Below, piece by piece: positions 1 through 64,000 of a stretch of DNA of 64,000 nt. The translations under genes were made by a program, and so were the position numbers. The DNA is taken from contig NZ_CP100448.1 in the NCBI RefSeq assembly GCF_024227715.1, positions 248,001 to 312,000 of the forward strand. Reading direction: 5' to 3'. This DNA is from Halomarina litorea (GTDB lineage Archaea; Halobacteriota; Halobacteria; Halobacteriales; Haloarculaceae). The notes under the pieces were generated by a model. It was not told where the DNA came from. It worked only from the letters and a program-made list of their open reading frames with translations, and searched no databases. The number at the start of each line of letters is the position of its first letter. The first letter of the stretch is position 1.

Positions 1-258
1 ATCGCGGAGACCCTGCGGGCGGCGGGCCTCACGGTCGCCTACGACGACTCGGGTGCCATCGGTCGGCGCTACCGCCGGCAGGACGAGATCGGGACGCCGT
101 ACTGCGTCACCGTCGACTACGAGTCGCTGGAGGAGGACACCGTGACGCTGCGGGACCGCGACTCGACCGAGCAGGTGCGCGTCCCGGTCGCCGACCTCCC
201 CGAGCGAATCGCCGCCCTCCGCGCCGGCGCACCGTTCGACGAGGTCACAGAGGGGTAA
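1..258 (+). CDS. glyS: glycyl-tRNA synthetase, C-terminal part
   Basis: The reading frame is open from the first base and ends in TAA. The visible 85 residues match the end of the anticodon-binding domain of class II glycyl-tRNA synthetase: a beta-alpha-beta stretch with the hallmark '[20 protein letters not shown]' segment, where GxIGxRY and the 'D-E-x-G-x-P' turn are typical of this domain. The enzyme charges tRNA-Gly in the cytoplasm. The catalytic domain lies outside the window. The next gene starts one base after the stop, so the two are probably co-transcribed. Confidence 0.85.
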
Positions 259-259
259 C

Positions 260-823
260 GTGCACCCGGAGGTCGAACGGCGACTCGTCCACGTGACGGG
301 GGCAGTGGTCCCGCTCGCGTGGTTCGTCGACCTCGTCCCGTGGTGGGGCGTCCAGGTCGTGTGGACCGGCGGCGCGGCCGTCGCCCTCGTCCTCGAAGCC
401 CTCCGCCTCTCGGGGCGGCTGAACTGGCGAATCTTCGCGAAGTTGACCCGCGAGTACGAACAGGAGAACCTCGCGGGCTACGCGCTGTACATGCTCTCGA
501 TGGCCGCCGTCTCGTGGCTGTTCGTCCCGACGGTGGCCGCGCCGGGCATGTTGATGCTCGCCGTCGGCGACCCGATAAGCGGTCTGCTCGGGTCGGGGGA
601 ACTGCGCTCGATGAAGCAGGCGACGTCGCTGCTGGCGATGTTCGGCGTCTGCCTGCTCATCGCGTTGGCGTTCGTCTCGACGATACCCGCGATACTGGGG
701 GCGGCGGCGGCGACTTTGGCCGACGGCGTGAAACCCGTCGTCCGCGGGTACGTCGTCGACGACAATCTCACCATCCCGCCGGCCGCCGCCGTCGGCATCA
801 CCGTCGGTATCCTGCTGGTCTGA
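260..823 (+). CDS. dolichol kinase-like / CTP-transferase family membrane protein
   Basis: This 187-residue integral membrane protein has about six hydrophobic segments. It carries the conserved 'VGDPISGLLG' and late 'DGVKP' stretches seen in haloarchaeal members of the phosphatidate cytidylyltransferase/dolichol kinase superfamily (SEC59-like), which use CTP to phosphorylate polyprenols or activate lipids at the membrane. The start is GTG at 260, one base after the glyS stop, with no better ATG downstream. The exact substrate cannot be read from the sequence. Dolichol kinase activity, feeding N-glycosylation, is inference from the family. Confidence 0.7.
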   Translation: MHPEVERRLVHVTGAVVPLAWFVDLVPWWGVQVVWTGGAAVALVLEALRLSGRLNWRIFAKLTREYEQENLAGYALYMLSMAAVSWLFVPTVAAPGMLMLAVGDPISGLLGSGELRSMKQATSLLAMFGVCLLIALAFVSTIPAILGAAAATLADGVKPVVRGYVVDDNLTIPPAAAVGITVGILLV

Positions 824-909
824 CCCTCGCTCGGGCGGGGCGACAGTCCGTCCCACCCGGTGACTCACGCACAGGTGACGTTTTTACCCGTTCGCCCCGG
901 TCCATCGGT

Positions 910-1392
910 ATGGGCGTCTACGAGAGCGACCTGCCGGGGGTCGGCAAGAAGTTCGAGGTCGAACTCGACGGGGATACGCGACTCGTCATCGTCATCCACA
1001 ACACGGGCAGGCGGGAGGTGTACCTCCGGGAGGGCGAGGGGGACGCGGACCGCCTGTTCGAGCTCTCGGACCGTCTCGCCCGGCAGATCGGGACCATCCT
1101 CGAGGGGGCGTACTTCCAGCCCATCCGCACCGAGAGCATCGACACGATGCTGAGCGACGACGCCCTCATCGAGTGGACGAAGGTCCCGGACGACTCGCCG
1201 CTGGTGGGACAGACGCTCGCGGGGGCCGACCTCCGCCAGCGGACGGGCGCGTCCGTCATCGCCATCCAGCGCGGGGAGGAGACCATCACGAACCCCAGCG
1301 CAGACACGGAGATTCGAACCGGCGACACCCTCGTCGTCATCGGGTCCCAGGAGGCCTGCCGGGCGCTCGGCGACATCGCGGACGGGGAGTAG
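910..1392 (+). CDS. khtT: cation:proton antiporter regulatory subunit (KhtT-like, TrkA-C domain)
   Basis: This soluble protein has 160 residues. Residues 1-70 form an N-terminal domain, and residues 75-155 form a TrkA-C (RCK-C) domain ending in 'TGDTLVVIGS', the usual last strand of this fold. TrkA-C domains bind nucleotides or ions and gate potassium channels and antiporters. It is followed directly, with no gap, by a CPA2 antiporter, the arrangement of bacterial KhtTU K+/H+ antiporters. It is therefore likely the regulatory subunit of the next gene. The start is the ATG at 910, following a T-rich promoter-like stretch at about 878-883. Confidence 0.85.
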   Translation: MGVYESDLPGVGKKFEVELDGDTRLVIVIHNTGRREVYLREGEGDADRLFELSDRLARQIGTILEGAYFQPIRTESIDTMLSDDALIEWTKVPDDSPLVGQTLAGADLRQRTGASVIAIQRGEETITNPSADTEIRTGDTLVVIGSQEACRALGDIADGE

Positions 1393-2604
1393 ATGGCGGA
1401 GACGTCCCTGTTGACCGTCGGGGCGATGTTCGCCGCCGTCGCCCTGGCGGGGGCGAGCGCACGTCGCCTCGGCCAGTCGGTCATCCCCTTCTACATCGTC
1501 GCCGGCGTCCTCGTCAACCCGTACGTCGCGGGCGAACTCGACCTGCCGGCGATTCCCGACAGCGAGTTCGTCACCGTCCTCGCCGAACTGGGAATCGTCT
1601 TCCTGCTGTTCTTCCTCGGCCTCGAGTTCAGCATCGACCGCCTGCTGGAGAGCGGCCCCAGACTGCTGAAAGCGGGTGCGCTCGACCTCGTGGTGAACTT
1701 CTCTGCGGGGTTCCTGCTGGGGCTGGCGGTCGGGTGGTCGGTCGTCGAGGCGTTCGTCCTCGGCGGGGTCATCTACATCTCCTCCAGCGCCATCATCACG
1801 AAGAGCCTCATCGATCTCGGCTGGATCGCCAACCCCGAGAGCGAACCGATGCTCGGGACGCTCGTCTTCGAGGACCTCGCCATCGCCGTCTATCTGGCGG
1901 TCCTCTCGGCCATCGTCCTCGGTGGCGGGGAGCTGTCGGTCGCCCTCCGGGGCATCGGCATCGCGGCCGCCTTCCTGCTCATCTTGCTGATGGGGGTGTA
2001 CTACGGCGGGACGCTGTTCGACCGGTACCTCCGGGTGGACACGAACGAGTCGTTCGTCCTCCGGGCGGTTGCGGCCGCGACGCTCGTCGCCGGAATCGCG
2101 CTCGCACTCGGCGTCAGCGAGGCCGTCGCGGCCTTCTTCGTCGGGATGGGGTTCTCGAGTACGGACCACGTCGAGAAGCTCGAACGCCTGCTCGCGCCGC
2201 TGCGGGACACCTTCGCGGCGGTCTTCTTCTTCTGGATCGGCGTCACGACCGACCCCGTGCTGGTCGCCGGCACCGTCGGGTTGCTCGCCCTCGCCGTCGT
2301 CGTCAGCACGCCGACGAAGTTCGCGACGGGCTACCTCGCAGGACGGCTGTACGACCTCGACCCGCGCCGGTCGGTCCGCGTCGGGGCGGGGCTGGTCACG
2401 CGCGGGGAGTTCTCGCTCATCATCGCGGCGCTGGTCACCGCCGGGGGGACGCCCGTGCTCTCGGAGGTCATTCCGGCGTTCGCCGTCGGCTACGTCCTCG
2501 TGATGAGCGTCCTCGGGACGACGCTGATGGGCTACGCCGACCGCCTCGCGGCGCTCCTCCCCGACCGGGTGACGGAGGCCGACGCGGGGACGGAGGCGAC
2601 GTAG
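1393..2604 (+). CDS. khtU: CPA2 family cation:proton antiporter (KhtU/Kef-like)
   Basis: This 403-residue membrane protein has about 12 hydrophobic segments. It matches the monovalent cation:proton antiporter-2 family: N-terminal 'FLLFFLGLEFS', the 'FEDLAIAVYLAV' helix carrying the ion-binding aspartate, and 'TRGEFSLIIAAL' near the C-terminus. It probably exchanges K+ (or Na+) for H+ across the cytoplasmic membrane. It lacks the C-terminal NAD-binding TrkA-N domain of long Kef proteins, and that role is taken by the upstream KhtT-like subunit. Its ATG directly follows the TAG of khtT, so the pair is translationally linked. Confidence 0.88.
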   Translation: MAETSLLTVGAMFAAVALAGASARRLGQSVIPFYIVAGVLVNPYVAGELDLPAIPDSEFVTVLAELGIVFLLFFLGLEFSIDRLLESGPRLLKAGALDLVVNFSAGFLLGLAVGWSVVEAFVLGGVIYISSSAIITKSLIDLGWIANPESEPMLGTLVFEDLAIAVYLAVLSAIVLGGGELSVALRGIGIAAAFLLILLMGVYYGGTLFDRYLRVDTNESFVLRAVAAATLVAGIALALGVSEAVAAFFVGMGFSSTDHVEKLERLLAPLRDTFAAVFFFWIGVTTDPVLVAGTVGLLALAVVVSTPTKFATGYLAGRLYDLDPRRSVRVGAGLVTRGEFSLIIAALVTAGGTPVLSEVIPAFAVGYVLVMSVLGTTLMGYADRLAALLPDRVTEADAGTEAT

Positions 2605-2667
2605 GGTCGCTTCACTTTCACCCCGATACGCGAACCCTTAACCAGCATCGAGCGATACTCCTGTGAA

Positions 2668-5193
2668 ATGGCGGCCACCAGCGAGGGCGAGACCATCGAC
2701 CGCCCACTGCTCACGCCGGGGATGCTCCAGCGGCGGAACTACCAGCTGGAACTCGCCGAGGAGGCCTGCCGGACGCACACGCTCGTCTGTCTCCCGACGG
2801 GGCTGGGGAAGACGGCGGTGAGCCTGCTCGTCACCGCCCGCAGGCTCCACGAGGCCGGCGGCACGTCGCTCCTGCTCGCGCCGACGAAACCGCTCGTCCA
2901 GCAACACGCCGACTTCTACCGCGAGGCGCTGACGGTCCCCGACGACGAAATCGTCGTGTTCACCGGGGAGGTCCGCCCCGACGACCGGGCCGAACTGTGG
3001 GAGTCCGCGCGCGTCGTCGTCGCCACGCCGCAGGTGGTCGAGAACGACCTCGTGGGCAACCGCATCTCGCTCGAAGGCGTCACCCATCTCACCTTCGACG
3101 AGTGCCACCGGGCGACGGGCGACTACGCGTACAACTACATCGCCGAGCGCTACCACGCCGACTGCGGGGAGCGACGCTCCCCGGGCAACCGGAACGCTCC
3201 GCGTTCCGGTGACGCCGCCGACCCCCTCGTGACCGGGATGAGCGCCTCACCGGGCGGCGACGAGGAGGAGATACTCACCGTCTGTGAGAACCTCGGTCTG
3301 CGCGAGGTGGCGGTGATGACCGAGGACGACTCCGACGTGAGCGAGTACACCCACAAGACGGAGGTGGAGTGGGAGCGCGTCGAACTGCCCGAGGAGGTCA
3401 TCGAGATACGCGACGCGCTGAACGAGGTCATCTCCGACCGACTGGAGAAGCTGAAGGGACTGGGCGTCACGAACTCCACCAGCCCGGACATGTCCCAGCG
3501 CGATTTGAACAAGATTCGCGCGGAACTCCAGCGGATGATCAACGCCGACCAGTCGGAGGGGTATCAGGGGATGTCCGCGCACGCGGAGATAATGAAGCTC
3601 CGGCGGGCGGTCGAACTCGTCGAGACGCAGTCCGTCGAGTCCACCCGGCGGTACTTCGAGCGCCAGCGCAACGCGGCCCGGTCGTCTGGCGCGTCGAAGG
3701 CCGCCCAGCGGTTCGTCTCCGACCCGCGCGTCCAGGAGGCGATGCGGCGGGCAGAGTCCTACGACGACCTCCACCCGAAGTTCCGCCGGGCGCGCATCCT
3801 CCTCGCCCAGACGCTGGGTATCGAGGGCGGTCAGCGCGTCATCGTGTTCACCGAGTCCCGGGACACCGCCGAGACGCTGACCGAGTTCTTCGGCGGGCAC
3901 TTCGAGACGCGCAAGTTCGTCGGGCAGGGCGACAAGGAGGGTTCCGACGGGATGACCCAGAAACAGCAACAGGAGACGCTCGACGCCTTCCGGGCCGGCG
4001 AGTTCGAGGTGCTGGTCTCCACGAGCGTCGCCGAGGAGGGACTGGACGTCCCGGAGGTGGACCTCGTGCTGTTCTACGAACCCGTCCCGAAGGGCATCCG
4101 CGCCATCCAGCGCAAGGGTCGGACCGGCCGGCAGACCGAGGGGAAGGTCCACGTCCTTCTCGCGGAGGACACGCGCGACGAGGCGTACTTCTGGATCTCT
4201 CGGCGCGAGGAGAAGCGCATGGAGGAGGAACTGCGCTCGCTGAAGGGGATGGCCGGCGAGGTGAACGCCGAACTCGGACAGGCAGGCCTCGACGCCTTCG
4301 AGAGCGCGGCACCCGAGGAAACCGGAGGAGACGAGGACGGGACGCCCGCGAACGCGGAGGCGGACGGCGGCGCCACGGACGAGGAACCGGCGGCCGCACC
4401 CCACGACGGCCAGTCCGGGCTGGACTCCTTCGCGGCACCACCCGACGAACCCGACGACGGGGACGAGGAGACGACCGGCGCCGAGTCCGAGGCCGGCGGC
4501 GAGGAACCCGAGGGCACCGTCGAGACGGCCCGCGGCGACGGCGACACCGTGGAGATCGTCGCCGACCAGCGCGAACTCGACGCGACCATCGCGCGCGACC
4601 TCTCGACGCGCGAGGGCATCGAGACGCGACTGGAGACGCTGGCAGTGGGCGACTACGTCCTCTCGGACAGGGTGGTGGTCGAGCGCAAGTCCGTCGCCGA
4701 CTTCCTCGATACGCTCACCGGCGGCGACCGCTCGATGTTCGAGCAGGTGAAAGACGCCGCGCGGCACTACTCGCGGCCCGTCGTCGTCATCGAGGGCGAC
4801 CGCCTCTACGAGGAGCGCAACGTCCACCCCAACGCCATCCGAGGGGCCATCTCCGCCCTCGCGGTGGACTTCGGGGCCTCGGTGCTGCGGACGACCGACC
4901 AGAAGGACACCGCGGACCTGCTGGAGGTCATCGCCCGGCGCGAACAGGAAGAGTCGAAGCGCTCGGTGAACGTCCACGGCGAGAAGGCCGCCAAGACGCT
5001 CACCGAACAGCAGGAGTACGTGGTGAGCGCAATCGCGGACATCGGGCCGGTGACCGCACGCGCCCTCCTCGAAGAGTTCCGCACCGTCGAGGCGGTGATG
5101 ACCGCCCGCGAGGAGGACCTCCTGGAGGTGAAGGGCGTCGGGCAGGTCACGGCCGAGCGCATCCGGGAAGTCGTCGGGAGCGAGTACGAGTAG
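2668..5193 (+). CDS. hef: Hef: ERCC4/XPF-FANCM-type helicase-nuclease
   Basis: This 841-residue protein has the archaeal Hef layout. The SF2 helicase half has Walker A 'PTGLGKT' (about 43-49) and the DECH box (about 143-146), plus the motif VI region 'QRKGRTGR'. An acidic low-complexity linker (about 545-620) follows. The C-terminal half has an XPF-type nuclease domain with 'ERKSVADFL' (about 672) and a tandem helix-hairpin-helix ending 'VKGVGQVTAERIREV'. Hef processes stalled forks and branched DNA, and in haloarchaea it offers an alternative to Hjc for fork restart. A 16-residue insertion (about 166-181) lies in the helicase half and is encoded by two DNA hairpins (annotated separately). 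The ATG at 2668 is preceded by a short leader. Confidence 0.93.
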   Translation: MAATSEGETIDRPLLTPGMLQRRNYQLELAEEACRTHTLVCLPTGLGKTAVSLLVTARRLHEAGGTSLLLAPTKPLVQQHADFYREALTVPDDEIVVFTGEVRPDDRAELWESARVVVATPQVVENDLVGNRISLEGVTHLTFDECHRATGDYAYNYIAERYHADCGERRSPGNRNAPRSGDAADPLVTGMSASPGGDEEEILTVCENLGLREVAVMTEDDSDVSEYTHKTEVEWERVELPEEVIEIRDALNEVISDRLEKLKGLGVTNSTSPDMSQRDLNKIRAELQRMINADQSEGYQGMSAHAEIMKLRRAVELVETQSVESTRRYFERQRNAARSSGASKAAQRFVSDPRVQEAMRRAESYDDLHPKFRRARILLAQTLGIEGGQRVIVFTESRDTAETLTEFFGGHFETRKFVGQGDKEGSDGMTQKQQQETLDAFRAGEFEVLVSTSVAEEGLDVPEVDLVLFYEPVPKGIRAIQRKGRTGRQTEGKVHVLLAEDTRDEAYFWISRREEKRMEEELRSLKGMAGEVNAELGQAGLDAFESAAPEETGGDEDGTPANAEADGGATDEEPAAAPHDGQSGLDSFAAPPDEPDDGDEETTGAESEAGGEEPEGTVETARGDGDTVEIVADQRELDATIARDLSTREGIETRLETLAVGDYVLSDRVVVERKSVADFLDTLTGGDRSMFEQVKDAARHYSRPVVVIEGDRLYEERNVHPNAIRGAISALAVDFGASVLRTTDQKDTADLLEVIARREQEESKRSVNVHGEKAAKTLTEQQEYVVSAIADIGPVTARALLEEFRTVEAVMTAREEDLLEVKGVGQVTAERIREVVGSEYE
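3163..3210 (+). repeat. in-frame palindromic insertion in hef (two hairpins)
   Basis: A 48-base insert (16 codons) is flanked on both sides by GAC. It holds two perfect inverted repeats. At 3166-3182, a 7-bp stem GGGGAGC closes a GAC loop. At 3188-3210, a 10-bp stem starting ACCGGAACGC closes a TCC loop. Removing it leaves '...YHAD/AADPLVTGMSASPGG', which reads smoothly as the helicase domain. The same kind of stem with the same loop triplets occurs in leuS. Confidence 0.75.
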
Positions 5194-5261
5194 GCGTCCG
5201 AGCGCGCCAGTCCGAGACACGCCTCCCGAAGACCCTTTCCGACCCCGCCGCACCCCGAGAC

Positions 5262-6218
5262 ATGGACGACGTGGTCGCCGCGGCTCTCGACGGGGCGTTC
5301 CCGGGGCGTGCGGTGGAGACGGTCGAGGAGACGGGTCCCTCGTGGAACGAGGAGAACCGAACGGTCAGAGTCGAGTTCGTCGACGGCGAGGCGGTCTACC
5401 TGAAGACGACGACGGGCAACGGGACGCGCTTCGCCCGCGAACGGGCCGTCGTGGCGTACGTCGCGGCGACCACCGAGGTACCGGTCCCAACCGTACCAGC
5501 GTGTGACCCCGACGGGAGCGTGCCGTATCTCGTCACCGCGCCCGTCGAGGGCGAGAGCCTGCTGGGACCGTGGTACGACCGCGACGTGGCGGAGCGCCTC
5601 CCCCTCGCCCGGGCGGTCGGACGGACGCTGGCGCGCGTCCACGGCCTGCGCTTCGAGGGCCACGGCCGCGTCGTCGGGGGGAATTCGGAGGAACTCGAAC
5701 TCAACGGGAAACCGTGGCCAGACCTCCTCGTCGAACAGATACGGGAGGCGCGGCGCATCGCGCCCTCGGAGCGATTCGGCCGCCACTACGACGCCGTCGT
5801 GGCGACAGTGGAGGCCAACCGGGACCTGCTCTCCCCGGCTCCGGCGACGCTGTGTCACGGCGACCCCGCGATTCCGAACTGCTTTCTCACCGACGGTGAG
5901 GTGGGCCTGCTGGACTGGGAACGGGCACACGTCGGCGACCCGGCGCGCGACCTCTACCGGACGCGCCGCCAACAACTCGATGCGATGCGCGAGGACGCCC
6001 CCGAGGAACTCGTGGGAGCGCTCTACGACGGCTACCGCGAGGTGGCCGGTGGACTCCCCGAGGGGTTCGCGGCGCGACGACCCGTCTACGAGGCGGTGTG
6101 GTTCCTCAGCTACTCGGGGTTCTTCGACAACTGGGTCGAGTTCCGCGACGAGCCTCGGGGGGAACTCGCCGAGTGGGTCGAGGCGGGGATGAAGCGCCGA
6201 CTGGCCGCGATTCGGTAG
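5262..6218 (+). CDS. aminoglycoside phosphotransferase (APH)-family kinase
   Basis: This 318-residue protein has the APH/choline-kinase fold. It shows an N-lobe with a lysine strand ('GEAVYLKTTTG'), the catalytic loop 'LCHGDPAIPNCF' (HGDxxxxN, about 205-214) and the metal-binding 'GLLDWERAHVGDPARDL' (about 221-237). Such enzymes transfer phosphate from ATP to small hydroxyl compounds such as sugars, aminoglycosides or choline. Haloarchaea have several, and the substrate here is unknown. It begins 68 bases after hef and converges with the next gene, whose stop lies one base away. Confidence 0.8.
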   Translation: MDDVVAAALDGAFPGRAVETVEETGPSWNEENRTVRVEFVDGEAVYLKTTTGNGTRFARERAVVAYVAATTEVPVPTVPACDPDGSVPYLVTAPVEGESLLGPWYDRDVAERLPLARAVGRTLARVHGLRFEGHGRVVGGNSEELELNGKPWPDLLVEQIREARRIAPSERFGRHYDAVVATVEANRDLLSPAPATLCHGDPAIPNCFLTDGEVGLLDWERAHVGDPARDLYRTRRQQLDAMREDAPEELVGALYDGYREVAGGLPEGFAARRPVYEAVWFLSYSGFFDNWVEFRDEPRGELAEWVEAGMKRRLAAIR

Positions 6219-6219
6219 G

Positions 6220-7161
6220 TCAGTCCTGGCGCGCGTGGAACGCCTCGACGCAGTCGAACAGCGCCTCCCGGCGTCGTTCGAGGGTGAGGAAGTGCGACCC
6301 GCCGGCGAGTTCGGCGTACTCCTTCTCGGCCGCCCCCAGTGCGTCGTACAGGCCGAGGGCGTCCGCCCGGGTGGCCGTCGCGTCGAGCGACCCCCGGACG
6401 ACGAGCGTGGGGGTCGTAATGCGTCCCGCGTCGTAGCGCGGCCCCTCCTCCGCGGCTTCCCGGAGGTCCACGAGCGTCCCGTTCGGCGCGCGGACCGAAG
6501 GCGTTCCGTCCGAATCGATTCCCTGCCCGGACTCGAGAAGGACCTCCCAGAACGTCCCGGCGACACCCGGTTCGCGGTGGGTCGCGGGGTCGGCGTCGCC
6601 GAAGTGGGCGTCCCAGCGCTCGCGGACCCGTTCCTCCGAGACGACGCGGTAGGCGTCGAGGCCGCCCCCGAGGTCCGGGCGACCCTCGGGGAAGGTGTGG
6701 ACCGGGGCGAGTTGCGTGAGCGAGGCCACCGCGGGCGAGCGTTCGGCGAGCAGGCGACCGCAGAGGATGGACCCCCACGAGTAGCCGACGAGGTGGACCC
6801 GGTCGTGGCGCGCGGCGACGTGGTCGAGGGCGCACGCGACGTCTCCCACCGCGACGTCACCCCGCACCGCGGGCGGGTTGTCGCCGGCGGGCGCGTCGAG
6901 TTCGGGTGGCGCCTCGCTGTCGCCGTAGCCCCTCACGTCGAGGGCGTAGGCGGGCCTCCCCCCGTCCGCGCAGGCGTCCAGCCACGACGCGCCGGGGAGG
7001 TCGAACACCGCCCGGCCGGGGTAGGTCGCGCCGTGGACGAACAGGACGGCCTCGCCGGAGGGGGCCTCGGGCGTCGCGCGGTGGAGTCGCAGGCGCGTGC
7101 CGTCGTCCGCGTGGACGGTCCGGCCGGACTCGCCGGGAGCGTCGCTGGGGGTGTCGGTCAT
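6220..7161 (-). CDS. alpha/beta hydrolase
   Basis: This 313-residue alpha/beta hydrolase has an oxyanion region 'VLFVHGATYPG', the nucleophile elbow 'GYSWGS' (G-x-S-x-G, Ser about 136), a late strand aspartate near 'TPTLVVRGSLDAT' and the catalytic histidine in 'GGSHFLTLE'. A cap domain lies between the nucleophile and the acid. It probably hydrolyses an ester, lactone or epoxide, and the substrate is not evident. The reading frame is open further upstream, but the ATG at 7161 (start MTDTPSDAP) is chosen because upstream residues are basic and shadow-like and the intergenic gap then looks normal. Confidence 0.82.
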   Translation of the reverse strand: MTDTPSDAPGESGRTVHADDGTRLRLHRATPEAPSGEAVLFVHGATYPGRAVFDLPGASWLDACADGGRPAYALDVRGYGDSEAPPELDAPAGDNPPAVRGDVAVGDVACALDHVAARHDRVHLVGYSWGSILCGRLLAERSPAVASLTQLAPVHTFPEGRPDLGGGLDAYRVVSEERVRERWDAHFGDADPATHREPGVAGTFWEVLLESGQGIDSDGTPSVRAPNGTLVDLREAAEEGPRYDAGRITTPTLVVRGSLDATATRADALGLYDALGAAEKEYAELAGGSHFLTLERRREALFDCVEAFHARQD

Positions 7162-7201
7162 GTGTCGACCACGGCGGTGGGGGAGAAAAGTGTGGAGTGT
7201 G

Positions 7202-7888
7202 TCAGCGTTCGGCGCGGCGGACCGCTGCCAGCGCGTCGGCGGCATCTTCGACCGCGGTGAGGTACTCCCGGGCGCGCGCGAGATCGTCCGCGGACTCCGC
7301 CTCGCGGGCGAAGCGGGTCACGGTCCGACCGAGGGACTCGCGGGCGTCCGAGAGGTCGGCGAACTGGCCGGGGGCGGAGGGTTCGGGTGCGGTCGGCGGG
7401 GTGGGTTCACGCGTCGGCGGGGCCGGGGAAGCGCGGTCCGTCGGCGACGGGGCGTCCTGTCCCCCCGTGGCCGCCTCGCCGGGCACGTCCTCCTCCGGTC
7501 CCAGCTGGACGTCGACCTGTGCGTCTGCGTGGCCGGGGACCGACTCGGGGTTGGGGGGTGCGCCGTTCGACGCGTCGACGGACCCCTCCTGTTCGGGTGT
7601 CTCCGAGGCCGAGGCCGAGTCCGGAGACTGCTGGCTCTCCTCGGCCTGCTGGGCCTGCTGAGCGGCCTGCTTGACGCGCGTGCCCTCGGCGGCGGAGCAG
7701 GTGGGACAGAACTCCTCGCCCTGCCAGCGGAAGATGGGGTCGCCGCAGTCGTCGCAGTGCTTGTTCGTCATCGTCGCCCCCTTCAGGAGGAGTTCGCTCA
7801 TGCGCTGGGTCGTCTCGCGCTTGCGGTCGTCCTCCGCGAACTGCTCGCGGAGTTTCTCCCGTTCGGCCTCCTTGTCGAACTCGCTCAT
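7202..7888 (-). CDS. Sjogren's syndrome/scleroderma autoantigen 1 (p27)-family zinc-ribbon protein
   Basis: This 228-residue protein opens with a charged helix and then a short zinc ribbon (about 45-63) with 'CDDC' and 'CPTC' separated by 'GDPIFRWQGEEF', as in the autoantigen p27 family found across haloarchaea. A long low-complexity Pro/Ser/Glu-rich linker (about 75-165) follows, and then a C-terminal alpha-helical region resembling a coiled coil. The molecular role of the family in archaea is unknown. The ATG at 7886-7888 gives the conserved start MSEFDKEAE. It lies upstream of the hydrolase on the same strand with a 40-base gap, so co-transcription is possible. Confidence 0.75.
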   Translation of the reverse strand: MSEFDKEAEREKLREQFAEDDRKRETTQRMSELLLKGATMTNKHCDDCGDPIFRWQGEEFCPTCSAAEGTRVKQAAQQAQQAEESQQSPDSASASETPEQEGSVDASNGAPPNPESVPGHADAQVDVQLGPEEDVPGEAATGGQDAPSPTDRASPAPPTREPTPPTAPEPSAPGQFADLSDARESLGRTVTRFAREAESADDLARAREYLTAVEDAADALAAVRRAER

Positions 7889-8089
7889 GTGCGCTCGAAG
7901 GCGGTCCGGGGCGAAAAGAACTGCGACGCGTCGACGGTCCCGGCGGGGTCGAACGGTGGAATCGTCCGAGCGGCGTCTCCTACCATCGGACACTGCGGGG
8001 CCGGCTCCGCCGTCCATCGGTAAGCGGCGTATTCAGCGATAAGCGGGGGTTTCGAAGCGCTTAACCGGAATCCGTGGGACCGTTGTGAC

Positions 8090-9004
8090 ATGGCAAAAGT
8101 CAGCGTCGTCGGTGCGGCCGGGACGGTCGGTGCCGCGGCCGGGTACAACATCGCGCTTCGTGACATCGCGGACGAACTCGTCTTCGTCGACATCCCCGAC
8201 AAGGAAGACGAGACGGTCGGGCAGGCCGCAGACGCCAACCACGGCGTCGCCTACGACTCGAACACCGAGGTGTACCAGGGGACCTACGAGGACACCGCGG
8301 GTTCGGACGTGGTCGTCATCACGGCCGGCATCCCCCGCCAGCCCGGCCAGACCCGAATCGACCTCGCGGGCGACAACGCGCCCATCATGGAGGACATCGG
8401 CTCGTCGCTCGCCGAACACAACGACGACTTCGTCTCCATCACCACCTCGAACCCGGTGGATCTGCTGAATCGCCACCTCTACGAGTCGGGCGAGCGCGCT
8501 CGCGAGAAGGTCATCGGCTTCGGCGGCCGCCTCGACAGCGCCCGCTTCCGCTACGTCCTCTCGCAGGAGTTCGATGTGCCCGTCCGCAACGTTGAGGCGA
8601 CCATCCTCGGCGAGCACGGCGACGCGCAGGTGCCCGTCTTCTCGAAGGTCCGCGTCGACGGCCGCGACCCCGAGTTCTCCGCCGACGAACGCGAGCGCAT
8701 TCTCGGCGACCTGCAGGAGTCCGCGATGAACGTCATCGAGCGCAAGGGCGCGACCGAGTGGGGCCCCGCGACGGGCGTCGCCCACATGGTCGAGGCCGTC
8801 CTGCGCGACACGGGCGAGGTCCTCCCCGGGAGCATCGCCCTCGACGGCGAGTTCGGACTGGACGACGTGGGCCTCGGCGTCCCCGTCAAACTCGGGTCGA
8901 ACGGCGTCGAGGAGGTCGTCGAGTGGGACCTCACCGGAGACGAGGAGGAACTGCTGGACGAGGCCGCCGACAAGCTCTCCGAGCAGTACGCGAAAATCTC
9001 GTAA
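8090..9004 (+). CDS. mdh: malate dehydrogenase (LDH-like)
   Basis: This 304-residue NAD(P)-dependent malate dehydrogenase belongs to the lactate/malate dehydrogenase superfamily. It has the Rossmann 'GAAGTVG' (8-14), a substrate arginine loop around 'IPRQPGQTR' (82-89), 'TTSNPVDLL' (118-126) and the catalytic 'GEHGD' with His about 176. It interconverts malate and oxaloacetate in the TCA cycle. Length and motifs match the well-studied halophilic tetrameric enzyme. The ATG at 8090 follows a GC-rich leader. Confidence 0.93.
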
Positions 9005-9067
9005 GGTCGTTCTCCCCGGCGAACCCGCTTCTTTCGCGCCCGCTTCGTGAGCGACGGCGTCCTCTTC

Positions 9068-9790
9068 CTACCCGCTCGCGGCGACGCGGGCGCGCACCCA
9101 CTCGACCAGCAGGAGACCGTGAACCACCAGCACCGTGGTCAGCAGGAAGAACAGGGCCTCCTCGACGGGGAGACCGAACGGGGCGAGGCCCGTCGACAAC
9201 GCGGGGGCGACCGACCACACCCCGAGGTGGAGAGCGACCCAGTCGGCAGCCCAGAGGAAGAGGGTGGGGACGGCGACTGCCAGCAGTTGTTCGCGGCGGT
9301 AGTACCAGAGGGCGGGGCCGCCAAAGGCCCACTCCAGACCGAGCATCGGCGCAATCCAGAGGAGCGTCGCGCCGAGGTAGTAGCCCGCACCCGGATCGAG
9401 GGCGAGCAGCGCCCCCCCGAAGAACGCGAGGGCGAACCAGAACCCGACGCCCACGGGCCGGGCGGGGAACGGGGCGGTGCCCACGTCCGCCCGCACCGCG
9501 GGGACGACGCGGTAGAACCACAGTCCGATGAGGAGCGGCTGGAGGACGAAGATGGCGTACTCCGAGAGGGGCGTGTAGCCCAGACGGCGCCAGACGACCC
9601 CCTCGCCGTAGGTCCAGACGCCCCGCGCGACGAGGTAGTTGTCCCACGGCGTGGCGTAGACGACGGTGACGACGGCGAGGAGGACGACGGCTCCGAGGTG
9701 CGTGCGGGTGATTCGAGGGCCGGTGAGGGCGAGGGCGGCGATGGGGAGACCGAAGAAGAGGGCGACGAACGCCGGGTAGGAGAGGGTCAC
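9068..9790 (-). CDS. crtY: lycopene cyclase domain protein (CrtY type)
   Basis: This 240-residue, seven-helix membrane protein contains two copies of the lycopene cyclase domain of the CrtYcd/CarRA type. 'TPWDNYLVARGVWTYG' and 'LPVEEALFFLLTTVLVVHG' are diagnostic (PW-D-N-Y and P-x-E-E). These proteins close beta-ionone rings on lycopene to give beta-carotene, the precursor of retinal for rhodopsins. The start is GTG at 9790. It lies 15 bases after the ferredoxin on the same strand. No rhodopsin or Brp/Blh gene is seen in the window. Confidence 0.88.
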   Translation of the reverse strand: MTLSYPAFVALFFGLPIAALALTGPRITRTHLGAVVLLAVVTVVYATPWDNYLVARGVWTYGEGVVWRRLGYTPLSEYAIFVLQPLLIGLWFYRVVPAVRADVGTAPFPARPVGVGFWFALAFFGGALLALDPGAGYYLGATLLWIAPMLGLEWAFGGPALWYYRREQLLAVAVPTLFLWAADWVALHLGVWSVAPALSTGLAPFGLPVEEALFFLLTTVLVVHGLLLVEWVRARVAASG

Positions 9791-9805
9791 GCCCGCGCGT
9801 CCCGG

Positions 9806-10051
9806 TTACGGGATTATCTGCTCGCCGTCGTCGTCGAAGACGCGGATGGCGTCGACGGGACAGACGCGGGCGGCGAACTTGGCGTCCAGTTCGGCGTCCT
9901 CGGGAATCTCGCGCGAGAAGACCTTCTCCTCGATTTCCTCACTCTCGGCGAGGTCGGCTTTCCCCTCGTCCATGTTCTTCGAGAAGGCGTCCCACTCGGC
10001 GACACACTGGTACATGCCGATGCAGGTGTCGCGGTCGAACTCGATGCGCAT
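9806..10051 (-). CDS. ferredoxin, single iron-sulfur cluster
   Basis: This 81-residue acidic ferredoxin has 'CIGMYQC' near residue 9 and 'CPVDAI' near residue 67. The second ligand position of the first motif is Met rather than Cys or Asp, so only three cysteines are available. A [3Fe-4S] cluster is therefore more likely than [4Fe-4S]. It would carry low-potential electrons in the cytoplasm, partner unknown. The ATG at 10051 (start MRIEFDRDTC) is preferred over a longer frame whose extra 17 residues are Arg-rich and unlike ferredoxins. It lies directly upstream of the lycopene cyclase gene. Confidence 0.85.
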   Translation of the reverse strand: MRIEFDRDTCIGMYQCVAEWDAFSKNMDEGKADLAESEEIEEKVFSREIPEDAELDAKFAARVCPVDAIRVFDDDGEQIIP

Positions 10052-10092
10052 GGCGGGGGTTCGGCGGAGGTGCCTAAAGGCGTGCCGCTCGG

Positions 10093-10605
10093 TCACTGCC
10101 ACCCCTCGCCGTAGACTTCCTCGCGGTATCCGACGGTGATAGGGAACGAGTGGGTGTACGTCTCCTCACCGAGGCGAAGGACGGTGTTCACCGATGACGG
10201 GAGCACTTCGACGGCTCTGTCGTGCGGAATCGTCGGGGCACTCCGGACGACGTCTTCGTCCGCGTCCTCGTAGACGATTCGGTAGACGACGTGGACGGTA
10301 CCACGGCTCGAACTCGCCGCGTGGACGCCCACGTCACCGAGTCGCTCCGCGATGGCTTCGCCCAGCGCGACGCGGGCGAGAGCCGTAGCCTGCCCTGCAA
10401 CCCAGCGGTTGGCATCGACCGAATGGAAGACGGGACCGTCACGGTCGTACTTCGCGGCGAACTCGACGACGCCCGTGTCGGGGTCGTAGCCCGCTCGTGG
10501 TGGGTACGGGCCGTCGTCGGGGTCCTCGTCCACGAAGGGAAACTCGGGAACGAGCGTACGCTCGGCGTCGATAGGGGGACCTCGCGCTCGCGTCGGGGAG
10601 GGCAT
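10093..10605 (-). CDS. hypothetical protein
   Basis: This 170-residue soluble protein has no family I can name. It has strong haloarchaeal codon use and an acidic, alpha/beta-looking composition, with a central '[20 protein letters not shown]' strand pair and a C-terminal '[20 protein letters not shown]'. The start ATG at 10605 gives [10 protein letters not shown] frame extending upstream to 10719 would run into the promoter of the divergent hel308 gene and is rejected. Confidence 0.55.
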
Positions 10606-10702
10606 ACCCCGGGTACGCCACCTCACGACAAATACCTGCCCGCGCTTCACTTCCGCCGCGACTGCCGAGTGTTTAAAAACGGTGACGCACAACCCCTCTC
10701 CA

Positions 10703-12949
10703 ATGAACGTCGCAGACATCCCCGAGGTGCCCGCGTGGCTGGCGGACCACCTCCGGGATGGCGGAATCGAGGAACTCTACCCGCCGCAGGCGGAGGCCGT
10801 CGAGCAGGGGGTCACGCGGGGCGACAGCCTCGTCGCCTCCATCCCCACGGCGAGTGGCAAGACGCTCATCGCCCAGTTGGCGATGCTCTCCAGCATCGAG
10901 CGCGGCGGGACGGCGCTGTACATCGTCCCCCTGCGGGCGCTGGCCAGCGAGAAGCGCGAGGAGTTCGAGGAGTTCGAGCGCTACGGCCTCTCCGTGGGCG
11001 TCTCGACGGGCAACTACGAGTCGGACGGCGAGTGGCTCTCCTCGTGTGACATCGTCGTCGCCACGAGCGAGAAGGTGGACTCGCTGGTGCGAAACGGCGC
11101 GCCGTGGATCGAGGACCTCTCGTGTGTCGTGAGCGACGAGGTGCACCTCGTCGACGACGCCCACCGGGGGCCGACGCTCGAAGTGACCCTCGCCAAACTC
11201 CGACGATTGAACCCGAACCTCCAGACGGTGGCGCTGTCGGCGACCATCGGGAACGCCGACGCCATCGCGGAGTGGCTGGACGCCAACCTCGTGGACTCCG
11301 ACTGGCGGCCCATCGACCTCCGGACGGGCGTCCACTACGGGCAGGCGCTCCACTTCGACGACGGCGAGAAGCGCGAACTCCCGGTGCGGGGCAACGAGAA
11401 GCCGACGGCGGCCATCGTCCGCGACACCCTCGACGAGGGCGGGTCGACGCTGGTGTTCGTCAACTCCCGGCGGAACGCGGAGGGGGCGGCAAAGCGGCTG
11501 GCGGGCGTCACGAGCGAGGCGCTCACCCACGAGGAGGAAGAGCGCCTCGAAGCGGTCGCCGACGAGTTGCGCGAAGTGAGCGACACGGAGACGTCCGAGG
11601 ACCTCGCCGAGTGCGTCGAACAGGGCGCGGCGTTCCACCACGCGGGCCTCGCCAGCGAACACCGCTCGATGGTCGAGGACGCCTTCCGCGACCGACTGGT
11701 GAAGGTCATCGCGGCGACGCCGACGCTCGCGGCGGGGGTCAACACCCCCTCGCGGCGCGTCGTGGTCCGGGACTGGCGGCGCTACTCGGGCGACGTGGGC
11801 GGGATGAAGCCCCTCTCGGTGCTCGAAGTCCACCAGATGTTCGGACGGGCGGGCCGCCCCGGCCTCGACCCCTACGGGGAGGCCCTGTTGCTCGCGAACG
11901 GCCACGACGAACTCGACGAGCTGTTCGAGCGGTACGTCTGGGCGGACCCGGAGGCGGTGCGGTCGAAACTCGCCGCCGAACCCGCCCTACGGACGCACGT
12001 CCTCGCCACCGTCGCGAGCGGGTTCGCCGGCTCTCGCTCCGAGTTGCTCGACTTCCTCGACCGAACCCTGTACGCCACGCAGACCGACGAACCCGGCCGG
12101 CTGGAGCGGGTGACCGACGACGTGGTCGCCTACCTCGTCGCCAACGAGTTCCTCGAACGCGGCGAGGGTGACTCCCTGGAGGCGACGAGCCTCGGCCACA
12201 CCGTCTCGCGCCTCTACCTCGACCCGATGAGCGCCGCCGAGATAATCGACGGTATGCGCGGGGCGACCGACGCGACGGCGATGGGTCTCTACCACCTCGT
12301 CTGCCGGACGCCCGACATGTATCAGCTCTACCTGCGCTCGGGGGACAGAGAGGAGTACACGATGCTCGCCTACGAACGCGAGGCAGAGTTCCTCGGCGCG
12401 ATGCCGAGCGAGTTCGAGGACGGCCGCTTTGAGGACTGGCTCTCGGCGCTGAAGACGGCGCGGATGCTGGAGGACTGGGCCAGTGAGGTGGACGAGGAAC
12501 GCATCGCGGAACGCTACGGCGTCGGCCCCGGCGACGTGCGGGGGAAGGTCGACACCGCCGAGTGGTTGCTCGGGGCCGCCGAACGCCTCGCGGGCGAACT
12601 CGACACGGGCCTCGCGCCCGCCGTCCGCGAGGCGCGCGTGCGCGTCCAGCACGGGGTCAAGAAAGAACTGATGGACCTCGCGGGCGTGCGCGGCGTGGGC
12701 CGGAAGCGCGCCCGTCGCCTGTTCGACGCGGGGATCGAGGACCGCGCGGACCTCCGGGAGGCCGACAAGTCGGTCGTTCTCGGGGCGTTGCGGGGGCGGC
12801 GGCGGACCGCCGAGACGGTCCTGGAGAACGCGGGCCGCGAGGACCCCGACATGGACGGGGTGGAGGCCGACGCGGACGCCGCGCCCGACCCGGACCCGGC
12901 CGACGAGGAACGCGAGGTAGAAGACCAGGCGAGCCTCGGTGACTTCTGA
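10703..12949 (+). CDS. hel308: Hel308 ATP-dependent DNA helicase
   Basis: This 748-residue Ski2-like SF2 helicase has Walker A 'PTASGKT' (48-54), the DEVH box (about 145), '[14 protein letters not shown]' (motif III), motif VI near '[15 protein letters not shown]', a ratchet domain, and a C-terminal helix-hairpin-helix '[19 protein letters not shown]'. Hel308 unwinds lagging strands at stalled forks (homologue of HelQ). The ATG at 10703 ([10 protein letters not shown]) is the conserved start, with a TATA-like 'TTTAAAA' at 10672-10678. Its stop overlaps the next start (TGATG), so Cgi121 is translationally coupled. Confidence 0.93.
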
Positions 12950-13494
12950 TGGAGGTGGTCGAGGGATACACCTCGGTGGCGTCGGTAGACGAGTTCGTCG
13001 CCCGTCTGGGCGACGTCGGCGCGGAGCACGGCTGTGCGGTGCAGGCGTTCGACGCCCGGTACGTCGTCGGCGAGGCGCACCTCCGGCGGGCCGTCGAACT
13101 CGCAGACCGGGCGTTTGCGCGGGGGGAGACCGTCGCCCGGGACCGGGCGGTCGAGATACTGCTCTACGCGGCGGGGCGACGACAGATCGACCAGGCGCTC
13201 GAACTCGGCGTGGCGGCCGGCGACCAGTCGGTCGTAGTCGTCGTCAGCGCCGACGGGGCGGGACCGGACGAACCGGACGGGGCGAGCGGTGCGGCCGGCG
13301 CGGACGAGGCGGACGAGGCGGGGGCGGCCGCGGCGGTCGCCGACCTGCTCACCCCCGGGGAGACACTGGGCGCGTACGACGAGGACCGGGTGCGGTCGTA
13401 CTACGACGTGACCGACGAGGAACTGGGGGCGACGGAGGCGTCGCTCGAGGAGTTGGTCTGCGAGCGGGTGGCGTTGTTGACCGTCGAACGCTGA
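12949..13494 (+). CDS. cgi121: KEOPS complex subunit Cgi121
   Basis: This 181-residue protein matches Cgi121, including 'ARDRAVEILLYAAGRRQIDQALELG' (about 63-87), the most conserved segment of the family. Cgi121 binds the tRNA 3' end and helps KEOPS (Kae1-Bud32-Cgi121-Pcc1) make N6-threonylcarbamoyladenosine at tRNA position 37. A haloarchaea-typical acidic Ala/Asp/Glu insert lies at about 102-128. The ATG overlaps the hel308 stop by one base. The other KEOPS genes are not in the window. Confidence 0.88.
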   Translation: MEVVEGYTSVASVDEFVARLGDVGAEHGCAVQAFDARYVVGEAHLRRAVELADRAFARGETVARDRAVEILLYAAGRRQIDQALELGVAAGDQSVVVVVSADGAGPDEPDGASGAAGADEADEAGAAAAVADLLTPGETLGAYDEDRVRSYYDVTDEELGATEASLEELVCERVALLTVER

Positions 13495-13575
13495 GCGGGA
13501 AAACGGCTCTCCACGGGAGGTGTCGCGAGGGCGTGCCCGGGCGTGTCCGCTGCGCGCCTGCCTGTCCGTGCCTGG

Positions 13576-14172
13576 TCAGTCGATGAGGACGACGGCCTCG
13601 CCGTCGATGACGACCTCCTCGTCGGCGTCGAGGATGCGCGTCACGAGGCGGTAGCGCCCGTCGTCGAAGTCCTCGGCGACCTGCACGTCGGCGGTGATGC
13701 GGTCACCGATGCGGACGGGCTTGAGGAACTCCACGTCCTGTGCGAGGTAGATGACGTTCCCCGGCAGGCGGGCCAGCGCGGCGCTGATGAGCCCCGAGAC
13801 GAGGATACCGTGGGCGATTCGGCCGCCGAAGCGCGTCTCGGCGGCGTACTCGTCGTCGAGGTGGATGGGGTTCGTGTCCCCGCTGGCGCTGGCGAATCGC
13901 TGGACGTCGTCCTCCGAGATGGTCTTGGTGAACCGGAGGGTGTCGCCGACGGTCAGTTCCCCCGGCGTCCGCACGTCGTGTTCGACGTCCCACTCCTCCA
14001 GGTCGCTGTCTGGTTCGATTCGTCGCTCGACCGGTTCGGCGTCGGTTTCCGAGGACATCGGGACGCCGAACGCCGCCGCCGCGGCCCGGTTGGCGGCGAG
14101 CATGCTGTCGAGGAAGTACCCCGATGTGCGCGTCCACGCGTTGAAAAACGACGGGTACGGACTAGAGCTCAT
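13576..14172 (-). CDS. phaJ: MaoC-family R-specific enoyl-CoA hydratase with N-terminal extension
   Basis: This 198-residue protein has a C-terminal hot-dog MaoC domain (about 68-195). Its hydratase-2 motif is 'ASGDTNPIHLDDEYA' followed by 'FGGRIAHGILVSGL', which carry the catalytic Asp and His. It would hydrate trans-2-enoyl-CoA to R-3-hydroxyacyl-CoA for PHA synthesis. The first 40 residues form an amphipathic helical segment ('SFFNAWTRTSGYFLDSM') resembling phasins, possibly for granule binding (inference). It is divergent from phaR; maoC upstream of phaRPEC is the order known from Haloferax. A TATA box lies about 30 bases upstream of the start, suggesting a leaderless transcript. Confidence 0.87.
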   Translation of the reverse strand: MSSSPYPSFFNAWTRTSGYFLDSMLAANRAAAAAFGVPMSSETDAEPVERRIEPDSDLEEWDVEHDVRTPGELTVGDTLRFTKTISEDDVQRFASASGDTNPIHLDDEYAAETRFGGRIAHGILVSGLISAALARLPGNVIYLAQDVEFLKPVRIGDRITADVQVAEDFDDGRYRLVTRILDADEEVVIDGEAVVLID

Positions 14173-14200
14173 CCTGCTACCGCCCGTTCGTCGTTTTCCC

Positions 14201-14207
14201 TAATAAA
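14201..14207 (-). promoter_or_regulatory. TATA box of maoC/phaJ
   Basis: TTTATTA on the minus strand, centred about 31 bases upstream of the ATG at 14172. The spacing fits a leaderless archaeal transcript. Confidence 0.55.
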
Positions 14208-14297
14208 CTCGCGGCACAGTTGTGTTTCGTTCGACATCTCTCGTGGTACCTCTCACTATCGGTGGGTCGCCCACACACGTAACTCCTTCGCCATGTA

Positions 14298-14331
14298 ACC
14301 ATTCGATGGTAGCGAATGGTAACAGATGGTA
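14298..14331 (+). promoter_or_regulatory. probable PhaR operator: inverted repeat plus three phased ATGGTA boxes
   Basis: An inverted repeat ACCATTCG-N7-CGAATGGT spans 14298-14320. Three direct copies of ATGGTA start at 14306, 14316 and 14326, spaced exactly 10 bases, one helical turn. The block ends 12 bases before the TATA box of phaR. In Haloferax mediterranei, PhaR represses phaRP by binding near its own promoter, so this is the obvious candidate site here. Binding itself is inference. Confidence 0.6.
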
Positions 14332-14343
14332 ATCAGAGCAAGG

Positions 14344-14350
14344 CTTATAC
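14344..14350 (+). promoter_or_regulatory. TATA box of phaRP
   Basis: CTTATAC lies about 33 bases before the phaR ATG at 14380. This position predicts transcription starting within a few bases of the start codon. Confidence 0.6.
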
Positions 14351-14379
14351 CGTTCAAGCCCCCAGATAGGGACGAGACG

Positions 14380-14682
14380 ATGGACGAGAGCGATGGACCC
14401 ATGTGGCCGCCCGCGATGTTCGCGCGTGGCTTCCAGCAGGCGAGTGAGGAGGCGGTGGACCGTCAACAGGAGTTCGTGCGGCAGTTCCTGGGCGGCGAGT
14501 CCACGATGACCTCCCAGCTCGGCGCGATGAGCCAGATGGCCATGTTCAAGACCAGGGTCCAGAGCGGCGGACGAATCTCCATCCCCGACGCCGAGCGCGA
14601 AGCGCTCGACATCGAGGAGGGTGACATCGTCCAGACCGTCGTCATCCCCATCAAGCGAAACCGCAGTGATTCCAATGAGTGA
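14380..14682 (+). CDS. phaR: PhaR, AbrB-like PHA granule regulator
   Basis: This 100-residue protein has a helical N-terminal part rich in Gln, Met and Phe ('MFARGFQQASEEAVDRQQEF') resembling granule-binding phasin helices. A C-terminal SpoVT/AbrB swapped-hairpin domain (about 55-92) reads 'TRVQSGGRISIPDAEREALDI...GDIVQTVVIPI'. In haloarchaea, PhaR represses phaRP and is thought to be titrated by PHA granules. The start ATG at 14380 is placed by the TATA spacing. Its stop lies inside the start of phaP (8-base overlap), so the two proteins are co-translated. Confidence 0.87.
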   Translation: MDESDGPMWPPAMFARGFQQASEEAVDRQQEFVRQFLGGESTMTSQLGAMSQMAMFKTRVQSGGRISIPDAEREALDIEEGDIVQTVVIPIKRNRSDSNE

Positions 14683-15328
14683 GAACACCTACACCAGCCC
14701 CGTCAGCACCGCCTTCGAGATGCAGCGCACCGGTATCAAGCAGAGCCAGCAGGCCTTCAAGCGCTCGCTGGAGTTCCAGCAGCGGATGAGCCAGGCCATG
14801 CTCGACGGCCTCGACGGGCAGGAGGACGCCCAGCGCTCCAGCGTGAAGTTCAGCCAGCAGGCCATCCACGCCTACCTCGACGCCCTCGAGTCGAGCATCC
14901 CCGGCTCCACCGGCGGCATCGGCGAGGTCCGTCGCGCCGTCGACGAGCAGTTCCGTACCCTGCTCGACGCACACGAGGAGGCCTTCAACGCCACCGAGGA
15001 GAGCATGGAGCGCGGTGCCGAGAACTACGACGAGTTCAGCGAGGCCTACCTCGAGGCGCTCAACGAGCAGATCGAGGCCGTCCTCGACGCCCACGAGAGC
15101 TTCGAGGGCCAGACGGTCGACGCCATGGAGAACGTGCTCACCCAGTACGAGCAGCTCCAGTCCCAGATGGAGAACCAGGCCGAGGCCGCCCAGAAGCAGT
15201 TCGAGCAGCAGTCCGAGCAGTTCCGCGAGCAGTTCGAGAACCAGCTCCAGCAGTTCCAGGAGCAGGTCGAGCGCATGCAGGAGCAGGTCGAGGACCTGCA
15301 AGAGCGCACCGAGTCCTCGGACGAGTAA
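14675..15328 (+). CDS. phaP: PhaP, PHA granule-associated phasin
   Basis: This 217-residue, fully helical protein is typical of haloarchaeal phasins. The N-terminal half is an amphipathic helical bundle, and the C-terminal third (about 155-215) is a long coiled coil built from Gln/Glu-rich repeats ('EQQSEQFREQFENQLQQFQEQ'). Phasins coat PHA granules and limit coalescence. The ATG at 14675 (MSENTYTSPVST) overlaps the end of phaR by eight bases. No signal peptide or membrane segment is seen, consistent with a cytoplasmic granule surface role. Confidence 0.88.
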   Translation: MSENTYTSPVSTAFEMQRTGIKQSQQAFKRSLEFQQRMSQAMLDGLDGQEDAQRSSVKFSQQAIHAYLDALESSIPGSTGGIGEVRRAVDEQFRTLLDAHEEAFNATEESMERGAENYDEFSEAYLEALNEQIEAVLDAHESFEGQTVDAMENVLTQYEQLQSQMENQAEAAQKQFEQQSEQFREQFENQLQQFQEQVERMQEQVEDLQERTESSDE

Positions 15329-15364
15329 AGCGTTTTACCTAACTTTCCCGTATTTACCCAAACG

Positions 15365-15928
15365 ATGAGCGACAACACTCCCCAGGATATCCAGAACAAC
15401 TGGATGCGGATGGTCGAACAGATGAACGACGCGATGGCTCGGTCGGTCGAGCAGAATATGGAGGCCCAGTCGAAGTTCATGGAGACGTGGGCGAAGACCA
15501 TCGAGGACTCGATGCCCGACGAGGACACGATGGGCGAGAGCTTCGAGGCCTACCAGCGGGCCTACGGCGTCTGGATGGACGCCGCAGACCAGATGTACGA
15601 GCGCGTCACCGACGCCGCAGAGGGGGAGGACGTCGCCTTCACCGAGTTCCGCGACATCTGGCTCCGCAGCGCCAACGAGGCGTTCAAGGAGGTCATGGGC
15701 ACGACGGCGTTCGCCGCGGCGCAGGGCAACCTCGTCGAGTCCATGATGGAGATGCAACAGCAAGCCGAGGACGTCAGCCAGGACACCCTCGAACAGTTCG
15801 GTCTGCCGACGCGCGACGACATGGACGAGGTCGGCGAGCGACTCGTCGAACTCGAACGCCGCCAGCAGCGCGTCGAGAACAAGCTCGACCGGCTCATCGA
15901 GATGGCCGAATCGAGCCAGGAGGCGTGA
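15365..15928 (+). CDS. phaE: PhaE, class III PHA synthase subunit
   Basis: This 187-residue helical, acidic protein matches archaeal PhaE ('[20 protein letters not shown]' at the start, '[20 protein letters not shown]' near the end). The 'LPTR/D-M-D' region followed by a C-terminal coiled coil is shared with phasin-like and PhaE proteins. PhaE is required for activity of PhaC in class III synthases. A 36-base gap after phaP holds a T-run and a TATA-like 'GTATTTAC', so phaEC may also have its own promoter. One base separates its stop from the phaC start. Confidence 0.87.
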
Positions 15929-15929
15929 G

Positions 15930-17663
15930 ATGGCCAGCGACGAGTCGTTCACGAACCCCTTCGCGCTCGCGTTGAACACCCAGCGCGAACTCATCGAGGC
16001 CGCCACGGCCAGCTTCGAGAAGGCCGACGTGGCCGAGGAGCGCATGGACGACCTCCGGTCCGTCGAGGTCGGTGAGACGCCGAGCGAGGTCGTCTACACC
16101 GAGAACAAGCTGGAGTTGCTCCACTACGAGTCGATGACGGAAGAGCAAAACGAGGTGCCCATCCTCATCGTCTACGCGCTCATCAACAAGCCGTTCATCC
16201 TCGACCTCCAGCCAGACCGCTCGGTGGTCCGACGGCTGCTGGAGGCGGGCCACGACGTCTACCTCATCGACTGGAACGAGCCCTCGCGGCTCGACCAGCA
16301 CCTCACGCTCGACGACTACGTCAACCGGTACATGGACAACTGCGTCGACGCAGTCTGCGAGCGCTCGGGGCAGGACGCCATCAACGTCCTCGGCTACTGT
16401 ATGGGCGGGACCATGTCGGTGATGTACGCCGCCCAGCACCCCGAGAAGGTCAAGGCCCTCGGCCTGATGGCCGCCGGCCTCTGCTTCGAGCGTTCGGGCG
16501 GCGTCCTCGAAGTGTGGGGCGACGACGAGTACTACGACCCCACGGACGTCACGGAGACGTACGGCAACATGCCCGCGGAGTTCCTCGACGTGGGCTTCGC
16601 GCTGATGGACCCCGTCGCCAACTTCGTCTCGAAGTACGTCCGCCTCTACGACAACCTCGAAGACGAGGACTTCGTCCAGAACTTCGCCCGGATGGAGCGC
16701 TGGCTGGACGAGGGCATCGACGTCGCCGGCGAGGCGTACGTCCAGTTCCTGGAGGACATCTACCAGGACAACAAGCTCTACAAGAACGAACTGGAACTCG
16801 ACGGGAAGCCGGTCGACGTCGGCGAAATTGACATGCCGGTCCTCCAGATTCTCGGCGAGTACGACCACCTCATCCCGCCGGGAGCCTCGAAGCCGTTCAA
16901 CGACATCGTCGGGTCGGACGACGTGACGACCATCGAGTACCCGACCGGTCACATCGGCCTCTCCGTCTCGGGGAGTTCCCACAAGGAGGTCTGGCCGCAG
17001 GTCGCCGAGTGGTTCCACGACCGCTCGCGACCCGACGAGGCGTCGGTCGCCGACGCCGCGGCGGACGCGGCGGCCGAGACCGGCGAGGACGTCGACGTCA
17101 GCGTCGACCCCACCGAGGGTGACGCCGACGAGGTCGAGGTCGAAGTCGAGGACGACGAGGGCGTCCAGACCGAACTCGTCGAGCGCGACGCCGAGGCGGT
17201 CGAGGAGGCCGTCTCCGACCAGACGGCGGCCGACGCGACGTCGGCGGACGCCGAAACGGTCGACGACGAGGACGCGGACGCGACGGCCGACATCGACGCC
17301 GACGTCACCGTGACGGACGACGCCGACGTCGAACACGATCTGGAGGAGGAGGTCGACCTCGACGAGGACGTCGAAGAGGAACTGGACCTCGACGAGGCGG
17401 ACGCCGACGAAGCCGAGGAGACCGTCGAGGCCGGTGACGCGGACGCCGAGACCGACGTGGCCGAGGAGGGCGAGGGGCCCGCGGCCGCCGAGGGCGAGGA
17501 CCTCGAAGAGATAGACGGCATCGGGCCGACGTACGCCGACCGCCTGCGGGCGGCCGGTATCGAGACCATCGCGGACCTCGCCGACAGCGACGTTGGGACC
17601 GTCGCGGAGGCGGCCGACGTCAGCGAGGACCGCGCCCGCGACTGGCTCGACCAGGTCGAGTAG
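15930..17663 (+). CDS. phaC: PhaC, class III PHA synthase with acidic tail and helix-hairpin-helix domain
   Basis: This 577-residue protein polymerises R-3-hydroxyacyl-CoA into PHA. The alpha/beta-hydrolase core (about 50-365) has the lipase-like box 'GYCMGGT' with catalytic Cys157, Asp312 ('EYDHLIPP') and His341 ('GHIGL'). Bacterial class III PhaC ends near residue 360, and known haloarchaeal PhaC proteins are longer, with a C-terminal extension. Here the extension is very long: residues 370-523 are almost only Asp, Glu, Ala and Val, and residues 524-577 form a helix-hairpin-helix '[18 protein letters not shown]'. That domain usually contacts DNA or proteins, and its role here is unknown. 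It overlaps no neighbour. Confidence 0.92.
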
Positions 17664-17756
17664 CCGTCGCGACCGACGCCGAGCGAGGGACCCCCCGAAG
17701 AACCCCCCTCATATATCAGGGATAGTTCTATACTACCACACCCGAACGCCGTTAGC

Positions 17757-18515
17757 ATGAGCGACAGCAGCGGAATGCTCGACGGACAGACGTGCGTCGT
17801 CACTGGCGGGTCCCGCGGTATCGGGCGAGGCATCGCCATCGAACTCGGGAGTCGCGGTGCCGACGTGGCGGTGAACTACCGCTCCTCGGAGGCCGAGGCC
17901 CACGAGGTGGTCGACCGCATCGAGGACGCGGGCGGGCGAGCCATCGCCGCACAGAGCGACGTGGCCGACCGCGAGGAGGTCGAGGGGATGTGCGAGCAGG
18001 TCCGCCGGGCGTTCGGGTCGCCGGACGTCCTCGTGAACAACGCGGGCATCACCATCGACAAGACGTTCGCGAACATGACCCGCGAGGACTGGGACCGGGT
18101 GATGGACGTGAACCTCGGGGGCGTCTACAACTGCACGCACTGCCTGTTCGACGACATCAAGGAGGCCGAACACGGCCGCCTCATCAACATCTCGTCGGTG
18201 GTGGGCCAGCAGGGCAACTACGGGCAGGCCAACTACGCGACTACCAAGTCGGGGCTCTTCGGGTTCACCCGGACCGTCGCCCTCGAGATGGCCCGCTCCG
18301 GGTCGACCGCCAACTGCGTCGCGCCCGGGTTCGTCGAGACGGACATGCTCGCGGAGGTGCCCGACCGCATCCAGGAGAAGATCATCGAACGCATTCCCCT
18401 CCGTCGGTTCGCCACCGTCGACGACGTCAGCGGGATGGTCCGCTTTCTCGCTAGCGAGGAGTCCAGCTACATGACCGGGCAGATCCTCGGCGTCAACGGC
18501 GGCATGGAGTGGTGA
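17757..18515 (+). CDS. phaB: PhaB-like acetoacetyl-CoA reductase (SDR family)
   Basis: This 252-residue short-chain dehydrogenase has the cofactor loop 'TGGSRGIGRG' (about 16-25), an NADPH-favouring arginine after strand 2 ('NYRSSEAEA'), 'NNAG' and the catalytic Ser-Tyr-Lys of 'NISSVVGQQGNYGQANYATTKSG'. FabG and PhaB cannot be told apart by motif alone, but the position 93 bases after phaC argues for reduction of acetoacetyl-CoA to R-3-hydroxybutyryl-CoA. The upstream gap has TATA-like 'ATATATCAG' and 'TTCTATAC', so it likely has its own promoter. Confidence 0.83.
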   Translation: MSDSSGMLDGQTCVVTGGSRGIGRGIAIELGSRGADVAVNYRSSEAEAHEVVDRIEDAGGRAIAAQSDVADREEVEGMCEQVRRAFGSPDVLVNNAGITIDKTFANMTREDWDRVMDVNLGGVYNCTHCLFDDIKEAEHGRLINISSVVGQQGNYGQANYATTKSGLFGFTRTVALEMARSGSTANCVAPGFVETDMLAEVPDRIQEKIIERIPLRRFATVDDVSGMVRFLASEESSYMTGQILGVNGGMEW

Positions 18516-18593
18516 CGGCGGGAATCGATTGAGCCGACGGAAGCCGGCGGAACCGACGCGCGGACTTTTCTTCGCGGCGCGGCGACCGACGCC

Positions 18594-19049
18594 ATGCACG
18601 TCAGCGTCATCGGGAGCGGGACGGCCAGCGAGGGCACGGACACCTACCGCGCGGCCCGCGCGGTGGGTCGGGAACTCGCTGAGCGCGGGCACACCGTCGT
18701 CTGTGGCGGCCTCGGCGGGGTGATGGCGGCGGCCTGTCGCGGGGCGCGGGAGGCGGGGGGGAAGACGGTCGGAATCCTGCCCGGGAGCGACCCACGGGCG
18801 GCCAACCAGCACGTCACGACCCCCGTCGCGACGGGGATGGGCAACGCGCGGAACGTCCTCGTCGTGTTGAACGGCCGGGGCGTCGTGGCGGTCGGCGGCG
18901 CGACGGGCACGCTCTCGGAACTGGGCCACGCCCTCGACTTCGGGCGGCCCGTCGCGGGACTGGACACCCACGACCTCTCGTCGTTCGACGGGTTCGAGGC
19001 GTGCGGGGACCCCGAGGAGGCGGTGGAGTCGGTGCTCCGGCGGGTGTAG
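18594..19049 (+). CDS. SLOG/TIGR00725-type nucleotide-binding protein
   Basis: This 151-residue Rossmann-like protein of the lysine-decarboxylase/LOG-like (SLOG) superfamily has a start strand 'VSVIGSGTAS', 'VVCGGLGGVMAAACRGA' and 'AVGGATGTLSELGHAL' with the GGxGT-type phosphate-binding loop. LOG proteins cleave nucleoside 5'-monophosphates, but this shorter TIGR00725 branch has no proven function. It follows phaB by 78 bases on the same strand, with no further hint of a PHA role. Confidence 0.75.
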   Translation: MHVSVIGSGTASEGTDTYRAARAVGRELAERGHTVVCGGLGGVMAAACRGAREAGGKTVGILPGSDPRAANQHVTTPVATGMGNARNVLVVLNGRGVVAVGGATGTLSELGHALDFGRPVAGLDTHDLSSFDGFEACGDPEEAVESVLRRV

Positions 19050-19073
19050 CTCGGTCGTGGTCGACCCAACCGC

Positions 19074-19973
19074 TCACTCCCCCTCGTCGAGGGCGTACCG
19101 GGGGACGACTTCCGGGTCGGGCGTGTAGCGCACCGTCGCCTCCACCCCGAAGACGTCCGCCAGCAGTTCCTCGGTGACCACCTCCCGGGGCGGTCCCCAG
19201 TCGTACGGCGACCCGTCTTTCAGGGCGACGAGGTTGTCGGCGAACCGGGCGGCCTGCGCGATGTCGTGGAGGACGACGGCGACGGTCACGTCCTCCTCCT
19301 CGTTCAGCGTGTGGAGCGTCTCCAGCACCCGCAACTGGTGGTGGAGGTCGAGGAACGTCGTCGGTTCGTCGAGGAGGAGCACGTCCGTCTCCTGTGCGAG
19401 CACCATCGCGATCCACGCGAGTTGCTTCTGTCCGCCGCTCAACTGCCCGAGTTCCGCATCGCGGAGGTGGTCGACGCCCGCGAGGTCGATGGCGCGGTCC
19501 ACCGCCCGGTGGTCGGCCTCGCTCATCGACTCGAAGGTCCCCCGGTGGGGGTACCGGCCGTGGGCGACGAGGTCCGCGACGGTGAGCGTCCCGGGCGAGT
19601 CGTGTTCCTGCGAGAGGTGGCCGAGTTCGCGGGCGAGTTCCTTCCCCGAGCGCTCCTGTATCGCCCGGCCGTCGAGAAGCACCTCCCCGCGTTCGGGGGC
19701 GAGTTGGCGGGCGAGCGTCTTCAGGAGGGTGGACTTCCCCGACCCGTTCGGGCCGACGAGCGCCGTCACCTCCTCGGCGGGGACGTCGATGCGGTCGCAC
19801 TCGACGACCGGGTCGTCCGTCGAGGGGTAGCCGATGGCGAGGTCCGCGCCGACCAGCGCACTCCGTCGCGTGGCTCCCCCGTCGTCCGCGCCACCGGCCG
19901 TATCCGCGACCGTGTCCGACGCCGATTCGGGGGTCCGTTCCGCCTTCCGCCCGTCCGGGTTCCGTCCCGCCAT
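19074..19973 (-). CDS. iron/siderophore-type ABC transporter, ATP-binding protein
   Basis: This 299-residue ABC ATPase of the FecE/BtuD class has Walker A 'GPNGSGKST' (about 74-82), a Q-loop 'GHLSQEHDS', signature 'LSGGQKQ', Walker B 'VLLLDEPTTF' and a switch histidine 'VLHDIAQA'. An unusual hydrophilic N-terminal extension of about 38 residues precedes the domain. It energises the adjacent permease. Its ATG overlaps the permease stop by one base (TGATG). The upstream DtxR-like palindrome points to iron, although cobalamin transporters use the same family. Confidence 0.88.
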   Translation of the reverse strand: MAGRNPDGRKAERTPESASDTVADTAGGADDGGATRRSALVGADLAIGYPSTDDPVVECDRIDVPAEEVTALVGPNGSGKSTLLKTLARQLAPERGEVLLDGRAIQERSGKELARELGHLSQEHDSPGTLTVADLVAHGRYPHRGTFESMSEADHRAVDRAIDLAGVDHLRDAELGQLSGGQKQLAWIAMVLAQETDVLLLDEPTTFLDLHHQLRVLETLHTLNEEEDVTVAVVLHDIAQAARFADNLVALKDGSPYDWGPPREVVTEELLADVFGVEATVRYTPDPEVVPRYALDEGE

Positions 19974-21130
19974 CAGAGGTCACCCAGTTGCTGCTGGCGG
20001 CGCATCAGGTAGAGGAAGTACGGCCCGCCGACGAGACCGGTCACGATGCCGGCGTGGAGTTGCTGTGGCTGTCCGAAGACGACTTCGAAGAACAGGCGCG
20101 CGCCCACGTCCGCGGCGGCCATCAGGGCGGGTCCGGCGAACACGCATCCCACGACGAGGCGGCGGTAGTCGCTCCCAACGACGGTGCGGACGACGTGCGG
20201 GACGACGAGGCCGACGAAGCTGACGATGCCCGCGACGGCGATGCTCGCCGAGGCGGCGACGATGGCGACGCCCGAGAGGAGAAAGCGCGTCCGTTCGACG
20301 GGCATCCCGAGTGAACTCGCGGTGCGTTCGCCCAGCAGGAGGACGTTCAACTGCCGCGAGAGGGCCAGTGCGAGGACGACGGCGAGGAGCGTCCACGGCA
20401 GGGCCGTCCGCACCTCGGGCCACGCGACGCCGGTGAGCGACCCCGTCGTCCACGCCAGCGCCTGCTGGACGACGCCGATGTCGCCCGCGAACGTGAACAG
20501 CGCCGTCTGGAGCGACTGGAAGACGGTAGAGACGACGACACCCGCGAGGACGAGGCGGACGGGACTCGTCCCGCCCTTCCACGCGATGAGGTAGACGAGC
20601 GCGAACGCGAGCGCCCCGCCGAGCGCCGCGAACAGCGGGAGCAGGGAGCTGAGACCGGAGAAGACGACGAGCGTGAGGAGGACGGCCAGCCCCGCCCCCG
20701 AGGAGACGCCGAGGATGAACGGGCTCGCCAGTTCGTTGCGCGTCACCGCCTGGAAGATGGCCCCCGAGATGGCGAGGGCGGCACCGACGAGGACGGCGAC
20801 GAACACGCGCGGCAGGCGGATGTTCCAGACGACGTTCGTCGCCGTCGAGAGTTCGACCTCCGTCGTCGAGACGCCCAGCGTGCCGAGCACCGCCTCCATC
20901 AGCCCTTCGCCGAGGAGGAACGTGAGGAGCACCTGCGGGTTGGTCCAGACGAGGGGGTCGGCGATGGCCGCCCACGCCTCGGGGATGCTCATCGAGTAGG
21001 TGCCGAAGCTCACCTGCACGAGGAGGCTGGCGAGGACGACGAGGACGCTCCCGAGACAGAGCGAGACGAGCGGCCCGTCCACCCAGTCGAGTCGCTCGCC
21101 GCGGGTCGGGGAAGAGGTGTCGGTCGCCAT
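19973..21130 (-). CDS. iron/siderophore-type ABC transporter, FecCD-family permease
   Basis: This 385-residue membrane protein has about ten helices and matches the FecCD/BtuC permeases. It shows 'LPRVFVAVLVGAALAISGAIFQ' with the conserved early G-A-x-L-A-x-x-G-x-x-x-Q pattern, and near the end 'GLVVPHVVRTVVGSDYRRLV', where the cytoplasmic G-loop meets the ATPase. It works as a homodimer. A perfect palindromic operator sits 11-28 bases upstream of its ATG at 21130, so permease plus ATPase form one regulated unit. Confidence 0.9.
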   Translation of the reverse strand: MATDTSSPTRGERLDWVDGPLVSLCLGSVLVVLASLLVQVSFGTYSMSIPEAWAAIADPLVWTNPQVLLTFLLGEGLMEAVLGTLGVSTTEVELSTATNVVWNIRLPRVFVAVLVGAALAISGAIFQAVTRNELASPFILGVSSGAGLAVLLTLVVFSGLSSLLPLFAALGGALAFALVYLIAWKGGTSPVRLVLAGVVVSTVFQSLQTALFTFAGDIGVVQQALAWTTGSLTGVAWPEVRTALPWTLLAVVLALALSRQLNVLLLGERTASSLGMPVERTRFLLSGVAIVAASASIAVAGIVSFVGLVVPHVVRTVVGSDYRRLVVGCVFAGPALMAAADVGARLFFEVVFGQPQQLHAGIVTGLVGGPYFLYLMRRQQQLGDL

Positions 21131-21140
21131 GGTCGAGTTG

Positions 21141-21158
21141 ATTTAGGTACACCTAAAT
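21141..21158 (-). promoter_or_regulatory. DtxR/IdeR-like iron operator upstream of the permease
   Basis: An 18-base site with perfect half-sites ATTTAGGT and ACCTAAAT about a two-base centre. It closely resembles the TTAGGTNNNCCTAA boxes of DtxR-family metal regulators. It starts 11 bases before the permease start codon, so bound repressor would block initiation. Confidence 0.7.
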
Positions 21159-21215
21159 CGGTGAAAGAGGTTTCGGAGTCGACGCGGGGGGAGCGGTCGG
21201 CCCCACGCCGCGGGA

Positions 21216-22031
21216 CTACCGGCCATCGGGCCACCGGAGGTGGTCGCGGAGCGTCGCTCTGCCCGCCGCGACCCGGTCGTCGCGTTCCCCGTCGGTCGTC
21301 TGGAAGTCGAGGCGCTCGCGCTTCACCGCCTCACGGACCTCCTCGAAGTGTTCGTCCGAGACGTTCTCGGGCCGGGTGTCCGCCAGCCACGCGTCGACCT
21401 CCTCGTGCCACTCGTCGGTGTCGTAGCGGCCCTCGGGGACCGACCAGTCCCAGTAGTCGGCGACGGCGTCCCACCAGCCGTCGGCCCGCCGCCGGTCGGC
21501 CACGACGGCCTTCCCGACCCGGGTGCCGTGGCCCGCACACGCGAGGACCTGGTGTGGCCCCCCGGTGAGCCACCCGGCGGCGTACAGGCCGCGGTCGATG
21601 CGGCCCTCCTCGTCCGCCCCGGTCGGGTCGACGCCCTCGGGGAGGTACTCGTCGTCGTAGGCGGAGGCGGCGACGATGGACCCGGCGGAGACGGCCCGAC
21701 CGTCGGCCGTCTCGACACGGAGGCCCTCGCTCCCGTCCCGGACGACCTCCTCGACGCAGTCCTCGACGACGCTCGCGCCGGCGTCCGTGACCTGTTCACG
21801 CCCGATTGCGAGGAACTCCTCGGGCGTGACGGCGGGGAGGCCGAGGTAGTTCTCGACGAGGTAGGCGCGGCGAATCGCCGAGGGACCGCGGTCGAACACC
21901 AGCGTGTCGAGGCCGTAGCGCGCACAGAACAGCGCCGCCGCGAGGCCGGCCGCACCACCGCCGACGACGACCACGTCTCGCTTCTCGATACCCGTCGGGT
22001 CGTCCCGGTCGGCGGTGGCGTCGGTCGGCAC
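21216..22031 (-). CDS. FAD/NAD(P)-binding oxidoreductase in the iron-uptake locus
   Basis: This 271-residue protein has an FAD-binding 'VVVVGGGAAGLAAALFCARYG' (about 20-40) and a second glycine-rich stretch near 'GLYAAGWLTGG'. It resembles a thioredoxin-reductase-like fold but lacks the CxxC redox pair and a full NADPH domain. Its last 100 residues are Trp- and Asp-rich ('WWDAVADYWDWSVPEGRY'). It lies 3 bases after the substrate-binding protein, so it is in the same operon. A ferric-siderophore reductase role is inference from context. Confidence 0.72.
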   Translation of the reverse strand: MPTDATADRDDPTGIEKRDVVVVGGGAAGLAAALFCARYGLDTLVFDRGPSAIRRAYLVENYLGLPAVTPEEFLAIGREQVTDAGASVVEDCVEEVVRDGSEGLRVETADGRAVSAGSIVAASAYDDEYLPEGVDPTGADEEGRIDRGLYAAGWLTGGPHQVLACAGHGTRVGKAVVADRRRADGWWDAVADYWDWSVPEGRYDTDEWHEEVDAWLADTRPENVSDEHFEEVREAVKRERLDFQTTDGERDDRVAAGRATLRDHLRWPDGR

Positions 22032-22034
22032 GGT

Positions 22035-23222
22035 TCAGTTTCCGGTCACGATGCCCGCGAGTTCGGCCCGGTCGAACAGGTCGCCGTCGCCGACGGCGTC
22101 GGGGAAGTACAGCTTCGCGAAGCGTTCCGTGAGGAAGAGATTCTGGATGGGCCCCTCGTAGATGGGACCGCCGCGGAACACCCGACCCTCCTTCACGGCG
22201 GTGAGGTCGCTCGCGACGGGGTGCTCTTCCATGAACGCCACCACGGTGTTCTGGAACTCCTCGCGGGTCTTGCCTTCGTGGCCCCGCACGAGGATGGACT
22301 CGGGGTCGACCTCCAGCATCGTCTCGTAGTCTATCTGCCCGCGTTCGCTCGTCGAGAGGCCCTCGATGTCCGTCTCCGCGAGGGCGTCCTGTATCCCGAG
22401 GTCGTGGAACTGCTTCTTGTTCGTCCCCTCGTCGCTCAGGCGGTACGGCGAGAACTGCTCTGGCTGGTCGCCCGACCCGAAACAGAGCAGTGCGGCCGGG
22501 CGCTCGGACTCGGGCGGCAGGTTCGACTGCACATCGTCGATGAACGCGTCGTGGAACTCGGCGAACGCCTCGTAGCGCTCGCGTTCCTGGTACACTTCGG
22601 CGACCTTCTCGAAGGCCTCGTACATCGTGTAGTACGGGTAGTCGTGCCACTCGTCGGTTCGCCGGAAGATGGTGTTGCCGAGGAAGGGCGCGACGGACGA
22701 GGAGAGTTCCTCGACGTCGCTCTCCTCCAGCGCGAAGAAGGAGTTGTTCACCAGCCACCGCGGGTCGATGAGGTGGAGGTCGCTGTCGAGTTCGTAGAAC
22801 AGTTCCTTGTCGATACCGCCGTCGCCGACGAGGGCGGTCATCCCCGATTTGTCCACGCTCACGCCGTCGAGTTGCTCGTAGTAGCCGGTGTGGTACCGGG
22901 AGGGGACGCCGACGGACGTGATGCTGGCGCCGTGACCGAGCGCCACCGCCATATCGGCGTAGCCCGGGAAGTAGTGGGCGACCCGTTCGGGGACGGCGTC
23001 GAACTCGACGGTGCCGACGGGTTTCATCGTGACGGAGTACCCACTTTCGGCGTCTCCACCCGTCGCGTTCGACCCAGCGTCGGTCGTCTCGTTCCCGTCG
23101 GAGCCGTTCGAGTCGTTCGAACCACTCGGCCCCGAACCGCCCGCACAGCCGGCGAGCAGTGCGCTCGCGGCCGCACCGCCACTCAGGAGGAGTCGCCGTC
23201 GCGTCGTCTCGGTGTCTCGCAT
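22035..23222 (-). CDS. iron/siderophore-type ABC transporter substrate-binding lipoprotein
   Basis: This 395-residue secreted lipoprotein opens with a twin-arginine signal 'TTRRRLLLSGGAAASALLAGC' (Tat motif RRRLLL, lipobox LAGC) followed by a Ser/Gly/Asn-rich tether. The mature part matches the FecB/BtuF periplasmic-binding fold, with paired lobes and a 'GVPSRYHTGYYEQL' loop. It would capture ferric chelates outside the cell and hand them to the FecCD permease. A DtxR-like site lies 6-19 bases upstream of the ATG. Confidence 0.87.
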   Translation of the reverse strand: MRDTETTRRRLLLSGGAAASALLAGCAGGSGPSGSNDSNGSDGNETTDAGSNATGGDAESGYSVTMKPVGTVEFDAVPERVAHYFPGYADMAVALGHGASITSVGVPSRYHTGYYEQLDGVSVDKSGMTALVGDGGIDKELFYELDSDLHLIDPRWLVNNSFFALEESDVEELSSSVAPFLGNTIFRRTDEWHDYPYYTMYEAFEKVAEVYQERERYEAFAEFHDAFIDDVQSNLPPESERPAALLCFGSGDQPEQFSPYRLSDEGTNKKQFHDLGIQDALAETDIEGLSTSERGQIDYETMLEVDPESILVRGHEGKTREEFQNTVVAFMEEHPVASDLTAVKEGRVFRGGPIYEGPIQNLFLTERFAKLYFPDAVGDGDLFDRAELAGIVTGN

Positions 23223-23227
23223 ACGTT

Positions 23228-23241
23228 TTAGGCCAACCTAA
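23228..23241 (-). promoter_or_regulatory. DtxR-like operator upstream of the substrate-binding protein
   Basis: TTAGG-N4-CCTAA, an imperfect version of the palindrome at 21141-21158, starting six bases before the start codon. A further half-site, GGCCTAAAT, lies at 23271-23279. Together they suggest shared iron control of both iron-uptake units. Confidence 0.6.
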
Positions 23242-23393
23242 TTCGTGGTAAAGCCACCGATTTTTCGGCAGGCCTAAATCCCGTTGGGGCGGGCGGGTGA
23301 CGACCTCACGAACCGTCTCCCGGTCGGTCAGGTCGGCGTCCGTACGGGGGCGACGGGTCGGCCGGAACGGGGAGAGATGACGGCGAGACGCGC

Positions 23394-24896
23394 TCAGAGC
23401 CAGTCGGCGAACGACCCCTCGATGAGCGTCTCCTCCTGCCGGTCGATGTACTCGGCTTGCATCCCCCAGACCGCCTCCGCGAAGGGCGTCCCCGACTCGA
23501 CCGCCTCACGGACGCGCTCGTGTTTCCAGCGCGCGGGCGTGGTGCCCGTCTCGACGCGTGTCGCCAGCGGGTCGAGGTACTGGTCGATCTCGGCGTCCGA
23601 GAGGCCCCGCAGCGAGAGACCGTCGCGGGCGTACTCCAGCAGTTCGTCGAAGACGACGTCGGTGTCGGTCGTCTCGTCGCCGTTCTTCGTCATCCACGTG
23701 AACTCCGCCCCCAGACCGTCCTCGACGGCGGCGTAGAAGTTGTCGCGGGCGTCGGCCCAGTCGAGGGCGGAGACGGGGTGCTCGCGGCGGGGAAGGCTCT
23801 CCAGCAGACCCGCGTACGTCGCCTGCAGGGCGACGGTGTCGCGGACGGTGGGTTGGCCGGGGAGGGGACGGAACTCGATGCGGGCGTTCGCCGCCGAGCG
23901 GGTGGGGCCGTCGAAGACGGGGCGGACCCACCGCCAGTACGACCCGTGTTTGTGCCGGAAGTGGACGAACCGGTCGTCGTAGCGCCCGCCCGCCTCGGTG
24001 AGCATGGGGACGACGGTGTGGTCGGCGACGACGTCGTCGATGGCGTCCTCCACGCTGTCGAAGTCCCGCGGGAAGCGGACCTTCGGTTCGTCGCCCGTGT
24101 TGAGGAACGACTCGAAGACGCCGACGCGGTTCTCCATCCAGCACTCGTCCAGCACCGTCTCCGGGTCGGCGTCGTAGAGGTCCGGGGGGAAGAACGGGGA
24201 GTTGACGCCGAGCGCGAGGAGGGGACCGGCGACCCGCAGGGCGTATCGGAAGTAGACGGGCAGGTCAGCCGCGTGCGACACCTGATAGTGGGGCTGGATG
24301 GACGTGATGAGGCTCTCGGGCATCACGGTGTCGCCCGACAGGGAGACGTGGGGCACGTCGAGTTCCATGCGGATGCCGTCGCCCACGTTCGCCATCGCGT
24401 GGTAGCGCACCGCGTCGGACATGTTCGTCGCGATGCGCACCCCGTTGTCGACGACGCTGTCGGTGAGGTAGTCGCCGGCCGTCTCGCCGACGGGCGGGAC
24501 CGTCCAGATGCCGTCGCTGACGAGGCGGATGCCGTGCGAGAGCGTCTCGCCGAGGGCGGCGTCGAGGCGGGCGCGTACCTCCGCCTCTTGCGCCGCGAGG
24601 CCGTACGAGGAGAGCGGTTGGGGCGTCGTCTGCATCTCGGCGTTGTGCAAGCCGAGTTCCTTCTCGAAGCCGATGAACTCCAGCAGTCGGCGGGGGACGC
24701 GCTTCAGGGCGTCCGTCTCGCTGTCGACGCCGTAGAACTCGTACTCCAGTCCGACGATGCCCTGCGGGTTGTCGAAGGTGCCCGCCTGCACCTCCCGTTT
24801 CAGCTCCTCGGCTTCGCGGGCGGCGCGTGCACGGAACTCCGACTGGTCCACCGAGAGCACCTCCGCCACCCGTGAGGCGAGGTCTGAGGCGGTCAT
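23394..24896 (-). CDS. glutamate-cysteine ligase-like (GCS2 family) enzyme
   Basis: This 500-residue protein opens with 'GIVGLEYEFYGVD' (about 46-58), the metal- and glutamate-binding start of the carboxylate-amine ligase/GCS2 fold, and has 'NARIEFRPLPGQPT' (about 335) typical of that fold. Haloarchaea make gamma-glutamylcysteine as their main thiol with a GCS2-type GshA. This protein is longer than that enzyme (about 360 residues), so it may be a paralogue with another amine substrate. The ATG at 24896 follows a short gap. Confidence 0.7.
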   Translation of the reverse strand: MTASDLASRVAEVLSVDQSEFRARAAREAEELKREVQAGTFDNPQGIVGLEYEFYGVDSETDALKRVPRRLLEFIGFEKELGLHNAEMQTTPQPLSSYGLAAQEAEVRARLDAALGETLSHGIRLVSDGIWTVPPVGETAGDYLTDSVVDNGVRIATNMSDAVRYHAMANVGDGIRMELDVPHVSLSGDTVMPESLITSIQPHYQVSHAADLPVYFRYALRVAGPLLALGVNSPFFPPDLYDADPETVLDECWMENRVGVFESFLNTGDEPKVRFPRDFDSVEDAIDDVVADHTVVPMLTEAGGRYDDRFVHFRHKHGSYWRWVRPVFDGPTRSAANARIEFRPLPGQPTVRDTVALQATYAGLLESLPRREHPVSALDWADARDNFYAAVEDGLGAEFTWMTKNGDETTDTDVVFDELLEYARDGLSLRGLSDAEIDQYLDPLATRVETGTTPARWKHERVREAVESGTPFAEAVWGMQAEYIDRQEETLIEGSFADWL

Positions 24897-24948
24897 ACGA
24901 CCCCCACGCCGGGAGAGGTTTTCAAGACCGGGGGTCGGGGGGTCCCGG

Positions 24949-25347
24949 TCATTCGGGGACGGCGTACGGGGCCAGTCGCTCGCGCCAGTCGTCGGGCACG
25001 CTCTCGGGGCGGCCGTCCTCCCCGAGGTAGACCGACACGGTCCGACCGGTGGCGGCGACGGTCCCCTCGACGCGCAGTTCGTACTCGATGGTGATGCTCG
25101 ACCCGCCGACGGTGACGGGCCCGAGTTCGACGCGGGCGGTCCGGTCGGCCTCGACCGGCGCGCGGTAGTCGACTTCGAGCGTCCGCACCACCGTGGGGGC
25201 GTCCACGAGCGACACGCCGAGGACGTCGTGGTAGAACCGCCCCTTGGCCTGTTCGAAGTACGAGGCGTAGACGACGTGGTTGACGTGTCGTCGCGTGTCG
25301 AGGTCGCGGAACTGCACCTCCACGTCGTGGGTGTACGTCCGGGTCAC
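24949..25347 (-). CDS. acyl-CoA thioesterase (hot-dog fold, 4HBT family)
   Basis: This 132-residue hot-dog thioesterase carries the 4-hydroxybenzoyl-CoA thioesterase signature 'VQFRDLDTRRHVNHVVYASYFEQA', in which the Asp acts as catalyst and the HVN and Y positions are conserved. It would cleave acyl-CoA thioesters in the cytoplasm; the chain length is unknown. No ATG fits in frame near the conserved N-terminus, so the GTG at 25347 (VTRTYTHDVEVQF) is taken as start. It lies upstream of the GCS2-like gene on the same strand, 52 bases apart. Confidence 0.83.
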   Translation of the reverse strand: MTRTYTHDVEVQFRDLDTRRHVNHVVYASYFEQAKGRFYHDVLGVSLVDAPTVVRTLEVDYRAPVEADRTARVELGPVTVGGSSITIEYELRVEGTVAATGRTVSVYLGEDGRPESVPDDWRERLAPYAVPE

Positions 25348-25473
25348 GGCGGAGGGAGACACCCGACCGTGTTGAATTGGTGTCCTCCCGGCGAACGATG
25401 CCGCCCGGGCGCGGGCGCTCGCCCGTCGGGCAGGCCACAGGCGTATCCACGCCCCGCGAGTAGCCGGAGGCGA

Positions 25474-26676
25474 ATGGTCGACTTCGGCTTCGGGCGGGAG
25501 ACGAGTCGCGTCCGCCTCGGCTGGTGGGCGTTCGTGCTCGTCCTCGCCGCGACGGCGGTGTACATTGTCCACGCCTTCGTGGGAATCGCGGTCCTCGGCG
25601 TGTTCGGCTACTACGCGACCAGACCCATCTATCGGCGAGTCCGGGGCCGCGTCGGGATGGACGGCCTCGCCGCGGCCGGGACGCTCCTGCTCGTTACGCT
25701 CCCGGTGGTCGTCCTCGTGGGCTACACCGGGTTCGAACTGTTCCAGCAGTCCCAGCAGTGGCTCGGGGGGACCGCCGGCGTCCCGGTGTTCGGGGACTTC
25801 TTCGGGGCGCTCCAGTCCGGCGGGGGCGGAAATGGTAGCGGGACGCTCCAGTCGCTCCTCGCGAACCCCCGGCAGGCCCTCGCCAGTCCCGGGCGGAGCG
25901 TCGAGACCCTCTTGCGGGTGGGACGACGGGTGGCGGCCGTGCTGTTCAGCGCGCTGCTGGTACTGGCGCTGGCGCTGACGCTCTCGTACGCCCTGCTGAA
26001 ACACGACGACGACCTCGCGGCGGCGCTCGTCGACCTGTTCGGGGGACGGGACACGGCCGCCCACGCGTACGCCTCGGCGGTCGACGCCGACCTCGAATCG
26101 GTGTTCTTCGGCAACGTCCTGTTCGTCGCCGTCATGGCCGTCGTGGCCGCAGTCGCCTACGGCGTGACGAACCTCCTCGCGCCCGCGGGCCTCCGCATCC
26201 CCATCCCGTTCGTCCTCGCGGCGCTGACCGGCTTCGCGAGCCTCATCCCCGCCATCGTGGGGAAGGTGGTCTACCTGCCGGTCGTGGCCTACCTCGGGGT
26301 GCAGGCGCTCCGCGTCGACGGGAGCCACCTCGCGTTCGTCGGGGGCGCGCTCCTCGCGTACGTCGTCGTCCTCGACCTCCTCCCGCAGGCGGTCGTCCAG
26401 CCGTACCTGACGGGCCAGCAGCTAAACGTCGTCCTCCTGCTGTTCGCGTACGTCCTCGGCCCGATGCTGTTCGGCTGGTACGGCTTCTTCCTCCTGCCCA
26501 TCGTCTTCGTCCTGTTCGTCGAGGCGGTCCGCATCGTCCTCCCGGACCTCCTCCACGGCCGCCCGCTCACCCCCTCCGTCTCGATGGGGGCGGCCCTCGG
26601 CGCAGACCTCCCCTCGGCCCGTCGGGAGATGGGTGACGACTCGCGGACGGACGACTCCGTGACGGGCGAGGAGTAG
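25474..26676 (+). CDS. AI-2E family transporter (permease)
   Basis: This 400-residue membrane protein has about eight helices and matches the AI-2E/UPF0118 permease family: a two-helix start with 'VGIAVLGVFGYYATRPIYRRV', a soluble loop (about 95-150), and late helices with 'GFASLIPAIVGKVVYLPV' and 'GPMLFGWYGFFLLPIVF'. Members export quorum signals or act as Na+/H+ antiporters, and the cargo here is unknown. The start ATG at 25474 is divergent from the thioesterase. A second member lies at 42321-43370. Confidence 0.83.
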   Translation: MVDFGFGRETSRVRLGWWAFVLVLAATAVYIVHAFVGIAVLGVFGYYATRPIYRRVRGRVGMDGLAAAGTLLLVTLPVVVLVGYTGFELFQQSQQWLGGTAGVPVFGDFFGALQSGGGGNGSGTLQSLLANPRQALASPGRSVETLLRVGRRVAAVLFSALLVLALALTLSYALLKHDDDLAAALVDLFGGRDTAAHAYASAVDADLESVFFGNVLFVAVMAVVAAVAYGVTNLLAPAGLRIPIPFVLAALTGFASLIPAIVGKVVYLPVVAYLGVQALRVDGSHLAFVGGALLAYVVVLDLLPQAVVQPYLTGQQLNVVLLLFAYVLGPMLFGWYGFFLLPIVFVLFVEAVRIVLPDLLHGRPLTPSVSMGAALGADLPSARREMGDDSRTDDSVTGEE

Positions 26677-27047
26677 CGGTCACTGCTCGCTCCTCGGTGG
26701 ACACGTGTCGAGAAGTGGTCGCCGTGTTCGAGGACGGGAGTCAGCGCGCCCGGCGCGTGACGGGCCGGCGCTTCGGTTGCGGCCCGTGTCGCGGCTGGAG
26801 GGGGATGACGGGCGCGTCGGTCCCTCCCGCCGTGGTACTGGTAGTCGTTGAGGTGGTCGTCTCGGGCGAGTCGGTTGTCGTGTGCGGTGTGCGTCGGGTT
26901 GACATCGGGGGGTAGTGCTACGGTGGTCTGCGGGCGGTTCCGGCGGACGGCGGCTACCCGAGGCGTACCGGTGCGTGCATCACTCCCCGCTACAGGGGCA
27001 TTCATCATAAACGTTCATGTTCGAATTCGGGTCGGCGGGCGGACCGC
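26677..27047. other. 371-base gap without a convincing gene
   Basis: Open frames on both strands look like codon-bias shadows. One minus-strand frame has a locally protein-like acidic/polar stretch (HDNRLARDDHLNDYQYHGGR, about 26830-26890), but it continues antisense into the transporter gene and lacks a proper end. A TATA-like TTTATGA on the minus strand at about 27006-27012 could drive a short transcript. Nothing firmer is seen. Confidence 0.3.
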
Positions 27048-27329
27048 TCACTCCGCTTCGACGTCGAGTGCGCCGGCGATGGCCAGCAGGTCGGCCTTGG
27101 CGAACGACCCGCCGCCCGCCTCCGCGTCGTCGTCCTCGCGCAGTCCCACCCGCGACCGGATGCCCGCGCGCATCTGCGCCTTCGACGGCCGCTGTCCCCC
27201 CTTCACCGAGTACCCGACCTCGCTCGCGATGGCCGCGAGTTCCTCCTTGGTGAACCCCGAGGACACCTCGCGCTCGAACCGACCGGTGGCGACGCGGATG
27301 TCGTTTCGCAGGTCGTGGACCGTGGGCAT
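27048..27329 (-). CDS. small hypothetical protein with duplicated helical motif
   Basis: This 93-residue protein is of a kind common in haloarchaea but without a known function. It has two similar helical blocks, 'FTKEELAAIASEVGYSV' (about 26-42) and 'FAKADLLAIAGALDVEAE' (about 76-93), each reminiscent of SAP/Rho-N-type helix-turn-helix segments. A basic stretch (KGGQRPSKAQMRAGIRSR) lies between them. Nucleic-acid binding is plausible from charge pattern but unproven. The ATG at 27329 is preceded by a conserved-looking gap. Confidence 0.6.
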   Translation of the reverse strand: MPTVHDLRNDIRVATGRFEREVSSGFTKEELAAIASEVGYSVKGGQRPSKAQMRAGIRSRVGLREDDDAEAGGGSFAKADLLAIAGALDVEAE

Positions 27330-27476
27330 ACCCGCCCCGTGGGGGAACGACGGCCTATAGATTGGGGTTCGACGGCAGTCGGTGGGGAACTACCCCGCAC
27401 CCGGCACACTCCCGACCGGACGAAAGTGGGGCCGAATTGGGCAAAGATTCACGATACCCCCATGTGAAGTGTTGCC

Positions 27477-27704
27477 ATGGTAAAGATTACGCTGGACGTC
27501 GACGACGACCTCGCGGCGCGAATGGCCGGCCAGCCACACGTCGACTGGGACTGGGCGGCGGAGCGGGCGCTGACCGACTACGCCGAGAAACTTGACCGCC
27601 TCGCCGCGGGGGACGCGACCCACGACGTCGTTCACGAGGCCATCACGCCGACCGACGCGGGCGACCGCGTCACGGTCAGACTCACGCCGAGAGAGGAGGG
27701 GTGA
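27477..27704 (+). CDS. small hypothetical protein, ribbon-helix-helix-like
   Basis: This 75-residue acidic protein starts 'MVKITLDVDDDLAARM', which looks like the beta-strand and first helix of ribbon-helix-helix antitoxin-type repressors. A helical middle ('DWAAERALTDYAEKLDRLA') and a strand 'DRVTVRLTPREEG' follow. No toxin gene is adjacent (tRNA-Gln follows), so a toxin-antitoxin role is unsupported. The upstream region holds 'AAAGATTCACGATACC', possibly part of a promoter. Confidence 0.55.
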   Translation: MVKITLDVDDDLAARMAGQPHVDWDWAAERALTDYAEKLDRLAAGDATHDVVHEAITPTDAGDRVTVRLTPREEG

Positions 27705-27752
27705 GGACGAGGGCGGAAGAGGGCGGTCGCTCGGGAGCGTGGAATCAGAGAG

Positions 27753-27825
27753 TAGTCCATACTGGATTCGAACCAGTGTCGTTGCCCCCAGAAGGCAACA
27801 GGATTGGCCACTACCCCAATGGACT
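27753..27825 (-). tRNA. tRNA-Gln (anticodon CTG)
   Basis: A cloverleaf folds on the minus strand. The acceptor stem AGTCCAT/ATGGACT is a perfect 7 bp, the anticodon stem TTGCC/GGCAA closes the loop TTCTGGG with anticodon CTG, and the T-stem ACTGG/CCAGT closes TTCGAAT. The discriminator base is A. No intron and no encoded CCA are seen. It reads CAG glutamine codons. Confidence 0.93.
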
Positions 27826-27898
27826 GTTGTTGCACTCAACGGTAGCCCGCTCACCTAAATGAGTGTTACGAAGCAGGCTCAGGTGGGACCGCAGTCTC

Positions 27899-28449
27899 TC
27901 AGCCGTCGGCAGGGGGGTCGAAGTGCTCTTTCCTGTGGCAGTTCGCACACAGGACGACACAGCGGTCGATCTCCTCGAAGACGCGGACGGCTGCGTAGCC
28001 GTACGATATCATCTTCCCGACGGCCGTCTCCTTCTCTCCGACGTGGTGGAAGTCCAGACAGCCCGGATGGTCCTCGCCACAGCGAGCACAGGCACACCGG
28101 TCACGTTTGTACTCGTAGACACGGCGGCGGATAGTCGCGCGTCGGCCGTTCGCTCTGTGTTGTGGTCGGCATTCCGGTAGTGCCAGCGCTGTGTGGACGA
28201 CAGTTCTCCCCACTCGATGCCATCGGGGAGGTCGACTCCCGACGGTTTCGGCTCGGTTCGGGACCCAGTAGACGCGGCAGTCGAGAGTCCTGCCGCCCGC
28301 TTCGCCTCGTTCCACCCGCCGAGGACGCGAACGACCGTCCCGGAGGCGGGCGTCAGACCCAGTTCCTCGTACTGTCGCTTCGACGGTGACTCGCCGAGTC
28401 GACGTGCGGCCGTCCCGAGTGTGTCGAGACACACCGATTCGTCCACCAT
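27899..28449 (-). pseudogene. HNH endonuclease with homing-associated repeats, frameshifted
   Basis: The N-terminal half (ATG at 28449) reads '[15 protein letters not shown]...[12 protein letters not shown]', homing-endonuclease-associated repeats, through '[12 protein letters not shown]' in one frame. The C-terminal half continues in another frame with 'RRATIRRRVYEYKRDRCACARCG', 'LDFHHVGEKE' and 'CVVLCANCHRKEHF', a zinc-stabilised HNH domain. The join needs a -1 step near 28134-28155, as expected for loss of one base. This is either a decayed gene or a sequencing error. It sits between tRNA-Gln and purO. Confidence 0.75.
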
Positions 28450-28537
28450 CACCGATTCGAGGTGGGGCGGGGGACTATCGTTTCGGGAGCGACGCCGAGT
28501 AGAAAGACCCAACCCCGCTCCGTCCGCCCTCCCGATC

Positions 28538-29122
28538 ATGTACGTCGGTCGCTTCGTCGTCGTCGGACCCGGGATTGGCGCGTACCGCGTCTCCTCCCGG
28601 TCGTTTCCGAACCGTCAGGTCGTCGCGCGAGGGGAGACGCTCACCGTCGCCCCGACGCCCGACGCGCCGCCGTCGGACAACCCCTACATCGCGTACAACT
28701 GCCTGCGGCCCGTCGAACGGGCGGGCGAACCGCTCGCAGTCGTGGGCAACGGGTCGCACGTCGACCCCATCGCCGAGAAACTGGAGATGGGCTACCCGGC
28801 GCGGGACGCCCTCGCCACCGCGTTGCTGGCGCTGGACTTCGAGAAGGACGACTACGACACCCCGCGCGTGGCGGGCGTGGTCGGGCGTGAGACGGCCCAC
28901 GTCGGGACCGTCCGGCGGGACGCCCTCGTGGTCCGCGAGGTGGCGGAACCGACCATCGTGGCGACCTACGAGACGGACGACCCGGAAACGTTCGCACTCG
29001 ACGCGACGACGGCGGCGGAGGCGGCCAGAACCGTCTACACACACGACTTCGAACATGCGGTCTGTGCGGCGGGCGTGACCGTCGACGACGACGTCGAGAC
29101 GGCCATCGTCAACGAGGACTGA
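28538..29122 (+). CDS. purO: archaeal IMP cyclohydrolase PurO
   Basis: This 194-residue protein matches archaeal PurO: '[12 protein letters not shown]' at the start, '[12 protein letters not shown]', '[12 protein letters not shown]' and '[23 protein letters not shown]'. It closes FAICAR to IMP, the last step of purine synthesis, and replaces the cyclohydrolase half of bacterial PurH. The ATG at 28538 lies close downstream of the divergent frameshifted HNH gene. No other purine gene is adjacent. Confidence 0.92.
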
Positions 29123-29295
29123 ACGCACGGACGAGTCGCCCGGGGCGCACGGACCCGCCGAGCGGTGAAGTACGGTTTCTTCCACAGAACTACGTATCAC
29201 TCCGAAACGAACTGCGAATTACCCACAGGGGGACGACTCGGTAGCCGTACATACACCAGTATATCGGTATGGCGAGTTAGCAATAAATTCGTAGA

Positions 29296-29311
29296 AAATA
29301 TATACAAAAAG
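29296..29311 (+). promoter_or_regulatory. AT-rich core promoter of the pst operon
   Basis: A run of A/T (AAAATATATACAAAAA) lies about 40-54 bases upstream of the pstS ATG at 29350, inside an unusually AT-rich 227-base gap. It is the only TATA-like element there. A weak inverted repeat CATAC-N12-GTATG at 29250-29271 just upstream could bind a phosphate regulator. Confidence 0.5.
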
Positions 29312-29349
29312 CGCAACCTTCATATTCTGAACGCGGCCACGTGCAGGTG

Positions 29350-30426
29350 ATGACGGACAACTCGTCCAACCGGGTCTCACGGCGCACGTTCATCACCGCG
29401 ACCGGCACGGCCGGTGCGCTGGCGCTGGCAGGGTGTACCAGTAACGAGAACGCTGGCGGCGACGGCGGTCCGTCGGGTGGCTCGAACGGGAGCGGCGGCA
29501 ACGGGAGTCAGAACGGGAGCGACGGCGGCAGTTCGAGCGGACAGCTCTCGGGCACCATCGACATCGCCGGCTCCTCGACCGTCTTCCCGCTCGCCACCGC
29601 GATGGCCGAGAAGTTCCGCAAGGAGCACCCCGACGTCAAAATCAACCTCCAGTCGACCGGGACCGGCGGCGGCTTCGCGAACAACTTCTGCCCGGGACGG
29701 ACGGACTTCAACAACGCTTCGCGCCCCATCAAGGAAGAGGAGAAGGCCCAGTGCAAGCAGAACAACGTCCAGCCCGTCGAGTTGAAGGTCGCGACGGACG
29801 CGCTCACGGTCATCGTCAACAACAACGCCGACTGGGTCGACTGCGTGACCGCAGAGGAACTCAAGCAGATCTGGTCGGCCGACAGCCCGCCCGAGATGTG
29901 GAGCGACGTCAACTCCGACTGGCCGGACCAGCCCTTCGAGCTGTACGGCCCGAGCGACGCCTCCGGCACCTACGACTACTTCATCGAGGCTATCATCGGC
30001 GAGGACGGGCCCGGTCACCGGAGCGACTACTCCCCGACCGAGCAGGACCGCACCATCATCCAGGGCGTCCAGAACTCCCAGTACGCGATGGGCTACCTCG
30101 GGTTCGCCTACTACACGGAGAACCAGAACTCCGTGAAAGCGCTCGGCGTCAACGACCAGTCGGGCGGCGGTGGCTGTGTCAAGCCGTCGATCGAGACCGC
30201 AAAGAGCGGCGAGTACGCCCCGCTCTCGCGCCCGCTGTTCACCTACCCCGCGAAGTCCTCGCTCGCAGAGGAGCACGTTGCCGAGTTCGCGAAGTTCTGG
30301 GTCGAGAACTCCACCAGCAACGAGATCGTCGCCCAGCAGGTCGGCTACATCCCCAACTCCAAAGAGGAGAAGAACGCCCAGATGCAGAAGCTCCAGCAGG
30401 CCATCGACGAAGCACAGAGTAACTGA
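29350..30426 (+). CDS. pstS: phosphate ABC transporter substrate-binding lipoprotein PstS
   Basis: This 358-residue lipoprotein has a twin-arginine signal 'SRRTFITATGTAGALALAGC' (SRRTF, lipobox ALAGC), then a Ser/Gly/Asn tether, then the phosphate-binding domain. Visible ligand loops are 'IAGSSTVFPLATAMAE', 'STGTGGGFANNFC' and 'GPSDASGTYDYF', with the Thr/Ser/Asp typical of PstS. It captures phosphate outside the cell. ATG 29350 is preferred to two upstream GTG codons because it puts the Arg pair at the usual Tat distance. Confidence 0.92.
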   Translation: MTDNSSNRVSRRTFITATGTAGALALAGCTSNENAGGDGGPSGGSNGSGGNGSQNGSDGGSSSGQLSGTIDIAGSSTVFPLATAMAEKFRKEHPDVKINLQSTGTGGGFANNFCPGRTDFNNASRPIKEEEKAQCKQNNVQPVELKVATDALTVIVNNNADWVDCVTAEELKQIWSADSPPEMWSDVNSDWPDQPFELYGPSDASGTYDYFIEAIIGEDGPGHRSDYSPTEQDRTIIQGVQNSQYAMGYLGFAYYTENQNSVKALGVNDQSGGGGCVKPSIETAKSGEYAPLSRPLFTYPAKSSLAEEHVAEFAKFWVENSTSNEIVAQQVGYIPNSKEEKNAQMQKLQQAIDEAQSN

Positions 30427-30446
30427 CGCGCCTCGGCGTCGAACGA

Positions 30447-30456
30447 AGCGTTTTTT
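30447..30456 (+). terminator. T-run between pstS and pstC
   Basis: GAAGCG followed by six T residues lies 21-30 bases after the pstS stop. A short poly-T can end archaeal transcription, so partial termination here would give more PstS than PstCAB. Confidence 0.4.
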
Positions 30457-30486
30457 CCCAAACGACCGAATCCACCACCACACGCA

Positions 30487-31446
30487 ATGAGCACGGACGA
30501 CCTGCAAACAGACCTCACGCGGAGGACGGAGAACTCGCCCAGAGAGCTCCTGTCGCGCTCGTTTTTCTTCCTGTGCGCGGCGCTCTCTATCGCGACGACG
30601 CTCGCCATCATCTTCCTCCTGACCACGGAGGCGGCGAAGTTCTTCAGCGCCACCGCCCCCCTCGTCGGGGTGACCGGAGAGACGGCCTCCATCGTCGAGT
30701 TCCTGACGGGGACGAGGTGGGAGATAAACAACGGGAAGTTCGGCGTCCTCCCGCTCGTCTCGGCGACGCTGATGATCACCATCGGGTCGGCGGTCATCGC
30801 GCTCCCGCTCGGCGTCGCGACGGCCATCTACCTCAGCGAGTACGCGAGCCCGCAGGTCCGCTCCGTGCTCAAGCCCGCACTCGAGATTCTCGCGGGCGTC
30901 CCCACCGTCGTCTACGGCTTCTTCGCGCTCATCTACATCACGCCCGCGCTGGGCACCGTCTTCCCCTCCATCAACTTCTTCAACCTGCTCTCCGCCAGCA
31001 TCGTCGTCGGTATCATGATCATCCCGATGGTCGCGTCCATCAGCGAGGACGCGATGTCGGCGGTGCCCGACGACCTCAGACAGGCCGGCTACGGCATGGG
31101 CGCGACAAAGTTCGACGTCTCCACGGGCATCGTCGTCCCCGCCGCCGTCTCCGGTATCTTCTCCTCGTTCATCCTCGCCATCTCGCGAGCCATCGGCGAG
31201 ACGATGGCCGTCGCCATCGCCGCCGGGTCGCGCGCACAACTGCTCAACCCGCTCAACCCCGCGGACTACCTCCAGAGCGGCCTGCCGATGACCGGCGCGA
31301 TGGTCCAGTTGCTCACCGGCGACATCACCGGCGGGGGGCTGGCCTACCGCAGCCTGTTCGCCATCGGCCTCACGCTGTTCGTCATCACGCTCGTCATGAA
31401 CATCGTCAGCGACGTCGTCGCGTCACACTACCGGGAGGAGTACTGA
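30487..31446 (+). CDS. pstC: phosphate ABC transporter permease PstC
   Basis: This 319-residue membrane protein has six helices plus an N-terminal anchor. It shows the binding-protein-dependent transport signature 'SISEDAMSAVPDDLRQAGYGMGATKFD' (EAA loop) and 'LAISRAIGETMAVAIAAGSR'. With PstA it forms the phosphate channel in the membrane. It is preceded by a 60-base gap after pstS and followed after 1 base by pstA, so pstCA are tightly coupled. Confidence 0.92.
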   Translation: MSTDDLQTDLTRRTENSPRELLSRSFFFLCAALSIATTLAIIFLLTTEAAKFFSATAPLVGVTGETASIVEFLTGTRWEINNGKFGVLPLVSATLMITIGSAVIALPLGVATAIYLSEYASPQVRSVLKPALEILAGVPTVVYGFFALIYITPALGTVFPSINFFNLLSASIVVGIMIIPMVASISEDAMSAVPDDLRQAGYGMGATKFDVSTGIVVPAAVSGIFSSFILAISRAIGETMAVAIAAGSRAQLLNPLNPADYLQSGLPMTGAMVQLLTGDITGGGLAYRSLFAIGLTLFVITLVMNIVSDVVASHYREEY

Positions 31447-31447
31447 G

Positions 31448-33100
31448 ATGGCAACGGACACCGACACGGAGACCTTCGACGGCTTCGGACAGGTCAGCCG
31501 CACCGTCGGCACCGTCTTCCGGTACGGCCTGCTGGCGGCGACGCTGTTCGGCATCGTCGTCCTCGGTATCCTGCTGGTGTACGTCGCCAACGACGCCATC
31601 CAGCCGCTGACAGCCGACCCCGGCTGGCACCTCACCTTCTTCCTGACGCTGGTGGTCCCGTCGGTCGCCGTCGGGAGCTACCTCTACTACCGGAACACGG
31701 CGGCGCTCAAGACCGGACTGGCCGTCGTCGGCCTGTTCCTCGTCAGTCTCATGTTCGCCGCCGGGGCGTCGCTCGTGTTCGTCGATATCGTTCCGCCACT
31801 CGTCTGGTTCGCCTACGTCCTCGGTATCGCCGTCCCCTCGGCGCTGGTCGTGGCCGTCGTCCGGTACGACCACCGACTGCCATTCCTCGCGCGCATCGGT
31901 CTCACGCTGGGGCTGTTCTACCTCTCGCTGTTCGGCCTGACCGGGCCGGTCGGCGAGTTCCTCGGCCTCCCACAGGTCGTCCCCGGCCTCGTCACCGTGA
32001 TTCAGACGCTCCCGTTCGTCCCCACCGACTGGATGATGCTCGCGCTCACGCTGGGTGTGGGCGTCGCCGTCGCCGTCGGCAGCCACTTCGCCAGCGAGAA
32101 CGGCCGCCGGACGGGGCTCGCGGCGGGTGTACTCGCCCTCCTCGGCGTCGTCGCCGGGGCGTTCGTCGGCCCGGCCCTCGGGTTCACGCCCGTCCCCGCG
32201 ACGGTCATCGCCGCGATGGCCGTCGTCCCGACGGGCGCGTTCGCGGGCGACGTCGTCGTCAACCGGCGGCACCGACGCGAGGGACTCGTGCTGACCGCGA
32301 TACTCCTCGGCGGGGCGTTGCTCGGCGCGTTCGTCGTCGAACTCGCGGGCTTCGCTGGCCCACAGTCGTGGGTCGACTGGCAGTTCCTCACCGGCGCCCA
32401 CAGCAGTTCTGACGCGTCCGAGGCCGGCTTCTACCCCGCCATCGGCGGCTCCATCATGCTGATGGTCACCGTGGCGGTGCTCTCGTTCCCCGTCGGCGTC
32501 GGCGCGGCGGTGTACTTAGAGGAGTACGCGCCGGACAACCGCTTCACCCGCATCATCGACGTGAACATCTCGAACCTCGCGGGCGTCCCCTCGGTGGTGT
32601 ACGGCCTGCTCGGTCTCGGGGTGTTCGTCACCTACCTCAACCAGCCCGCGGGGACGCTGTTCGTCGCGGGGGCGGCACTGGGACTGCTCATCCTCCCCAT
32701 CGTCATCATCTCCTCGCGCGAGGCCATCCGGTCGGTGCCCGACGAGATGCGTCAGGCCTCTTACGGGATGGGGGCGACGCGCTGGCAGACGGTCCGCAAC
32801 GTCGTCCTGCCGCGGGCGTTCCCCGGTATCCTGACGGGCACCATCCTCGCGCTGGGACGCGCCATCGGGGAGACGGCACCCCTCCTGATGGTCGGCGTCC
32901 CGACCGTGCTGTACAGCCTGCCGGGCGAACTCTCCGACAAGGTGACCGCGATGCCCATGCAGGTGTACGCGTGGTCCAGCCTGTTCGCCGGGGACGACTT
33001 CTACACGAAGGCCGTCCCCGCGGGCGTGGTGGTCCTCGTCGTCATCCTGCTGGCGATGAACTCCGCGGCCATCGTCCTGCGCAACCGCTACGACAGCTAA
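31448..33100 (+). CDS. pstA: phosphate ABC transporter permease PstA with long N-terminal membrane region
   Basis: This 550-residue permease has its core PstA domain in the C-terminal half (about 330-545), with '[22 protein letters not shown]', the EAA loop '[19 protein letters not shown]' and '[17 protein letters not shown]'. Bacterial PstA is about 290 residues. Here an extra run of about eight hydrophobic helices (about 50-300) is inserted after the first helix, as also seen in other haloarchaeal PstA proteins. The role of the extra helices is unknown. Confidence 0.9.
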
Positions 33101-33108
33101 CTTCAACA

Positions 33109-33984
33109 ATGAGCAACAACGAACAGGAGACGATGGAGGACGCAGCGAGCGAGACCGACGACCCGACGAACGACGACATGCTCGTCCAGACCGACGTGAG
33201 CGAGAGCGTCAGTTCGTCGAGCAAGCGCGCGGCCGAGACGGTCATCGAGTCGCGGAACATCAACGTCTGGTACGACGACGACCAGGCGCTCCACGACATC
33301 TCGATGGAGATTCCCGAGAACCGGGTCACCGCCATGATCGGTCCCTCGGGCTGTGGGAAGTCCACCTTCCTGCGCTGTATCAACCGGATGAACGACCTCA
33401 TCGACGCCGCGCGCGTCGAGGGTGAACTCACCTTGCGCGGGAAGAACGTCTACGACGACGACGTCGACCCCGTCGCCCTCCGCCGGCGCGTCGGGATGGT
33501 GTTCCAGAAGCCCAACCCGTTCCCCAAGAGCATCTACGACAACGTCACCTACGGGCTGGACATCCAGGGCATCGGGGGCGACCACGACGAGATCGTCGAG
33601 CGCTCGCTGAAGCGCGCCGCCCTCTGGGACGAGGTCAAGGACCGCCTCGACGAGTCGGGCCTCGAACTCTCCGGCGGGCAACAACAGCGCCTCTGTATCG
33701 CCCGCGCCATCGCCACGGACCCCGAGGTCCTCCTGATGGACGAACCCGCGAGCGCGCTGGACCCGGTGGCGACCAGTCAGATCGAGGACCTCATCGAGGA
33801 ACTCGCCGAGGACTACACCGTCGTCATCGTCACGCACAACATGCAGCAGGCGGCGCGCATCTCCGACAAGACCGCCGTGTTCCTCACCGGCGGCGAACTC
33901 GTCGAGTTCGACGACACCCAGAAGGTGTTCGAGGACCCCGAGAGCGACCGGGTCGAGGACTACATCACGGGCAAGTTCGGGTAA
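33109..33984 (+). CDS. pstB: phosphate ABC transporter ATP-binding protein PstB
   Basis: This 291-residue ATPase has Walker A 'GPSGCGKST' (about 80-88), '[16 protein letters not shown]' (signature), Walker B '[13 protein letters not shown]' and a switch '[13 protein letters not shown]', which together with '[19 protein letters not shown]' are characteristic of PstB. An acidic N-terminal tail of about 45 residues is haloarchaea-like. The start ATG at 33109 comes 8 bases after the pstA stop. It powers phosphate import. Confidence 0.93.
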
Positions 33985-33987
33985 GCC

Positions 33988-34689
33988 GTGTCGCGCGAGT
34001 CGCTCCAGGCGCGTCTCGACGACCTCGCGACCGCCGTCGAGGAGATGGCCGACCTCGTCCTCGACCGACTGCGGACCGCGACGACCGCGCTCGCGGAGCG
34101 GGACACTGACCGGGCGCAGACCGTCCTCGACGGTGACGACGCGGTCAACGAGCGGTACCTCGGCATCGAACACCGGTGTATCGACATCCTCGCGCTCCGC
34201 CAACCGGTGGCGAGCGACCTCCGCCTCGTGGCGGCCTCGTTCAAGATCATCACCGACCTCGAACGCGTCGGCGACCTCGCGGTCAACCTCGCGGAGTACG
34301 CCCTGACCGCGGACCGCGAACTGCTCCCCGAGGTCGACGTGAGCCGCATCGCGAGCGTCGCCACCGGGATGCTGGAGGACGCGGTAGCCGCCTACCGGGA
34401 GTCCGTCGCGGCCCTCCGCGGCGACGACGCGGACGCCGACGACAGCGTCTGGCGGTGCCACGAGGTCGCCGACCGGGACACCGACCTCGACGCCCTCTGT
34501 ACGCACGCGGGGACGGTCATCGTCCGCTCGCTGGTCGAGGCCACGGACGACGACGTCGACGACCTGCTGGAGGGCGTCCAGGTGCTCATGCTCACCGTCC
34601 GTGACCTCGAACGGGTGGGCGACCACGCCGTCAACGTCGCCGCCCGGACGCTGTACATGACCACCAGCAGCGACGAACTCATCTACTGA
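33988..34689 (+). CDS. phoU: PhoU-family phosphate regulator
   Basis: This 233-residue all-helical protein has two PhoU three-helix bundles, each with the metal-binding 'D-L-E-R-V-G-D' motif: 'IITDLERVGDLAVNLAEYA' (about 88-106) and 'TVRDLERVGDHAVNVAARTLY' (about 208-228). PhoU curbs Pst uptake and signals phosphate state. The start is GTG at 33988, four bases after the pstB stop, completing the pstSCAB-phoU operon. Confidence 0.92.
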   Translation: MSRESLQARLDDLATAVEEMADLVLDRLRTATTALAERDTDRAQTVLDGDDAVNERYLGIEHRCIDILALRQPVASDLRLVAASFKIITDLERVGDLAVNLAEYALTADRELLPEVDVSRIASVATGMLEDAVAAYRESVAALRGDDADADDSVWRCHEVADRDTDLDALCTHAGTVIVRSLVEATDDDVDDLLEGVQVLMLTVRDLERVGDHAVNVAARTLYMTTSSDELIY

Positions 34690-35047
34690 CTCCCCCGCCG
34701 CCCTCACGAGCGCCCAGTAGTCGCGCCGGCTGCTCCCCAGACCCCTTCGTTTCTACTGAACGCCGACCGCCGACCGACAGCAGGGGACTCCTGCGTGCCG
34801 TCTTCGGGGGGTGCCCCCCGGTCGCGGTTCGACGCGAAGCGACCCGCTGGACGGCTCCGTATCCCTCGGGGGACGACGCGAACGGTCGCAGCGAGGCTCT
34901 TCTCGGCGGGAGCTCCTCCGGGGGTGGTGCGGGACGGCCCCGCCCGACCCCCGTCTGCTCCTGTCGTCGTCCGTCATCGGGTCGACGCACCACCTGTCGC
35001 TCTCCGTGTCGACGACCGGCGAGAACAGGCGGCCGCGCGTCTCGGTC
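34690..35047. repeat. 358-base gap with hairpin sequences
   Basis: No gene is evident. The stretch holds a perfect hairpin at 34805-34820 (7-bp stem CGGGGGG, loop TG) and several looser GC palindromes around 34830-34930, including a 'TCGCGGTTCGACGCGAAGCGA' region. The convergent stops of phoU and aspartate kinase flank it, so it may act as a two-sided terminator or hold remnants of the hairpin repeat family. Confidence 0.45.
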
Positions 35048-36232
35048 TCAGTCGGAGAACTCCGACTGGATGATGCGCAGGGCCTCCTCGCGGTCGGCCC
35101 AGTCGACGAACATGGCGACGCTCGTCGCACTCGTGATGAGGTCGTGGACGTTGATGTGGTTCTCCGCGAGGGGGTTGACGATCTGCTGGATGACCCCCGG
35201 CTGGTTGGGGAGTTCGCCGCCCGTGACGCGGATGACGGCCACGTCGTGTTCGACGGTGACGCTGGAGAGCGTCTCGTCCTCGACGACGCACTCGTGGAGG
35301 ATGGTCTCGGCCCGTTCGGCCACCGACGCGTCGACGTAGTACGTCAGCGAGTCCATCCCGCTGGCGACGGCGTCGACGTTGATGTCGGCCTCCTTCAGCG
35401 CCGTCGAGAGCACCGCGTTGATGCCCGGTCGGTTGCGGATGGCGCGGCCCGCGACGGTGAGACAGGCCAGCGGTTCCTCGCGGAGGTCGATGAGGTTCTC
35501 GAACTGCCCCTCGATGCTCGTCCCGCCGGTCAGGAGGTCGCCGTGCTGGTAGTGGACGACGCGCACCGAGAGGTTCCCGCTCTTGTAGCTGAGCGCGCTG
35601 GGTGCGATGACCTCCGCCCCGCGGAACGAGAGGTTCCGGAGTTCGTCGACCGTAATCTCGCCGACGTTTCGCGCCCCCTCGACGACCGAGGGGTCACCGG
35701 TCATGACGCCCTCGACGTCGGTGACGATGACCACCTCGTCGGCCCCCATGTAGTTGCCCAGCATGACGGCCGTGGTGTCGGAGCCACCGCGCCCGAGGGT
35801 CGTGGTGTTGCCCGCGTGGTCCTGTGCGAGGAAGCCCGTGATGACGGGGACAACGCCGTCCAACTGGTCCGCGAGCGCCTTCGCCCGGCGCTGGGTCTCC
35901 TCGACGTCGACCTCGCCGCGGGCGTTCGTGATGACCGGCCAGTCGGGGTGGCCGGGTTCGAGGAAGACGGCGTTGATGCCCCGCGCGCCGAGGGCGGCCT
36001 TCAACATGCGGACGGAGGTACGCTCGCCCATCGAGACGATCTCCGCCCGGTCGGCCTCGTCGGCCTCGAAGGCGATGGCGTCGAGCAGGAAGTCCGTCGT
36101 CGACCCCATGGCGCTCGCCACCACCGCGACCTCGTGGCCGTTCTCGACGGCGGCGGCGACGGAGTCCGCCGCCCGGTTCACCCGGTCGCCGTTGCCGAGA
36201 CTCGTCCCGCCGAACTTGGCGAGGACGCGCAT
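35048..36232 (-). CDS. lysC: aspartate kinase
   Basis: This 394-residue kinase begins 'MRVLAKFGGTSLGNGDRV' (the KFGGTS nucleotide motif) and has 'RGGSDTTAVMLG' and 'TDVEGVMTGDP' of the amino-acid kinase fold. Two ACT domains follow (about 270-394), ending 'HDLITSATSVAMFVDW', for feedback control by lysine or threonine. It phosphorylates aspartate, the entry step to threonine, methionine and lysine. ATG 36232. No other pathway gene is adjacent. Confidence 0.93.
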   Translation of the reverse strand: MRVLAKFGGTSLGNGDRVNRAADSVAAAVENGHEVAVVASAMGSTTDFLLDAIAFEADEADRAEIVSMGERTSVRMLKAALGARGINAVFLEPGHPDWPVITNARGEVDVEETQRRAKALADQLDGVVPVITGFLAQDHAGNTTTLGRGGSDTTAVMLGNYMGADEVVIVTDVEGVMTGDPSVVEGARNVGEITVDELRNLSFRGAEVIAPSALSYKSGNLSVRVVHYQHGDLLTGGTSIEGQFENLIDLREEPLACLTVAGRAIRNRPGINAVLSTALKEADINVDAVASGMDSLTYYVDASVAERAETILHECVVEDETLSSVTVEHDVAVIRVTGGELPNQPGVIQQIVNPLAENHINVHDLITSATSVAMFVDWADREEALRIIQSEFSD

Positions 36233-36388
36233 CAGGCGTCCCCCTGTCGGTATGCTTCACGGCGTACCTGCGTGTGCGTGCTGGTCATTGTCTCCCCGAG
36301 GCCGGGAACGAGCATAAACTGCAGGAATCGCCCGAAGCCTTGCCGGTCCGGGGGACGGATTTAATTCGTGTACCCTGCTAGCAGTGGT

Positions 36389-36814
36389 ATGCACGTTCGA
36401 GACGCGGTCGAGGCGGACGCCGAGCGGTTGGCGGTGCTGACGGGCGCACCACAGGACGTGATGCGCAACCTCGTCCACGACCGGACCGTCAGGGTCGGCC
36501 TCGACGGCGAGGCCGAGTCGGACGACCCGGGGGACGCGGAGGATTCGGAGGACATCGAGGGGTTCGTCAGCTTCGACGCCCAGCGGGACACGGTCCACGT
36601 CACCCAGCTAGAGGGGCCGCGCGAGGCCTGTGAGCGTCTGCTGGAGGAGCCGGTCCGGTTCGCCCGCGGCGAGTCGATGGCCGTCGAACTGCTGGTCGCG
36701 GAGGGCGACGAGGAGACGCGACAGGCCGCCGAGAACGTCGGGTTCGTCGAGGACGGCCTCGGGCCGCGCTTCGGCGGGACCCGGACGGTCCGCTATCGCT
36801 GGTCCGGTGACTAG
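36389..36814 (+). CDS. GNAT-like acetyltransferase-fold protein
   Basis: This 141-residue protein has an N-terminal 'VRDAVEADAERLAVLTGAP', typical of GNAT N-acetyltransferase strand-helix starts, then an acidic insert 'AESDDPGDAEDSEDIEG', and 'AENVGFVEDGLGPRFGGTR' as the GNAT C-terminal strand. The canonical acetyl-CoA loop (Q/RxxGxG/A) is not clear, so catalysis is uncertain. ATG 36389, preceded by a TATA-like 'TTTAATT' at 36360. Its stop overlaps that of the opposite ferritin-like gene by four bases. Confidence 0.6.
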   Translation: MHVRDAVEADAERLAVLTGAPQDVMRNLVHDRTVRVGLDGEAESDDPGDAEDSEDIEGFVSFDAQRDTVHVTQLEGPREACERLLEEPVRFARGESMAVELLVAEGDEETRQAAENVGFVEDGLGPRFGGTRTVRYRWSGD

Positions 36815-37440
36815 CAGACGGGTTTCGGGTTGACGCCCATCCCCTCCAGACGCTCGGTGTACTCCTCGTAGGCCGCCTGGATGGCCCCCGAGGCGGCCGC
36901 CAGCGCGCGCTCGCGGTCCTCGTCGTCCGCACAGACCGCCTCGACGAGCGACTCCGCGCGCTCCAGTTGCCCGTCGAGGTCGCCCCCGAGGTCACGGAAC
37001 AGCTGACTGGTCTGCGGGTCGGCCTGCCCGACGAAGAAGCCCACGAGCTGGTCCTTCGACTTCCCGGCGGCGACGGTCCGCCCGAGGAGGCCGCCGGCAC
37101 GCTCCACCGTGTCGTCGAGGCCGCGGAGGTACGACTGGATGGCGGGCACCTCGTCGACCTCAACCTCGTCGGCGTCGAGTTTCGAGAGGACGCGCTCGTA
37201 GTGCTCTCGTTCCTCCTCGGCCGTCTCGCGGAAGGCCTCGGCGGCCTCGCCGTCCTCGCTCTCGGCCCACGCCGCGAACGTCTCCTGTGCGGCGCGCTCG
37301 GCGACGGCGGCGGCTCGCAGGACCGTCTCCGCGTCCATCTCCCCCTTCGTGTCGGCGTACAGCGCCTTCGAGGACCCGAGGCGGGAGAGGGCGGTGCGGT
37401 TGTCCTCGCGGACCTGCTCGGCGAAGTCGTCTGCTGTCAT
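36811..37440 (-). CDS. ferritin-like/rubrerythrin-type helical protein
   Basis: This 209-residue, all-alpha acidic protein looks like a four-helix-bundle ferritin-like protein, with an 'ERAAQETFAAWAES' helix and 'EEEREHYERVLSKLDADE', giving the E-x-x-H pair that binds iron in that family. The second metal helix is less clear. The C-terminal helix ends 'GMGVNPKPVC' with a lone Cys. It may detoxify peroxide or store iron (inference). ATG 37440; tail-to-tail four-base overlap with the GNAT-like gene. Confidence 0.65.
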   Translation of the reverse strand: MTADDFAEQVREDNRTALSRLGSSKALYADTKGEMDAETVLRAAAVAERAAQETFAAWAESEDGEAAEAFRETAEEEREHYERVLSKLDADEVEVDEVPAIQSYLRGLDDTVERAGGLLGRTVAAGKSKDQLVGFFVGQADPQTSQLFRDLGGDLDGQLERAESLVEAVCADDEDRERALAAASGAIQAAYEEYTERLEGMGVNPKPVC

Positions 37441-37519
37441 GGACCGGGCTACGGCGGGCGAGTGCTTGTATCTTGTACACGCCGACGACTCTTTCACGGA
37501 CCCCCGCGTGCCGAGGGGT

Positions 37520-37966
37520 ATGGACCGAGTGCCAAGCGTCATCGCCGGGGGCGTCGCGGGGACGGCGGCCCTCTCGCTGTTACTCCTCCTCCTCGAGGTA
37601 CAGACCAGAGAGCAGATACAGACGTTCGAGGTCATCGCCCGATTCGTCGGCGTCCCCGGCCAGTACGTCGTCGGGTTCGCTATCTTCGTCGCCGCGGGCG
37701 TCGTCGCGTGGCCCCTCGTGTTCATCGCCGTCGAGGGCTACCTCCCGTTCGGCCCCGACCCCGCCGCCCGGGGCGTCGCCCTCGCGCTGGCGCTCTGGGT
37801 GGCGTTCGCCATCACCGGCCGCGGCGACATCGAGGGACCCCTCCTCATCATCTTCGCGGGCTACACCCTCGTCTCTCACGTCGTCTACGGCTTCGTCCTC
37901 GGGGCGGTGTACGCACACCTCCACGGCGGGACGCAACTGCCACAGGAGGAGTACACCTACGGCTGA
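37520..37966 (+). CDS. small four-helix membrane protein (DUF6789-like)
   Basis: This 148-residue membrane protein has four hydrophobic helices, starting 'VPSVIAGGVAGTAALSLLLLLLE' and ending with a histidine-bearing 'VSHVVYGFVLGAVYAHLHGG'. Haloarchaeal proteins of this kind are often found beside heme-copper oxidase genes, as here (coxA 318 bases downstream). A role with the oxidase is guessed only from that neighbourhood. ATG 37520. Confidence 0.6.
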   Translation: MDRVPSVIAGGVAGTAALSLLLLLLEVQTREQIQTFEVIARFVGVPGQYVVGFAIFVAAGVVAWPLVFIAVEGYLPFGPDPAARGVALALALWVAFAITGRGDIEGPLLIIFAGYTLVSHVVYGFVLGAVYAHLHGGTQLPQEEYTYG

Positions 37967-38284
37967 GTCGTCGCGCTCCCCGCCTGCCGGGGCTGTCGCC
38001 TCCGCGCGGTCGGCGCTGGGGCGTACTGCTCTCCGAACACGTCGACGTCGGCCGCGTCACCGTCTACGACAACGACGCCGACCTCGGGGTCGACGACTGA
38101 CGGTCGACTCGCGAGCGACCGTCGGTTCCGGTTCGCCACCGTCGTCTTTCGTTCGACCCCCGATTCGCACCCGCGTCGAGCGACGGAAAAACCAGCAAAC
38201 GGCGCCGGCACACGACATCCGGCCTCAACCTATTTCCCCCTCCCACTCCCAGGGCAACCCACGAGTCTCACTCGCACCCCCACC
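37967..38284. other. 318-base gap with a possible reading-frame remnant
   Basis: A plus-strand frame ending TGA at 38100 reads 'RRWGVLLSEHVDVGRVTVYDNDADLGVDD' (from about 38014), with strong haloarchaeal codon use, but has no start codon that makes sense, so it could be the tail of a lost gene. The rest, up to the oxidase start, is GC-rich then C/A-rich ('CCTCCCACTCCCAGGG'), with a 'CCTATTTCC' promoter-like element at 38228-38236. Confidence 0.3.
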
Positions 38285-40033
38285 ATGGTATCCATGCAGC
38301 TCCCCGGCCTGTTGGTCGCCGCCGGCCTGTTGTGCGCGCTCGTCCTCGTCGGAGCCGTCCAGCGGCGGCGAACCGTCGCGGACGGCGGCTACGTCCAGCC
38401 GACCGGGACAGAGACGGAGACGGCCAAACCGACCGGTCTGTTGCGCTGGTTCACGACGGTCGACCACAAGGACATCGGCATCCTCTACATCCTGTTCGGC
38501 ACGCTCGCGGCGCTCTGGGGCGGCACCGACGCGACGATGGCCCGGACGGAACTGCTGACCCCCGAGAAGACCGTCTGGTCGAACGAGACGTACAACGCGC
38601 TCTTTACGACCCACGGCATCACGATGATTTTCTTCTTCGTCGTGCCCGTGTTCGCGGGTATCGCCAACTACCTCCTGCCGGTCCTCATCGACGCCGACGA
38701 CATGGCGTTCCCCCGCCTGAACGCCATCGCGTTCTGGCTCCTCCCACCCTCCTTCCTCCTCGTGCGCGGCGGCCTCATCACGGAGGTGACGGCGAAGGTG
38801 CTGGCACCCGCGCTGGGGGCGCTGGTCGACCCCCTGTTCGCGCTCCGCCCGCCCACGACGTCGTGGACGATGTACACCCCGCTCTCGATTCAGCAGGTGA
38901 ACCCGCAGGTCGACCTGATGTTGCTGGGCTTGCACCTCTCGGGCATCGCCACCACCCTCGGGGCCATCAACTTCATCGTCACCATCCTCACCGAACGCGG
39001 CGAGCGGGTGACGTTCGCCAACCTCGACATCTTCTCGTGGACGATGCTCACCCAGTCGGGCATCATCCTGTTCGCGTTCCCCCTGCTGGGGAGTACGCTC
39101 ATCATGATGCTCATGGACCGCAACTTCGGGACGACGTTCTTCGCCCTCGAAGGGGGCGGTCCCATCCTCTTCCAGCACCTGTTCTGGTTCTGGGGCCACC
39201 CGGAGGTGTACATCCTCTTCCTCCCGGCGACGGGGCTGACGAGCCTCATCTTACCGAAGTTCTCCGGCCGAAAGCTGTTCGGCTTCAAGTTCATCGTCTA
39301 CTCGACGCTCGCCATCGGGGTGATGAGCTTCGGCGTCTGGGCCCACCACATGTTCACGACGGGCATCGACCCGCGCATCCGGGCGAGTTTCATGGCCGTC
39401 ACCATCGCCATCGCCATACCGAGTGCGGTGAAGACGTTCAACTGGATGACGACGCTCTGGGACGGGAAGATACGCCTCACCGCGCCGATGATACTCCTCC
39501 TCGGGGGCATCGGGACGTTCATCGTCGGGGGCGTGACGGGCGTGTTTCTCGCGTCCATCCCCATCGACTACGCCGTCCAGGGGACCTACTACGTCGTCGG
39601 GCACTTCCACTTCATCATCATGGGCATCATCGCCATGGCGATGGTGGCCGCCTCCTACTACTGGTACCCGCTCATCACCCGCCGGATGTACGACCAGCGA
39701 CTGGCGAAGGTGCAGGCGTTCACGCTCATCGTCGGCGTCTTCCTCACGTTCACGACGATGCTCATCACGGGCTACCTCGGCCTCCCCCGGCGCTACGCCG
39801 AGTACCCCGACCAGTTCACCCTCCTGAATCAGGTGACGACGCTCGGCGCGTACATCATCATGGGGAGCGTCTCGCTGTGGATCATCAACATGGTCCAGTC
39901 GCTCCGCACCGGCCCCATCGTCATCAACGCCGACGTGTGGAACTTGAAGGAGTCCGACCAGTTCACCCGCGAGTGGCAGTGGTTCGAGCGCAAGTTGGAG
40001 GAACGCCGGGGCATCAGGTCGGACGACGACTGA
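38285..40033 (+). CDS. coxA: heme-copper cytochrome oxidase subunit I
   Basis: This 582-residue protein with 13-14 helices is oxidase subunit I. The low-spin heme ligand lies in 'THGITMIFFFVVPVFAG'; 'FWFWGHPEVYILFLPATG' carries the CuB histidine and the cross-linked Tyr; 'GVWAHHMFTTG' provides the CuB His pair; and 'VVGHFHFIIMG' holds both high-spin heme ligands. It reduces O2 to water and pumps protons. Only subunit I is here, and subunit II is not in the window. Two adjacent ATGs exist (38285 and 38294). Confidence 0.93.
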   Translation: MVSMQLPGLLVAAGLLCALVLVGAVQRRRTVADGGYVQPTGTETETAKPTGLLRWFTTVDHKDIGILYILFGTLAALWGGTDATMARTELLTPEKTVWSNETYNALFTTHGITMIFFFVVPVFAGIANYLLPVLIDADDMAFPRLNAIAFWLLPPSFLLVRGGLITEVTAKVLAPALGALVDPLFALRPPTTSWTMYTPLSIQQVNPQVDLMLLGLHLSGIATTLGAINFIVTILTERGERVTFANLDIFSWTMLTQSGIILFAFPLLGSTLIMMLMDRNFGTTFFALEGGGPILFQHLFWFWGHPEVYILFLPATGLTSLILPKFSGRKLFGFKFIVYSTLAIGVMSFGVWAHHMFTTGIDPRIRASFMAVTIAIAIPSAVKTFNWMTTLWDGKIRLTAPMILLLGGIGTFIVGGVTGVFLASIPIDYAVQGTYYVVGHFHFIIMGIIAMAMVAASYYWYPLITRRMYDQRLAKVQAFTLIVGVFLTFTTMLITGYLGLPRRYAEYPDQFTLLNQVTTLGAYIIMGSVSLWIINMVQSLRTGPIVINADVWNLKESDQFTREWQWFERKLEERRGIRSDDD

Positions 40034-40189
40034 CCGACCCGGAGTTCTCATCGGCCTGATACTGCCATTCGTCCGAGAGGCAAGCCGATCACCCCTCCCG
40101 ATATCGTCGATTTCGGCCGCTGAGAGCCCCGATTCGCTGAGTTCGCAACCCGACAGAGTATCCGGCGGACGCCCGTTGTATCAGACACA

Positions 40190-40354
40190 ATGGAACGAAC
40201 CATCGTCACCTGTGAAGGCTGCTCGAACGTCTACACCGCCCGGGTCCGCGAGGACGGCGGCGTCATCCTGCCGCTCGACGACCAGTCCTGCGACTGCGGG
40301 AGCGAGGCGTTCGACACCGTCGACTCGGTCGGAACGGAGGAGATTCACGCGTAG
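40190..40354 (+). CDS. 54-residue zinc-finger-like small protein
   Basis: A very short frame with good codon use: 'MERTIVTCEGCSNVYTARV', then 'DDQSCDCGSEAFDTVDSVG'. It has a CxxC knuckle at the N-terminus (Cys8, Cys11) and a C-x-C pair (about 34-36), enough to bind one zinc. Haloarchaea carry many such micro-proteins, several linked to stress, biofilm and metabolic switching. ATG 40190 to TAG 40354. It follows the oxidase by 156 bases, with a TATA-like 'GTATCC' upstream. Confidence 0.65.
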   Translation: MERTIVTCEGCSNVYTARVREDGGVILPLDDQSCDCGSEAFDTVDSVGTEEIHA

Positions 40355-40438
40355 GGTCCGTCGCTGGACGACAGCACCCGCCACGGTGTCGCCGCTCCCG
40401 GCGCTCACGGTGGCGCGAAAGAACGGAGGAGGTTCGAC

Positions 40439-41296
40439 CTAGTTGCTGCCCTTCTCGATGGGCGCGTTGACGAGGTTGCCCCACTCGGTCCACGACCCGT
40501 CGTAGTTGCGCACGTCGTCGTAGCCGAGCAGTTCGTGGAGCGCGAACCACGCGATGGAGGAGCGCTCGCCGATGCGGCAGTAGGCGATGACTTCGCCATC
40601 GTCGGTGACGCCCTCGCTCTCGTAGAGGTCGCGGAGTTCGTCGGCCGACTTGAACGTGCCGTCGTCGTTCACGGTGGCCGCCCACGAGATGTTCGACGCG
40701 CCGGGGATGTGGCCGCCGCGCTGGGCCGTCTCCTGCAGGCCCGGGGGCGCGAGAATCTCGCCGGAGAACTCCTCGGGCGAGCGCACGTCGACCATCGGGA
40801 TGCCCGCTTCCATCGCGTCCTCGACCTGGTCGCGGTAGGCGCGGATGTCCTCGTTGGGGCCCTCGGCGGCGTAGTCCTGTTCCGGGAACTCCGGTACCTC
40901 CTCGGTGAGGGGGTAGTCGTTGTCCAGCCAGTAGTCGCGGCCGCCGTTCATCAGGCGGACGTCCTCGTGGCCGAAGTACTTCATCTGCCAGTAGGTGTAC
41001 GCCGCGAACCAGTTGGAGTTGTCACCGTAGAGGACGACGGTGGAGTCCTCGCTGATGCCGTGACTCCCCATCAGGTCCTCGAAGTCCTCCTTGTCGAGGA
41101 CGTCGCGTTCGGTCTGGTCCTGCAGTTGGGTCTCCCAGTTGAAGCCGATGGCGCCGGGGGCGTGGCCCTCGTCGTAGGCCTCGGTGTCCACGTCCACCTC
41201 CACCAGTCGGTACTCGGGGTCGTCGCTCTGGAACTCGTCGAGGTGCTCTTCCACCCAGTCGGCGGAGACGAGCACGTCCTTCGCGTAATCAGTCAT
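40439..41296 (-). CDS. tssA: thiosulfate sulfurtransferase (tandem rhodanese)
   Basis: This 285-residue protein has two rhodanese domains. The N-terminal one (about 8-130) lacks the catalytic Cys ('LYGDNSNWFAAY' sits there). The C-terminal one (about 155-280) has the active loop 'AYCRIGERSS' with Cys about 243. It transfers sulfane sulfur, for example from thiosulfate to cyanide or to cellular acceptors. ATG 41296, with a minus-strand TATA-like 'GGATATACCC' about 30 bases upstream. It is divergent from a second rhodanese. Confidence 0.88.
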   Translation of the reverse strand: MTDYAKDVLVSADWVEEHLDEFQSDDPEYRLVEVDVDTEAYDEGHAPGAIGFNWETQLQDQTERDVLDKEDFEDLMGSHGISEDSTVVLYGDNSNWFAAYTYWQMKYFGHEDVRLMNGGRDYWLDNDYPLTEEVPEFPEQDYAAEGPNEDIRAYRDQVEDAMEAGIPMVDVRSPEEFSGEILAPPGLQETAQRGGHIPGASNISWAATVNDDGTFKSADELRDLYESEGVTDDGEVIAYCRIGERSSIAWFALHELLGYDDVRNYDGSWTEWGNLVNAPIEKGSN

Positions 41297-41540
41297 GATA
41301 CATCGGAACGTTACGGCACTACGGGTATATCCGTCTTCCTGCCGGACGGATTCGCCGCTCATCGGATTTTCCGGCAACATCACCCGCATCCGGGAGAGCT
41401 ATTCAGTCGTCACGGACGACTCCCCCCGGCCAGCGGGCGGAACCGGCGGAAGGCCGGGGACGCGCACGACCCGAACCGGAAACTGTTGCCGTAACCTCCG
41501 AGCGGCGAGCGTTGAAGTACCGACCGGCAGTTGAGTCCGT

Positions 41541-42320
41541 ATGAACGTCGTCGACAGCGACTGGGTCGCCGACCGCCTGGACGAACTCCGGGTGGTCGAC
41601 GTGCGCGAGGGCTGGGAGTACGAGGGCATCGGCCACCTGCCGGGGGCGGTGAGCGTCCCCTTCGACTCCTTCCGCTCCGAGGGCGAGGGCGAGGCGGGGA
41701 TGCTCCCCGGCGCGGACGCCTTCGCCGCCCTGATGGGCGAGGCGGGAATCACCCGCGAGGACGACGTGTTGGCGTACGACGACACTCACGGCGTGTTCGC
41801 GGCGCGCTTCCTCGTCACCTGCGAACTGTACGGCCACCCGTCGGACCGACTGCACCTCCTGGACGGCGACTACTCGGCGTGGACCCGTGAGACCAGCCGC
41901 GAGGTGCCGGAGCCGGACGCCACGACCTACGAGGCGTCGTTCGTCGAGGACGGCCCCCTCGTGGACGCCGAGACGGTCGCCGCGGCGGCCGACGACCCCG
42001 ACAGCGTCCTCGTGGACACGCGCGAGGAGTGGGAGTTCGAGGAGGGCCACATCCCGGGTGCGGTCCGACTGGACTGGCTGGAACTCGTCGACCAGGAGTC
42101 GCGTGGACTGAAACCCGAGACGGACCTCCGGGCACTGCTCGACGAGCGGGGCGTCGGCCCGGAGAAGCGCGTCGTCCTCTACTGCAACACCGCCCGCCGA
42201 ATCAGCCACACGTACGTCGTCCTCCGACACCTCGGCTACGAGGACCTCGCGTTCTACGAGGGGTCGCTGACCGAGTGGGAGGCCGCGGGTCGCCCCCTCG
42301 AGGGGGCGGACGCGGAGTGA
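41541..42320 (+). CDS. tssB: second tandem rhodanese (sulfurtransferase)
   Basis: This 259-residue tandem rhodanese is divergent from the previous gene. The N-terminal domain ('WVADRLDELRVVDVREGWEY') is inactive-looking ('VLAYDDTHGVFAAR' at the loop), while the C-terminal domain has the active loop 'LYCNTARRISH' with Cys about 215. Divergent tssA/tssB pairs are common in haloarchaea. Loop sequences differ (CRIGER versus CNTARR), suggesting different sulfur acceptors. ATG 41541; 244-base intergenic region. Confidence 0.87.
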   Translation: MNVVDSDWVADRLDELRVVDVREGWEYEGIGHLPGAVSVPFDSFRSEGEGEAGMLPGADAFAALMGEAGITREDDVLAYDDTHGVFAARFLVTCELYGHPSDRLHLLDGDYSAWTRETSREVPEPDATTYEASFVEDGPLVDAETVAAAADDPDSVLVDTREEWEFEEGHIPGAVRLDWLELVDQESRGLKPETDLRALLDERGVGPEKRVVLYCNTARRISHTYVVLRHLGYEDLAFYEGSLTEWEAAGRPLEGADAE

Positions 42321-43370
42321 CTACTTCGACCCCTCGAACCCGCCCTCGTCCTCCCCGACGACGGGCGCGTCGAGCGTCGTCTGGTGGACCGGCCCGTCCG
42401 AGAGCAGGTCGACGAGTTCCACGACGAGAGCGACGGCGAGCGGTCCCGCGATGAACCCGATGGGACCGACCGTGAGGACGCCCCCGACGAACCCGATGAA
42501 GTAGAGGCTCGTCGGGAGGTCAGCCGCCCACGAGGCCAGTCGAGGGCGGATGACGGCGTCCGGTACCGCCCCGACGAGGACGCCCCCGATGACGAGAACC
42601 AGCGCCGCCCGCGTCAGGTTCCCCGCCGCGACGTCCACCGCCGCGAGCACCACGAGGAGGACGCTCGGTCCCAGCACCGGGATGAACTGGAGGACGCCGG
42701 CCACGATGGCGAGGGTGACGACGCCCCGATAGCCCAGAAGGGCGAAGACGACGAGTGCCACGAGCGCTGTCCCGAACGCCGTCGCCGCCTGCAGGACGTA
42801 GATGCCGTACAGCGTGTTCTTCACCCGGTCGTTGAGCGCGCGCACCACGTCGTGGTACTCGGGCGGGACGAGTCGGGCGGCGGCGCGGGCGGCGGCACCG
42901 GGATGCAACAGCAAGCCGAAGACGAGGACGGCGAACAGGAGCCCCTTCAGCAGGACGACGGGCAGGACGACGGCGATGCCCGCGGCGACGCCCTGGGCCA
43001 CCCCCACGGAGGTGACGAGCACCTCTCGCAGTTCGACGGTGTAGGTCATCCCCGCGACGGCGAAGACGAACGTGTCCGGGAGGGCGAGGAGGAGTTCGAG
43101 CGCCGTCCGGCCGCGCTGGTAGATGAGGTAGCCGAACGCCCCGGAGACGAGGAGGACGACGGCGAAGGCGCTGCTCGTCACGACGGCGCTCGCGGCGCGC
43201 CGCGAGAGGCCCCGCTCTGCGAGGCGGTTGCGCGGGGGAACGAGGACGTAGGCGACGGTGACCGCGAAGAAGACCGTCCCGAGCACCTCCGAGAGGACGA
43301 CGGCCGCGAGCAGGAGGGAGACCAACAGGACGCCGGCCAGCACGTACTGACGGCGTCGGGACGGGTTCAT
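42321..43370 (-). CDS. AI-2E family transporter (permease), second copy
   Basis: This 349-residue membrane protein has about eight helices, with 'LQFIPVLGPSVLLVVLAAVDV' (the conserved F-I-P-x-x-G block) and 'LYFIGFVGGVLTVGPIGFIAGPLA' near the end, as in the AI-2E/UPF0118 family. It starts with 'MNPSRRRQYVLAGVLLVSLLLA'. It is a distant paralogue of 25474-26676. The substrate is unknown. The stop codon abuts the stop of the second rhodanese (convergent). ATG 43370. Confidence 0.83.
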   Translation of the reverse strand: MNPSRRRQYVLAGVLLVSLLLAAVVLSEVLGTVFFAVTVAYVLVPPRNRLAERGLSRRAASAVVTSSAFAVVLLVSGAFGYLIYQRGRTALELLLALPDTFVFAVAGMTYTVELREVLVTSVGVAQGVAAGIAVVLPVVLLKGLLFAVLVFGLLLHPGAAARAAARLVPPEYHDVVRALNDRVKNTLYGIYVLQAATAFGTALVALVVFALLGYRGVVTLAIVAGVLQFIPVLGPSVLLVVLAAVDVAAGNLTRAALVLVIGGVLVGAVPDAVIRPRLASWAADLPTSLYFIGFVGGVLTVGPIGFIAGPLAVALVVELVDLLSDGPVHQTTLDAPVVGEDEGGFEGSK

Positions 43371-43436
43371 GGCGCGCCTTCGGATGCCGGCAGGATATAT
43401 CCCGCGGACGTGTCGGGAGCCGTACCAGTCCTCGTC

Positions 43437-44117
43437 TCAGGGCACGACGCCGACGGTCAGGAGCGTCCCGTACACCCGGTAGCGCTCGACCATGTCCTGT
43501 CGAGACTCCCAGCCCTCGTACGGGAACGCGCTCTCGTCGGGGATGGCCGTCTCCTCGTCGGGGATGGTGTCCTGTTCGGCGACGTGGAACCCCGCCCGCC
43601 GGAACGCCTCGCGGTACTCCTCGCGCGACCAGCGGGTCATCTCCACCTCGATGTTCTCCTGCCAGTCGTGCGAGTGGACGTTCTCCTCGTAATAGTTTAC
43701 CGCACAGAAGAACGTCCCGCCGGGGCGGAGCACCCGGACGACCTCTTCGAGGGTGTGGTCGGGGTCGGCGGCGTAGTAGAACGCCTCCATCGACCAGACG
43801 TGGTCGAGGCTGTCGTCGGCAAAGGGGAGCGAATCGAAGTCGCCGACCACGTACCCGACTTCGGGGTCGTCGGTGTACGACCGGGCGTTGCGGGTCATCT
43901 CGGGCGACCCGTCGAGGCCGTACACTCGGCTCACAGCCGTCGTCTCGCGGAGGGCGCGCCCGGCGTAGCCGCTGCCGGTCCCCAGGTCGAGGACCCGGTC
44001 GCCGTCCGCTATCGGCAGGCGTGCCAGCGTGTGTTTCGCGGTGTGCCAGTGGCGCTCCTCCATCCCCCTGTCGCGGCCGTCGGCCGCCCACGCGTCGAAC
44101 TCCTGTCGGACGCTCAT
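43437..44117 (-). CDS. class I SAM-dependent methyltransferase
   Basis: This 226-residue methyltransferase has motif I 'VLDLGTGSGYAGRALRE' (about 43-59), motif II 'VYGLDGSPEM', motif III 'SLPFADDSLDHVWSMEAFYY' and 'VLRPGGTFFCAV', the UbiE-like order. A C-terminal part with 'EEYREAFRRAGFHV' completes the fold. The substrate is unknown. ATG 44117 gives MSVRQEFDAW; a longer frame to 44555 is antisense to the next gene and rejected. Confidence 0.85.
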   Translation of the reverse strand: MSVRQEFDAWAADGRDRGMEERHWHTAKHTLARLPIADGDRVLDLGTGSGYAGRALRETTAVSRVYGLDGSPEMTRNARSYTDDPEVGYVVGDFDSLPFADDSLDHVWSMEAFYYAADPDHTLEEVVRVLRPGGTFFCAVNYYEENVHSHDWQENIEVEMTRWSREEYREAFRRAGFHVAEQDTIPDEETAIPDESAFPYEGWESRQDMVERYRVYGTLLTVGVVP

Positions 44118-44204
44118 GGTGGGCGTGGACGGGGAGGGGCCAAACCGCCTCCGGTCGGCGGCGAGAGGCGGGAGCGTTTTAGGTGACGGCGGAGTGAGGA
44201 GGGT

Positions 44205-44636
44205 ATGGTCGGACCGGCCCGCATCTTCAAACTCGCCGACGTCGCCCAGCAGATGGTCGGCGGCTTCCTCCTCGCCGGGCCGTTCGTCGTCACCGAGGAG
44301 GTGTGGGTCCTCGCGACATCGATGAGCTGGATACAGGGCGTGTTCACCGTCGCCATCGTCTTCGCCATCGGGTACGGGGCGCTGTACAAGGCCGACGCGG
44401 ACCGGGACCCCGACCGGGAGACGGAAGTCGCCGGGGTCCCCGTCCGGTTCATCTCGCTGATGACGGTGTCCTTCGGATCGGTCGCGTTGCTCGCACTGGT
44501 CTTCGACGCCCCGGGTACCTTCCTCTCGGAACGGGGCCTGACCCAGCTGGAACAACTCGCCGTCAGCGTCCGCGCCATCAGCGTCGGCGCGGTGTTCGCC
44601 GTCGTGGGCGCGGCGACGGCCGACTCCGTGTTCTGA
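44205..44636 (+). CDS. DUF2391-like small membrane protein
   Basis: This 143-residue membrane protein has four helices: 'QQMVGGFLLAGPFVVTEEVWVLA' at the start, then 'VFTVAIVFAIGYGALYK', 'FISLMTVSFGSVALLALVF' and 'VSVRAISVGAVFAVVGAATAD'. It resembles the DUF2391/TIGR02587 family of haloarchaeal integral membrane proteins with no known role. ATG 44205 follows a T-run with 'GCGTTTTAGG' about 30 bases upstream as a TATA-like element. It is divergent from the methyltransferase. Confidence 0.65.
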   Translation: MVGPARIFKLADVAQQMVGGFLLAGPFVVTEEVWVLATSMSWIQGVFTVAIVFAIGYGALYKADADRDPDRETEVAGVPVRFISLMTVSFGSVALLALVFDAPGTFLSERGLTQLEQLAVSVRAISVGAVFAVVGAATADSVF

Positions 44637-44973
44637 ACGACCTTTTACGCTGCGCTCGGGGCGGCTTCGCCGCCCCTCGCTCGGTGAAAGGCGAGCAAAA
44701 GCACTCCCTCACCCGTGAGAGCCATCGGCTCAAGCGGGTTCAGTCGGCCCGCTCGCTCCGGGAGACTCGCGTCGCTCGTCTCCCGTGCTCCCGTTCGCTT
44801 CGTCGCCGGCGCTCGCGCCGGCTTCCGGCGGGACCTTCGGTCCCGCCCAGCTCACGGGAACTTCACTCGCTCGGGGCACAACACGGTACCAGACCACTTC
44901 GTTCGACGAGATTCCGCAACCGCTAGCGGTCCAGCGCACTCCCCCGCGAGCGAGTGAGCCGGGAGGACCCCCT
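44637..44973. repeat. 337-base intergenic cluster of hairpins
   Basis: No gene is evident. Four inverted repeats lie here. 44658-44676: 8-bp stem GGGGCGGC, loop TTC. 44760-44784: 7-bp stem GGGAGAC, 11-base loop. 44805-44822: 8-bp stem GCCGGCGC, loop TC. 44828-44846: 8-bp stem GCGGGACC, loop TTC. ACTCGCTC follows at 44864-44871 and also occurs in the leuS insert and beside tRNA-Ser. The region separates two convergent genes. Confidence 0.75.
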
Positions 44974-45555
44974 TCAAGAGAAGTCGCAGGTGACGGTGCC
45001 GTCCTCGGTGAGGTGGATGACGCCGTCGAAGAGGTCGCGGTAGTCGTCGAGGACCGACTGGTCGTGAACCTCCTCGGCGACGTGGAACAGGCCGATGGCG
45101 TCGTGTTCGCGCAGGAGGTCGAGGATCTGCTCGACGGCCTCGCGCGTCCGTTCCTCGTCGGCGTAGTAGGCCATCTCGGTGACGGAGTCGACGGAGATGC
45201 GGAGTTTGCCGTCGTGGGTCTCGAGGAACGTGCGGATAGCCTCGACCATCCCGTCGAGGTCGTCCGGCGAGGAGACGTACCGGACGTTGTCGCTGGACCG
45301 TCGCGAGTAGCCACGCTCGATGGAGAGGGTGTCGAGGATGGTGGCGCGGGACTCGTCGACCTCGTAGTACTCCAGCTTCTGCTGGACCTCGCGGGCGGTG
45401 GTGCGCGTCGAGAGGATGAACAGGTGGTCGGTGTCGGTCTTGAAGAAGTCGGTGTCGAGGCGGTCGGTCTCGCCGGTACTGGGGTGGAGGAGCATGATGC
45501 CGGTCCCCTCGGGGACGGTCTCGGGGGCGTTCTCGATGGCGAGTTCGTAGTCCAT
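44974..45555 (-). CDS. RecA/KaiC-like fold protein without Walker A
   Basis: This 193-residue protein is widespread in haloarchaea. Its alternating strands and helices ('GIMLLHPSTGETDRLDTDFF', 'LFILSTRTTAREVQQKLEYY', 'KLRISVDSVTEMAYYA', 'AIGLFHVAEEVHDQSVLDDY', 'DGVIHLTEDGTVTCDF') resemble a KaiC/RecA-type core. The GxxxxGK[ST] loop is missing, so it is probably not an ATPase. It may act in signalling (guess). ATG 45555. The downstream side ends at the hairpin cluster. Confidence 0.6.
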   Translation of the reverse strand: MDYELAIENAPETVPEGTGIMLLHPSTGETDRLDTDFFKTDTDHLFILSTRTTAREVQQKLEYYEVDESRATILDTLSIERGYSRRSSDNVRYVSSPDDLDGMVEAIRTFLETHDGKLRISVDSVTEMAYYADEERTREAVEQILDLLREHDAIGLFHVAEEVHDQSVLDDYRDLFDGVIHLTEDGTVTCDFS

Positions 45556-45633
45556 ATCGCCACAGCGACGGGCAGGGGCTTAAAATTCCGCGTTCCGTCG
45601 AGTCGCCGTCGGGGGACAACCGTCCGACGGGAC

Positions 45634-47055
45634 TCAGACCGCCGACTCGAGGATGCCGCCGGTGGTGACGACGAAGTAGAGGACGAAGGCGGCGGCGAGG
45701 ACGACCTGCGTGGGGCGGATGTCCTCCCACTCGCCGGCGGCGGCCTTCACGACGGGGTAGGAGATGATGCCCGCGGCGATGCCGTAGCCGATGTTGAACG
45801 TGAACGGCATGATGAGGATGGTCAGCCCCGCCGGGACGGTGTGGGTGATGTCGTCCCAGTCGATGGCCGTCACGTTCTGGAGCATCACGACGGCGATGAC
45901 GACCAGCGCGATGTGGCTGGCGTACAGCGGGATGGCGGCCGCGATGGGGACGAACGCGAGCGAGAGGACGAAGAGGCCGGCGACGACGAGCGCCGTCATG
46001 CCCGTCCGGCCGCCCTCCTCGACGCCCGTGGCGGATTCGATGTAGGTGGTGACCGTCGACGTCCCGAGCATCCCGCCGACGGTGGTGCCCACGGCGTCGG
46101 CCATCAGGGGCTTCTCTATCTCCGGGAGGTCGCCGTCCTCGTCGAGGAAGCCGGCGGCCTGTCCGACGCCGGTGAGGGTCCCGGCGGTGTCGAAGAAGTC
46201 GACGAAGAAGAACGTGAAGACGATGAGCGCGAACCCGAACGGTTCGACGTTCCCGAAGCCGGTGAGGAACGCGCCGACCAGCGGCGTGATGTCGTAGACG
46301 GGCGGCGTCACGTTGACCGTGAGCGTCCCGGGGGCGACGAGACCGAGGAACTCGACGGCGTAGCCGGCACCCGCGGTGAGCAGGATGCCGATGACGATGG
46401 AGCCAGTGACCCCCCGCGCGTACAGCGCGAAGGTGACGAACAGGCCGATGACCGAGAGGATGGCGACGGGGTTGCTCGCGACGTTCCCGAGCGTGATGTA
46501 CGTCCCCTCGGGGTCGGGGACGACGATGCCCATCGCCTGCAGGCCGATGAGCGCGAGGAAGGCGCCGATGCCGGACCCGACGGCGAACTTCACGGGTTCG
46601 GGAAACGCCCGGATGATGAACTTCCGCGCGCCGACGGCGGTGAGCGCGATGAACAGAATCCCCTCCACGACGACGGCCGCGAGCGCCGTCTGCCACGAGA
46701 CGCCGAGCGTGAGGACGACGGTGAACGCGAAGAAGGCGTTCAGCCCCAGTCCCGGCGCCTGCGCGAACGGCCGTTTCGCGTAGACGGCCATGATGAACGT
46801 CGCGAGCGCCGCCGAGAGCGCGGTCACCACCGCCAGCATCGAGATGACCTGTGGCTGGCTGTACCCCTGCAGCGAGATGGCGTTCGAGAGGATGGCGGGG
46901 TTGACGACGACGATGTAGCTCATCGTCAGGAACGTCGTCAGGCCCGCGACCGCCTCCGTCCCGAGGTCCGTCCCGTAGCGGTCGAACTCGAAGAACTCCC
47001 GGAGCGACCCGCGGACGCCGCCGGCCGTCTCCGTACTGGTGTCAGCTTCCCCCAT
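45634..47055 (-). CDS. NCS2-family nucleobase permease (AzgA-like)
   Basis: This 473-residue membrane protein with about 13-14 helices matches the AzgA/PbuG branch of NCS2. It has 'GLTTFLTMSYIVVVNPAIL' (helix 1), 'APGLGLNAFFAF' (helix 3 signature), 'FFFVDFFDTAGTLTGVG' with the substrate-contact Asp, and 'ESATGVEEGGRTGMTALV'. These carriers import adenine, guanine or hypoxanthine with protons. ATG 47055. It lies on the same strand downstream of gfcR, 136 bases away, and may be its target or simply a neighbour. Confidence 0.9.
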   Translation of the reverse strand: MGEADTSTETAGGVRGSLREFFEFDRYGTDLGTEAVAGLTTFLTMSYIVVVNPAILSNAISLQGYSQPQVISMLAVVTALSAALATFIMAVYAKRPFAQAPGLGLNAFFAFTVVLTLGVSWQTALAAVVVEGILFIALTAVGARKFIIRAFPEPVKFAVGSGIGAFLALIGLQAMGIVVPDPEGTYITLGNVASNPVAILSVIGLFVTFALYARGVTGSIVIGILLTAGAGYAVEFLGLVAPGTLTVNVTPPVYDITPLVGAFLTGFGNVEPFGFALIVFTFFFVDFFDTAGTLTGVGQAAGFLDEDGDLPEIEKPLMADAVGTTVGGMLGTSTVTTYIESATGVEEGGRTGMTALVVAGLFVLSLAFVPIAAAIPLYASHIALVVIAVVMLQNVTAIDWDDITHTVPAGLTILIMPFTFNIGYGIAAGIISYPVVKAAAGEWEDIRPTQVVLAAAFVLYFVVTTGGILESAV

Positions 47056-47191
47056 ATTGCACGTTCGAGCATAGTTGGACCGCGATAATTAAGTATTCCC
47101 TTCGGGCATCGCGTCGGAGTTACACGTCGATGCATATTCGACCCCCGCGGGAGGTCGGAGGGTGGGGTCCGCTCGGGGACGTGGCGCGCGC

Positions 47192-47905
47192 CTACGCGAG
47201 GGTCGTCAGCGCGTCGACGGGGGCGTCGACGAGGTCGCGGGCGCTCTCGACGCCTTCGTCGCCCGCCGCGATGAGCGCGAAGACGCCGCACACCTCGCTG
47301 TCGGCCTGCGCCGCGATGTCGAGGAGGAGTTCCTGGGTCTCGCCCGACCGGATGAGGTCGTCGACGACGAGGACGCGGTCGCCGGCCCGGAGCGAACTCG
47401 CGGGGAGGTAGTAGGTGAGTTCGATGCCGCTGGCGAGTCGCTGGCGGGCCTCGATGAACTCCTCGACGGCCGTCTCCTTGGACTTCTTCGCGTATGCGAG
47501 GCGGGCGTCGAAGTGGCGGGCGAAGGCGGCACCGAGCGTGATGCCGTCGGTGGCGGCGGTGAGGACCACGTCCGGGCGCTCGAAGCCGAAGCGTTCCGCG
47601 GCGACGGGCGCGACGAGGTCTAAAAACGGCTGGTCGAAGACGGCGGCGGAGTTGTCGACGTATCCCTCGCCGTCGAGGCTGATTCGCTCGTCCAGTTCGC
47701 CCGCGAGCGTCTCGTAGCCCACCGACGAGACCACCTCGCGGGCGCGGGCTTCCCCGGGGAGGACGTGCCCGTTGACGTAGCGGTTCAGGTCGCCCGCGGG
47801 GAGGCCCGTGACGGCGGCGAGTTCGTCGTAGGTCCGGGTCTCCTTCAACATCCGCAGGACGGCGACGGCGCGCAACTGGAGGGTCGCCTTCTCGACGCGG
47901 TTCAT
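47192..47905 (-). CDS. gfcR: GfcR-type transcription regulator (HTH plus phosphoribosyltransferase-like domain)
   Basis: This 237-residue protein has an N-terminal helix-turn-helix (about 5-60, 'RTYDELAAVTGLPAGDLNRYVNG') and a type I phosphoribosyltransferase fold with the PRPP loop 'RVLVVDDLIRSGETQELL' (about 180-198). In Haloferax volcanii, GfcR, once annotated as orotate phosphoribosyltransferase-like, activates glycolytic genes with sugar. The domain order here fits that protein. ATG 47905; divergent from lpdA with a 147-base region. Confidence 0.86.
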   Translation of the reverse strand: MNRVEKATLQLRAVAVLRMLKETRTYDELAAVTGLPAGDLNRYVNGHVLPGEARAREVVSSVGYETLAGELDERISLDGEGYVDNSAAVFDQPFLDLVAPVAAERFGFERPDVVLTAATDGITLGAAFARHFDARLAYAKKSKETAVEEFIEARQRLASGIELTYYLPASSLRAGDRVLVVDDLIRSGETQELLLDIAAQADSEVCGVFALIAAGDEGVESARDLVDAPVDALTTLA

Positions 47906-48052
47906 GTCATCCACGGGTGGTGCACGAACATGAGTATGACGATGGTGATTTCCTTCACCCTGCGCAGGTTCGTGGATAGTGCAGGGGAGAAAGGCGGGCC
48001 TGTCGCCGCGCGAACCAGTACAGCCAAACCCCCGGCGGCAAATATCGCGGGT

Positions 48053-49477
48053 ATGGTCGTCGGAGACATCGCGACAGGGACGGACGTACTGGTCATCGGG
48101 GCCGGGCCGGGCGGCTACGTCGCCGCCATCCGCGCCGCACAGCTCGGGAAGGACGTGACGCTCGTCGAGAAGGACGCCTACGGGGGGACCTGCCTCAACT
48201 ACGGCTGTATCCCGTCGAAGGCGTTCGTCACCGCCTCCTCGCTGGCGCACGACGCGGGCGGCGCGGAGGACATGGGCATCCACGCCGACCCCGCTGTCGA
48301 CATGAAGGGGATGGTCTCGTGGAAGGACGGCGTCGTCGACCAGCTCACGGGAGGCGTCGAGAAGCTCTGTAAGGGCAACGGCGTCAACCTCGTCGAGGGG
48401 ACGGCGGCGTTCGCAGACGAGAAGAAGGTCCGCGTCTCCCACGGCGGCGAGGGACAGGGTAGCGAGTCCATCGAGTTCGAGCACGCCATCGTCTCGACCG
48501 GGTCGCGGCCCCTGCAGATTCCCCACTTCGAGTTCGACGGCGAGTACGTCCTCTCCTCGCGGGACGCCCTCGACCTCGATTCGGTCCCCGAGAGCCTCGT
48601 CGTCGGCGGCGCGGGCTACATCGGGATGGAACTCTCGACGGTGTTCGCCAAACTCGGCACGGACGTCACCGTCGTGGAGATGCTGGACGACGCCCTCCCC
48701 GGCTACGAGGACGACGTCGCCCGCGTCGTCCGAAAGCGCGCCGAGGAACTGGGCGTCGAGTTCCACTTCGGCGAGGCCGCACAGGACTGGGAGCGGATGG
48801 GCGACGGCATCACCGTCCGCACGGAGAACGAGGACGGCGAGGTCAGCGAGTTCGGCGGCGAGAAGGTCCTCGTCGCCGTCGGGCGCACCCCCGTCACGGA
48901 CTCGCTGGACCTCGACGCGGCGGGCGTCGAGACCGACGAGAAGGGGTTCGTCCCGACGGACGACCGCGCGCGCACGAACGTCGAGCACATCTACGCCGTC
49001 GGCGACGTCGCCGGCGAACCGATGCTCGCCCACAAGGCGAGCAAGGAGGGCCACGTCGCCGCCGAACACATCGCGGGCGAACCGGCCGCGCTCGACTACC
49101 AGTCGGTCCCCGCCGCGGTGTTCACCGACCCCGAAATCGGTACCGTCGGGATGACCGAGAAGGAGGCCGAGGAAGCCGGGTTCGAACCCGTCGTCGGTCA
49201 GATGTCCCTGCGCGCCTCCGGACGCGCGCTGACGATGAACGAATCGGAGGGGTTCGTCCGCGTCGTCGCCGACGGTCCGAGCGGGTTCGTCCTCGGGGCG
49301 CAGATAGTGGCCCCCGAGGCGAGCGAGCTAATCGCGGAGATGGCACTCGCCGTCGAGATGGGCGCGACCCTGGAGGACGTCGCCGCCACCATCCACGTCC
49401 ACCCGACGCTCTCGGAGGCGGTGATGGAGGCCGCCGCCAACGCGATGGGGTCGGCCATCCACACGCTCAATCGCTGA
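48053..49477 (+). CDS. lpdA: dihydrolipoyl dehydrogenase
   Basis: This 474-residue flavoprotein has the FAD loop 'VIGAGPGGYVAAIRAAQ' (about 14-30), the disulfide 'GGTCLNYGCIPSK' (Cys47, Cys52), the NAD loop 'VVGGAGYIGMEL' (about 184-195), and the C-terminal active base in 'IHVHPTLSEAV'. It reoxidises dihydrolipoamide for 2-oxoacid dehydrogenase and glycine cleavage complexes. Unlike Haloferax operons, no E1 or E2 gene sits beside it. ATG 48053 is chosen; an in-frame upstream extension is not conserved-looking. Confidence 0.92.
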   Translation: MVVGDIATGTDVLVIGAGPGGYVAAIRAAQLGKDVTLVEKDAYGGTCLNYGCIPSKAFVTASSLAHDAGGAEDMGIHADPAVDMKGMVSWKDGVVDQLTGGVEKLCKGNGVNLVEGTAAFADEKKVRVSHGGEGQGSESIEFEHAIVSTGSRPLQIPHFEFDGEYVLSSRDALDLDSVPESLVVGGAGYIGMELSTVFAKLGTDVTVVEMLDDALPGYEDDVARVVRKRAEELGVEFHFGEAAQDWERMGDGITVRTENEDGEVSEFGGEKVLVAVGRTPVTDSLDLDAAGVETDEKGFVPTDDRARTNVEHIYAVGDVAGEPMLAHKASKEGHVAAEHIAGEPAALDYQSVPAAVFTDPEIGTVGMTEKEAEEAGFEPVVGQMSLRASGRALTMNESEGFVRVVADGPSGFVLGAQIVAPEASELIAEMALAVEMGATLEDVAATIHVHPTLSEAVMEAAANAMGSAIHTLNR

Positions 49478-49958
49478 GGTACCGACGCCACTCTCCGTCC
49501 TCGCTCTCGGCCACCTCGCGGATGCGGTCGGCGCGGGCCGCGAGCATCCCCTCCAGCCGTTCGCGGAGGATCGAGTCGACGACCCTCCCCAGCGGGCCGT
49601 ACGGCGACTCGTAGGTGAACACCTCGCGCATGACCGTGCCGTCCTCGGGGTCGTCCTGGTCCTCGAAGACGAAGAAGTAGTCGTGGATGAGGCGGTCGAA
49701 CGGCCCCCGCACGAGCGTCCGTCGGAAGTGGTGGGGGCGGCTGTAGGCGGTCACCTTCGTCGTGAGGTCGACGCGCTTGCCGAACACCGACGCCCGCCAG
49801 ACCGTCTTTTCGCCGGGGGCGCCGAGACCGCCGGTGAGGCCCGCGACGGGGCGGGCGTCGAGGCGGAGGGTCTCGTACTGGAGGTCGACGCTCCGCGCGA
49901 GGTCGAAGACACGCTCGGTGGGGGCGTCGACGTGTGTGACGAGACGGATGGTCGGCAT
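49467..49958 (-). CDS. SRPBCC-family ligand-binding protein
   Basis: This 163-residue protein matches the SRPBCC/polyketide-cyclase-like helix-grip fold: a first strand 'TIRLVTHVDAPTERVFDLARS', a middle 'FRRTLVRGPFDRLIHDYFFVFE' and a long C-terminal helix 'LERMLAARADRI'-type (here 'RERLEGMLAARADRIRE'). It may bind a hydrophobic ligand, and the role is unknown. ATG 49958. Its 3' end overlaps the lpdA stop by 11 bases, tail to tail. Confidence 0.75.
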   Translation of the reverse strand: MPTIRLVTHVDAPTERVFDLARSVDLQYETLRLDARPVAGLTGGLGAPGEKTVWRASVFGKRVDLTTKVTAYSRPHHFRRTLVRGPFDRLIHDYFFVFEDQDDPEDGTVMREVFTYESPYGPLGRVVDSILRERLEGMLAARADRIREVAESEDGEWRRYLSD

Positions 49959-50046
49959 TGGGAACGTCAGTACCGGAGGGCAGTCGGCGGGAAAGAAGTT
50001 TGCGTTCGTCGGTGTCCTTTTGCGTGGAACCGGCAAATGGGGGTGT

Positions 50047-50853
50047 ATGCAGGCCATCACGCTGGGACCCGAGGGGACTTACTCCCACCGGGCCGCACGG
50101 GCCGTCGCCGACGAGGTGACGTTCACCGAGTCGGTGACGGACATCGTCGCCACCGTCGCGAGCGGGGAGGTCGACCGCGGCGTCGTCCCCATCGAGAACT
50201 CCATCGAGGGCTCCGTCACCGAGAGCCTGGACGCCCTCGCCGAACACGACGTGGCCGTCGTCCTCGAAATCGTGACGCCGATTCGCCACGCCCTCCTCGC
50301 CCAGAACGAGGGGTTCGAGCGCGTGGCGAGTCACGCACAGGCACTCGCGCAGTGTCGCACCTACCTCGAAGCCAACTACCCCGACGTGACACAGGAGGCC
50401 GTCGCCTCCACCGCTCGCGGCGTCCAGATGGCCCGCGACGACCCGACGGTCGCCGGCATCGGCCACCCGGACAACGGGGGCGACGGCCTGCAGGTCCTCG
50501 CCGAGGACATCCAGGACCGCACCTCCAACGCCACGCGGTTCGTCGTCGTCGCGCCCGCGGACGAACGCTCGGACGCCGGCGGGAAGTCCTCGTTCGTCGT
50601 CTACCCGAGCGCGAACTACCCCGGGCTCCTGCTGGAACTGCTCGAACCGTTCGCCGACCGGGACATCAACCTCTCGCGCGTCGAGTCCCGCCCCAGCGGC
50701 GAGCGACTGGGCGACTACGTCTTTCACATCGACGTGCAGGCGGGCCTCTACGAACAGCGCACGCAGGACGCCCTCGCGGACATCGAGGCCCTCGCAGAGG
50801 AGGGGTGGGTGCGCCGCCTCGGGTCGTACGACACCCGCCACGTGCTGTACTGA
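50047..50853 (+). CDS. pheA: prephenate dehydratase
   Basis: This 268-residue enzyme has the prephenate dehydratase domain (about 1-175): 'TLGPEGTYSHRAA' at the start, 'VPIENSIEGSVTESLD', and 'RTSNATRFVVV' with the catalytic TRF triad. An ACT domain (about 185-265) reads 'LEPFADRDINLSRVESRPSG', which binds phenylalanine for feedback. It makes phenylpyruvate. ATG 50047. The upstream gap holds 'CCTTTTGCG' as a weak promoter. Confidence 0.93.
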   Translation: MQAITLGPEGTYSHRAARAVADEVTFTESVTDIVATVASGEVDRGVVPIENSIEGSVTESLDALAEHDVAVVLEIVTPIRHALLAQNEGFERVASHAQALAQCRTYLEANYPDVTQEAVASTARGVQMARDDPTVAGIGHPDNGGDGLQVLAEDIQDRTSNATRFVVVAPADERSDAGGKSSFVVYPSANYPGLLLELLEPFADRDINLSRVESRPSGERLGDYVFHIDVQAGLYEQRTQDALADIEALAEEGWVRRLGSYDTRHVLY

Positions 50854-50999
50854 CCGCCTCGCCGGAGTGGGACCGGCCGGGGTACTCCTTCTCGGCGACG
50901 ATGGGCGGCGGCGTGCGCTGGCGGGCCGCCTTCGACGAGACGGGGACCGACCTGCTGCTCTCGACGGGGAAGTGGACGACGCGCCTGTCCGCGAGGTGA
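50854..50999 (+). other. short orphan reading frame after pheA
   Basis: A frame open from about 50856 ends TGA at 50999 and reads 'SPEWDRPGYSFSATMGGGVR' then 'WRAAFDETGTDLLLSTGKWT', with good codon use and a protein-like pattern. No usual start codon precedes it. An internal ATG at 50901 would give only 32 residues. It may be the end of a decayed gene or a micro-protein with a non-standard start. Confidence 0.3.
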
Positions 51000-51020
51000 G
51001 CCGAGCGTCTGCGGGGCAGT

Positions 51021-51030
51021 CATTTATTTC
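51021..51030 (+). promoter_or_regulatory. TATA box of the hsp20 gene
   Basis: CATTTATTTC, with TTTATT centred about 27 bases upstream of the ATG at 51053. This implies a leaderless or near-leaderless transcript. Confidence 0.55.
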
Positions 51031-51052
51031 CCGCGACGGCCTACCCGTGTCC

Positions 51053-51460
51053 ATGACGCGACGCAACCCGTTCGAGGAGATAGAGCGCGTGTTCGAGGAG
51101 ATGAACCGCGGCCTGCAGGCGTTCGACTCCGACCTCGCGGGGGGAGTCCCCGTCGACGTCGTCGAACGCGATGACGGCTACGTCGTCACCGCCGACCTCC
51201 CCGGCTACGAGAAGGAGGACATCGACGTCCGCCTCTCCGGGTCGACGCTCACCCTCTCGGCGGAGCGCTCCGAGGAGAGCGAGGAGGAAGAAGGCGAGTA
51301 CGTGCGCCGCGAGCGCACGCAGAAGTCGGTCAGTCGAACGGTCCGCCTGCCGGGCCGTCTCGACGAGTCCAGTACGAACGCCGCCTACAACAACGGCGTC
51401 CTCACGGTCACCGTCGGGAAGGCGGACGCGGACACCGGCGAGTCCATCCCCATCGAGTAG
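51053..51460 (+). CDS. hsp20: Hsp20/alpha-crystallin small heat-shock protein
   Basis: This 135-residue protein has an N-terminal 'NPFEEIERVFEEMNRGLQAF', then the alpha-crystallin domain (about 35-125) with 'VVTADLPGYEKEDIDVRLSG' and the hallmark 'NAAYNNGVLTVTVGK' (A-x-x-x-n-GvL), and a C-terminal 'SIPIE' holding the I-x-I motif that links subunits. It holds unfolding proteins without ATP. An acidic insert 'ESEEEEGEYVRRERT' sits in the beta-6 loop. ATG 51053. Confidence 0.92.
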   Translation: MTRRNPFEEIERVFEEMNRGLQAFDSDLAGGVPVDVVERDDGYVVTADLPGYEKEDIDVRLSGSTLTLSAERSEESEEEEGEYVRRERTQKSVSRTVRLPGRLDESSTNAAYNNGVLTVTVGKADADTGESIPIE

Positions 51461-51560
51461 TCGAGCAGTCCGGTGAGGAGGGTTCGAACCGGCGACGAGT
51501 CCTTCGGGAGAACGGCGACGGGAGCGACGCGACCGGGGCGGGTCCCGACGGGGCCCGGAC

Positions 51561-54314
51561 TCAGTCGATGCGGATTGCGGGCCGACCGGGACGGGCCTTC
51601 TTCGCCACGTCCTCGTCGGCGTCCTCCGCTCGCGAGACGACCACCTCGGCGTCGAACTCGCGGCGAATCAGCCACGCCGCGCGCTGGAGCGTCTCGAACT
51701 CGCGGTCCGGCGAGAGCGCGGGCGTCAGCGACTGGCGTTCTTCCTGTAAGTCCTGCCCGTAGTCGGCGGCCGCGTCGCCGTGCTGTCGAATCTCTTCCTC
51801 TTGCATCAGTTCGGAGATGACGTTCGGCGCGTCACTCTCGATGGCGATATCCAGCGCCCGGTGCTTCCACTCGGGCGCGACGACCACCTCGACGCGTTCG
51901 GGGTCCTCGATGCCCGCCACGTCGATGATCTGACGCACGTCGCTGCGAGTGTTCTCGACCAGTCTGCGCTCCCGGTCGTGGTCTGCGGTGTCGCTCTCGG
52001 GTTCGGGGAAGGGCGCCTCCGCGACGAATCCCGCTCGCGGTTCCCCATCGTCACCGTCGTCGCGCGGCGACGCCGCGCGACTGTCCGCGGAACCTCGTTC
52101 CGCGCTACTCGCTCGTTCCGAGGCGCTCCGCGCCTCGCGGCCCCCCAGCAGTTCCCACAGTTCCTCGCTGATGTGGGGCGTGACGGGGGCGAACAGGCGC
52201 ACGGCCACTCGGAGACCGCGCTCGAACGTCTCGGCGTGGACCGCGTCGGCGTACTCGCGGTAGTTGCGCAGGAGGCCGACCAGTTCGCGCGTCTCGCGCA
52301 GGGCGGTGTTGAACGTCAGCGACTCGTAGTCGGCGCGGGCGACGGCGATGGTGGCGTCTATCTCGCGGGCGACGTACTCCGCGATGTCGTCCTTCTCACC
52401 GGTGGCCGCCCCGGAGTCGAAGCTCTCGACCGTCTCGTGGAGGCGCTGGAGGAACGCGTGGGCCGACTGGACGCCCTTGTCGGTCCAGTCGAAGTCCCGC
52501 TCCGGCTGGGCGGCCTCCATCGTGAACAGGCGGGCGGTGTCCGCGCCGTACTCCGAGACGATGGCCTGCGGAGAGACGACGTTGCCCTTCGACTTCGACA
52601 TCGCCTCGCCGTCCAACTGGACCATCCCCTGTGCGAGCAGGTTCGTGAACGGTTCGCGGTGTGCCAGCCCCTCGTGGTCGGCCAGCACCTTCGTGAAGAA
52701 CCGGGAGTACAGCAGGTGCATCACGGCGTGTTCGATGCCGCCGACGTAGCGGTCGACGGGCATCCAGTCGTTCGCCCGGTCGCGGTCGAACGGCGCGGTG
52801 TCGAGGTCCGGCGAGACGTAGCGCAGGAAGTACCACGAGGAGTCGACGAACGTGTCCATCGTGTCCGTCTCGCGGGTGGCCGCGCCGCCGCAGTCGGGAC
52901 AGGTCGTCGCCTTCCACTCCTCGGCCTCGTCGAGGGGGTTCCCGGTCGTGTTGATGAACTCGGGCAGTTCGACCGGCAGGTCCTCCTCCGGGACGACGAC
53001 GGGGCCGCAGTCCTCGCAGTGAACGACGGGGATGGGCGTCCCCCAGTAGCGCTGGCGGGAGATGCCCCAATCTCGCAGTCGGTACTGGGTGGCCGCCTCC
53101 GCGCCCTCGGTGTCGGCGGTGATGCGCTCGCGGGCCGTCTCGCTGTCCAGTCCGTCGTACTCGCCGGAGTTGACGAGGACGCCGTCGTCCGTGTAGGCCC
53201 CCTCGCTCACGTCGGGCATCTCGGGCGTGCCGTCCTCGCCCTCGGGGGCGACGACGGGGACGACGTCGATACCCATCTTCGTGGCGAAGGCGTGGTCCCG
53301 GTCGTCGTGGCCGGGGACGCCCATCAGCGCGCCCGTCCCCACGTCCGAGAGGACGAAGTCCGCGACGTAGACGGGGACGTCCTCGCCCGTGACGGGGTTG
53401 GTCGCGACGAGGTCCGTCGCGACGCCGTTGGGTTCGTCGCCCTCCGGGTCGGCCACCTCGTTGACGAACTCCCGGACGTCCTCGTCCTCCTCCGCGAGTT
53501 CCTGCGCGATGGGGTGGTCGGGGGCCAGCGCGAAGAACGTCGCGCCGAAGGCGGTGTCCGCGCGCGTGGTGAACGCCTCGACGGTGCCGTGGTCCTCGAT
53601 GGAGAACGGCAGTCGCGTGCCGTGTTGGCGGCCGATCCAGTTGCGCTGCATCCCCCGCACGGAGTCCGGCCACCCCTCCAACCGGTCGATGTCGTCGACC
53701 AGTTCGTCCGCGTACTCGGTGATCTTCAGGAACCACTGGGACAGTTCGCGGGTCTCGACGGGCGTGTCACACCGCCAGCAGAGTTCGGCCTCGCCCTCGA
53801 CCTGTTCGTCGGCCAGCACCGTCTCGCAGGAGGGACACCAGTTGACCTCGGCGTCACGCTGTTCGACGAGGCCCTCCTCGTGGAACCGGGCGAACAGCCA
53901 CTGGTTCCAGCGGTAGTACTCGGGCTTGCAGGTGGTGACCTCGCGCTCCCAGTCGTAGCCGAATCCCATCGACTCCATCTGGCCTTTCATCGTCTCGATG
54001 CAGTCGAACGTCCACGTCGCGGGGTCGCTGTCGTGTTCCTTGGCGGCGTTCTCGGCGGGCAGGCCGAAGGCGTCCCAGCCCATCGGGTGGAGGACGTGGT
54101 CGCCACACATCCGGCGGTAGCGGGCGTACGCGTCCGTGATGGTGTAGTTCCGGACGTGTCCCATGTGGAGTTCCCCGGAGGGGTAGGGGTACATCCCGAG
54201 GACGTACGTCGGGTCCTCGGCGTCGTCGGGGACGTGGTACACCCCCGCGTCGGTCCAGCGGTCCTGCCAGGTTCGTTCGACCCTCGTGTGGTCGTAGCCT
54301 CGTTGGTCCTGCAT
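51561..54314 (-). CDS. leuS: leucyl-tRNA synthetase, bacterial-type
   Basis: This 917-residue class I synthetase has 'YPYPSGELHMGHVRNYT' (HIGH motif HMGH, about 42-50), 'HPMGWDAFGLPAENAAKEHD', an editing domain (about 230-400) and 'AMSKSKGNVVSP' (KMSKS). Two zinc-knuckle-like pairs (CPSC...CWRC and CEDC...CPDC) are visible. The sequence is of the bacterial LeuRS type, as in many haloarchaea. A 35-36-residue insertion (about 726-761) is made of palindromic DNA. ATG 54314. Confidence 0.93.
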   Translation of the reverse strand: MQDQRGYDHTRVERTWQDRWTDAGVYHVPDDAEDPTYVLGMYPYPSGELHMGHVRNYTITDAYARYRRMCGDHVLHPMGWDAFGLPAENAAKEHDSDPATWTFDCIETMKGQMESMGFGYDWEREVTTCKPEYYRWNQWLFARFHEEGLVEQRDAEVNWCPSCETVLADEQVEGEAELCWRCDTPVETRELSQWFLKITEYADELVDDIDRLEGWPDSVRGMQRNWIGRQHGTRLPFSIEDHGTVEAFTTRADTAFGATFFALAPDHPIAQELAEEDEDVREFVNEVADPEGDEPNGVATDLVATNPVTGEDVPVYVADFVLSDVGTGALMGVPGHDDRDHAFATKMGIDVVPVVAPEGEDGTPEMPDVSEGAYTDDGVLVNSGEYDGLDSETARERITADTEGAEAATQYRLRDWGISRQRYWGTPIPVVHCEDCGPVVVPEEDLPVELPEFINTTGNPLDEAEEWKATTCPDCGGAATRETDTMDTFVDSSWYFLRYVSPDLDTAPFDRDRANDWMPVDRYVGGIEHAVMHLLYSRFFTKVLADHEGLAHREPFTNLLAQGMVQLDGEAMSKSKGNVVSPQAIVSEYGADTARLFTMEAAQPERDFDWTDKGVQSAHAFLQRLHETVESFDSGAATGEKDDIAEYVAREIDATIAVARADYESLTFNTALRETRELVGLLRNYREYADAVHAETFERGLRVAVRLFAPVTPHISEELWELLGGREARSASERASSAERGSADSRAASPRDDGDDGEPRAGFVAEAPFPEPESDTADHDRERRLVENTRSDVRQIIDVAGIEDPERVEVVVAPEWKHRALDIAIESDAPNVISELMQEEEIRQHGDAAADYGQDLQEERQSLTPALSPDREFETLQRAAWLIRREFDAEVVVSRAEDADEDVAKKARPGRPAIRID
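52032..52137 (-). repeat. in-frame palindromic insertion in leuS (three hairpins)
   Basis: About 105 bases encode 'EARSASERASSAERGSADSR' and a following acidic stretch, between 'LWELLGG' and 'GFVAEAPFPE'. It contains three perfect inverted repeats. 52059-52081: 10-bp stem GTCGCGCGGC, loop GAC. 52086-52104: 8-bp stem CGCGGAAC, loop CTC. 52119-52137: 8-bp stem CGAGGCGC, loop TCC. ACTCGCTC lies between the last two. Confidence 0.75.
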
Positions 54315-54432
54315 AGACGGTAGTCGCTTGTGCAGGGGTAGTAGGTGTGGGGTACTTTACGTTGTCATCTGTCAGTCGGGACCGACAGGGCCGGTGGACA
54401 GGGATAATACCGCTGGGCGCGTCTTCTCAACT

Positions 54433-54648
54433 ATGAGTCAAGACGACGACCCGACCCTCGCGCGGAAGGCGCTTCGAACGGTCACCCCGGAGTACTTCGG
54501 CCGGGAGGACCGCGAGATGGACGCCATCGGCTGGGGGCTCTTTCTCGGTCTCGTGGTACTGCTGGTGCCCCTCCTGCCGTTCATCGTCATCGTCTGGGCC
54601 GTCTCGAAGGTGGCCGAGTGGGTCGCACGCCGCGGTGCGCGCGAGTGA
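54433..54648 (+). CDS. small single-helix membrane protein (DUF7535-like)
   Basis: This 71-residue protein has an N-terminal polar part 'ARKALRTVTPEYFGREDREM' followed by one long hydrophobic helix 'LFLGLVVLLVPLLPFIVIVW' and a basic end. Such proteins are common next to housekeeping genes in haloarchaea, with no known role. ATG 54433; a promoter-like 'GATAATACC' lies about 30 bases upstream. Divergent from leuS. Confidence 0.6.
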   Translation: MSQDDDPTLARKALRTVTPEYFGREDREMDAIGWGLFLGLVVLLVPLLPFIVIVWAVSKVAEWVARRGARE

Positions 54649-54667
54649 GAACCGAGCGAGAAACCGC

Positions 54668-55663
54668 CTACTGGACCGTGGTGTCGACGAGGTCGAACGG
54701 GTAGCCGTTGTCGTTCTCCTTGGCGTGTTCGTAGACGACGTGGGCGGTGGCGATGTCCTGGATGGCCAGGCCCGTCGAGTCGAAGACGCTGATGCCCGTC
54801 GCGTCGGTGCGCCCCTCGACGTCGCCCGTGACGATCTCGCCGAGGGCGGCGTAGATGTCCTCGTCGCCGAGGGCGCCCGCGCTCCACGGGACGTTGATCT
54901 CGCCGGAGTGGGTGGTCTGTGCGTAGTCGTCGATGACCAGCGTCGCGTCGAGGAGCACCTCGTCGGCGAGTTCGTGTTTCCCCTCGGCGTCCGCGCCCAT
55001 CGCGTTGACGTGGGTGTGTTCGCCGAGCATCTCGCGGGTGACGATGGGGTCCTCGACGGGCGTCACCGTCGAGAGGACGTCGCACGAGGCGGCCTCCGCG
55101 ATGGACCCCGCGCGCACGTCGAACTCGTCGTCGAAGCGGTCGATGAAGCGCGCGACCTTCTCCTCGTCGATGTCGCTCACGACGACATCCTCGATGGGTC
55201 TGACCTCGGCGATGGCCTCCAACTGGGTGTACGACTGGACGCCTGCCCCGACGATGCCGAGCGAGGAGGCGTCGGGGACGGCGAGGTGGTCGGTTGCGAC
55301 GGCCGCCGCCGCGCCCGTGCGCTTGCGCGTGAGCGTCGTCCCGTCCATGATGGCGAGGGGAAAGGCGTTCGTCGGGTCCGAGTAGATGACCGTCCCGAGC
55401 ACCGTCGGGAGGTCGAACTTGTCGTTGTTGTCCGTGTGGACGTTGACCCACTTGACGCCCGCGGCGTCCCACTCGCCCGCGTCGAGGTAGGCGGGCATCG
55501 ACCGGAAGTCCCCGTTGTACTGGGGGAGGTCGATGTAGGACTTCGCGGGCATCTGGGCGTCCCCGCGCTCGTAGGCCGCGAAGGCGTCCGAGACGGCCCG
55601 GATGACCTCCGACATCCGGGCGTTCTCGTCGACGTCCCGCTGGTTCAGTAGCAGCGTCTCCAT
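54668..55663 (-). CDS. ornithine cyclodeaminase/mu-crystallin family enzyme (possible alanine dehydrogenase)
   Basis: This 331-residue NAD(P)-dependent enzyme has a Rossmann domain starting 'LGIVGAGVQSYTQLEAIAEV' (about 131-150), 'GVKWVNVHTDN' around the catalytic Lys of the N-domain, and 'GEHTHVNAMGADAEGKHEL' with the conserved Asp. The family includes ornithine cyclodeaminase, archaeal alanine dehydrogenase and lysine/proline-reductase types, and the substrate cannot be told from motifs. ATG 55663. Confidence 0.82.
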   Translation of the reverse strand: METLLLNQRDVDENARMSEVIRAVSDAFAAYERGDAQMPAKSYIDLPQYNGDFRSMPAYLDAGEWDAAGVKWVNVHTDNNDKFDLPTVLGTVIYSDPTNAFPLAIMDGTTLTRKRTGAAAAVATDHLAVPDASSLGIVGAGVQSYTQLEAIAEVRPIEDVVVSDIDEEKVARFIDRFDDEFDVRAGSIAEAASCDVLSTVTPVEDPIVTREMLGEHTHVNAMGADAEGKHELADEVLLDATLVIDDYAQTTHSGEINVPWSAGALGDEDIYAALGEIVTGDVEGRTDATGISVFDSTGLAIQDIATAHVVYEHAKENDNGYPFDLVDTTVQ

Positions 55664-55807
55664 GACGGCAAATGTTGCGCGAGGGTACTTATTCCATCCG
55701 AAGCGGCGGGGCGGCCACAGCGGTGCGCCCGACCGGCCACTGCCCGTATTTAGAGCGGTTGACGGTCGAATGTGAACCGTAATGTCAGTGCAAATTGACT
55801 ACGCGCC

Positions 55808-56182
55808 ATGACCGAGGAGCGACGACCCACCGGGGGAACTCCGGACCCGGACAGCCTCTTCGACGCGTTACGCGACGACCGCCGACGGGTCGTGGTCCGA
55901 GCGCTCCTCGAACGCGGTGAGCGGTCGGTCGAGGACCTGGTGAACACCGTGGTGGCACACGAGGGAGGCGACGACACACGACGGTCGGTCGCACTCAGCC
56001 TCGTCCATCGGCACCTGCCGCGACTGGCCGACGCGGGGTTCGTGGAGTACGACGGCCCGACGGGGACGGTCGTCGGGACGCCGACCCTCGCCGCGACCGA
56101 ACCCCACCTCCGTCTCGTCTCGGCGGGGGGCGGGACGTCACGACTCACCGCCGACGGCGACCCGACGCACCGACCGGATTGA
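55808..56182 (+). CDS. winged-helix protein of the DUF7344 type
   Basis: This 124-residue protein has a winged-helix-like core: 'LFDALRDDRRRVVVRALLERGE' (helix 1-2), 'SVEDLVNTVVAHEGGDD' (recognition-type helix), 'VHRHLPRLADAGFVEYD' (helix 4 and wing) and 'GTVVGT'. Haloarchaea have many such short regulators. It is likely DNA binding. ATG 55808; 37 bases downstream lies the first of two tandem lipoproteins, which may be its targets. Confidence 0.75.
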   Translation: MTEERRPTGGTPDPDSLFDALRDDRRRVVVRALLERGERSVEDLVNTVVAHEGGDDTRRSVALSLVHRHLPRLADAGFVEYDGPTGTVVGTPTLAATEPHLRLVSAGGGTSRLTADGDPTHRPD

Positions 56183-56218
56183 CACAAGAGATATGTCACT
56201 GTCCGGGAACCCCTCGAC

Positions 56219-57688
56219 ATGCGACGGCCCTCCGCCCTCTCCCTGCTACTCGCCTGTCTCCTCGTCCTCGCGGGCTGTAACGGCCTGTCGCCCGGCGACG
56301 ACACCGAGATGCCGGACGTGACACCCGCGGACGTCCCGCCCGACCTCCACGGCGGCTCTATCGCCCCCGGCCTGATCCGCCAGCAGGTCGTGAACGCCGA
56401 CGCCCTCCTCAGCGCCCACCGCTCGTTGCTCGCGAACGCCTCGTACACCGTCACGTCCGTGGCCCGCGAGACGGCCGAGAACGGAACCGTCCTGCAGGGC
56501 TACGAGTCGACGGGTCGCTACAGCGCCGACCGGACCCGCTTCGCCACCAGCGCCCGGTTCCTCGGGGGCGGCTACGGTTACCGAAGCCCGGACCGGTACG
56601 ACGAGTGGTCGAACGGGTCGACGATGCTCACCCGGCGCGTCGTCGACGGCGAGGCGCGCTACGAACGGCCGCCGAGCGTCGGGCAGTCGGGGGCGTCGTA
56701 CCACTCGCGCGAACTCGAATCCCTGCTCGACGAACTCTCCGTCACCTCGGCCCGCGAACTCGGCGAGCGTGACGGTTACGACGCCTACGCCCTGCGCGGG
56801 ACGGTACCCGCGGGCGACGGGAGCGATGGGCAGGTCCGTCTCGTCGTGGACGAACGCGGCCTCGTCCACGAGTTCAGTGTCGAGACGACGCGCCCCTACT
56901 ACCGCAACGACGGCGTGACGGTGACGACGAACCGGACGACGCGCTACGTCGACGTGGGGACAACCACCGTCGACCGCCCCGACTGGGTTGGTGCCGCCGT
57001 CGAGGAGTTCGCCTCGCGGGAGTACGTCGCTCCCGGCGTCACCACCGAACGGGTGGTCAGCGTCGCCGAACTCCGACGGGGCCACGTCTCGGCCCTCCAC
57101 GACCGGTCGGTCACGCGTCACGAGACGCGCGCGCAGGTGACCGCCGACGGGACGGCCCTCAGCAGGTCGAACCGGACGCTCCGACTCGCTGCCGACCGCA
57201 CGACCCACCGGTTCGCACAGGTCGAGCGGTACGAGGGAGAGATACAGAGCCACACCGCGGGGTGGTCGAACGACTCGGTCGGCTACGTGCGGTACACCCG
57301 GGAGAACCGGACGGACTACCATCGGTCGGACGGGAACTCGCACCGCGAACCTCACCTCTCGTTCGACGTCGACGTCGAGTGGTACGGCGAGGCGACGGTG
57401 ACGGACATCGGCGACGGCCGCTACCGCGTCGTCGTCTCCGACTTCGAGAACCCGAACGAGGTCCTCCGCTACGGACAGGAGCGGACCGTCACCGACCTTC
57501 GCGTCGAACTGGTCGTCCGCGAGAGCGGCCTCGTCGAACGCTACGACTTCACCTACGCCTACACGACAGAGCACGGGGAGGGAACCACCGTCCGGGTCAC
57601 GCGGTCGACCGAGTTCGTGGACGTCGGGTCAACGACGGTCGACCGCCCCGACTGGCTCTCGGCGGCCGCGAACGCGACGAGTCGGTGA
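56219..57688 (+). CDS. DUF7537-type lipoprotein, first tandem copy
   Basis: This 489-residue secreted lipoprotein has a Sec-type signal with lipobox 'LLVLAGC' (about 13-20). The mature protein has two similar halves: about 47-250 ('GSIAPGLIRQQVVNADALLSAH' to 'TVDRPDWVGAA') and about 265-485 ('EYVAPGVTTERVVSVAELRRGH' to 'TVDRPDWLSAA'). These look like an internal duplication of an outer-surface domain family (DUF7537-like). Function unknown. ATG 56219. Confidence 0.7.
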   Translation: MRRPSALSLLLACLLVLAGCNGLSPGDDTEMPDVTPADVPPDLHGGSIAPGLIRQQVVNADALLSAHRSLLANASYTVTSVARETAENGTVLQGYESTGRYSADRTRFATSARFLGGGYGYRSPDRYDEWSNGSTMLTRRVVDGEARYERPPSVGQSGASYHSRELESLLDELSVTSARELGERDGYDAYALRGTVPAGDGSDGQVRLVVDERGLVHEFSVETTRPYYRNDGVTVTTNRTTRYVDVGTTTVDRPDWVGAAVEEFASREYVAPGVTTERVVSVAELRRGHVSALHDRSVTRHETRAQVTADGTALSRSNRTLRLAADRTTHRFAQVERYEGEIQSHTAGWSNDSVGYVRYTRENRTDYHRSDGNSHREPHLSFDVDVEWYGEATVTDIGDGRYRVVVSDFENPNEVLRYGQERTVTDLRVELVVRESGLVERYDFTYAYTTEHGEGTTVRVTRSTEFVDVGSTTVDRPDWLSAAANATSR

Positions 57689-57801
57689 GGTGTCGTTCAC
57701 CCCGAGTCGGTGGGTCTGTGGGTCGGTGGGCCGCCCGAACAGTCCCGCCGAGTGGAGTGACAGGGCAGAAGACATATCACCACTGACGGTAGAGTCGGCG
57801 C

Positions 57802-59277
57802 ATGCGCGGTCCCTCACCGCTCGCCCTCCTCGTAGTGTGTCTCGTCGTCCTCGCCGGGTGCAACGGTCTCGCTGCCGGCGGCGACGACACCGAGATGCCG
57901 GACGTGACACCCGCGGACGTGCCCCGCGACCTCCACGGCGGGTCCATCGCCCCCGGCCTGACCCGACAGCAGGTCGTGAACGCCTCGGCACTCATCGCCA
58001 GCCACCGCGAAGTCACCGCGAACCGGTCGATGACGGTCGTCGAACGGAACCGACAGGAGACGGCCAATGGGACCGTCCTGCAGGGCTACGAGGCGGCCAC
58101 CCGCTACGCCGAGAACCGGAGTCGGTTCGCCACCAGCGCGGACCTCTTCGGCGTGCGCTACGCGGGGAGCGAGGAGTCGATGGACCGCTACGACGCGTGG
58201 TCGAACGGGACCACGACCTACCTCCGCCGCGTCGTCGACGGGTCCCCCGAGTACGACCGCGCCCCCGGCAGTCGGGGGGCGGTGACCGACTACCGCCTCC
58301 ACCAACTCGAGCAGATACTCCTGAATCTCGACGTGACGACGGTGCGCGAACTCGGCGAGCGCGGCGGGTACGACACCTACAGCGTGCGGGGCACCCTCGA
58401 GAGCGAAGACCGCCCCGACGGACAGGCCCGTCTCGTCGTCGACGAACGCGGCCTCGTCCGCGAGTTCCGGACGACGGCCCACCGCTCGGACTACCGCGAC
58501 GGGGAGACGAACGTGACGGACACGCGGTCGACTCGCTTCGAGGCCATCGGGAACACCACCGTCTCCCGACCCGACTGGGTGGCCGGGGCCATCGAGGAGT
58601 TCGCCTCGCGGGAGTACGTCGCCCCCGGCGTCACCACCGAGCGAGTCGTCGACGCCTACGAACTCCGGTCGGCCCACGAGGAGGCCCTGCGGGGGCAGTC
58701 GGTGACGCGACGGCAGGCCAACCGACGCGTGACCGTAAACGGCGAGGTGGCCGAGCGCTCGAACCAGACGCTGTGGGTGGCCGCCGACCGGACCGACTAC
58801 CGCTACCACCGGGTCCAGTACGAGGCGGGGGCACCCACGTGGCGCTCCGAGGAGTGGTCGAACGGTACGGTCGGGTACGAACGGTCCATCCACGACAACG
58901 AGACGGAGTTCCACCGGTACCACGGGGAGCGAGAGCGCAGGGCGTACCTCGACGTCCCCTCCGGTATCGAACGCGACGGCGAGACGACGGTGACGGACCT
59001 CGGCGACGGGCGCTACCGTGTCGTCGTCACGGACTTCGAGAACCCGAATCGTGTCCTCCACTACGGCGGGGAACGGTCCGTCATCGATCTCCACGTCGAA
59101 CTGGTCGTCCGCGAGAGCGGCCTCGTCGAGCGCTACGAGCAGTCGTACAGCTACACCGAGGGGGCCGAGAACCCGACGTACCGCGTCCGCCGGGTCACGA
59201 CGTTCACCGACGTGGGGTCGACGCGGGTCGAGCGACCGGACTGGTTCGCGGCGGCCGTCAACGCGACCAGTCGCTAG
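57802..59277 (+). CDS. DUF7537-type lipoprotein, second tandem copy
   Basis: This 491-residue paralogue of the preceding gene has the same signal and lipobox (LVVLAGCNG), the same two-domain layout and long identical DNA stretches, for example GACACCGAGATGCCGGACGT in both (57889 and 56301). The pair arose by tandem duplication of a gene that was itself internally doubled, giving four related domains. The overall function is unknown. ATG 57802, with a TATA-like 'GACATATCACC' about 30 bases upstream. Confidence 0.7.
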   Translation: MRGPSPLALLVVCLVVLAGCNGLAAGGDDTEMPDVTPADVPRDLHGGSIAPGLTRQQVVNASALIASHREVTANRSMTVVERNRQETANGTVLQGYEAATRYAENRSRFATSADLFGVRYAGSEESMDRYDAWSNGTTTYLRRVVDGSPEYDRAPGSRGAVTDYRLHQLEQILLNLDVTTVRELGERGGYDTYSVRGTLESEDRPDGQARLVVDERGLVREFRTTAHRSDYRDGETNVTDTRSTRFEAIGNTTVSRPDWVAGAIEEFASREYVAPGVTTERVVDAYELRSAHEEALRGQSVTRRQANRRVTVNGEVAERSNQTLWVAADRTDYRYHRVQYEAGAPTWRSEEWSNGTVGYERSIHDNETEFHRYHGERERRAYLDVPSGIERDGETTVTDLGDGRYRVVVTDFENPNRVLHYGGERSVIDLHVELVVRESGLVERYEQSYSYTEGAENPTYRVRRVTTFTDVGSTRVERPDWFAAAVNATSR

Positions 59278-59414
59278 CGCAGGGGTCAGTCCGGAGACCC
59301 GGAGACACGATGACCCGGAGACCCACGGAGCCGCCGGTCACGGGTCGATAAACGGAGAAGCGTTCGGCGTGCGATGCGAGTTCGAGGGGGTGAGGTGAGC
59401 GTGACCGGACGGGG

Positions 59415-61091
59415 TTACATCATGCCGCCCATGCCGCCGCCCATCCCGCCCATGCCACCCATGCCGCCGCCGGGTGCGCCGCCCTCCTCGTCGTCGCCGC
59501 CGGTCGAGAGGTCGCCGGCCGCGATGATGTCGTCGATTTTCAGGACGAGATTCGCCGCCTCGGTGGCGGAGGTGAGCGCCTGCTCCTTGGCGTGGGCGGG
59601 TTCGACGACGCCCGCCTCGAAGGTGTCCTCGACGTCGCCGCTGAAGACGTTCAGGCCCGCGCGGGACTGGCCGTCCTCGTGGGCGGCGCGAAGGTCGACG
59701 AGCGTGTCGATGGAGTCCAGCCCGGCGTTCTCGGCGAGCACACGGGGAACGAGTTCGAGGGCGTCCGCGAACGCCTCGACGGCGAGCTGCTCGCGCCCCT
59801 CGACGGAGTCCGCGTAGTCGCGCAGGCGACGGGCGAGTTCGACCTCGATTGCGCCGCCGCCGGCGAGGACGCGACCGTCCGCGACGGTGGAGGCGACGAC
59901 GTCGAGTGCGTCACCGACGCCGCGTTCGAGTTCGTCGACGACGTGGTCGGTCGAGCCGCGCAGGAGGAGCGTCACGCCGTGGCGCTCGTCGCCGCTGCCC
60001 TCGACGTAGAACAGCTCGTCCGTCTCGTCGCGGTGGACCGAGCCGTGGCCGAGGTCGTCGGCGGAGGCCATGTCGAGATCCGAGACGATGCGCGCGCCGA
60101 GGACCTCCTTCAGGAACTTGATGTCGGACTTCTTCACGCGGCGGACGGCGAGGATGCCCTCCTTCGCGAGGTAGTGCTGGGCGAGGTCGTCGATGCCCTT
60201 CTGGCAGAAGACGACGTCCGCACCGGTGTCGACGATCTGCTGGACCTTCTCCTGGAGGCGCTCTTCTTCCTTGTCGAGGAACGACTGAAGCTGGTCGGGG
60301 CTGTCGACGCTGAGGCTGGTGTCCACGTCGGCCTCCTCGACCTCGATTGGCTCGTTGATGAGCATGACCGAGGCCTCGTCGAAGTCCGTCTCCATGTCGG
60401 GGTGGACGGGGTCCTTGTCGATGGCAGCGCCGTGGAGCAGTTCGGACTCGCCCGCGGCGCGCCCGGTCTGCGTCTCGATGTTGACGTACTCGAGGTCGAC
60501 GACGTTCTCGCCCTCGGGCCCCTCGACGGTGACCGAGCGGACGGCGTCGACGATGAGTTCCGCGAGGAGGTCCTTGTTGGACTCCGCGCCCTTGCCGGTC
60601 ATCGACGTCCCGGCGACCTTCTTGAGGAGGTCCTCGTCCTCGGTGTCGACGCGCTCCGCGATGTCGTCGATCTCCTCGCGGGCCTTCGCCGAGGCCATGT
60701 GGAAGCCCTTGATGACGGCCGTCGGGTGGATGTCCTGGTCGAGGAGGTCCTGTGCGTTCTTCAGGAGTTCGCCCGCGATGGCGACGGCGGTGGTCGTCCC
60801 GTCGCCGGCCTCGTCCTCCTGTGTCTCGGCGACTTCGATGATCATCTCGGCCGTCGGGTTGTCGATGTCCATCTCCTGCAGGATGGTGACGCCGTCGTTT
60901 GTGACGGTGACGTCGCCCATCGAGGAGACGAGCATCTTGTCCATCCCCTTCGGGCCGAGCGTCGAGCGTACGGACTCGGCGACCGCTCGCGCGGCCTGAA
61001 TGTTGTGCGACTGCGCGTCGCGGTCTTTCATCCGCTGGCTGTCCTCGCCGAGGATGATCATCGGCTGGCCCATCCGCTGTCGCTGGCTCAT
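59415..61091 (-). CDS. thermosome (group II chaperonin) subunit
   Basis: This 558-residue chaperonin subunit has 'TLGPKGMDKMLVSS', 'VTNDGVTILQEMDI', 'EAGDGTTTAVAIAGELL' (ATP site with the catalytic Asp) and late 'GGGAIEVELARRLRDYA', as in group II chaperonins. The C-terminus is a Gly-Gly-Met repeat (about 541-558). It folds proteins in a double ring. ATG 61091 is taken; a TTG six bases upstream in the same frame is less likely. Confidence 0.94.
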   Translation of the reverse strand: MSQRQRMGQPMIILGEDSQRMKDRDAQSHNIQAARAVAESVRSTLGPKGMDKMLVSSMGDVTVTNDGVTILQEMDIDNPTAEMIIEVAETQEDEAGDGTTTAVAIAGELLKNAQDLLDQDIHPTAVIKGFHMASAKAREEIDDIAERVDTEDEDLLKKVAGTSMTGKGAESNKDLLAELIVDAVRSVTVEGPEGENVVDLEYVNIETQTGRAAGESELLHGAAIDKDPVHPDMETDFDEASVMLINEPIEVEEADVDTSLSVDSPDQLQSFLDKEEERLQEKVQQIVDTGADVVFCQKGIDDLAQHYLAKEGILAVRRVKKSDIKFLKEVLGARIVSDLDMASADDLGHGSVHRDETDELFYVEGSGDERHGVTLLLRGSTDHVVDELERGVGDALDVVASTVADGRVLAGGGAIEVELARRLRDYADSVEGREQLAVEAFADALELVPRVLAENAGLDSIDTLVDLRAAHEDGQSRAGLNVFSGDVEDTFEAGVVEPAHAKEQALTSATEAANLVLKIDDIIAAGDLSTGGDDEEGGAPGGGMGGMGGMGGGMGGMM

Positions 61092-61117
61092 AATCAACCG
61101 AACCGTTGTCTGCGGTT

Positions 61118-61127
61118 CTATATAAAA
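61118..61127 (-). promoter_or_regulatory. TATA box of the thermosome gene
   Basis: TTTTATATAG on the minus strand, centred about 31 bases upstream of the ATG at 61091. It is a strong match to the haloarchaeal TATA consensus TTTATATA, as expected for a highly expressed heat-shock gene. Confidence 0.65.
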
Positions 61128-61279
61128 TGCCGGGTTCCCCGGGGTGATTCGATAGCATCCCGCACACCCACGAACGGGGACGACTGCCCGACAGTCCCCG
61201 TCTCGTGCGGGGGTACCCGCACGGGTCCGGAGTCGTCGGCGAGGGGTGACGACCAGTCGTTTAAGTCACCCGACCGGAC

Positions 61280-61678
61280 TCACTCGATGGGTTCGCGCCA
61301 CGTCACGCGGAGCGTCCCGACGACGAAGCTGTCGTCGGCGTCCGTGTCCCGGCGGACCTGGATGGTGTTCTCGCCCTTCCGGAGGTCCACGCCCGCCATC
61401 ACGTCCATCCAGCACTGCCAGCCCTCGCCCGGCGGGATGTCGAACCCCGAGAGCGACTCGCCGTTGACGAGAATCTCGTGGCCGTAGGTCCCCACGTCGA
61501 GCGCCTGGACGGTCACGTAGCCGTCGATGGCCCCCTCGACGGGCACCGAGAACTCGTGTTCCGTCGACCGGTCGCCGACGAACTCCGCCCACGGCACGTC
61601 CAGGTCGTCCTCGTCGTCGCCGAGATGCTCCGAGAACTCGACCAGCGCGTAGTTGCTCCGGTAGCGCGTCTCGCTCAT
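61280..61678 (-). CDS. small hypothetical protein, beta-rich (DUF7383-like)
   Basis: This 132-residue protein is rich in predicted strands: 'YALVEFSEHLGDDEDDLDVP', 'GYVTVQALDVGTYGHEILVN', 'GWQCWMDVMAGVDLRKGENT' and 'IQVRRDTDADDSFVVGTLRV'. The layout suggests a jelly-roll or carbohydrate-binding-like fold, as in some haloarchaeal cytosolic proteins of unknown role. ATG 61678 (MSETRYRSNY). No linked gene points to a function. Confidence 0.6.
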   Translation of the reverse strand: MSETRYRSNYALVEFSEHLGDDEDDLDVPWAEFVGDRSTEHEFSVPVEGAIDGYVTVQALDVGTYGHEILVNGESLSGFDIPPGEGWQCWMDVMAGVDLRKGENTIQVRRDTDADDSFVVGTLRVTWREPIE

Positions 61679-62014
61679 ATCTCTCCCTCAGGCCCCGGTT
61701 ACATAGAAGCCGCGGGACGACGCGTCGGGGGGCAGGTCGAACCCGGTCGCGCCTTCCAGTCGTTCCTTGCTTCAAATCCCGACATCGCGTTTCTACTGAT
61801 CGCGAGTTGCTCGCAGGAGGAAACACGGTCGCGGCGAAGCCGCTCCCTGCTCACGTTCACTCGCTCCGGTCGCTCACGAGAACGCCGGGACAGGGATTTG
61901 AACTCGCTCACAGCAGAGCTGTTCGCTGCTCAAATCCTCTCGTCACCGCGTTGCTCCTCACGGGAGTCGCGAGCACACGCTACGCGGTGCTCGCTCGGTT
62001 GTTCGTCGCAGAAG
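61679..62014. other. 336-base gap holding a partial tRNA copy and hairpins
   Basis: There is no gene. The stretch has ACTCGCTC at 61859-61866 (also in the leuS insert and the 44.6-45.0 kb cluster), a small GCGGC-GAA-GCCGC hairpin (61831-61843), an inverted repeat GATTTGA...TCAAATC (about 61895-61935), and a 21-base copy of the tRNA-Ser 3' end (annotated separately). Confidence 0.5.
61883..61903 (-). repeat. 21-base copy of the tRNA-Ser 3' end
   Basis: Twenty-one bases are identical to 62015-62035: discriminator, 3' acceptor strand and the following part of the T-arm, same orientation, 111 bases between copies. Beyond it the sequence diverges, so only the 3' tRNA end is duplicated. This is typical of an attachment site scar left by a tRNA-targeting element. 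Confidence 0.7.
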
Positions 62015-62095
62015 CGCCGGGACAGGGATTTGAACCCTGGATCCCAGAGGGAACACGCTTTCCAGGCGTGCGCCTTACCACTCGGCCATCCCGGC
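62015..62095 (-). tRNA. tRNA-Ser (anticodon GGA)
   Basis: On the minus strand the acceptor GCCGGGA pairs with TCCCGGC, the D-arm contains GAGTGGT, and the anticodon stem CACGC/GCGTG closes the loop CTGGAAA (anticodon GGA). A variable arm follows, then the T-stem CAGGG/CCCTG with TTCAAAT. The discriminator is G, as expected for serine. CCA is not encoded. Confidence 0.93.
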
Positions 62096-62182
62096 TCGGT
62101 TGTCACTAACTGAATCGAACGGATAAGTCCTTCTTTCCGGCTCCGGCCGAGGTGTTATCCCGCTCCCGGAGAGCGTGACGTC

Positions 62183-62422
62183 ATGACGACACTGACCGAC
62201 GGCGACGAGGGCAAGATTCTGGTCGACGCGAACGGCGAGGACATCGGCATCGTCACCGCCGTCCGCAGGGACGTGGCATTCGTCGACCCCGAACCGGGGT
62301 TCGTCGAGGGACTGCTCGCGGCGTTCGGCCGGACCGACGAGGACAGCGACGACATCGAGGTGCCACAGGACGCCGTCGAGACGGTGACCGACCGCGAGGT
62401 CCGACTCCGCGACGCCATCTGA
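62183..62422 (+). CDS. PRC-barrel-like small protein
   Basis: This 79-residue protein has 'GKILVDANGEDIGIVTAVRR' and 'VAFVDPEPGFVEGLLAAFGR', with strand-turn spacing like PRC-barrel domains, and an acidic mid-part 'TDEDSDDIEVPQDAVETV' then 'DREVRLRDAI'. Such proteins occur widely in haloarchaea as stand-alone PRC barrels with unknown partners. ATG 62183, 87 bases from the tRNA-Ser gene and divergent from it. Confidence 0.65.
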   Translation: MTTLTDGDEGKILVDANGEDIGIVTAVRRDVAFVDPEPGFVEGLLAAFGRTDEDSDDIEVPQDAVETVTDREVRLRDAI

Positions 62423-62436
62423 CGGGGCCTCGGTTC

Positions 62437-62616
62437 TCAGAGGCCGACCAGATAGGTCAGGAGCGCCGCCCCCGCGAACACGACGACGGTCCCGATGGCG
62501 ACCCCGGCGAGGGGGAGGCGACCGACGTCGAACAACTGGTAGCCCTGCGCGAGGACGAGGAAGGACAGCGCGCTCACGAGCCCCCACAGCAGACTGGATT
62601 TCGTCCGCGGGTTCAC
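62437..62616 (-). CDS. 59-residue micro-membrane protein
   Basis: The start is GTG 62614-62616 and the stop TGA 62437-62439. The protein has a basic N-terminus 'MNPRTKSSLLWGL' and two helices, 'VSALSFLVLAQGYQLF' and 'LAGVAIGTVVVFAGAALLTY'. The GTGA overlap with the ridA stop (four bases) implies translation by re-initiation after RidA. Function unknown. The 3' end lies 15 bases from the convergent PRC-barrel gene. Confidence 0.65.
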   Translation of the reverse strand: MNPRTKSSLLWGLVSALSFLVLAQGYQLFDVGRLPLAGVAIGTVVVFAGAALLTYLVGL

Positions 62617-62993
62617 TCCAGCGTCGCGATGGCCTCGATTTCGACGCCGACGCCCTTGGGGAGCGCCCCGGCCTCGAAGGCGCTCCGCGCCGGGGGTTCC
62701 TCGTCGAAGTACGTCGCGTACGTCTCGTTCATCTCCTCGAAGTCGTCGATGTCGTCGAGGAGGACGGTCACCTTCAGCACGTCGCTCATCTCCGCGCCGG
62801 CCTCAGCGAGGACGGCCTGCACGTTGTCGAGTGCGAGCGCCGTCTGCTCGGCGATGGGGGCGTCAGCCTTCGACTCGCCGTCGGGCGTGAACGGGATCTG
62901 GCCCGCCGTGAACACGACGCTCCCGTTGGTCGTCGCCTGACTGTACGCGCCCACCGCGGCCGGTGCCTCGTCGGTGCTGACGATGTCTTTCAC
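62613..62993 (-). CDS. ridA: RidA-family imine/enamine deaminase
   Basis: This 126-residue YjgF/YER057c/UK114 protein has 'AVGAYSQATTNGSVVFTAGQ' (about 17-36), 'ALDNVQAVLAEAGAEMSDVLK' and 'EPPARSAFEAGALPKGVGVE', with the substrate Arg of true RidA. It hydrolyses reactive enamines from threonine and serine dehydratases. ATG 62993. A micro-membrane protein overlaps its stop by four bases and is co-translated. Confidence 0.9.
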   Translation of the reverse strand: MKDIVSTDEAPAAVGAYSQATTNGSVVFTAGQIPFTPDGESKADAPIAEQTALALDNVQAVLAEAGAEMSDVLKVTVLLDDIDDFEEMNETYATYFDEEPPARSAFEAGALPKGVGVEIEAIATLE

Positions 62994-63144
62994 ACCCGGT
63001 GGTACTCCCCCCGTCCCATAAATCCCGGTCCAGTGTCGTGGCGGTCTACAAGTGAGAGAAGGGGTAAACGAACCGCGGAATTCACTTTCAGTCTACACAT
63101 CAATAAAATACATTCTCGGATTCTAATTGTAGTCTGTACTGCTC

Positions 63145-63783
63145 ATGAGAGACAGGAACTCGGGGGCCCGAGCTTGGAGGAAGACGCTATCAGGAACCTT
63201 CGAAGACATATACGGCTTCTTCGACATTTATAATCAAATTTTTGTCGTCTTCTCAGCTGCGGTGGTGGCGCTAGTGGTGGTATACAACGTCTCGATATCG
63301 ACGGCAGTCGCCGTCTTCACAGCCCTCTACGCACTAATTGCGTTCAATCAGATGCGGAATGGGGGACCAGTTCAGACGACAGGATTGGCTGTCAGACCGG
63401 CTTACGATTCGAATGACGCCGCTGAGTGCGATTTCGGGCTGAAGAATCTGGGAGAAGGACCTGCGCTCTACCTGCGAGCATACGTGAGAATCGAAGACGA
63501 AGCCGAATACCTTCTAAAAAAGATGGACCGCCCAATCCATCTGGACGAGGAGGAGTTCGTATCACTCACAGAGGGTGACTTTTCGAACGAATCGCTGGAC
63601 GATATCTCGGCAGAGGACGACGCTAAGTTGGAGTTCTACTACACGTTTACCTCCCCGTCTGGCATCCAATATCCGAGAGGCAAGACGAAGCCGTTAGAGA
63701 TGTCTCCGAAGGAGCTTGTAGAAGCTACCGACGAACCCCGATCGTTGCGTCTAGGAGACGTTCGAGAGAACTGCGCTAGGTAA
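63145..63783 (+). CDS. hypothetical membrane-anchored protein of unusual composition
   Basis: This 212-residue protein has two N-terminal hydrophobic helices, 'QIFVVFSAAVVALVVVYNVS' and 'STAVAVFTALYALIAF' (about 31-67), then a soluble part with 'FGLKNLGEGPALYLRAYVRI', resembling a single immunoglobulin-like or beta-sandwich domain. Codon use is clearly A/T-richer than all neighbours (many AAT, TTT, CTA, AGA), and the upstream 100 bases are AT-rich with a 'CAATAAAATAC' TATA-like site. Likely recent horizontal origin. Confidence 0.65.
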   Translation: MRDRNSGARAWRKTLSGTFEDIYGFFDIYNQIFVVFSAAVVALVVVYNVSISTAVAVFTALYALIAFNQMRNGGPVQTTGLAVRPAYDSNDAAECDFGLKNLGEGPALYLRAYVRIEDEAEYLLKKMDRPIHLDEEEFVSLTEGDFSNESLDDISAEDDAKLEFYYTFTSPSGIQYPRGKTKPLEMSPKELVEATDEPRSLRLGDVRENCAR

Positions 63784-63859
63784 GCTCAATTACAGGGGAT
63801 AAGATACTCAGGGTACCAGACGGCGAATCGCTTACACGCCCGCCGGGAGAGGGGACGGT

Positions 63860-64000
63860 ATGAGCACGAACGTCGCCATCGCCTGCCAGGGCGGCGGCAG
63901 TCACACCGCGTTCACCGCGGGTGCGCTCCGCCGCCTCCTCCCCGCTCTCGTCGAGAGCGAGGAGTACGACCTCGTGGGCCTCTCGGGCACCTCCGGCGGG
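63860..64000 (+). CDS. patatin-like phospholipase, N-terminal part
   Basis: The frame runs off the end of the window. It begins 'MSTNVAIACQGGGSHTAFTAG' and continues 'VGLSGTSGG'. The oxyanion-hole G-G-G-x-x-x-x-x-x-G pattern and the nucleophile elbow G-T-S-G-G are diagnostic of patatin-like Ser-Asp lipases, which cleave membrane or storage lipids. ATG 63860. The second catalytic residue, an Asp, lies beyond the window. Confidence 0.85.
   Translation, partial: MSTNVAIACQGGGSHTAFTAGALRRLLPALVESEEYDLVGLSGTSGG

Follow-up and report, generated by a model that had tools for sequence, protein, structure and literature searches.

A REP-like two-hairpin unit nested in a dispersed, probably terminator-like element between convergent genes of Halomarina

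Introduction

CGTC-tagged REPs (repetitive extragenic palindromes) have 3-nt tails, mostly CCA, and the available part of their description (Di Nocera et al., 2013; PMC3733652) places some of them inside palindromes and reports copies within genes for DNA repair and for tRNA synthetases. They are without a dedicated transposase, and no mobilising enzyme was known when they were described in 2013. In the text of that paper as available, "archaea" occurs twice, both times in the title of a reference, and "halo" is absent. A literature search, in the main of freely accessible papers, yielded no report of CGTC-type REPs in haloarchaea; REPs in archaea generally are treated in the accessible part of the RepRanger paper (PMC12306157). 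The nearest haloarchaeal elements that we found are the PATEs (palindrome-associated transposable elements) of Haloquadratum walsbyi and the small mobile repeats SMR-A of Haloquadratum (PMC3119063, excerpts). With regard to transcription, a T-stretch has been described at intergenic 3' ends in Haloferax volcanii, where T5C terminates about 95% of transcripts (PMC7237163, excerpts).

Here we describe an intergenic region from a Halomarina genome of 3.88 Mb (G000 in our genome set). The window, a stretch of 64,000 nucleotides of this genome, was analysed as a whole, and positions refer to it unless a contig (C1) is named. We read the gap, with a probability of roughly 0.7, as a mosaic: a dispersed haloarchaeal 3'-end element (A-B-C), which would act as a terminator, and, nested in it, a REP-like mobile repeat of 47-51 bp, which may move by a single-strand route with an enzyme supplied in trans.

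The intergenic region and its parts

The left gene (44205-44636, forward strand) has a weak match to the DUF2391 membrane protein family, and the right gene (44974-45555, reverse strand) is assigned to DUF7090, with an additional weak match to KaiC. Because the stop codon of the forward gene is at 44634-44636 and the reverse gene ends at 44974, the gap is convergent, as an earlier note made from the sequence alone had stated. That note had also described four GC-rich inverted repeats in about 190 bases, which are indeed found within 190 bp (44658-44847):

44658-44676: inverted repeat, 8-bp stem, 3-nt loop
44759-44785: inverted repeat, 8-bp stem, 11-nt loop
44805-44822: inverted repeat, 8-bp stem, 2-nt loop
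44827-44847: inverted repeat, 9-bp stem, 3-nt loop

The further sequence that it mentioned, ACTCGCTC, is present at 44865-44872. Its suggestion to fold the region gave z values of -4.9 (forward strand) and -5.2 (reverse strand), and none of 100 shuffles folded as well on either strand. Over 452 kb of the genome, 64 intergenic hairpins (stem of at least 8 bp, loop of 2-8 nt) were counted, against 11-18 in five dinucleotide shuffles; at least three hairpins were found in 7 of 330 gaps, the present gap among them. An Rfam gathering search of the window returned two tRNAs and nothing else.

Further copies, for which the note had proposed to search, exist in the same genome: one matches at 93% over 190 bp (C1:921213) and one at 94% over 120 bp (C1:47808), and there are partial copies as well. 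The copies stop at differing positions, and thus gave a first hint that the gap is a mosaic. Its parts are as follows:

44638..44703, forward strand: module A of A-B-C, a degenerate copy, compared by eye with the same locus in G001, G006, and G007 and with C1:47957 and C1:921044, and backed by the family statistics; it consists of CGACCTTTTA, the variable hairpin GGGGCGGC-TTC-GCCGCCCC (44658-44676), an A-rich 3' arm, and GCAAAAGC
44705..44758, forward strand: module B hairpin ACCCG ... GAGCC-ATC-GGCTC ... CGGGT, with linkers shared and stems different in G001, G006, and G007; the conserved linker TTCAGTCGGCCCGCTCGCTC in this interval runs into the left half of hairpin C
44759..44785, forward strand: simple hairpin with the 8-bp stem CGGGAGAC/GTCTCCCG and the 11-nt loop TCGCGTCGCTC, also present at C1:921213 and C1:47808
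44789..44859, forward strand: three-way junction with the outer stem TCCCGT/ACGGGA (44789-44794 / 44854-44859); its loop TCGCTTC^GCTC is read as a target palindrome opened by the two-hairpin unit
44802..44849, forward strand: nested two-hairpin unit of 48 bp (model R1 match 44801-44853, 64.6 bits), composed of GTC, a first hairpin (GCCGGCGC TC GCGCCGGC), TTCC, a second hairpin (GGCGGGACC TTC GGTCCCGCC), and CA; its ends were set by analogy with empty and filled sites
44863..44876, forward strand: right half of hairpin C, TCACTCGCTCGGGG, 3' of the nested insert
3163..3213, reverse strand: second copy of the unit in the window, a 51-bp in-frame insert in hef (2668-5193), which encodes the DNA-repair nuclease Hef

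In the window, hairpin C is interrupted by the 27-bp simple hairpin and the three-way junction; it is unbroken at loci L177 and L197 and in G001, G006, and G007. The two inner hairpins of the junction and the TTCC(A) spacer were found again elsewhere. The gap is not, as the earlier note had considered, the full-length version of the element seen in hef: two unrelated dispersed elements are nested here, and hef has just the 51-bp two-hairpin unit.

The outer element A-B-C

The outer element has the layout CCACCTTTTN-hairpin-N'AAAAGCTGGACCAAAAG, followed by two further hairpins, and begins directly after the stop codon of the left gene. The two genes are adjacent in five Halomarina genomes, and A-B-C is between them in four (the present one, G001, G006, and G007) and absent from G002. 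The four share one design: CCACCTTTTA a few nucleotides past the stop codon, a species-specific hairpin, TAAAAGCTGGACCAAAAG and ATTCCCTCACC, another hairpin of variable sequence, and GGTTCAGTCACCCCGCTCGCTC ahead of the third.

With at most one mismatch allowed, 22 of 59 genomes contain the 17-mer AAAAGCTGGACCAAAAG, at 109 places in total; a reversed-pattern control gave 2 matches. From fetched loci, a subset of these 109 places, 95 distinct A-B-C instances were read; a looser motif rule was applied to four loci (L002, L022, L023, and L027). A CCTTTT-type run is upstream in 81 of the 95. Between both runs, hairpin A forms a perfect stem of at least 7 in 72% of these 81 (10% of shuffles), with 69 distinct stem sequences. 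The base that follows TTTT and the one that precedes AAAA are complementary in 69 of 78 cases (GC 37, AT 19, TA 13), the corresponding shuffled control having a mean of 28.8 and a maximum of 40. The outer pair covaries as well, copies that start with CGACC ending with GCTCG and the others combining CCACC with GCTGG. Exceptions amount to 24 of the 95 instances: 14 are without the upstream T-run, and 10 have hairpin A stems of 4 or less. The compensatory changes that the earlier note had asked for are thus found in this layer, and they recur in the inner unit (see below).

Within Halomarina, 43 of 57 instances follow a gene on the same strand, 38 of these at most 40 nt from the stop codon and mostly 3-9 nt from it; a gene on the opposite strand precedes 14. 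Two instances were called as following a tRNA gene, and three more were so judged by eye. The strict form of module A (CCACCTTTTA...TAAAAGCTGG) was restricted to Halomarina among 20 relatives (7 of 8 Halomarina genomes), the window copy being degenerate in this module. Specificity for convergent gaps was considered and rejected: the 57 instances comprise 18 tandem, 12 convergent, 9 reverse tandem, and 1 divergent arrangement, and 17 without a reachable downstream gene.

The outer element is probably a terminator or 3'-end element. CCACCTTTT, located a few nucleotides past the stop codon, pairs with AAAAGCTGG across a hairpin, with one mismatch, so that either DNA strand has a T-run in front of the hairpin. 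Its placement and covariation, together with the T-stretch data from Haloferax volcanii, lead us to read module A as a putative two-way transcription terminator. A-B-C would stop transcripts of the upstream gene, and of both genes where these converge; transcripts would then be expected to have their 3' ends at the CCTTTT runs, and those from the opposite strand at CCAGCTTTT. The proposal of a terminator array or structured RNA, one of those made in the earlier note, is thus plausible for the outer element, judging from T-runs 3-9 nt past stop codons and from covarying stems. A-B-C is a candidate two-way 3'-end signal for haloarchaeal genes.

Two side observations concern this family. At L172/L200 (G045:C1:787099, 787208, and 787317), the A-B-C motif forms a tandem array with a period of 109 bp. 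A second two-hairpin type, (C/T)ATC-(ACCAGAA..TTCTGGT)-TAGCA-(G(C/T)CAGAA..TTCTG(G/A)C)-GA, was seen at L002 (1389-1505), L287, and L293; it is in tandem between the GCTGGA and CAAAAGG of an A-B-C element and also occurs, with differing stems, 3' of two TnpB genes.

The inner two-hairpin unit

The inner unit has 47-51 bp and the structure GTC-hp1-TTCCA-hp2-NCN. Scanning named genomes with a pattern yielded 72 matches, 27 of them haloarchaeal. A clean hp1 is present in 22 of the 27 haloarchaeal matches (5 have hp1 stems under 6 bp) versus 4 of the 45 others. For the set of 32 copies used below, seven rows with imperfect hp1, some representing the same locus twice, were left out; 26 of the 32 rows and two more copies make up alignment A2 (28 copies, model R1).

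Hairpin hp1 covaries in A2 (0.165 versus 0.065 shuffled, 0 of 500; slid controls at most 0.057). Its first pair is GC in 16 and AU in 12 copies, and the second is CG in 28 of 28. Its stems have about 5-10 bp, and its loops are short, often 2-3 nt. Hairpin hp2 is nearly invariant in A2, a set collected by a pattern that fixes hp2; since it varies so little there, its pairing in A2 rests on identity. Copies in genome G145 carry a different hp2 (GAGGGACC/GGTCCCTC), which is outside the reach of the pattern and was found by R1. Hairpin hp2 is not an inverted tagged copy of hp1, its 3' side being NCGGCTC and not GACG, and is 3 nt from the end of the unit.

The tag at positions -4 to -1 of hp1 reads C (96%), G (93%), T (100%), C (96%) in the 32 copies, and TGTC in G145; at resolved sites, its first base, C (or T), is supplied by the target. 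Each letter of the TTCCA that follows hp1 is conserved to at least 90% in A2, most members of which were found by a pattern that fixes TTCCA. Among the G145 copies, found by the model, the tails are TTCCA, TGCCA, TGCTA, TGCTG, and TGCTT.

Of 146 genomes of the order, 76 contain the unit according to the covariance model R1 (E<=0.001), with up to 37 copies per genome; G145 has about 37. At E<=0.01, it was found in 7 of 8 Halomarina genomes, 19 times in the present one. The 34 Halomarina copies that were placed are in tandem (13), convergent (11), and divergent (6) gaps or intragenic (3), with 1 unclassified. An association with tRNA genes was rejected as a rule: in the loci scanned with ARAGORN, a tRNA was called only at L004/L093, L083, and L094, and the unit at L005/L097 is preceded by a tRNA-like sequence without an ARAGORN call. 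With tRNAs at so few of the scanned loci, tRNA ends are one target among several. At L004 (1264-1600), L005 (1340-1720), and L083, units follow tRNA genes or tRNA-like sequences and are beside partial duplications of tRNA 3' ends; some units at these loci are also present as inverted copies that form hairpins.

Insertion sites

Empty and filled versions of the same site delimit the unit. For a small zinc-ribbon gene, 20 of 24 loci were compared (L281 is the downstream part of L278): 17 have the empty site (GCAGC|GCTCACG), two contain an insert of 49 bp, and one is uninformative. In hef, the present species has 51 bp (17 codons) in frame between CACGCCGAC and GCCGCC; in the survey of 17 genomes, including the present one and with G024 left out of inspection, the insert is absent from all 15 inspected relatives. 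This site also allows a 3-bp duplication of GTC. In G145, one host repeat accounts for two further sites: some of its copies carry the unit at T^GCTCGG, and others have it at GACTCC^CTCGCG, oppositely oriented and 49 or 51 bp long. The insertion is thus clean and without a consistent target duplication, and these sites define the mobile unit as GTC-hp1-TNCCA-hp2-NCN. The host repeat in G145 (L373-L391) is itself dispersed and about 150 bp long; the unit occupies one or the other of two sites in it, with both orientations represented.

The earlier note had likened the hairpins of the gap to inserts in hef and leuS. This holds for hef, where R1, the model of the gap unit, matches 3159-3214 (reverse strand, 30 bits, E 1.2e-5), and is unproven for leuS, whose hairpins are unmatched by R1. 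In leuS (51561-54314), three hairpins at 52059-52137 (reverse strand) are in the region coding for the anticodon-binding part of LeuRS, with CGTC ahead of them on the antisense strand.

The sequences flanking the unit pair with each other (outer stem of at least 6) in 13 of the 32 copies, versus 7.5% with mismatched flanks. The offsets are mostly (7,4) or (8,4); 7-8 nt on one side and 4 nt on the other place the unit in an 11-12-nt loop, TCGCTTC^GCTC. For 19 of the 32 units, the outer stem is under 6 and no palindrome is recognisable. A de novo search of 452 kb for simple hairpins with a TCGCTTCGCTC loop returned only 4 strict cases, all intergenic and none coding, which is insufficient for a claim. 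The preferred position of the unit is thus often C/T^GCTC, within the 11-nt loop of a pre-existing hairpin, which it turns into a three-way junction. Recognition may require the unit to be single-stranded and folded, and joining may be to the loop of a target that is folded as well; its movement would then proceed through a single-stranded hairpin intermediate, with the enzyme acting in trans.

Alternative explanations

The nested unit might be an ultra-short PATE, in which the two terminal hairpins of an IS605/IS1341 transposon, left and right, have become fused and which TnpA mobilises in trans. PATEs have near-terminal palindromes, without terminal inverted repeats or target duplication, and a 52-bp terminal-only form has been described (PMC3119063, excerpts); TnpB genes are common, being found in 7 of 7 Halomarina genomes searched, with 13 PF07282 matches in the present genome. 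Against these points, Y1_Tnp (the IS200/IS605-type transposase) has no match in the present genome, which is one of 10 without a match among 17 unit-bearing genomes. The hp2 hairpins are missing from all 26 TnpB 3' ends inspected in Halomarina, and when the core was compared with 30 TnpB loci by BLAST, the only matches were 11-13 nt long. PATEs, moreover, keep 20-50 bp beyond the palindrome according to the same excerpts, whereas hp2 nearly reaches the end of the unit. We consider this explanation unlikely, and the missing Y1_Tnp matches and the TnpB 3' ends lead us to reject an origin from RAYT/IS605.

It is improbable, too, that selection maintains the whole cluster, two-hairpin unit included, as one functional structured RNA or as a bidirectional terminator. 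Such a view would account for the strong folding, for covariation in both layers, and for the majority of A-B-C copies being just 3' of stop codons; however, the unit is found without A-B-C, within genes, and at new sites, and A-B-C is found without the unit at the same locus in three congeners (G001, G006, and G007). That the hairpins are chance palindromes of a GC-rich genome, in which coding DNA is also hairpin-rich (0.50 per kb versus 0.86 per kb intergenic), is refuted by near-identical dispersed copies and compensatory changes, and by folding z values near -5.

Comparison with known systems

Like the haloarchaeal T-stretch terminators (PMC7237163, excerpts), A-B-C has a T-run soon after the stop codon and is intergenic. 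Unlike them, it is long, conserved, dispersed, and covarying, has a T-run on either strand, and includes two additional hairpins.

The inner unit, in turn, shares with PATEs (PMC3119063, excerpts) near-terminal palindromes, the lack of terminal inverted repeats and of a consistent target duplication, and a non-coding nature, and its length of about 50 bp is similar to that of their terminal-only form. It differs in that its hairpins are almost at the extreme ends and in that the palindromes of PATEs are related to those of IS605-type transposons, whereas no link to IS605 ends or TnpA was found for the unit. SMR-A, as described in the same excerpts, is likewise short and non-coding, inserts into palindromes without target duplication, and is mobilised in an unknown way; with about 110 bp and prominent terminal inverted repeats, it is nevertheless distinct from a unit of 47-51 bp that ends with GTC and NCN.

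The comparison with the CGTC-REPs is based on the available part of their description (PMC3733652). Both have the CGTC (or TGTC) tag 5' of the stem, which in the CGTC-REPs is terminal and unpaired, with TGTC and CCTC as variants, and both have the CCA tail; both are mostly intergenic, at 3' ends, in tandem or convergent gaps, with few intragenic copies; and both have inserted into repair genes and into palindromic targets. The CGTC-REPs have no dedicated transposase, and the genome analysed here is without a Y1_Tnp match in a search that covered the Y1 family. Stems of 8-9 bp and loops of 4-5 nt in the CGTC-REPs compare with about 5-10 bp and often 2-3 nt in hp1. The first two stem pairs are AT in the CGTC-REPs, but GC or AU followed by CG in the haloarchaeal unit, and head-to-head dimers, which predominate among the former, are replaced by a second fixed hairpin in the latter. 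Finally, CGTC-REPs are bacterial and the present unit is haloarchaeal. Because tag, tail, placement, and intragenic copies agree while the AT pairs and dimers do not, we describe the unit as working like a CGTC-REP, the superfamily to which it is closest, rather than as a member.

On balance, we regard the inner unit as a REP-type repeat in a haloarchaeal variant, embedded in an element that resembles a terminator. A more far-reaching idea, which we put forward tentatively and hold to be possible rather than probable, is that a REP-like unit of some 50 bp, widespread in haloarchaea, enters exposed hairpin loops with no need of a Y1 transposase, turns palindromes into three-way junctions, and shares one as yet undiscovered single-strand mechanism with the bacterial CGTC-REPs across two domains. 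Given resolved empty and filled sites, a species-specific insertion in hef, a loop preference, and tractable members among the haloarchaea, the movement of transposase-less palindromic repeats becomes testable. Relative or look-alike, the unit is a compact counterpart of the bacterial CGTC-REP in the haloarchaea, a group with genetically tractable members.

Follow-up and report, generated by a model that had tools for sequence, protein, structure and literature searches.

A 51-nt palindromic element, probably mobile, inserted in frame in conserved genes of the Halobacteriales

The Rickettsia palindromic elements (RPEs; Ogata et al. 2000, 2002; reviewed in PMC2229807) are palindromic, lack a transposase and are found in spacers as well as in frame within conserved genes. 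They are 105-146 bp long and are known from Rickettsia; the mechanism of their mobility is unknown and target duplication has not been established (PMC2229807). Coding palindromic repeats have also been described in Methanocaldococcus jannaschii (Suyama et al. 2005) and in Wolbachia (Ogata et al. 2005), both cited in PMC2996958. REPs are 20-40 bp long and mostly intergenic, and the GTAG REPs are tied to RAYT transposases (PMC3733652). In Haloquadratum, the SMRs are ~80-110 bp long with terminal inverted repeats and the PATEs are related to the ends of IS605 (PMC3119063).

The leucyl-tRNA synthetase (LeuRS) gene examined here lies in a 64,000-nucleotide stretch of the Halomarina litorea genome, referred to as the window. 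An insert in this gene is likely to be a short, palindromic, non-autonomous mobile element of the Halobacteriales in two copies, one nested in the other, although no movement has been observed and no enzyme has been identified. What has been shown is the existence of the family, its distribution, its empty sites, the locking of coding copies to one frame, the nesting and the pairing kept across copies. By analogy, the behaviour is like that of the RPEs: both are palindromic and transposase-free and occur in spacers and in frame in conserved genes, in both the mechanism of movement is unexplained, and in neither is a target duplication established. The haloarchaeal unit is, however, a 51-nt double hairpin found across an archaeal order with a strict frame lock, and the likeness drawn here is one of behaviour alone. 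It also meets the criteria of an RPE-like class, namely a palindrome in several unrelated genes and in spacers which is in frame in conserved genes and has empty sites in relatives. The M. jannaschii and Wolbachia repeats are likewise palindromic coding repeats inserted in frame but belong to other organisms, and no comparison of sequence or frame lock was made with them. The GTAG- and CGTC-tagged REPs share with the present family short hairpins, many copies, some intragenic copies and a TAG at one end, whereas four haloarchaeal carrier genomes have no RAYT-type transposase. The PATEs and SMRs are also transposase-free haloarchaeal mobile repeats without target duplication, and element-in-element insertion is frequent in Haloquadratum, but the relevant sections of PMC3119063 mention no family of coding repeats inserted in frame. 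No description of the 51-nt family was found in the open-access literature searched, which leaves out most subscription journals. Thus the kind of element is already known from Rickettsia, Wolbachia and M. jannaschii, as are transposase-free haloarchaeal repeats, and on the open-access literature alone the 51-nt family appears to be new.

The LeuRS insert and its nested structure

The gene leuS (51561-54314, minus strand) was identified from its open frame and from phmmer matches to the Thermus and E. coli LeuRS structures. It encodes 917 aa and is stop-free throughout. The insert occupies ~52030-52140, that is ~38 codons at about residues 725-762, and encodes the peptide REARSASERASSAERGSADSRAASPRDDGDDGEPRA, flanked by LWELLGG and GFVAEAP and in frame with leuS. 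The site is behind the anticodon-binding helices, after PHISEELWELLGG; the phmmer alignment with Thermus LeuRS stops at residue 721 and the insert begins four residues later. An AlphaFold model of LeuRS using 14 sequences was poor (mean pLDDT 53.7). The insert falls within a segment of low confidence, 726-763, which is no proof that it is disordered.

A preliminary description of the locus, made from the sequence alone, had reported a low-complexity in-frame peptide between these two flanks and three perfect inverted repeats with 3-base loops (GAC, CTC and TCC) in leuS. Both observations held, and the stems lie at 52059-52081, 52086-52104 and 52119-52137, the last having 8 bp and the loop TCC. 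Stems of at least 8 bp with a 3-nt loop are only modestly in excess, with nine in the window and 0 to 8 in Markov-simulated windows. Single hairpins are therefore not rare in the window and the evidence for an element rests on the family of copies. A frequent form of the hairpin-1 loop, as read on the coding strand in 52059-52137 and in the family alignment, is a GNN triplet (GGA, GAC, GAA, GCA) with a closing C-G pair. GNA triloops form unusually stable DNA hairpins.

The block had been taken for one three-hairpin element. This part of the preliminary description failed, and comparison of short and long forms together with folding replaced the single unit by two nested units of two hairpins each, the 51-nt element lying inside hairpin 2 of an older copy. 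The inner element, TAGCGCGGAACGAGGTTCCGCGGACAGTCGCGCGGCGTCGCCGCGCGACGA, is at 52057-52107 on the minus strand and scored 68.1 bits (E 1.2e-10 in the window) with R2, the second of two covariance models; R1 was built from four copies from the window and its own genome and R2 from 42 aligned matches. Hairpin search and folding placed its hairpin 1 at 52086-52104 (minus strand, 8 bp, loop CTC on the plus strand) and its hairpin 2 at 52059-52081 (minus strand, 10 bp, loop GAC on the plus strand). The 5' part of the outer element, at 52108-52140 on the minus strand, carries outer hairpin 1, at 52119-52137, together with the 5' arm of outer hairpin 2, while the 3' part, CGGTGACGATGGGGAACCGCGAGCGGG, at 52030-52056 on the minus strand, is the 3' arm of hairpin 2. 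Joining 52108-52140 to 52030-52056 restores the outer copy, which folds into a two-hairpin shape identical to that of the inner one. Because outer hairpin 2 is split by the inner copy, the three hairpins seen are both inner hairpins plus outer hairpin 1.

Each copy is thus two adjacent hairpins encoding S-A-E-R-S-S-A-D-x-S-S-G-x-x-P-R-D, and the 51-nt unit can be written as T + 16 codons + GA. Long forms in several genera are a short copy broken by a complete second copy, the long form reading GCGAG/TAGCGCGG...GAGACGA/CGGTGACGAACCGCGAG and the short form GCGAG/CGGCGACGAGCCGCGAG; this comparison defines the ends of the inner unit. The unit starts with TAG, often GTAG or ATAG, adjoining a hairpin, and the base preceding TAG varies. 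No target duplication of the kind expected of a MITE was visible in the nested insertion or in a pair of Natrinema LeuRS genes, although few sites were examined. Long forms are present in many genera, and so it is possible that the composite also spreads as one unit; this cannot be separated from repeated nesting.

Empty sites, copies and host genes

The LeuRS insert of the window is absent from all seven congeners. Direct reading showed this for six of them; in G002, the remaining one, the two matching LeuRS segments are 3 bases apart with 36 query residues missing. The site was also empty in every named haloarchaeon in which a motif located it, the motif having failed to match in part of the 80 named haloarchaea. 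The site in GlyRS is empty in genomes G003, G005 and G006, and HemC is without the element in three congeners. The match in HemC of G002 (L271) contains one internal TGA, which could be a sequencing error or a broken gene. A fourth LeuRS site is filled in Natrinema salsiterrestre and N. mahii and empty in N. thermotolerans, the filled genes being longer by a net 42 or 45 nt. Filled and empty genes from different species differ by several codons beyond the element, which leaves it uncertain where exactly the element ends in host genes.

A blastn search of the 3.9 Mb genome with a 131-base query found copies at E values of 6e-15, 2e-8 and 8e-7, one in a spacer, one in GlyRS (in frame, QEASAERSSAEQSSGDEPRDEEGG) and one in HemC (in frame, EESAERSSADQSSGDEPRDGESEE). 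Covariance-model matches were present in six of the eight genomes of the genus. Across the order Halobacteriales, 116 of the 146 genomes searched held related copies, representing 43 of 57 genera. These genome-wide counts are lower bounds, with few candidates scored per genome. Outside the order no match was found: the 13 matching genomes in a phylum-wide sample of 120 all fall within it. The hairpin-2 pattern CGAGCGG N3-12 CCGCGAGA gave 565 matches in 99 genomes as against 104 for a reversed control, exceeding the control in 83 genomes and falling below it in 2. The consensus long form was unmatched in IMG/VR by blastn, and one 22-base form had no exact match there; carriage by phage or plasmid is unsupported, as far as these two forms go.

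Within the window itself, a probable divergent copy, CGERRSPGNRNAPRSGDAA, is at 3153-3216 on the plus strand (R2 31.0 bits, E 6e-4 in the window), in frame in hef, whose open reading frame is 2668-5193. The preliminary description had noted two loop triplets common to leuS and hef, and hairpins with the loops GAC and TCC were indeed found in hef at 3165-3183 and 3188-3210. A possible divergent spacer copy is at 44799-44859 on the minus strand (R2 31.4 bits, E 5e-4 in the window). The octamer ACTCGCTC, which had been put forward as shared with intergenic hairpin regions, is present there but is not over-represented (10 matches against 5.9 ± 2.6 expected, a number reached by 10 of 100 shuffles), and it was rejected as a mark of the family.

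Some further arrangements were observed. At G000:C1:796234-796519 (L112, L113) several element-like copies follow one another within a single open frame, SADGDPPKAGRESANESSEEQRDSRDS...GSETPRETG...DRESAEQSSDSEEPRDS. At L015 and L017, also in the genome of the window, single hairpins with C(GNN)G loops (GCGGGAC-NNN-GTCCCGC) lie within other open frames, and one of them adjoins a second hairpin, CCGGACGCAGTCCGG; these are possibly related short palindromes. Genome G089 has, at five places (L259-L263), a longer spacer repeat made up of several palindromic units, GAGGGACTCCGTCCCTCG...TAGCGCGG...CCGCGAGCAGACGGCC...CCCGACGAGAAAAAAGG, which includes the 51-nt unit. Its five near-identical copies agree base for base over blocks of 78 to 94 nt, with flanks that differ further out. 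They suggest recent amplification and may represent a recently active form.

Hosts of the coding copies were identified using Pfam and the reading frames. They include PheRS-beta, MetRS, a class I Ile/Val-type synthetase, ribosomal protein S4e and chorismate synthase, together with a dihydrolipoamide-dehydrogenase-like protein, S-adenosylhomocysteine hydrolase, IMP cyclohydrolase, porphobilinogen deaminase, SBP56, helicases, M3 and S9 peptidases and others. LeuRS is occupied at several distinct sites in different species. Apart from the site in the window, there is one after DAFGLPAENAA in G001 and one at the CP1 entry, filled in G003 as well as in several species of Halorubrum and the Natrialbaceae; the fourth is that of Natrinema and Halobiforma. 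At the CP1 entry (L059, L060, L063-L066, L081, L087, L088, L102) the genera with a filled loop include Halorubrum, Haloterrigena, Halostagnicola and Halovivax, and partly decayed versions are seen in other species; transfer between genera could explain this. GlyRS likewise has several distinct insertion sites, while an identical site is filled in different families in PheRS-beta (the TMLKG site) and in an S9 peptidase. A loop of a TrpA-like gene (CMTYYNL..YQ) was also seen to be filled in two different families (L151 in G005, L264 in G089).

Reading frame and pairing

Coding potential was scored for 98 hits on the flanks alone with the element excluded. The flanks were clearly coding for 75, and all 75 of these copies are on one strand. 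By arithmetic the phase is identical in 71 of the 75; the other four have a one-base shift at the edge of the model and their peptides read in the same frame. Coding copies therefore all keep one strand and frame, with the reservation that the 75 are top-scoring matches which include some orthologues and cannot be treated as independent. The consensus is stop-free in all six frames, and one alone is acidic, encoding SAERSSADQSSGDEPRD with a net charge of -3, the other five ranging from 0 to +5. Some spacer copies (e.g. L183) retain the same sequence, which makes the frame a feature of the element itself. The simplest cause of the frame lock is inferred to be selection in an acidic proteome. 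A bolder reading, which we regard as unlikely, is that the insertion process itself fixes orientation and codon phase, beyond any later selection. This could conceivably come about if insertion were coupled to transcription or translation or used target motifs at a set codon position and, if true, archaea would possess a hitherto unknown way of inserting DNA.

The arms of the stems vary between copies yet their complementarity is kept. In 37 distinct aligned rows, standard pairs make up 97.6% of pair cells and 11 of the 15 pairs show changes on both sides. The covariation score was 0.404 as compared with 0.112 in shuffles (0 of 500), and structures slid along the alignment were paired to 70.4% at most. 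The alignment had been fitted to the model, and the arms form subtypes, so that independent events are fewer than cells. In orthologous copies in a thiolase tail, third codon positions which pair with each other co-change synonymously (GAA...CGT to GAG...CGC). No element family in Rfam scored above its gathering score, two tRNAs being the only matches in the window.

The preliminary description had proposed a mobile or amplifying repeat family which survives in essential genes and spacers with frames intact, to be checked by a covariance-model search, a comparison of LeuRS in relatives for empty sites and a test of frame preservation. Copies were found genome-wide and order-wide, empty sites were found and the frame is kept in 75 of 75 coding copies. 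The proposal would have been refuted had all close relatives carried the same insert with none but synonymous changes or had no other copies existed, and neither is the case. It is supported to this extent, the movement itself not having been observed.

Origin of the family and its meaning

In the explanation we favour, the 51-nt element would enter spacers and genes without obvious target duplication. With a length divisible by three and no stop in any of the six frames, it can insert without cutting the host protein short. Insertions with the acidic frame in phase with the host gene would survive in loops and others would be lost by selection; the acidic-frame peptide is rich in Ser and probably disordered, its translation and tolerance being inferred. 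Copies would build up, insert into each other and decay. Movement is inferred to be as DNA, probably via a hairpin single-strand intermediate and an enzyme supplied in trans.

The enzyme could be sought among the RAYT or IS200-like Y1 tyrosine transposases, the family then being a REP-type element whose hairpin is cut at a (G)TAG-like 5' end and transferred as single-stranded DNA. The TAG, often GTAG or ATAG, beside a hairpin at the start of the unit, the existence of GTAG-tagged REPs with intragenic copies (PMC3733652) and the lack of visible target duplication all agree with this. Against it, the unit has two hairpins and is strictly frame-locked in genes. Y1_Tnp (PF01797) is absent from four carrier genomes, G000 (that of the window), G001, G003 and G005, which rules out a RAYT as the required mobiliser; the reading as a whole is unlikely though not excluded. 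It is also improbable that the blocks spread chiefly by recombination, whether gene conversion between copies or exchange of host-gene segments between species. The same sites in LeuRS CP1, the S9 peptidase and PheRS-beta are filled in distant lineages, and arm types switch as pairs, as recombination could bring about. However, unrelated genes and spacers hold copies without common flanks, LeuRS and GlyRS have several distinct sites and the nested 51-nt insertion is clean. Recombination between species may still account for distant lineages being filled at an identical site.

Less likely again is a selected RNA element, the hairpins being conserved in mRNA or termination regions for a regulatory role. 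Pairing is kept across copies, including the synonymous paired third-position changes in orthologous copies, but copies lie well inside unrelated genes, have a patchy distribution among congeners and decay, and there is no match in Rfam. The remaining alternative is an ordinary low-complexity loop extension in a GC-rich genome with an acidic proteome, the hairpins being a by-product of composition. Haloarchaeal loops are often acidic and rich in Ser, and a single hairpin is nothing unusual in the window. This reading is nevertheless contradicted by the results and all but excluded, given the DNA-level homology across unrelated genes and spacers, the reversed-pattern control, the covariation, the frame lock and the restriction to one order in the genomes sampled.

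If the LeuRS insert is, as seems likely, a pair of nested mobile elements, it belongs to a kind of in-frame element whose movement has so far been unexplained. The family spans most of the order as sampled. Among the members of the order are culturable haloarchaea for which genetic systems exist, so that insertion, the choice of frame and the cost to fitness become directly testable. Mobile DNA is indicated as a repeated source of peptide segments in core enzymes, the proteins concerned including several tRNA synthetases, ribosomal protein S4e and enzymes of haem and aromatic amino acid synthesis. This has a bearing on protein annotation, on phylogeny and on the origin of disordered loops in halophilic proteins.
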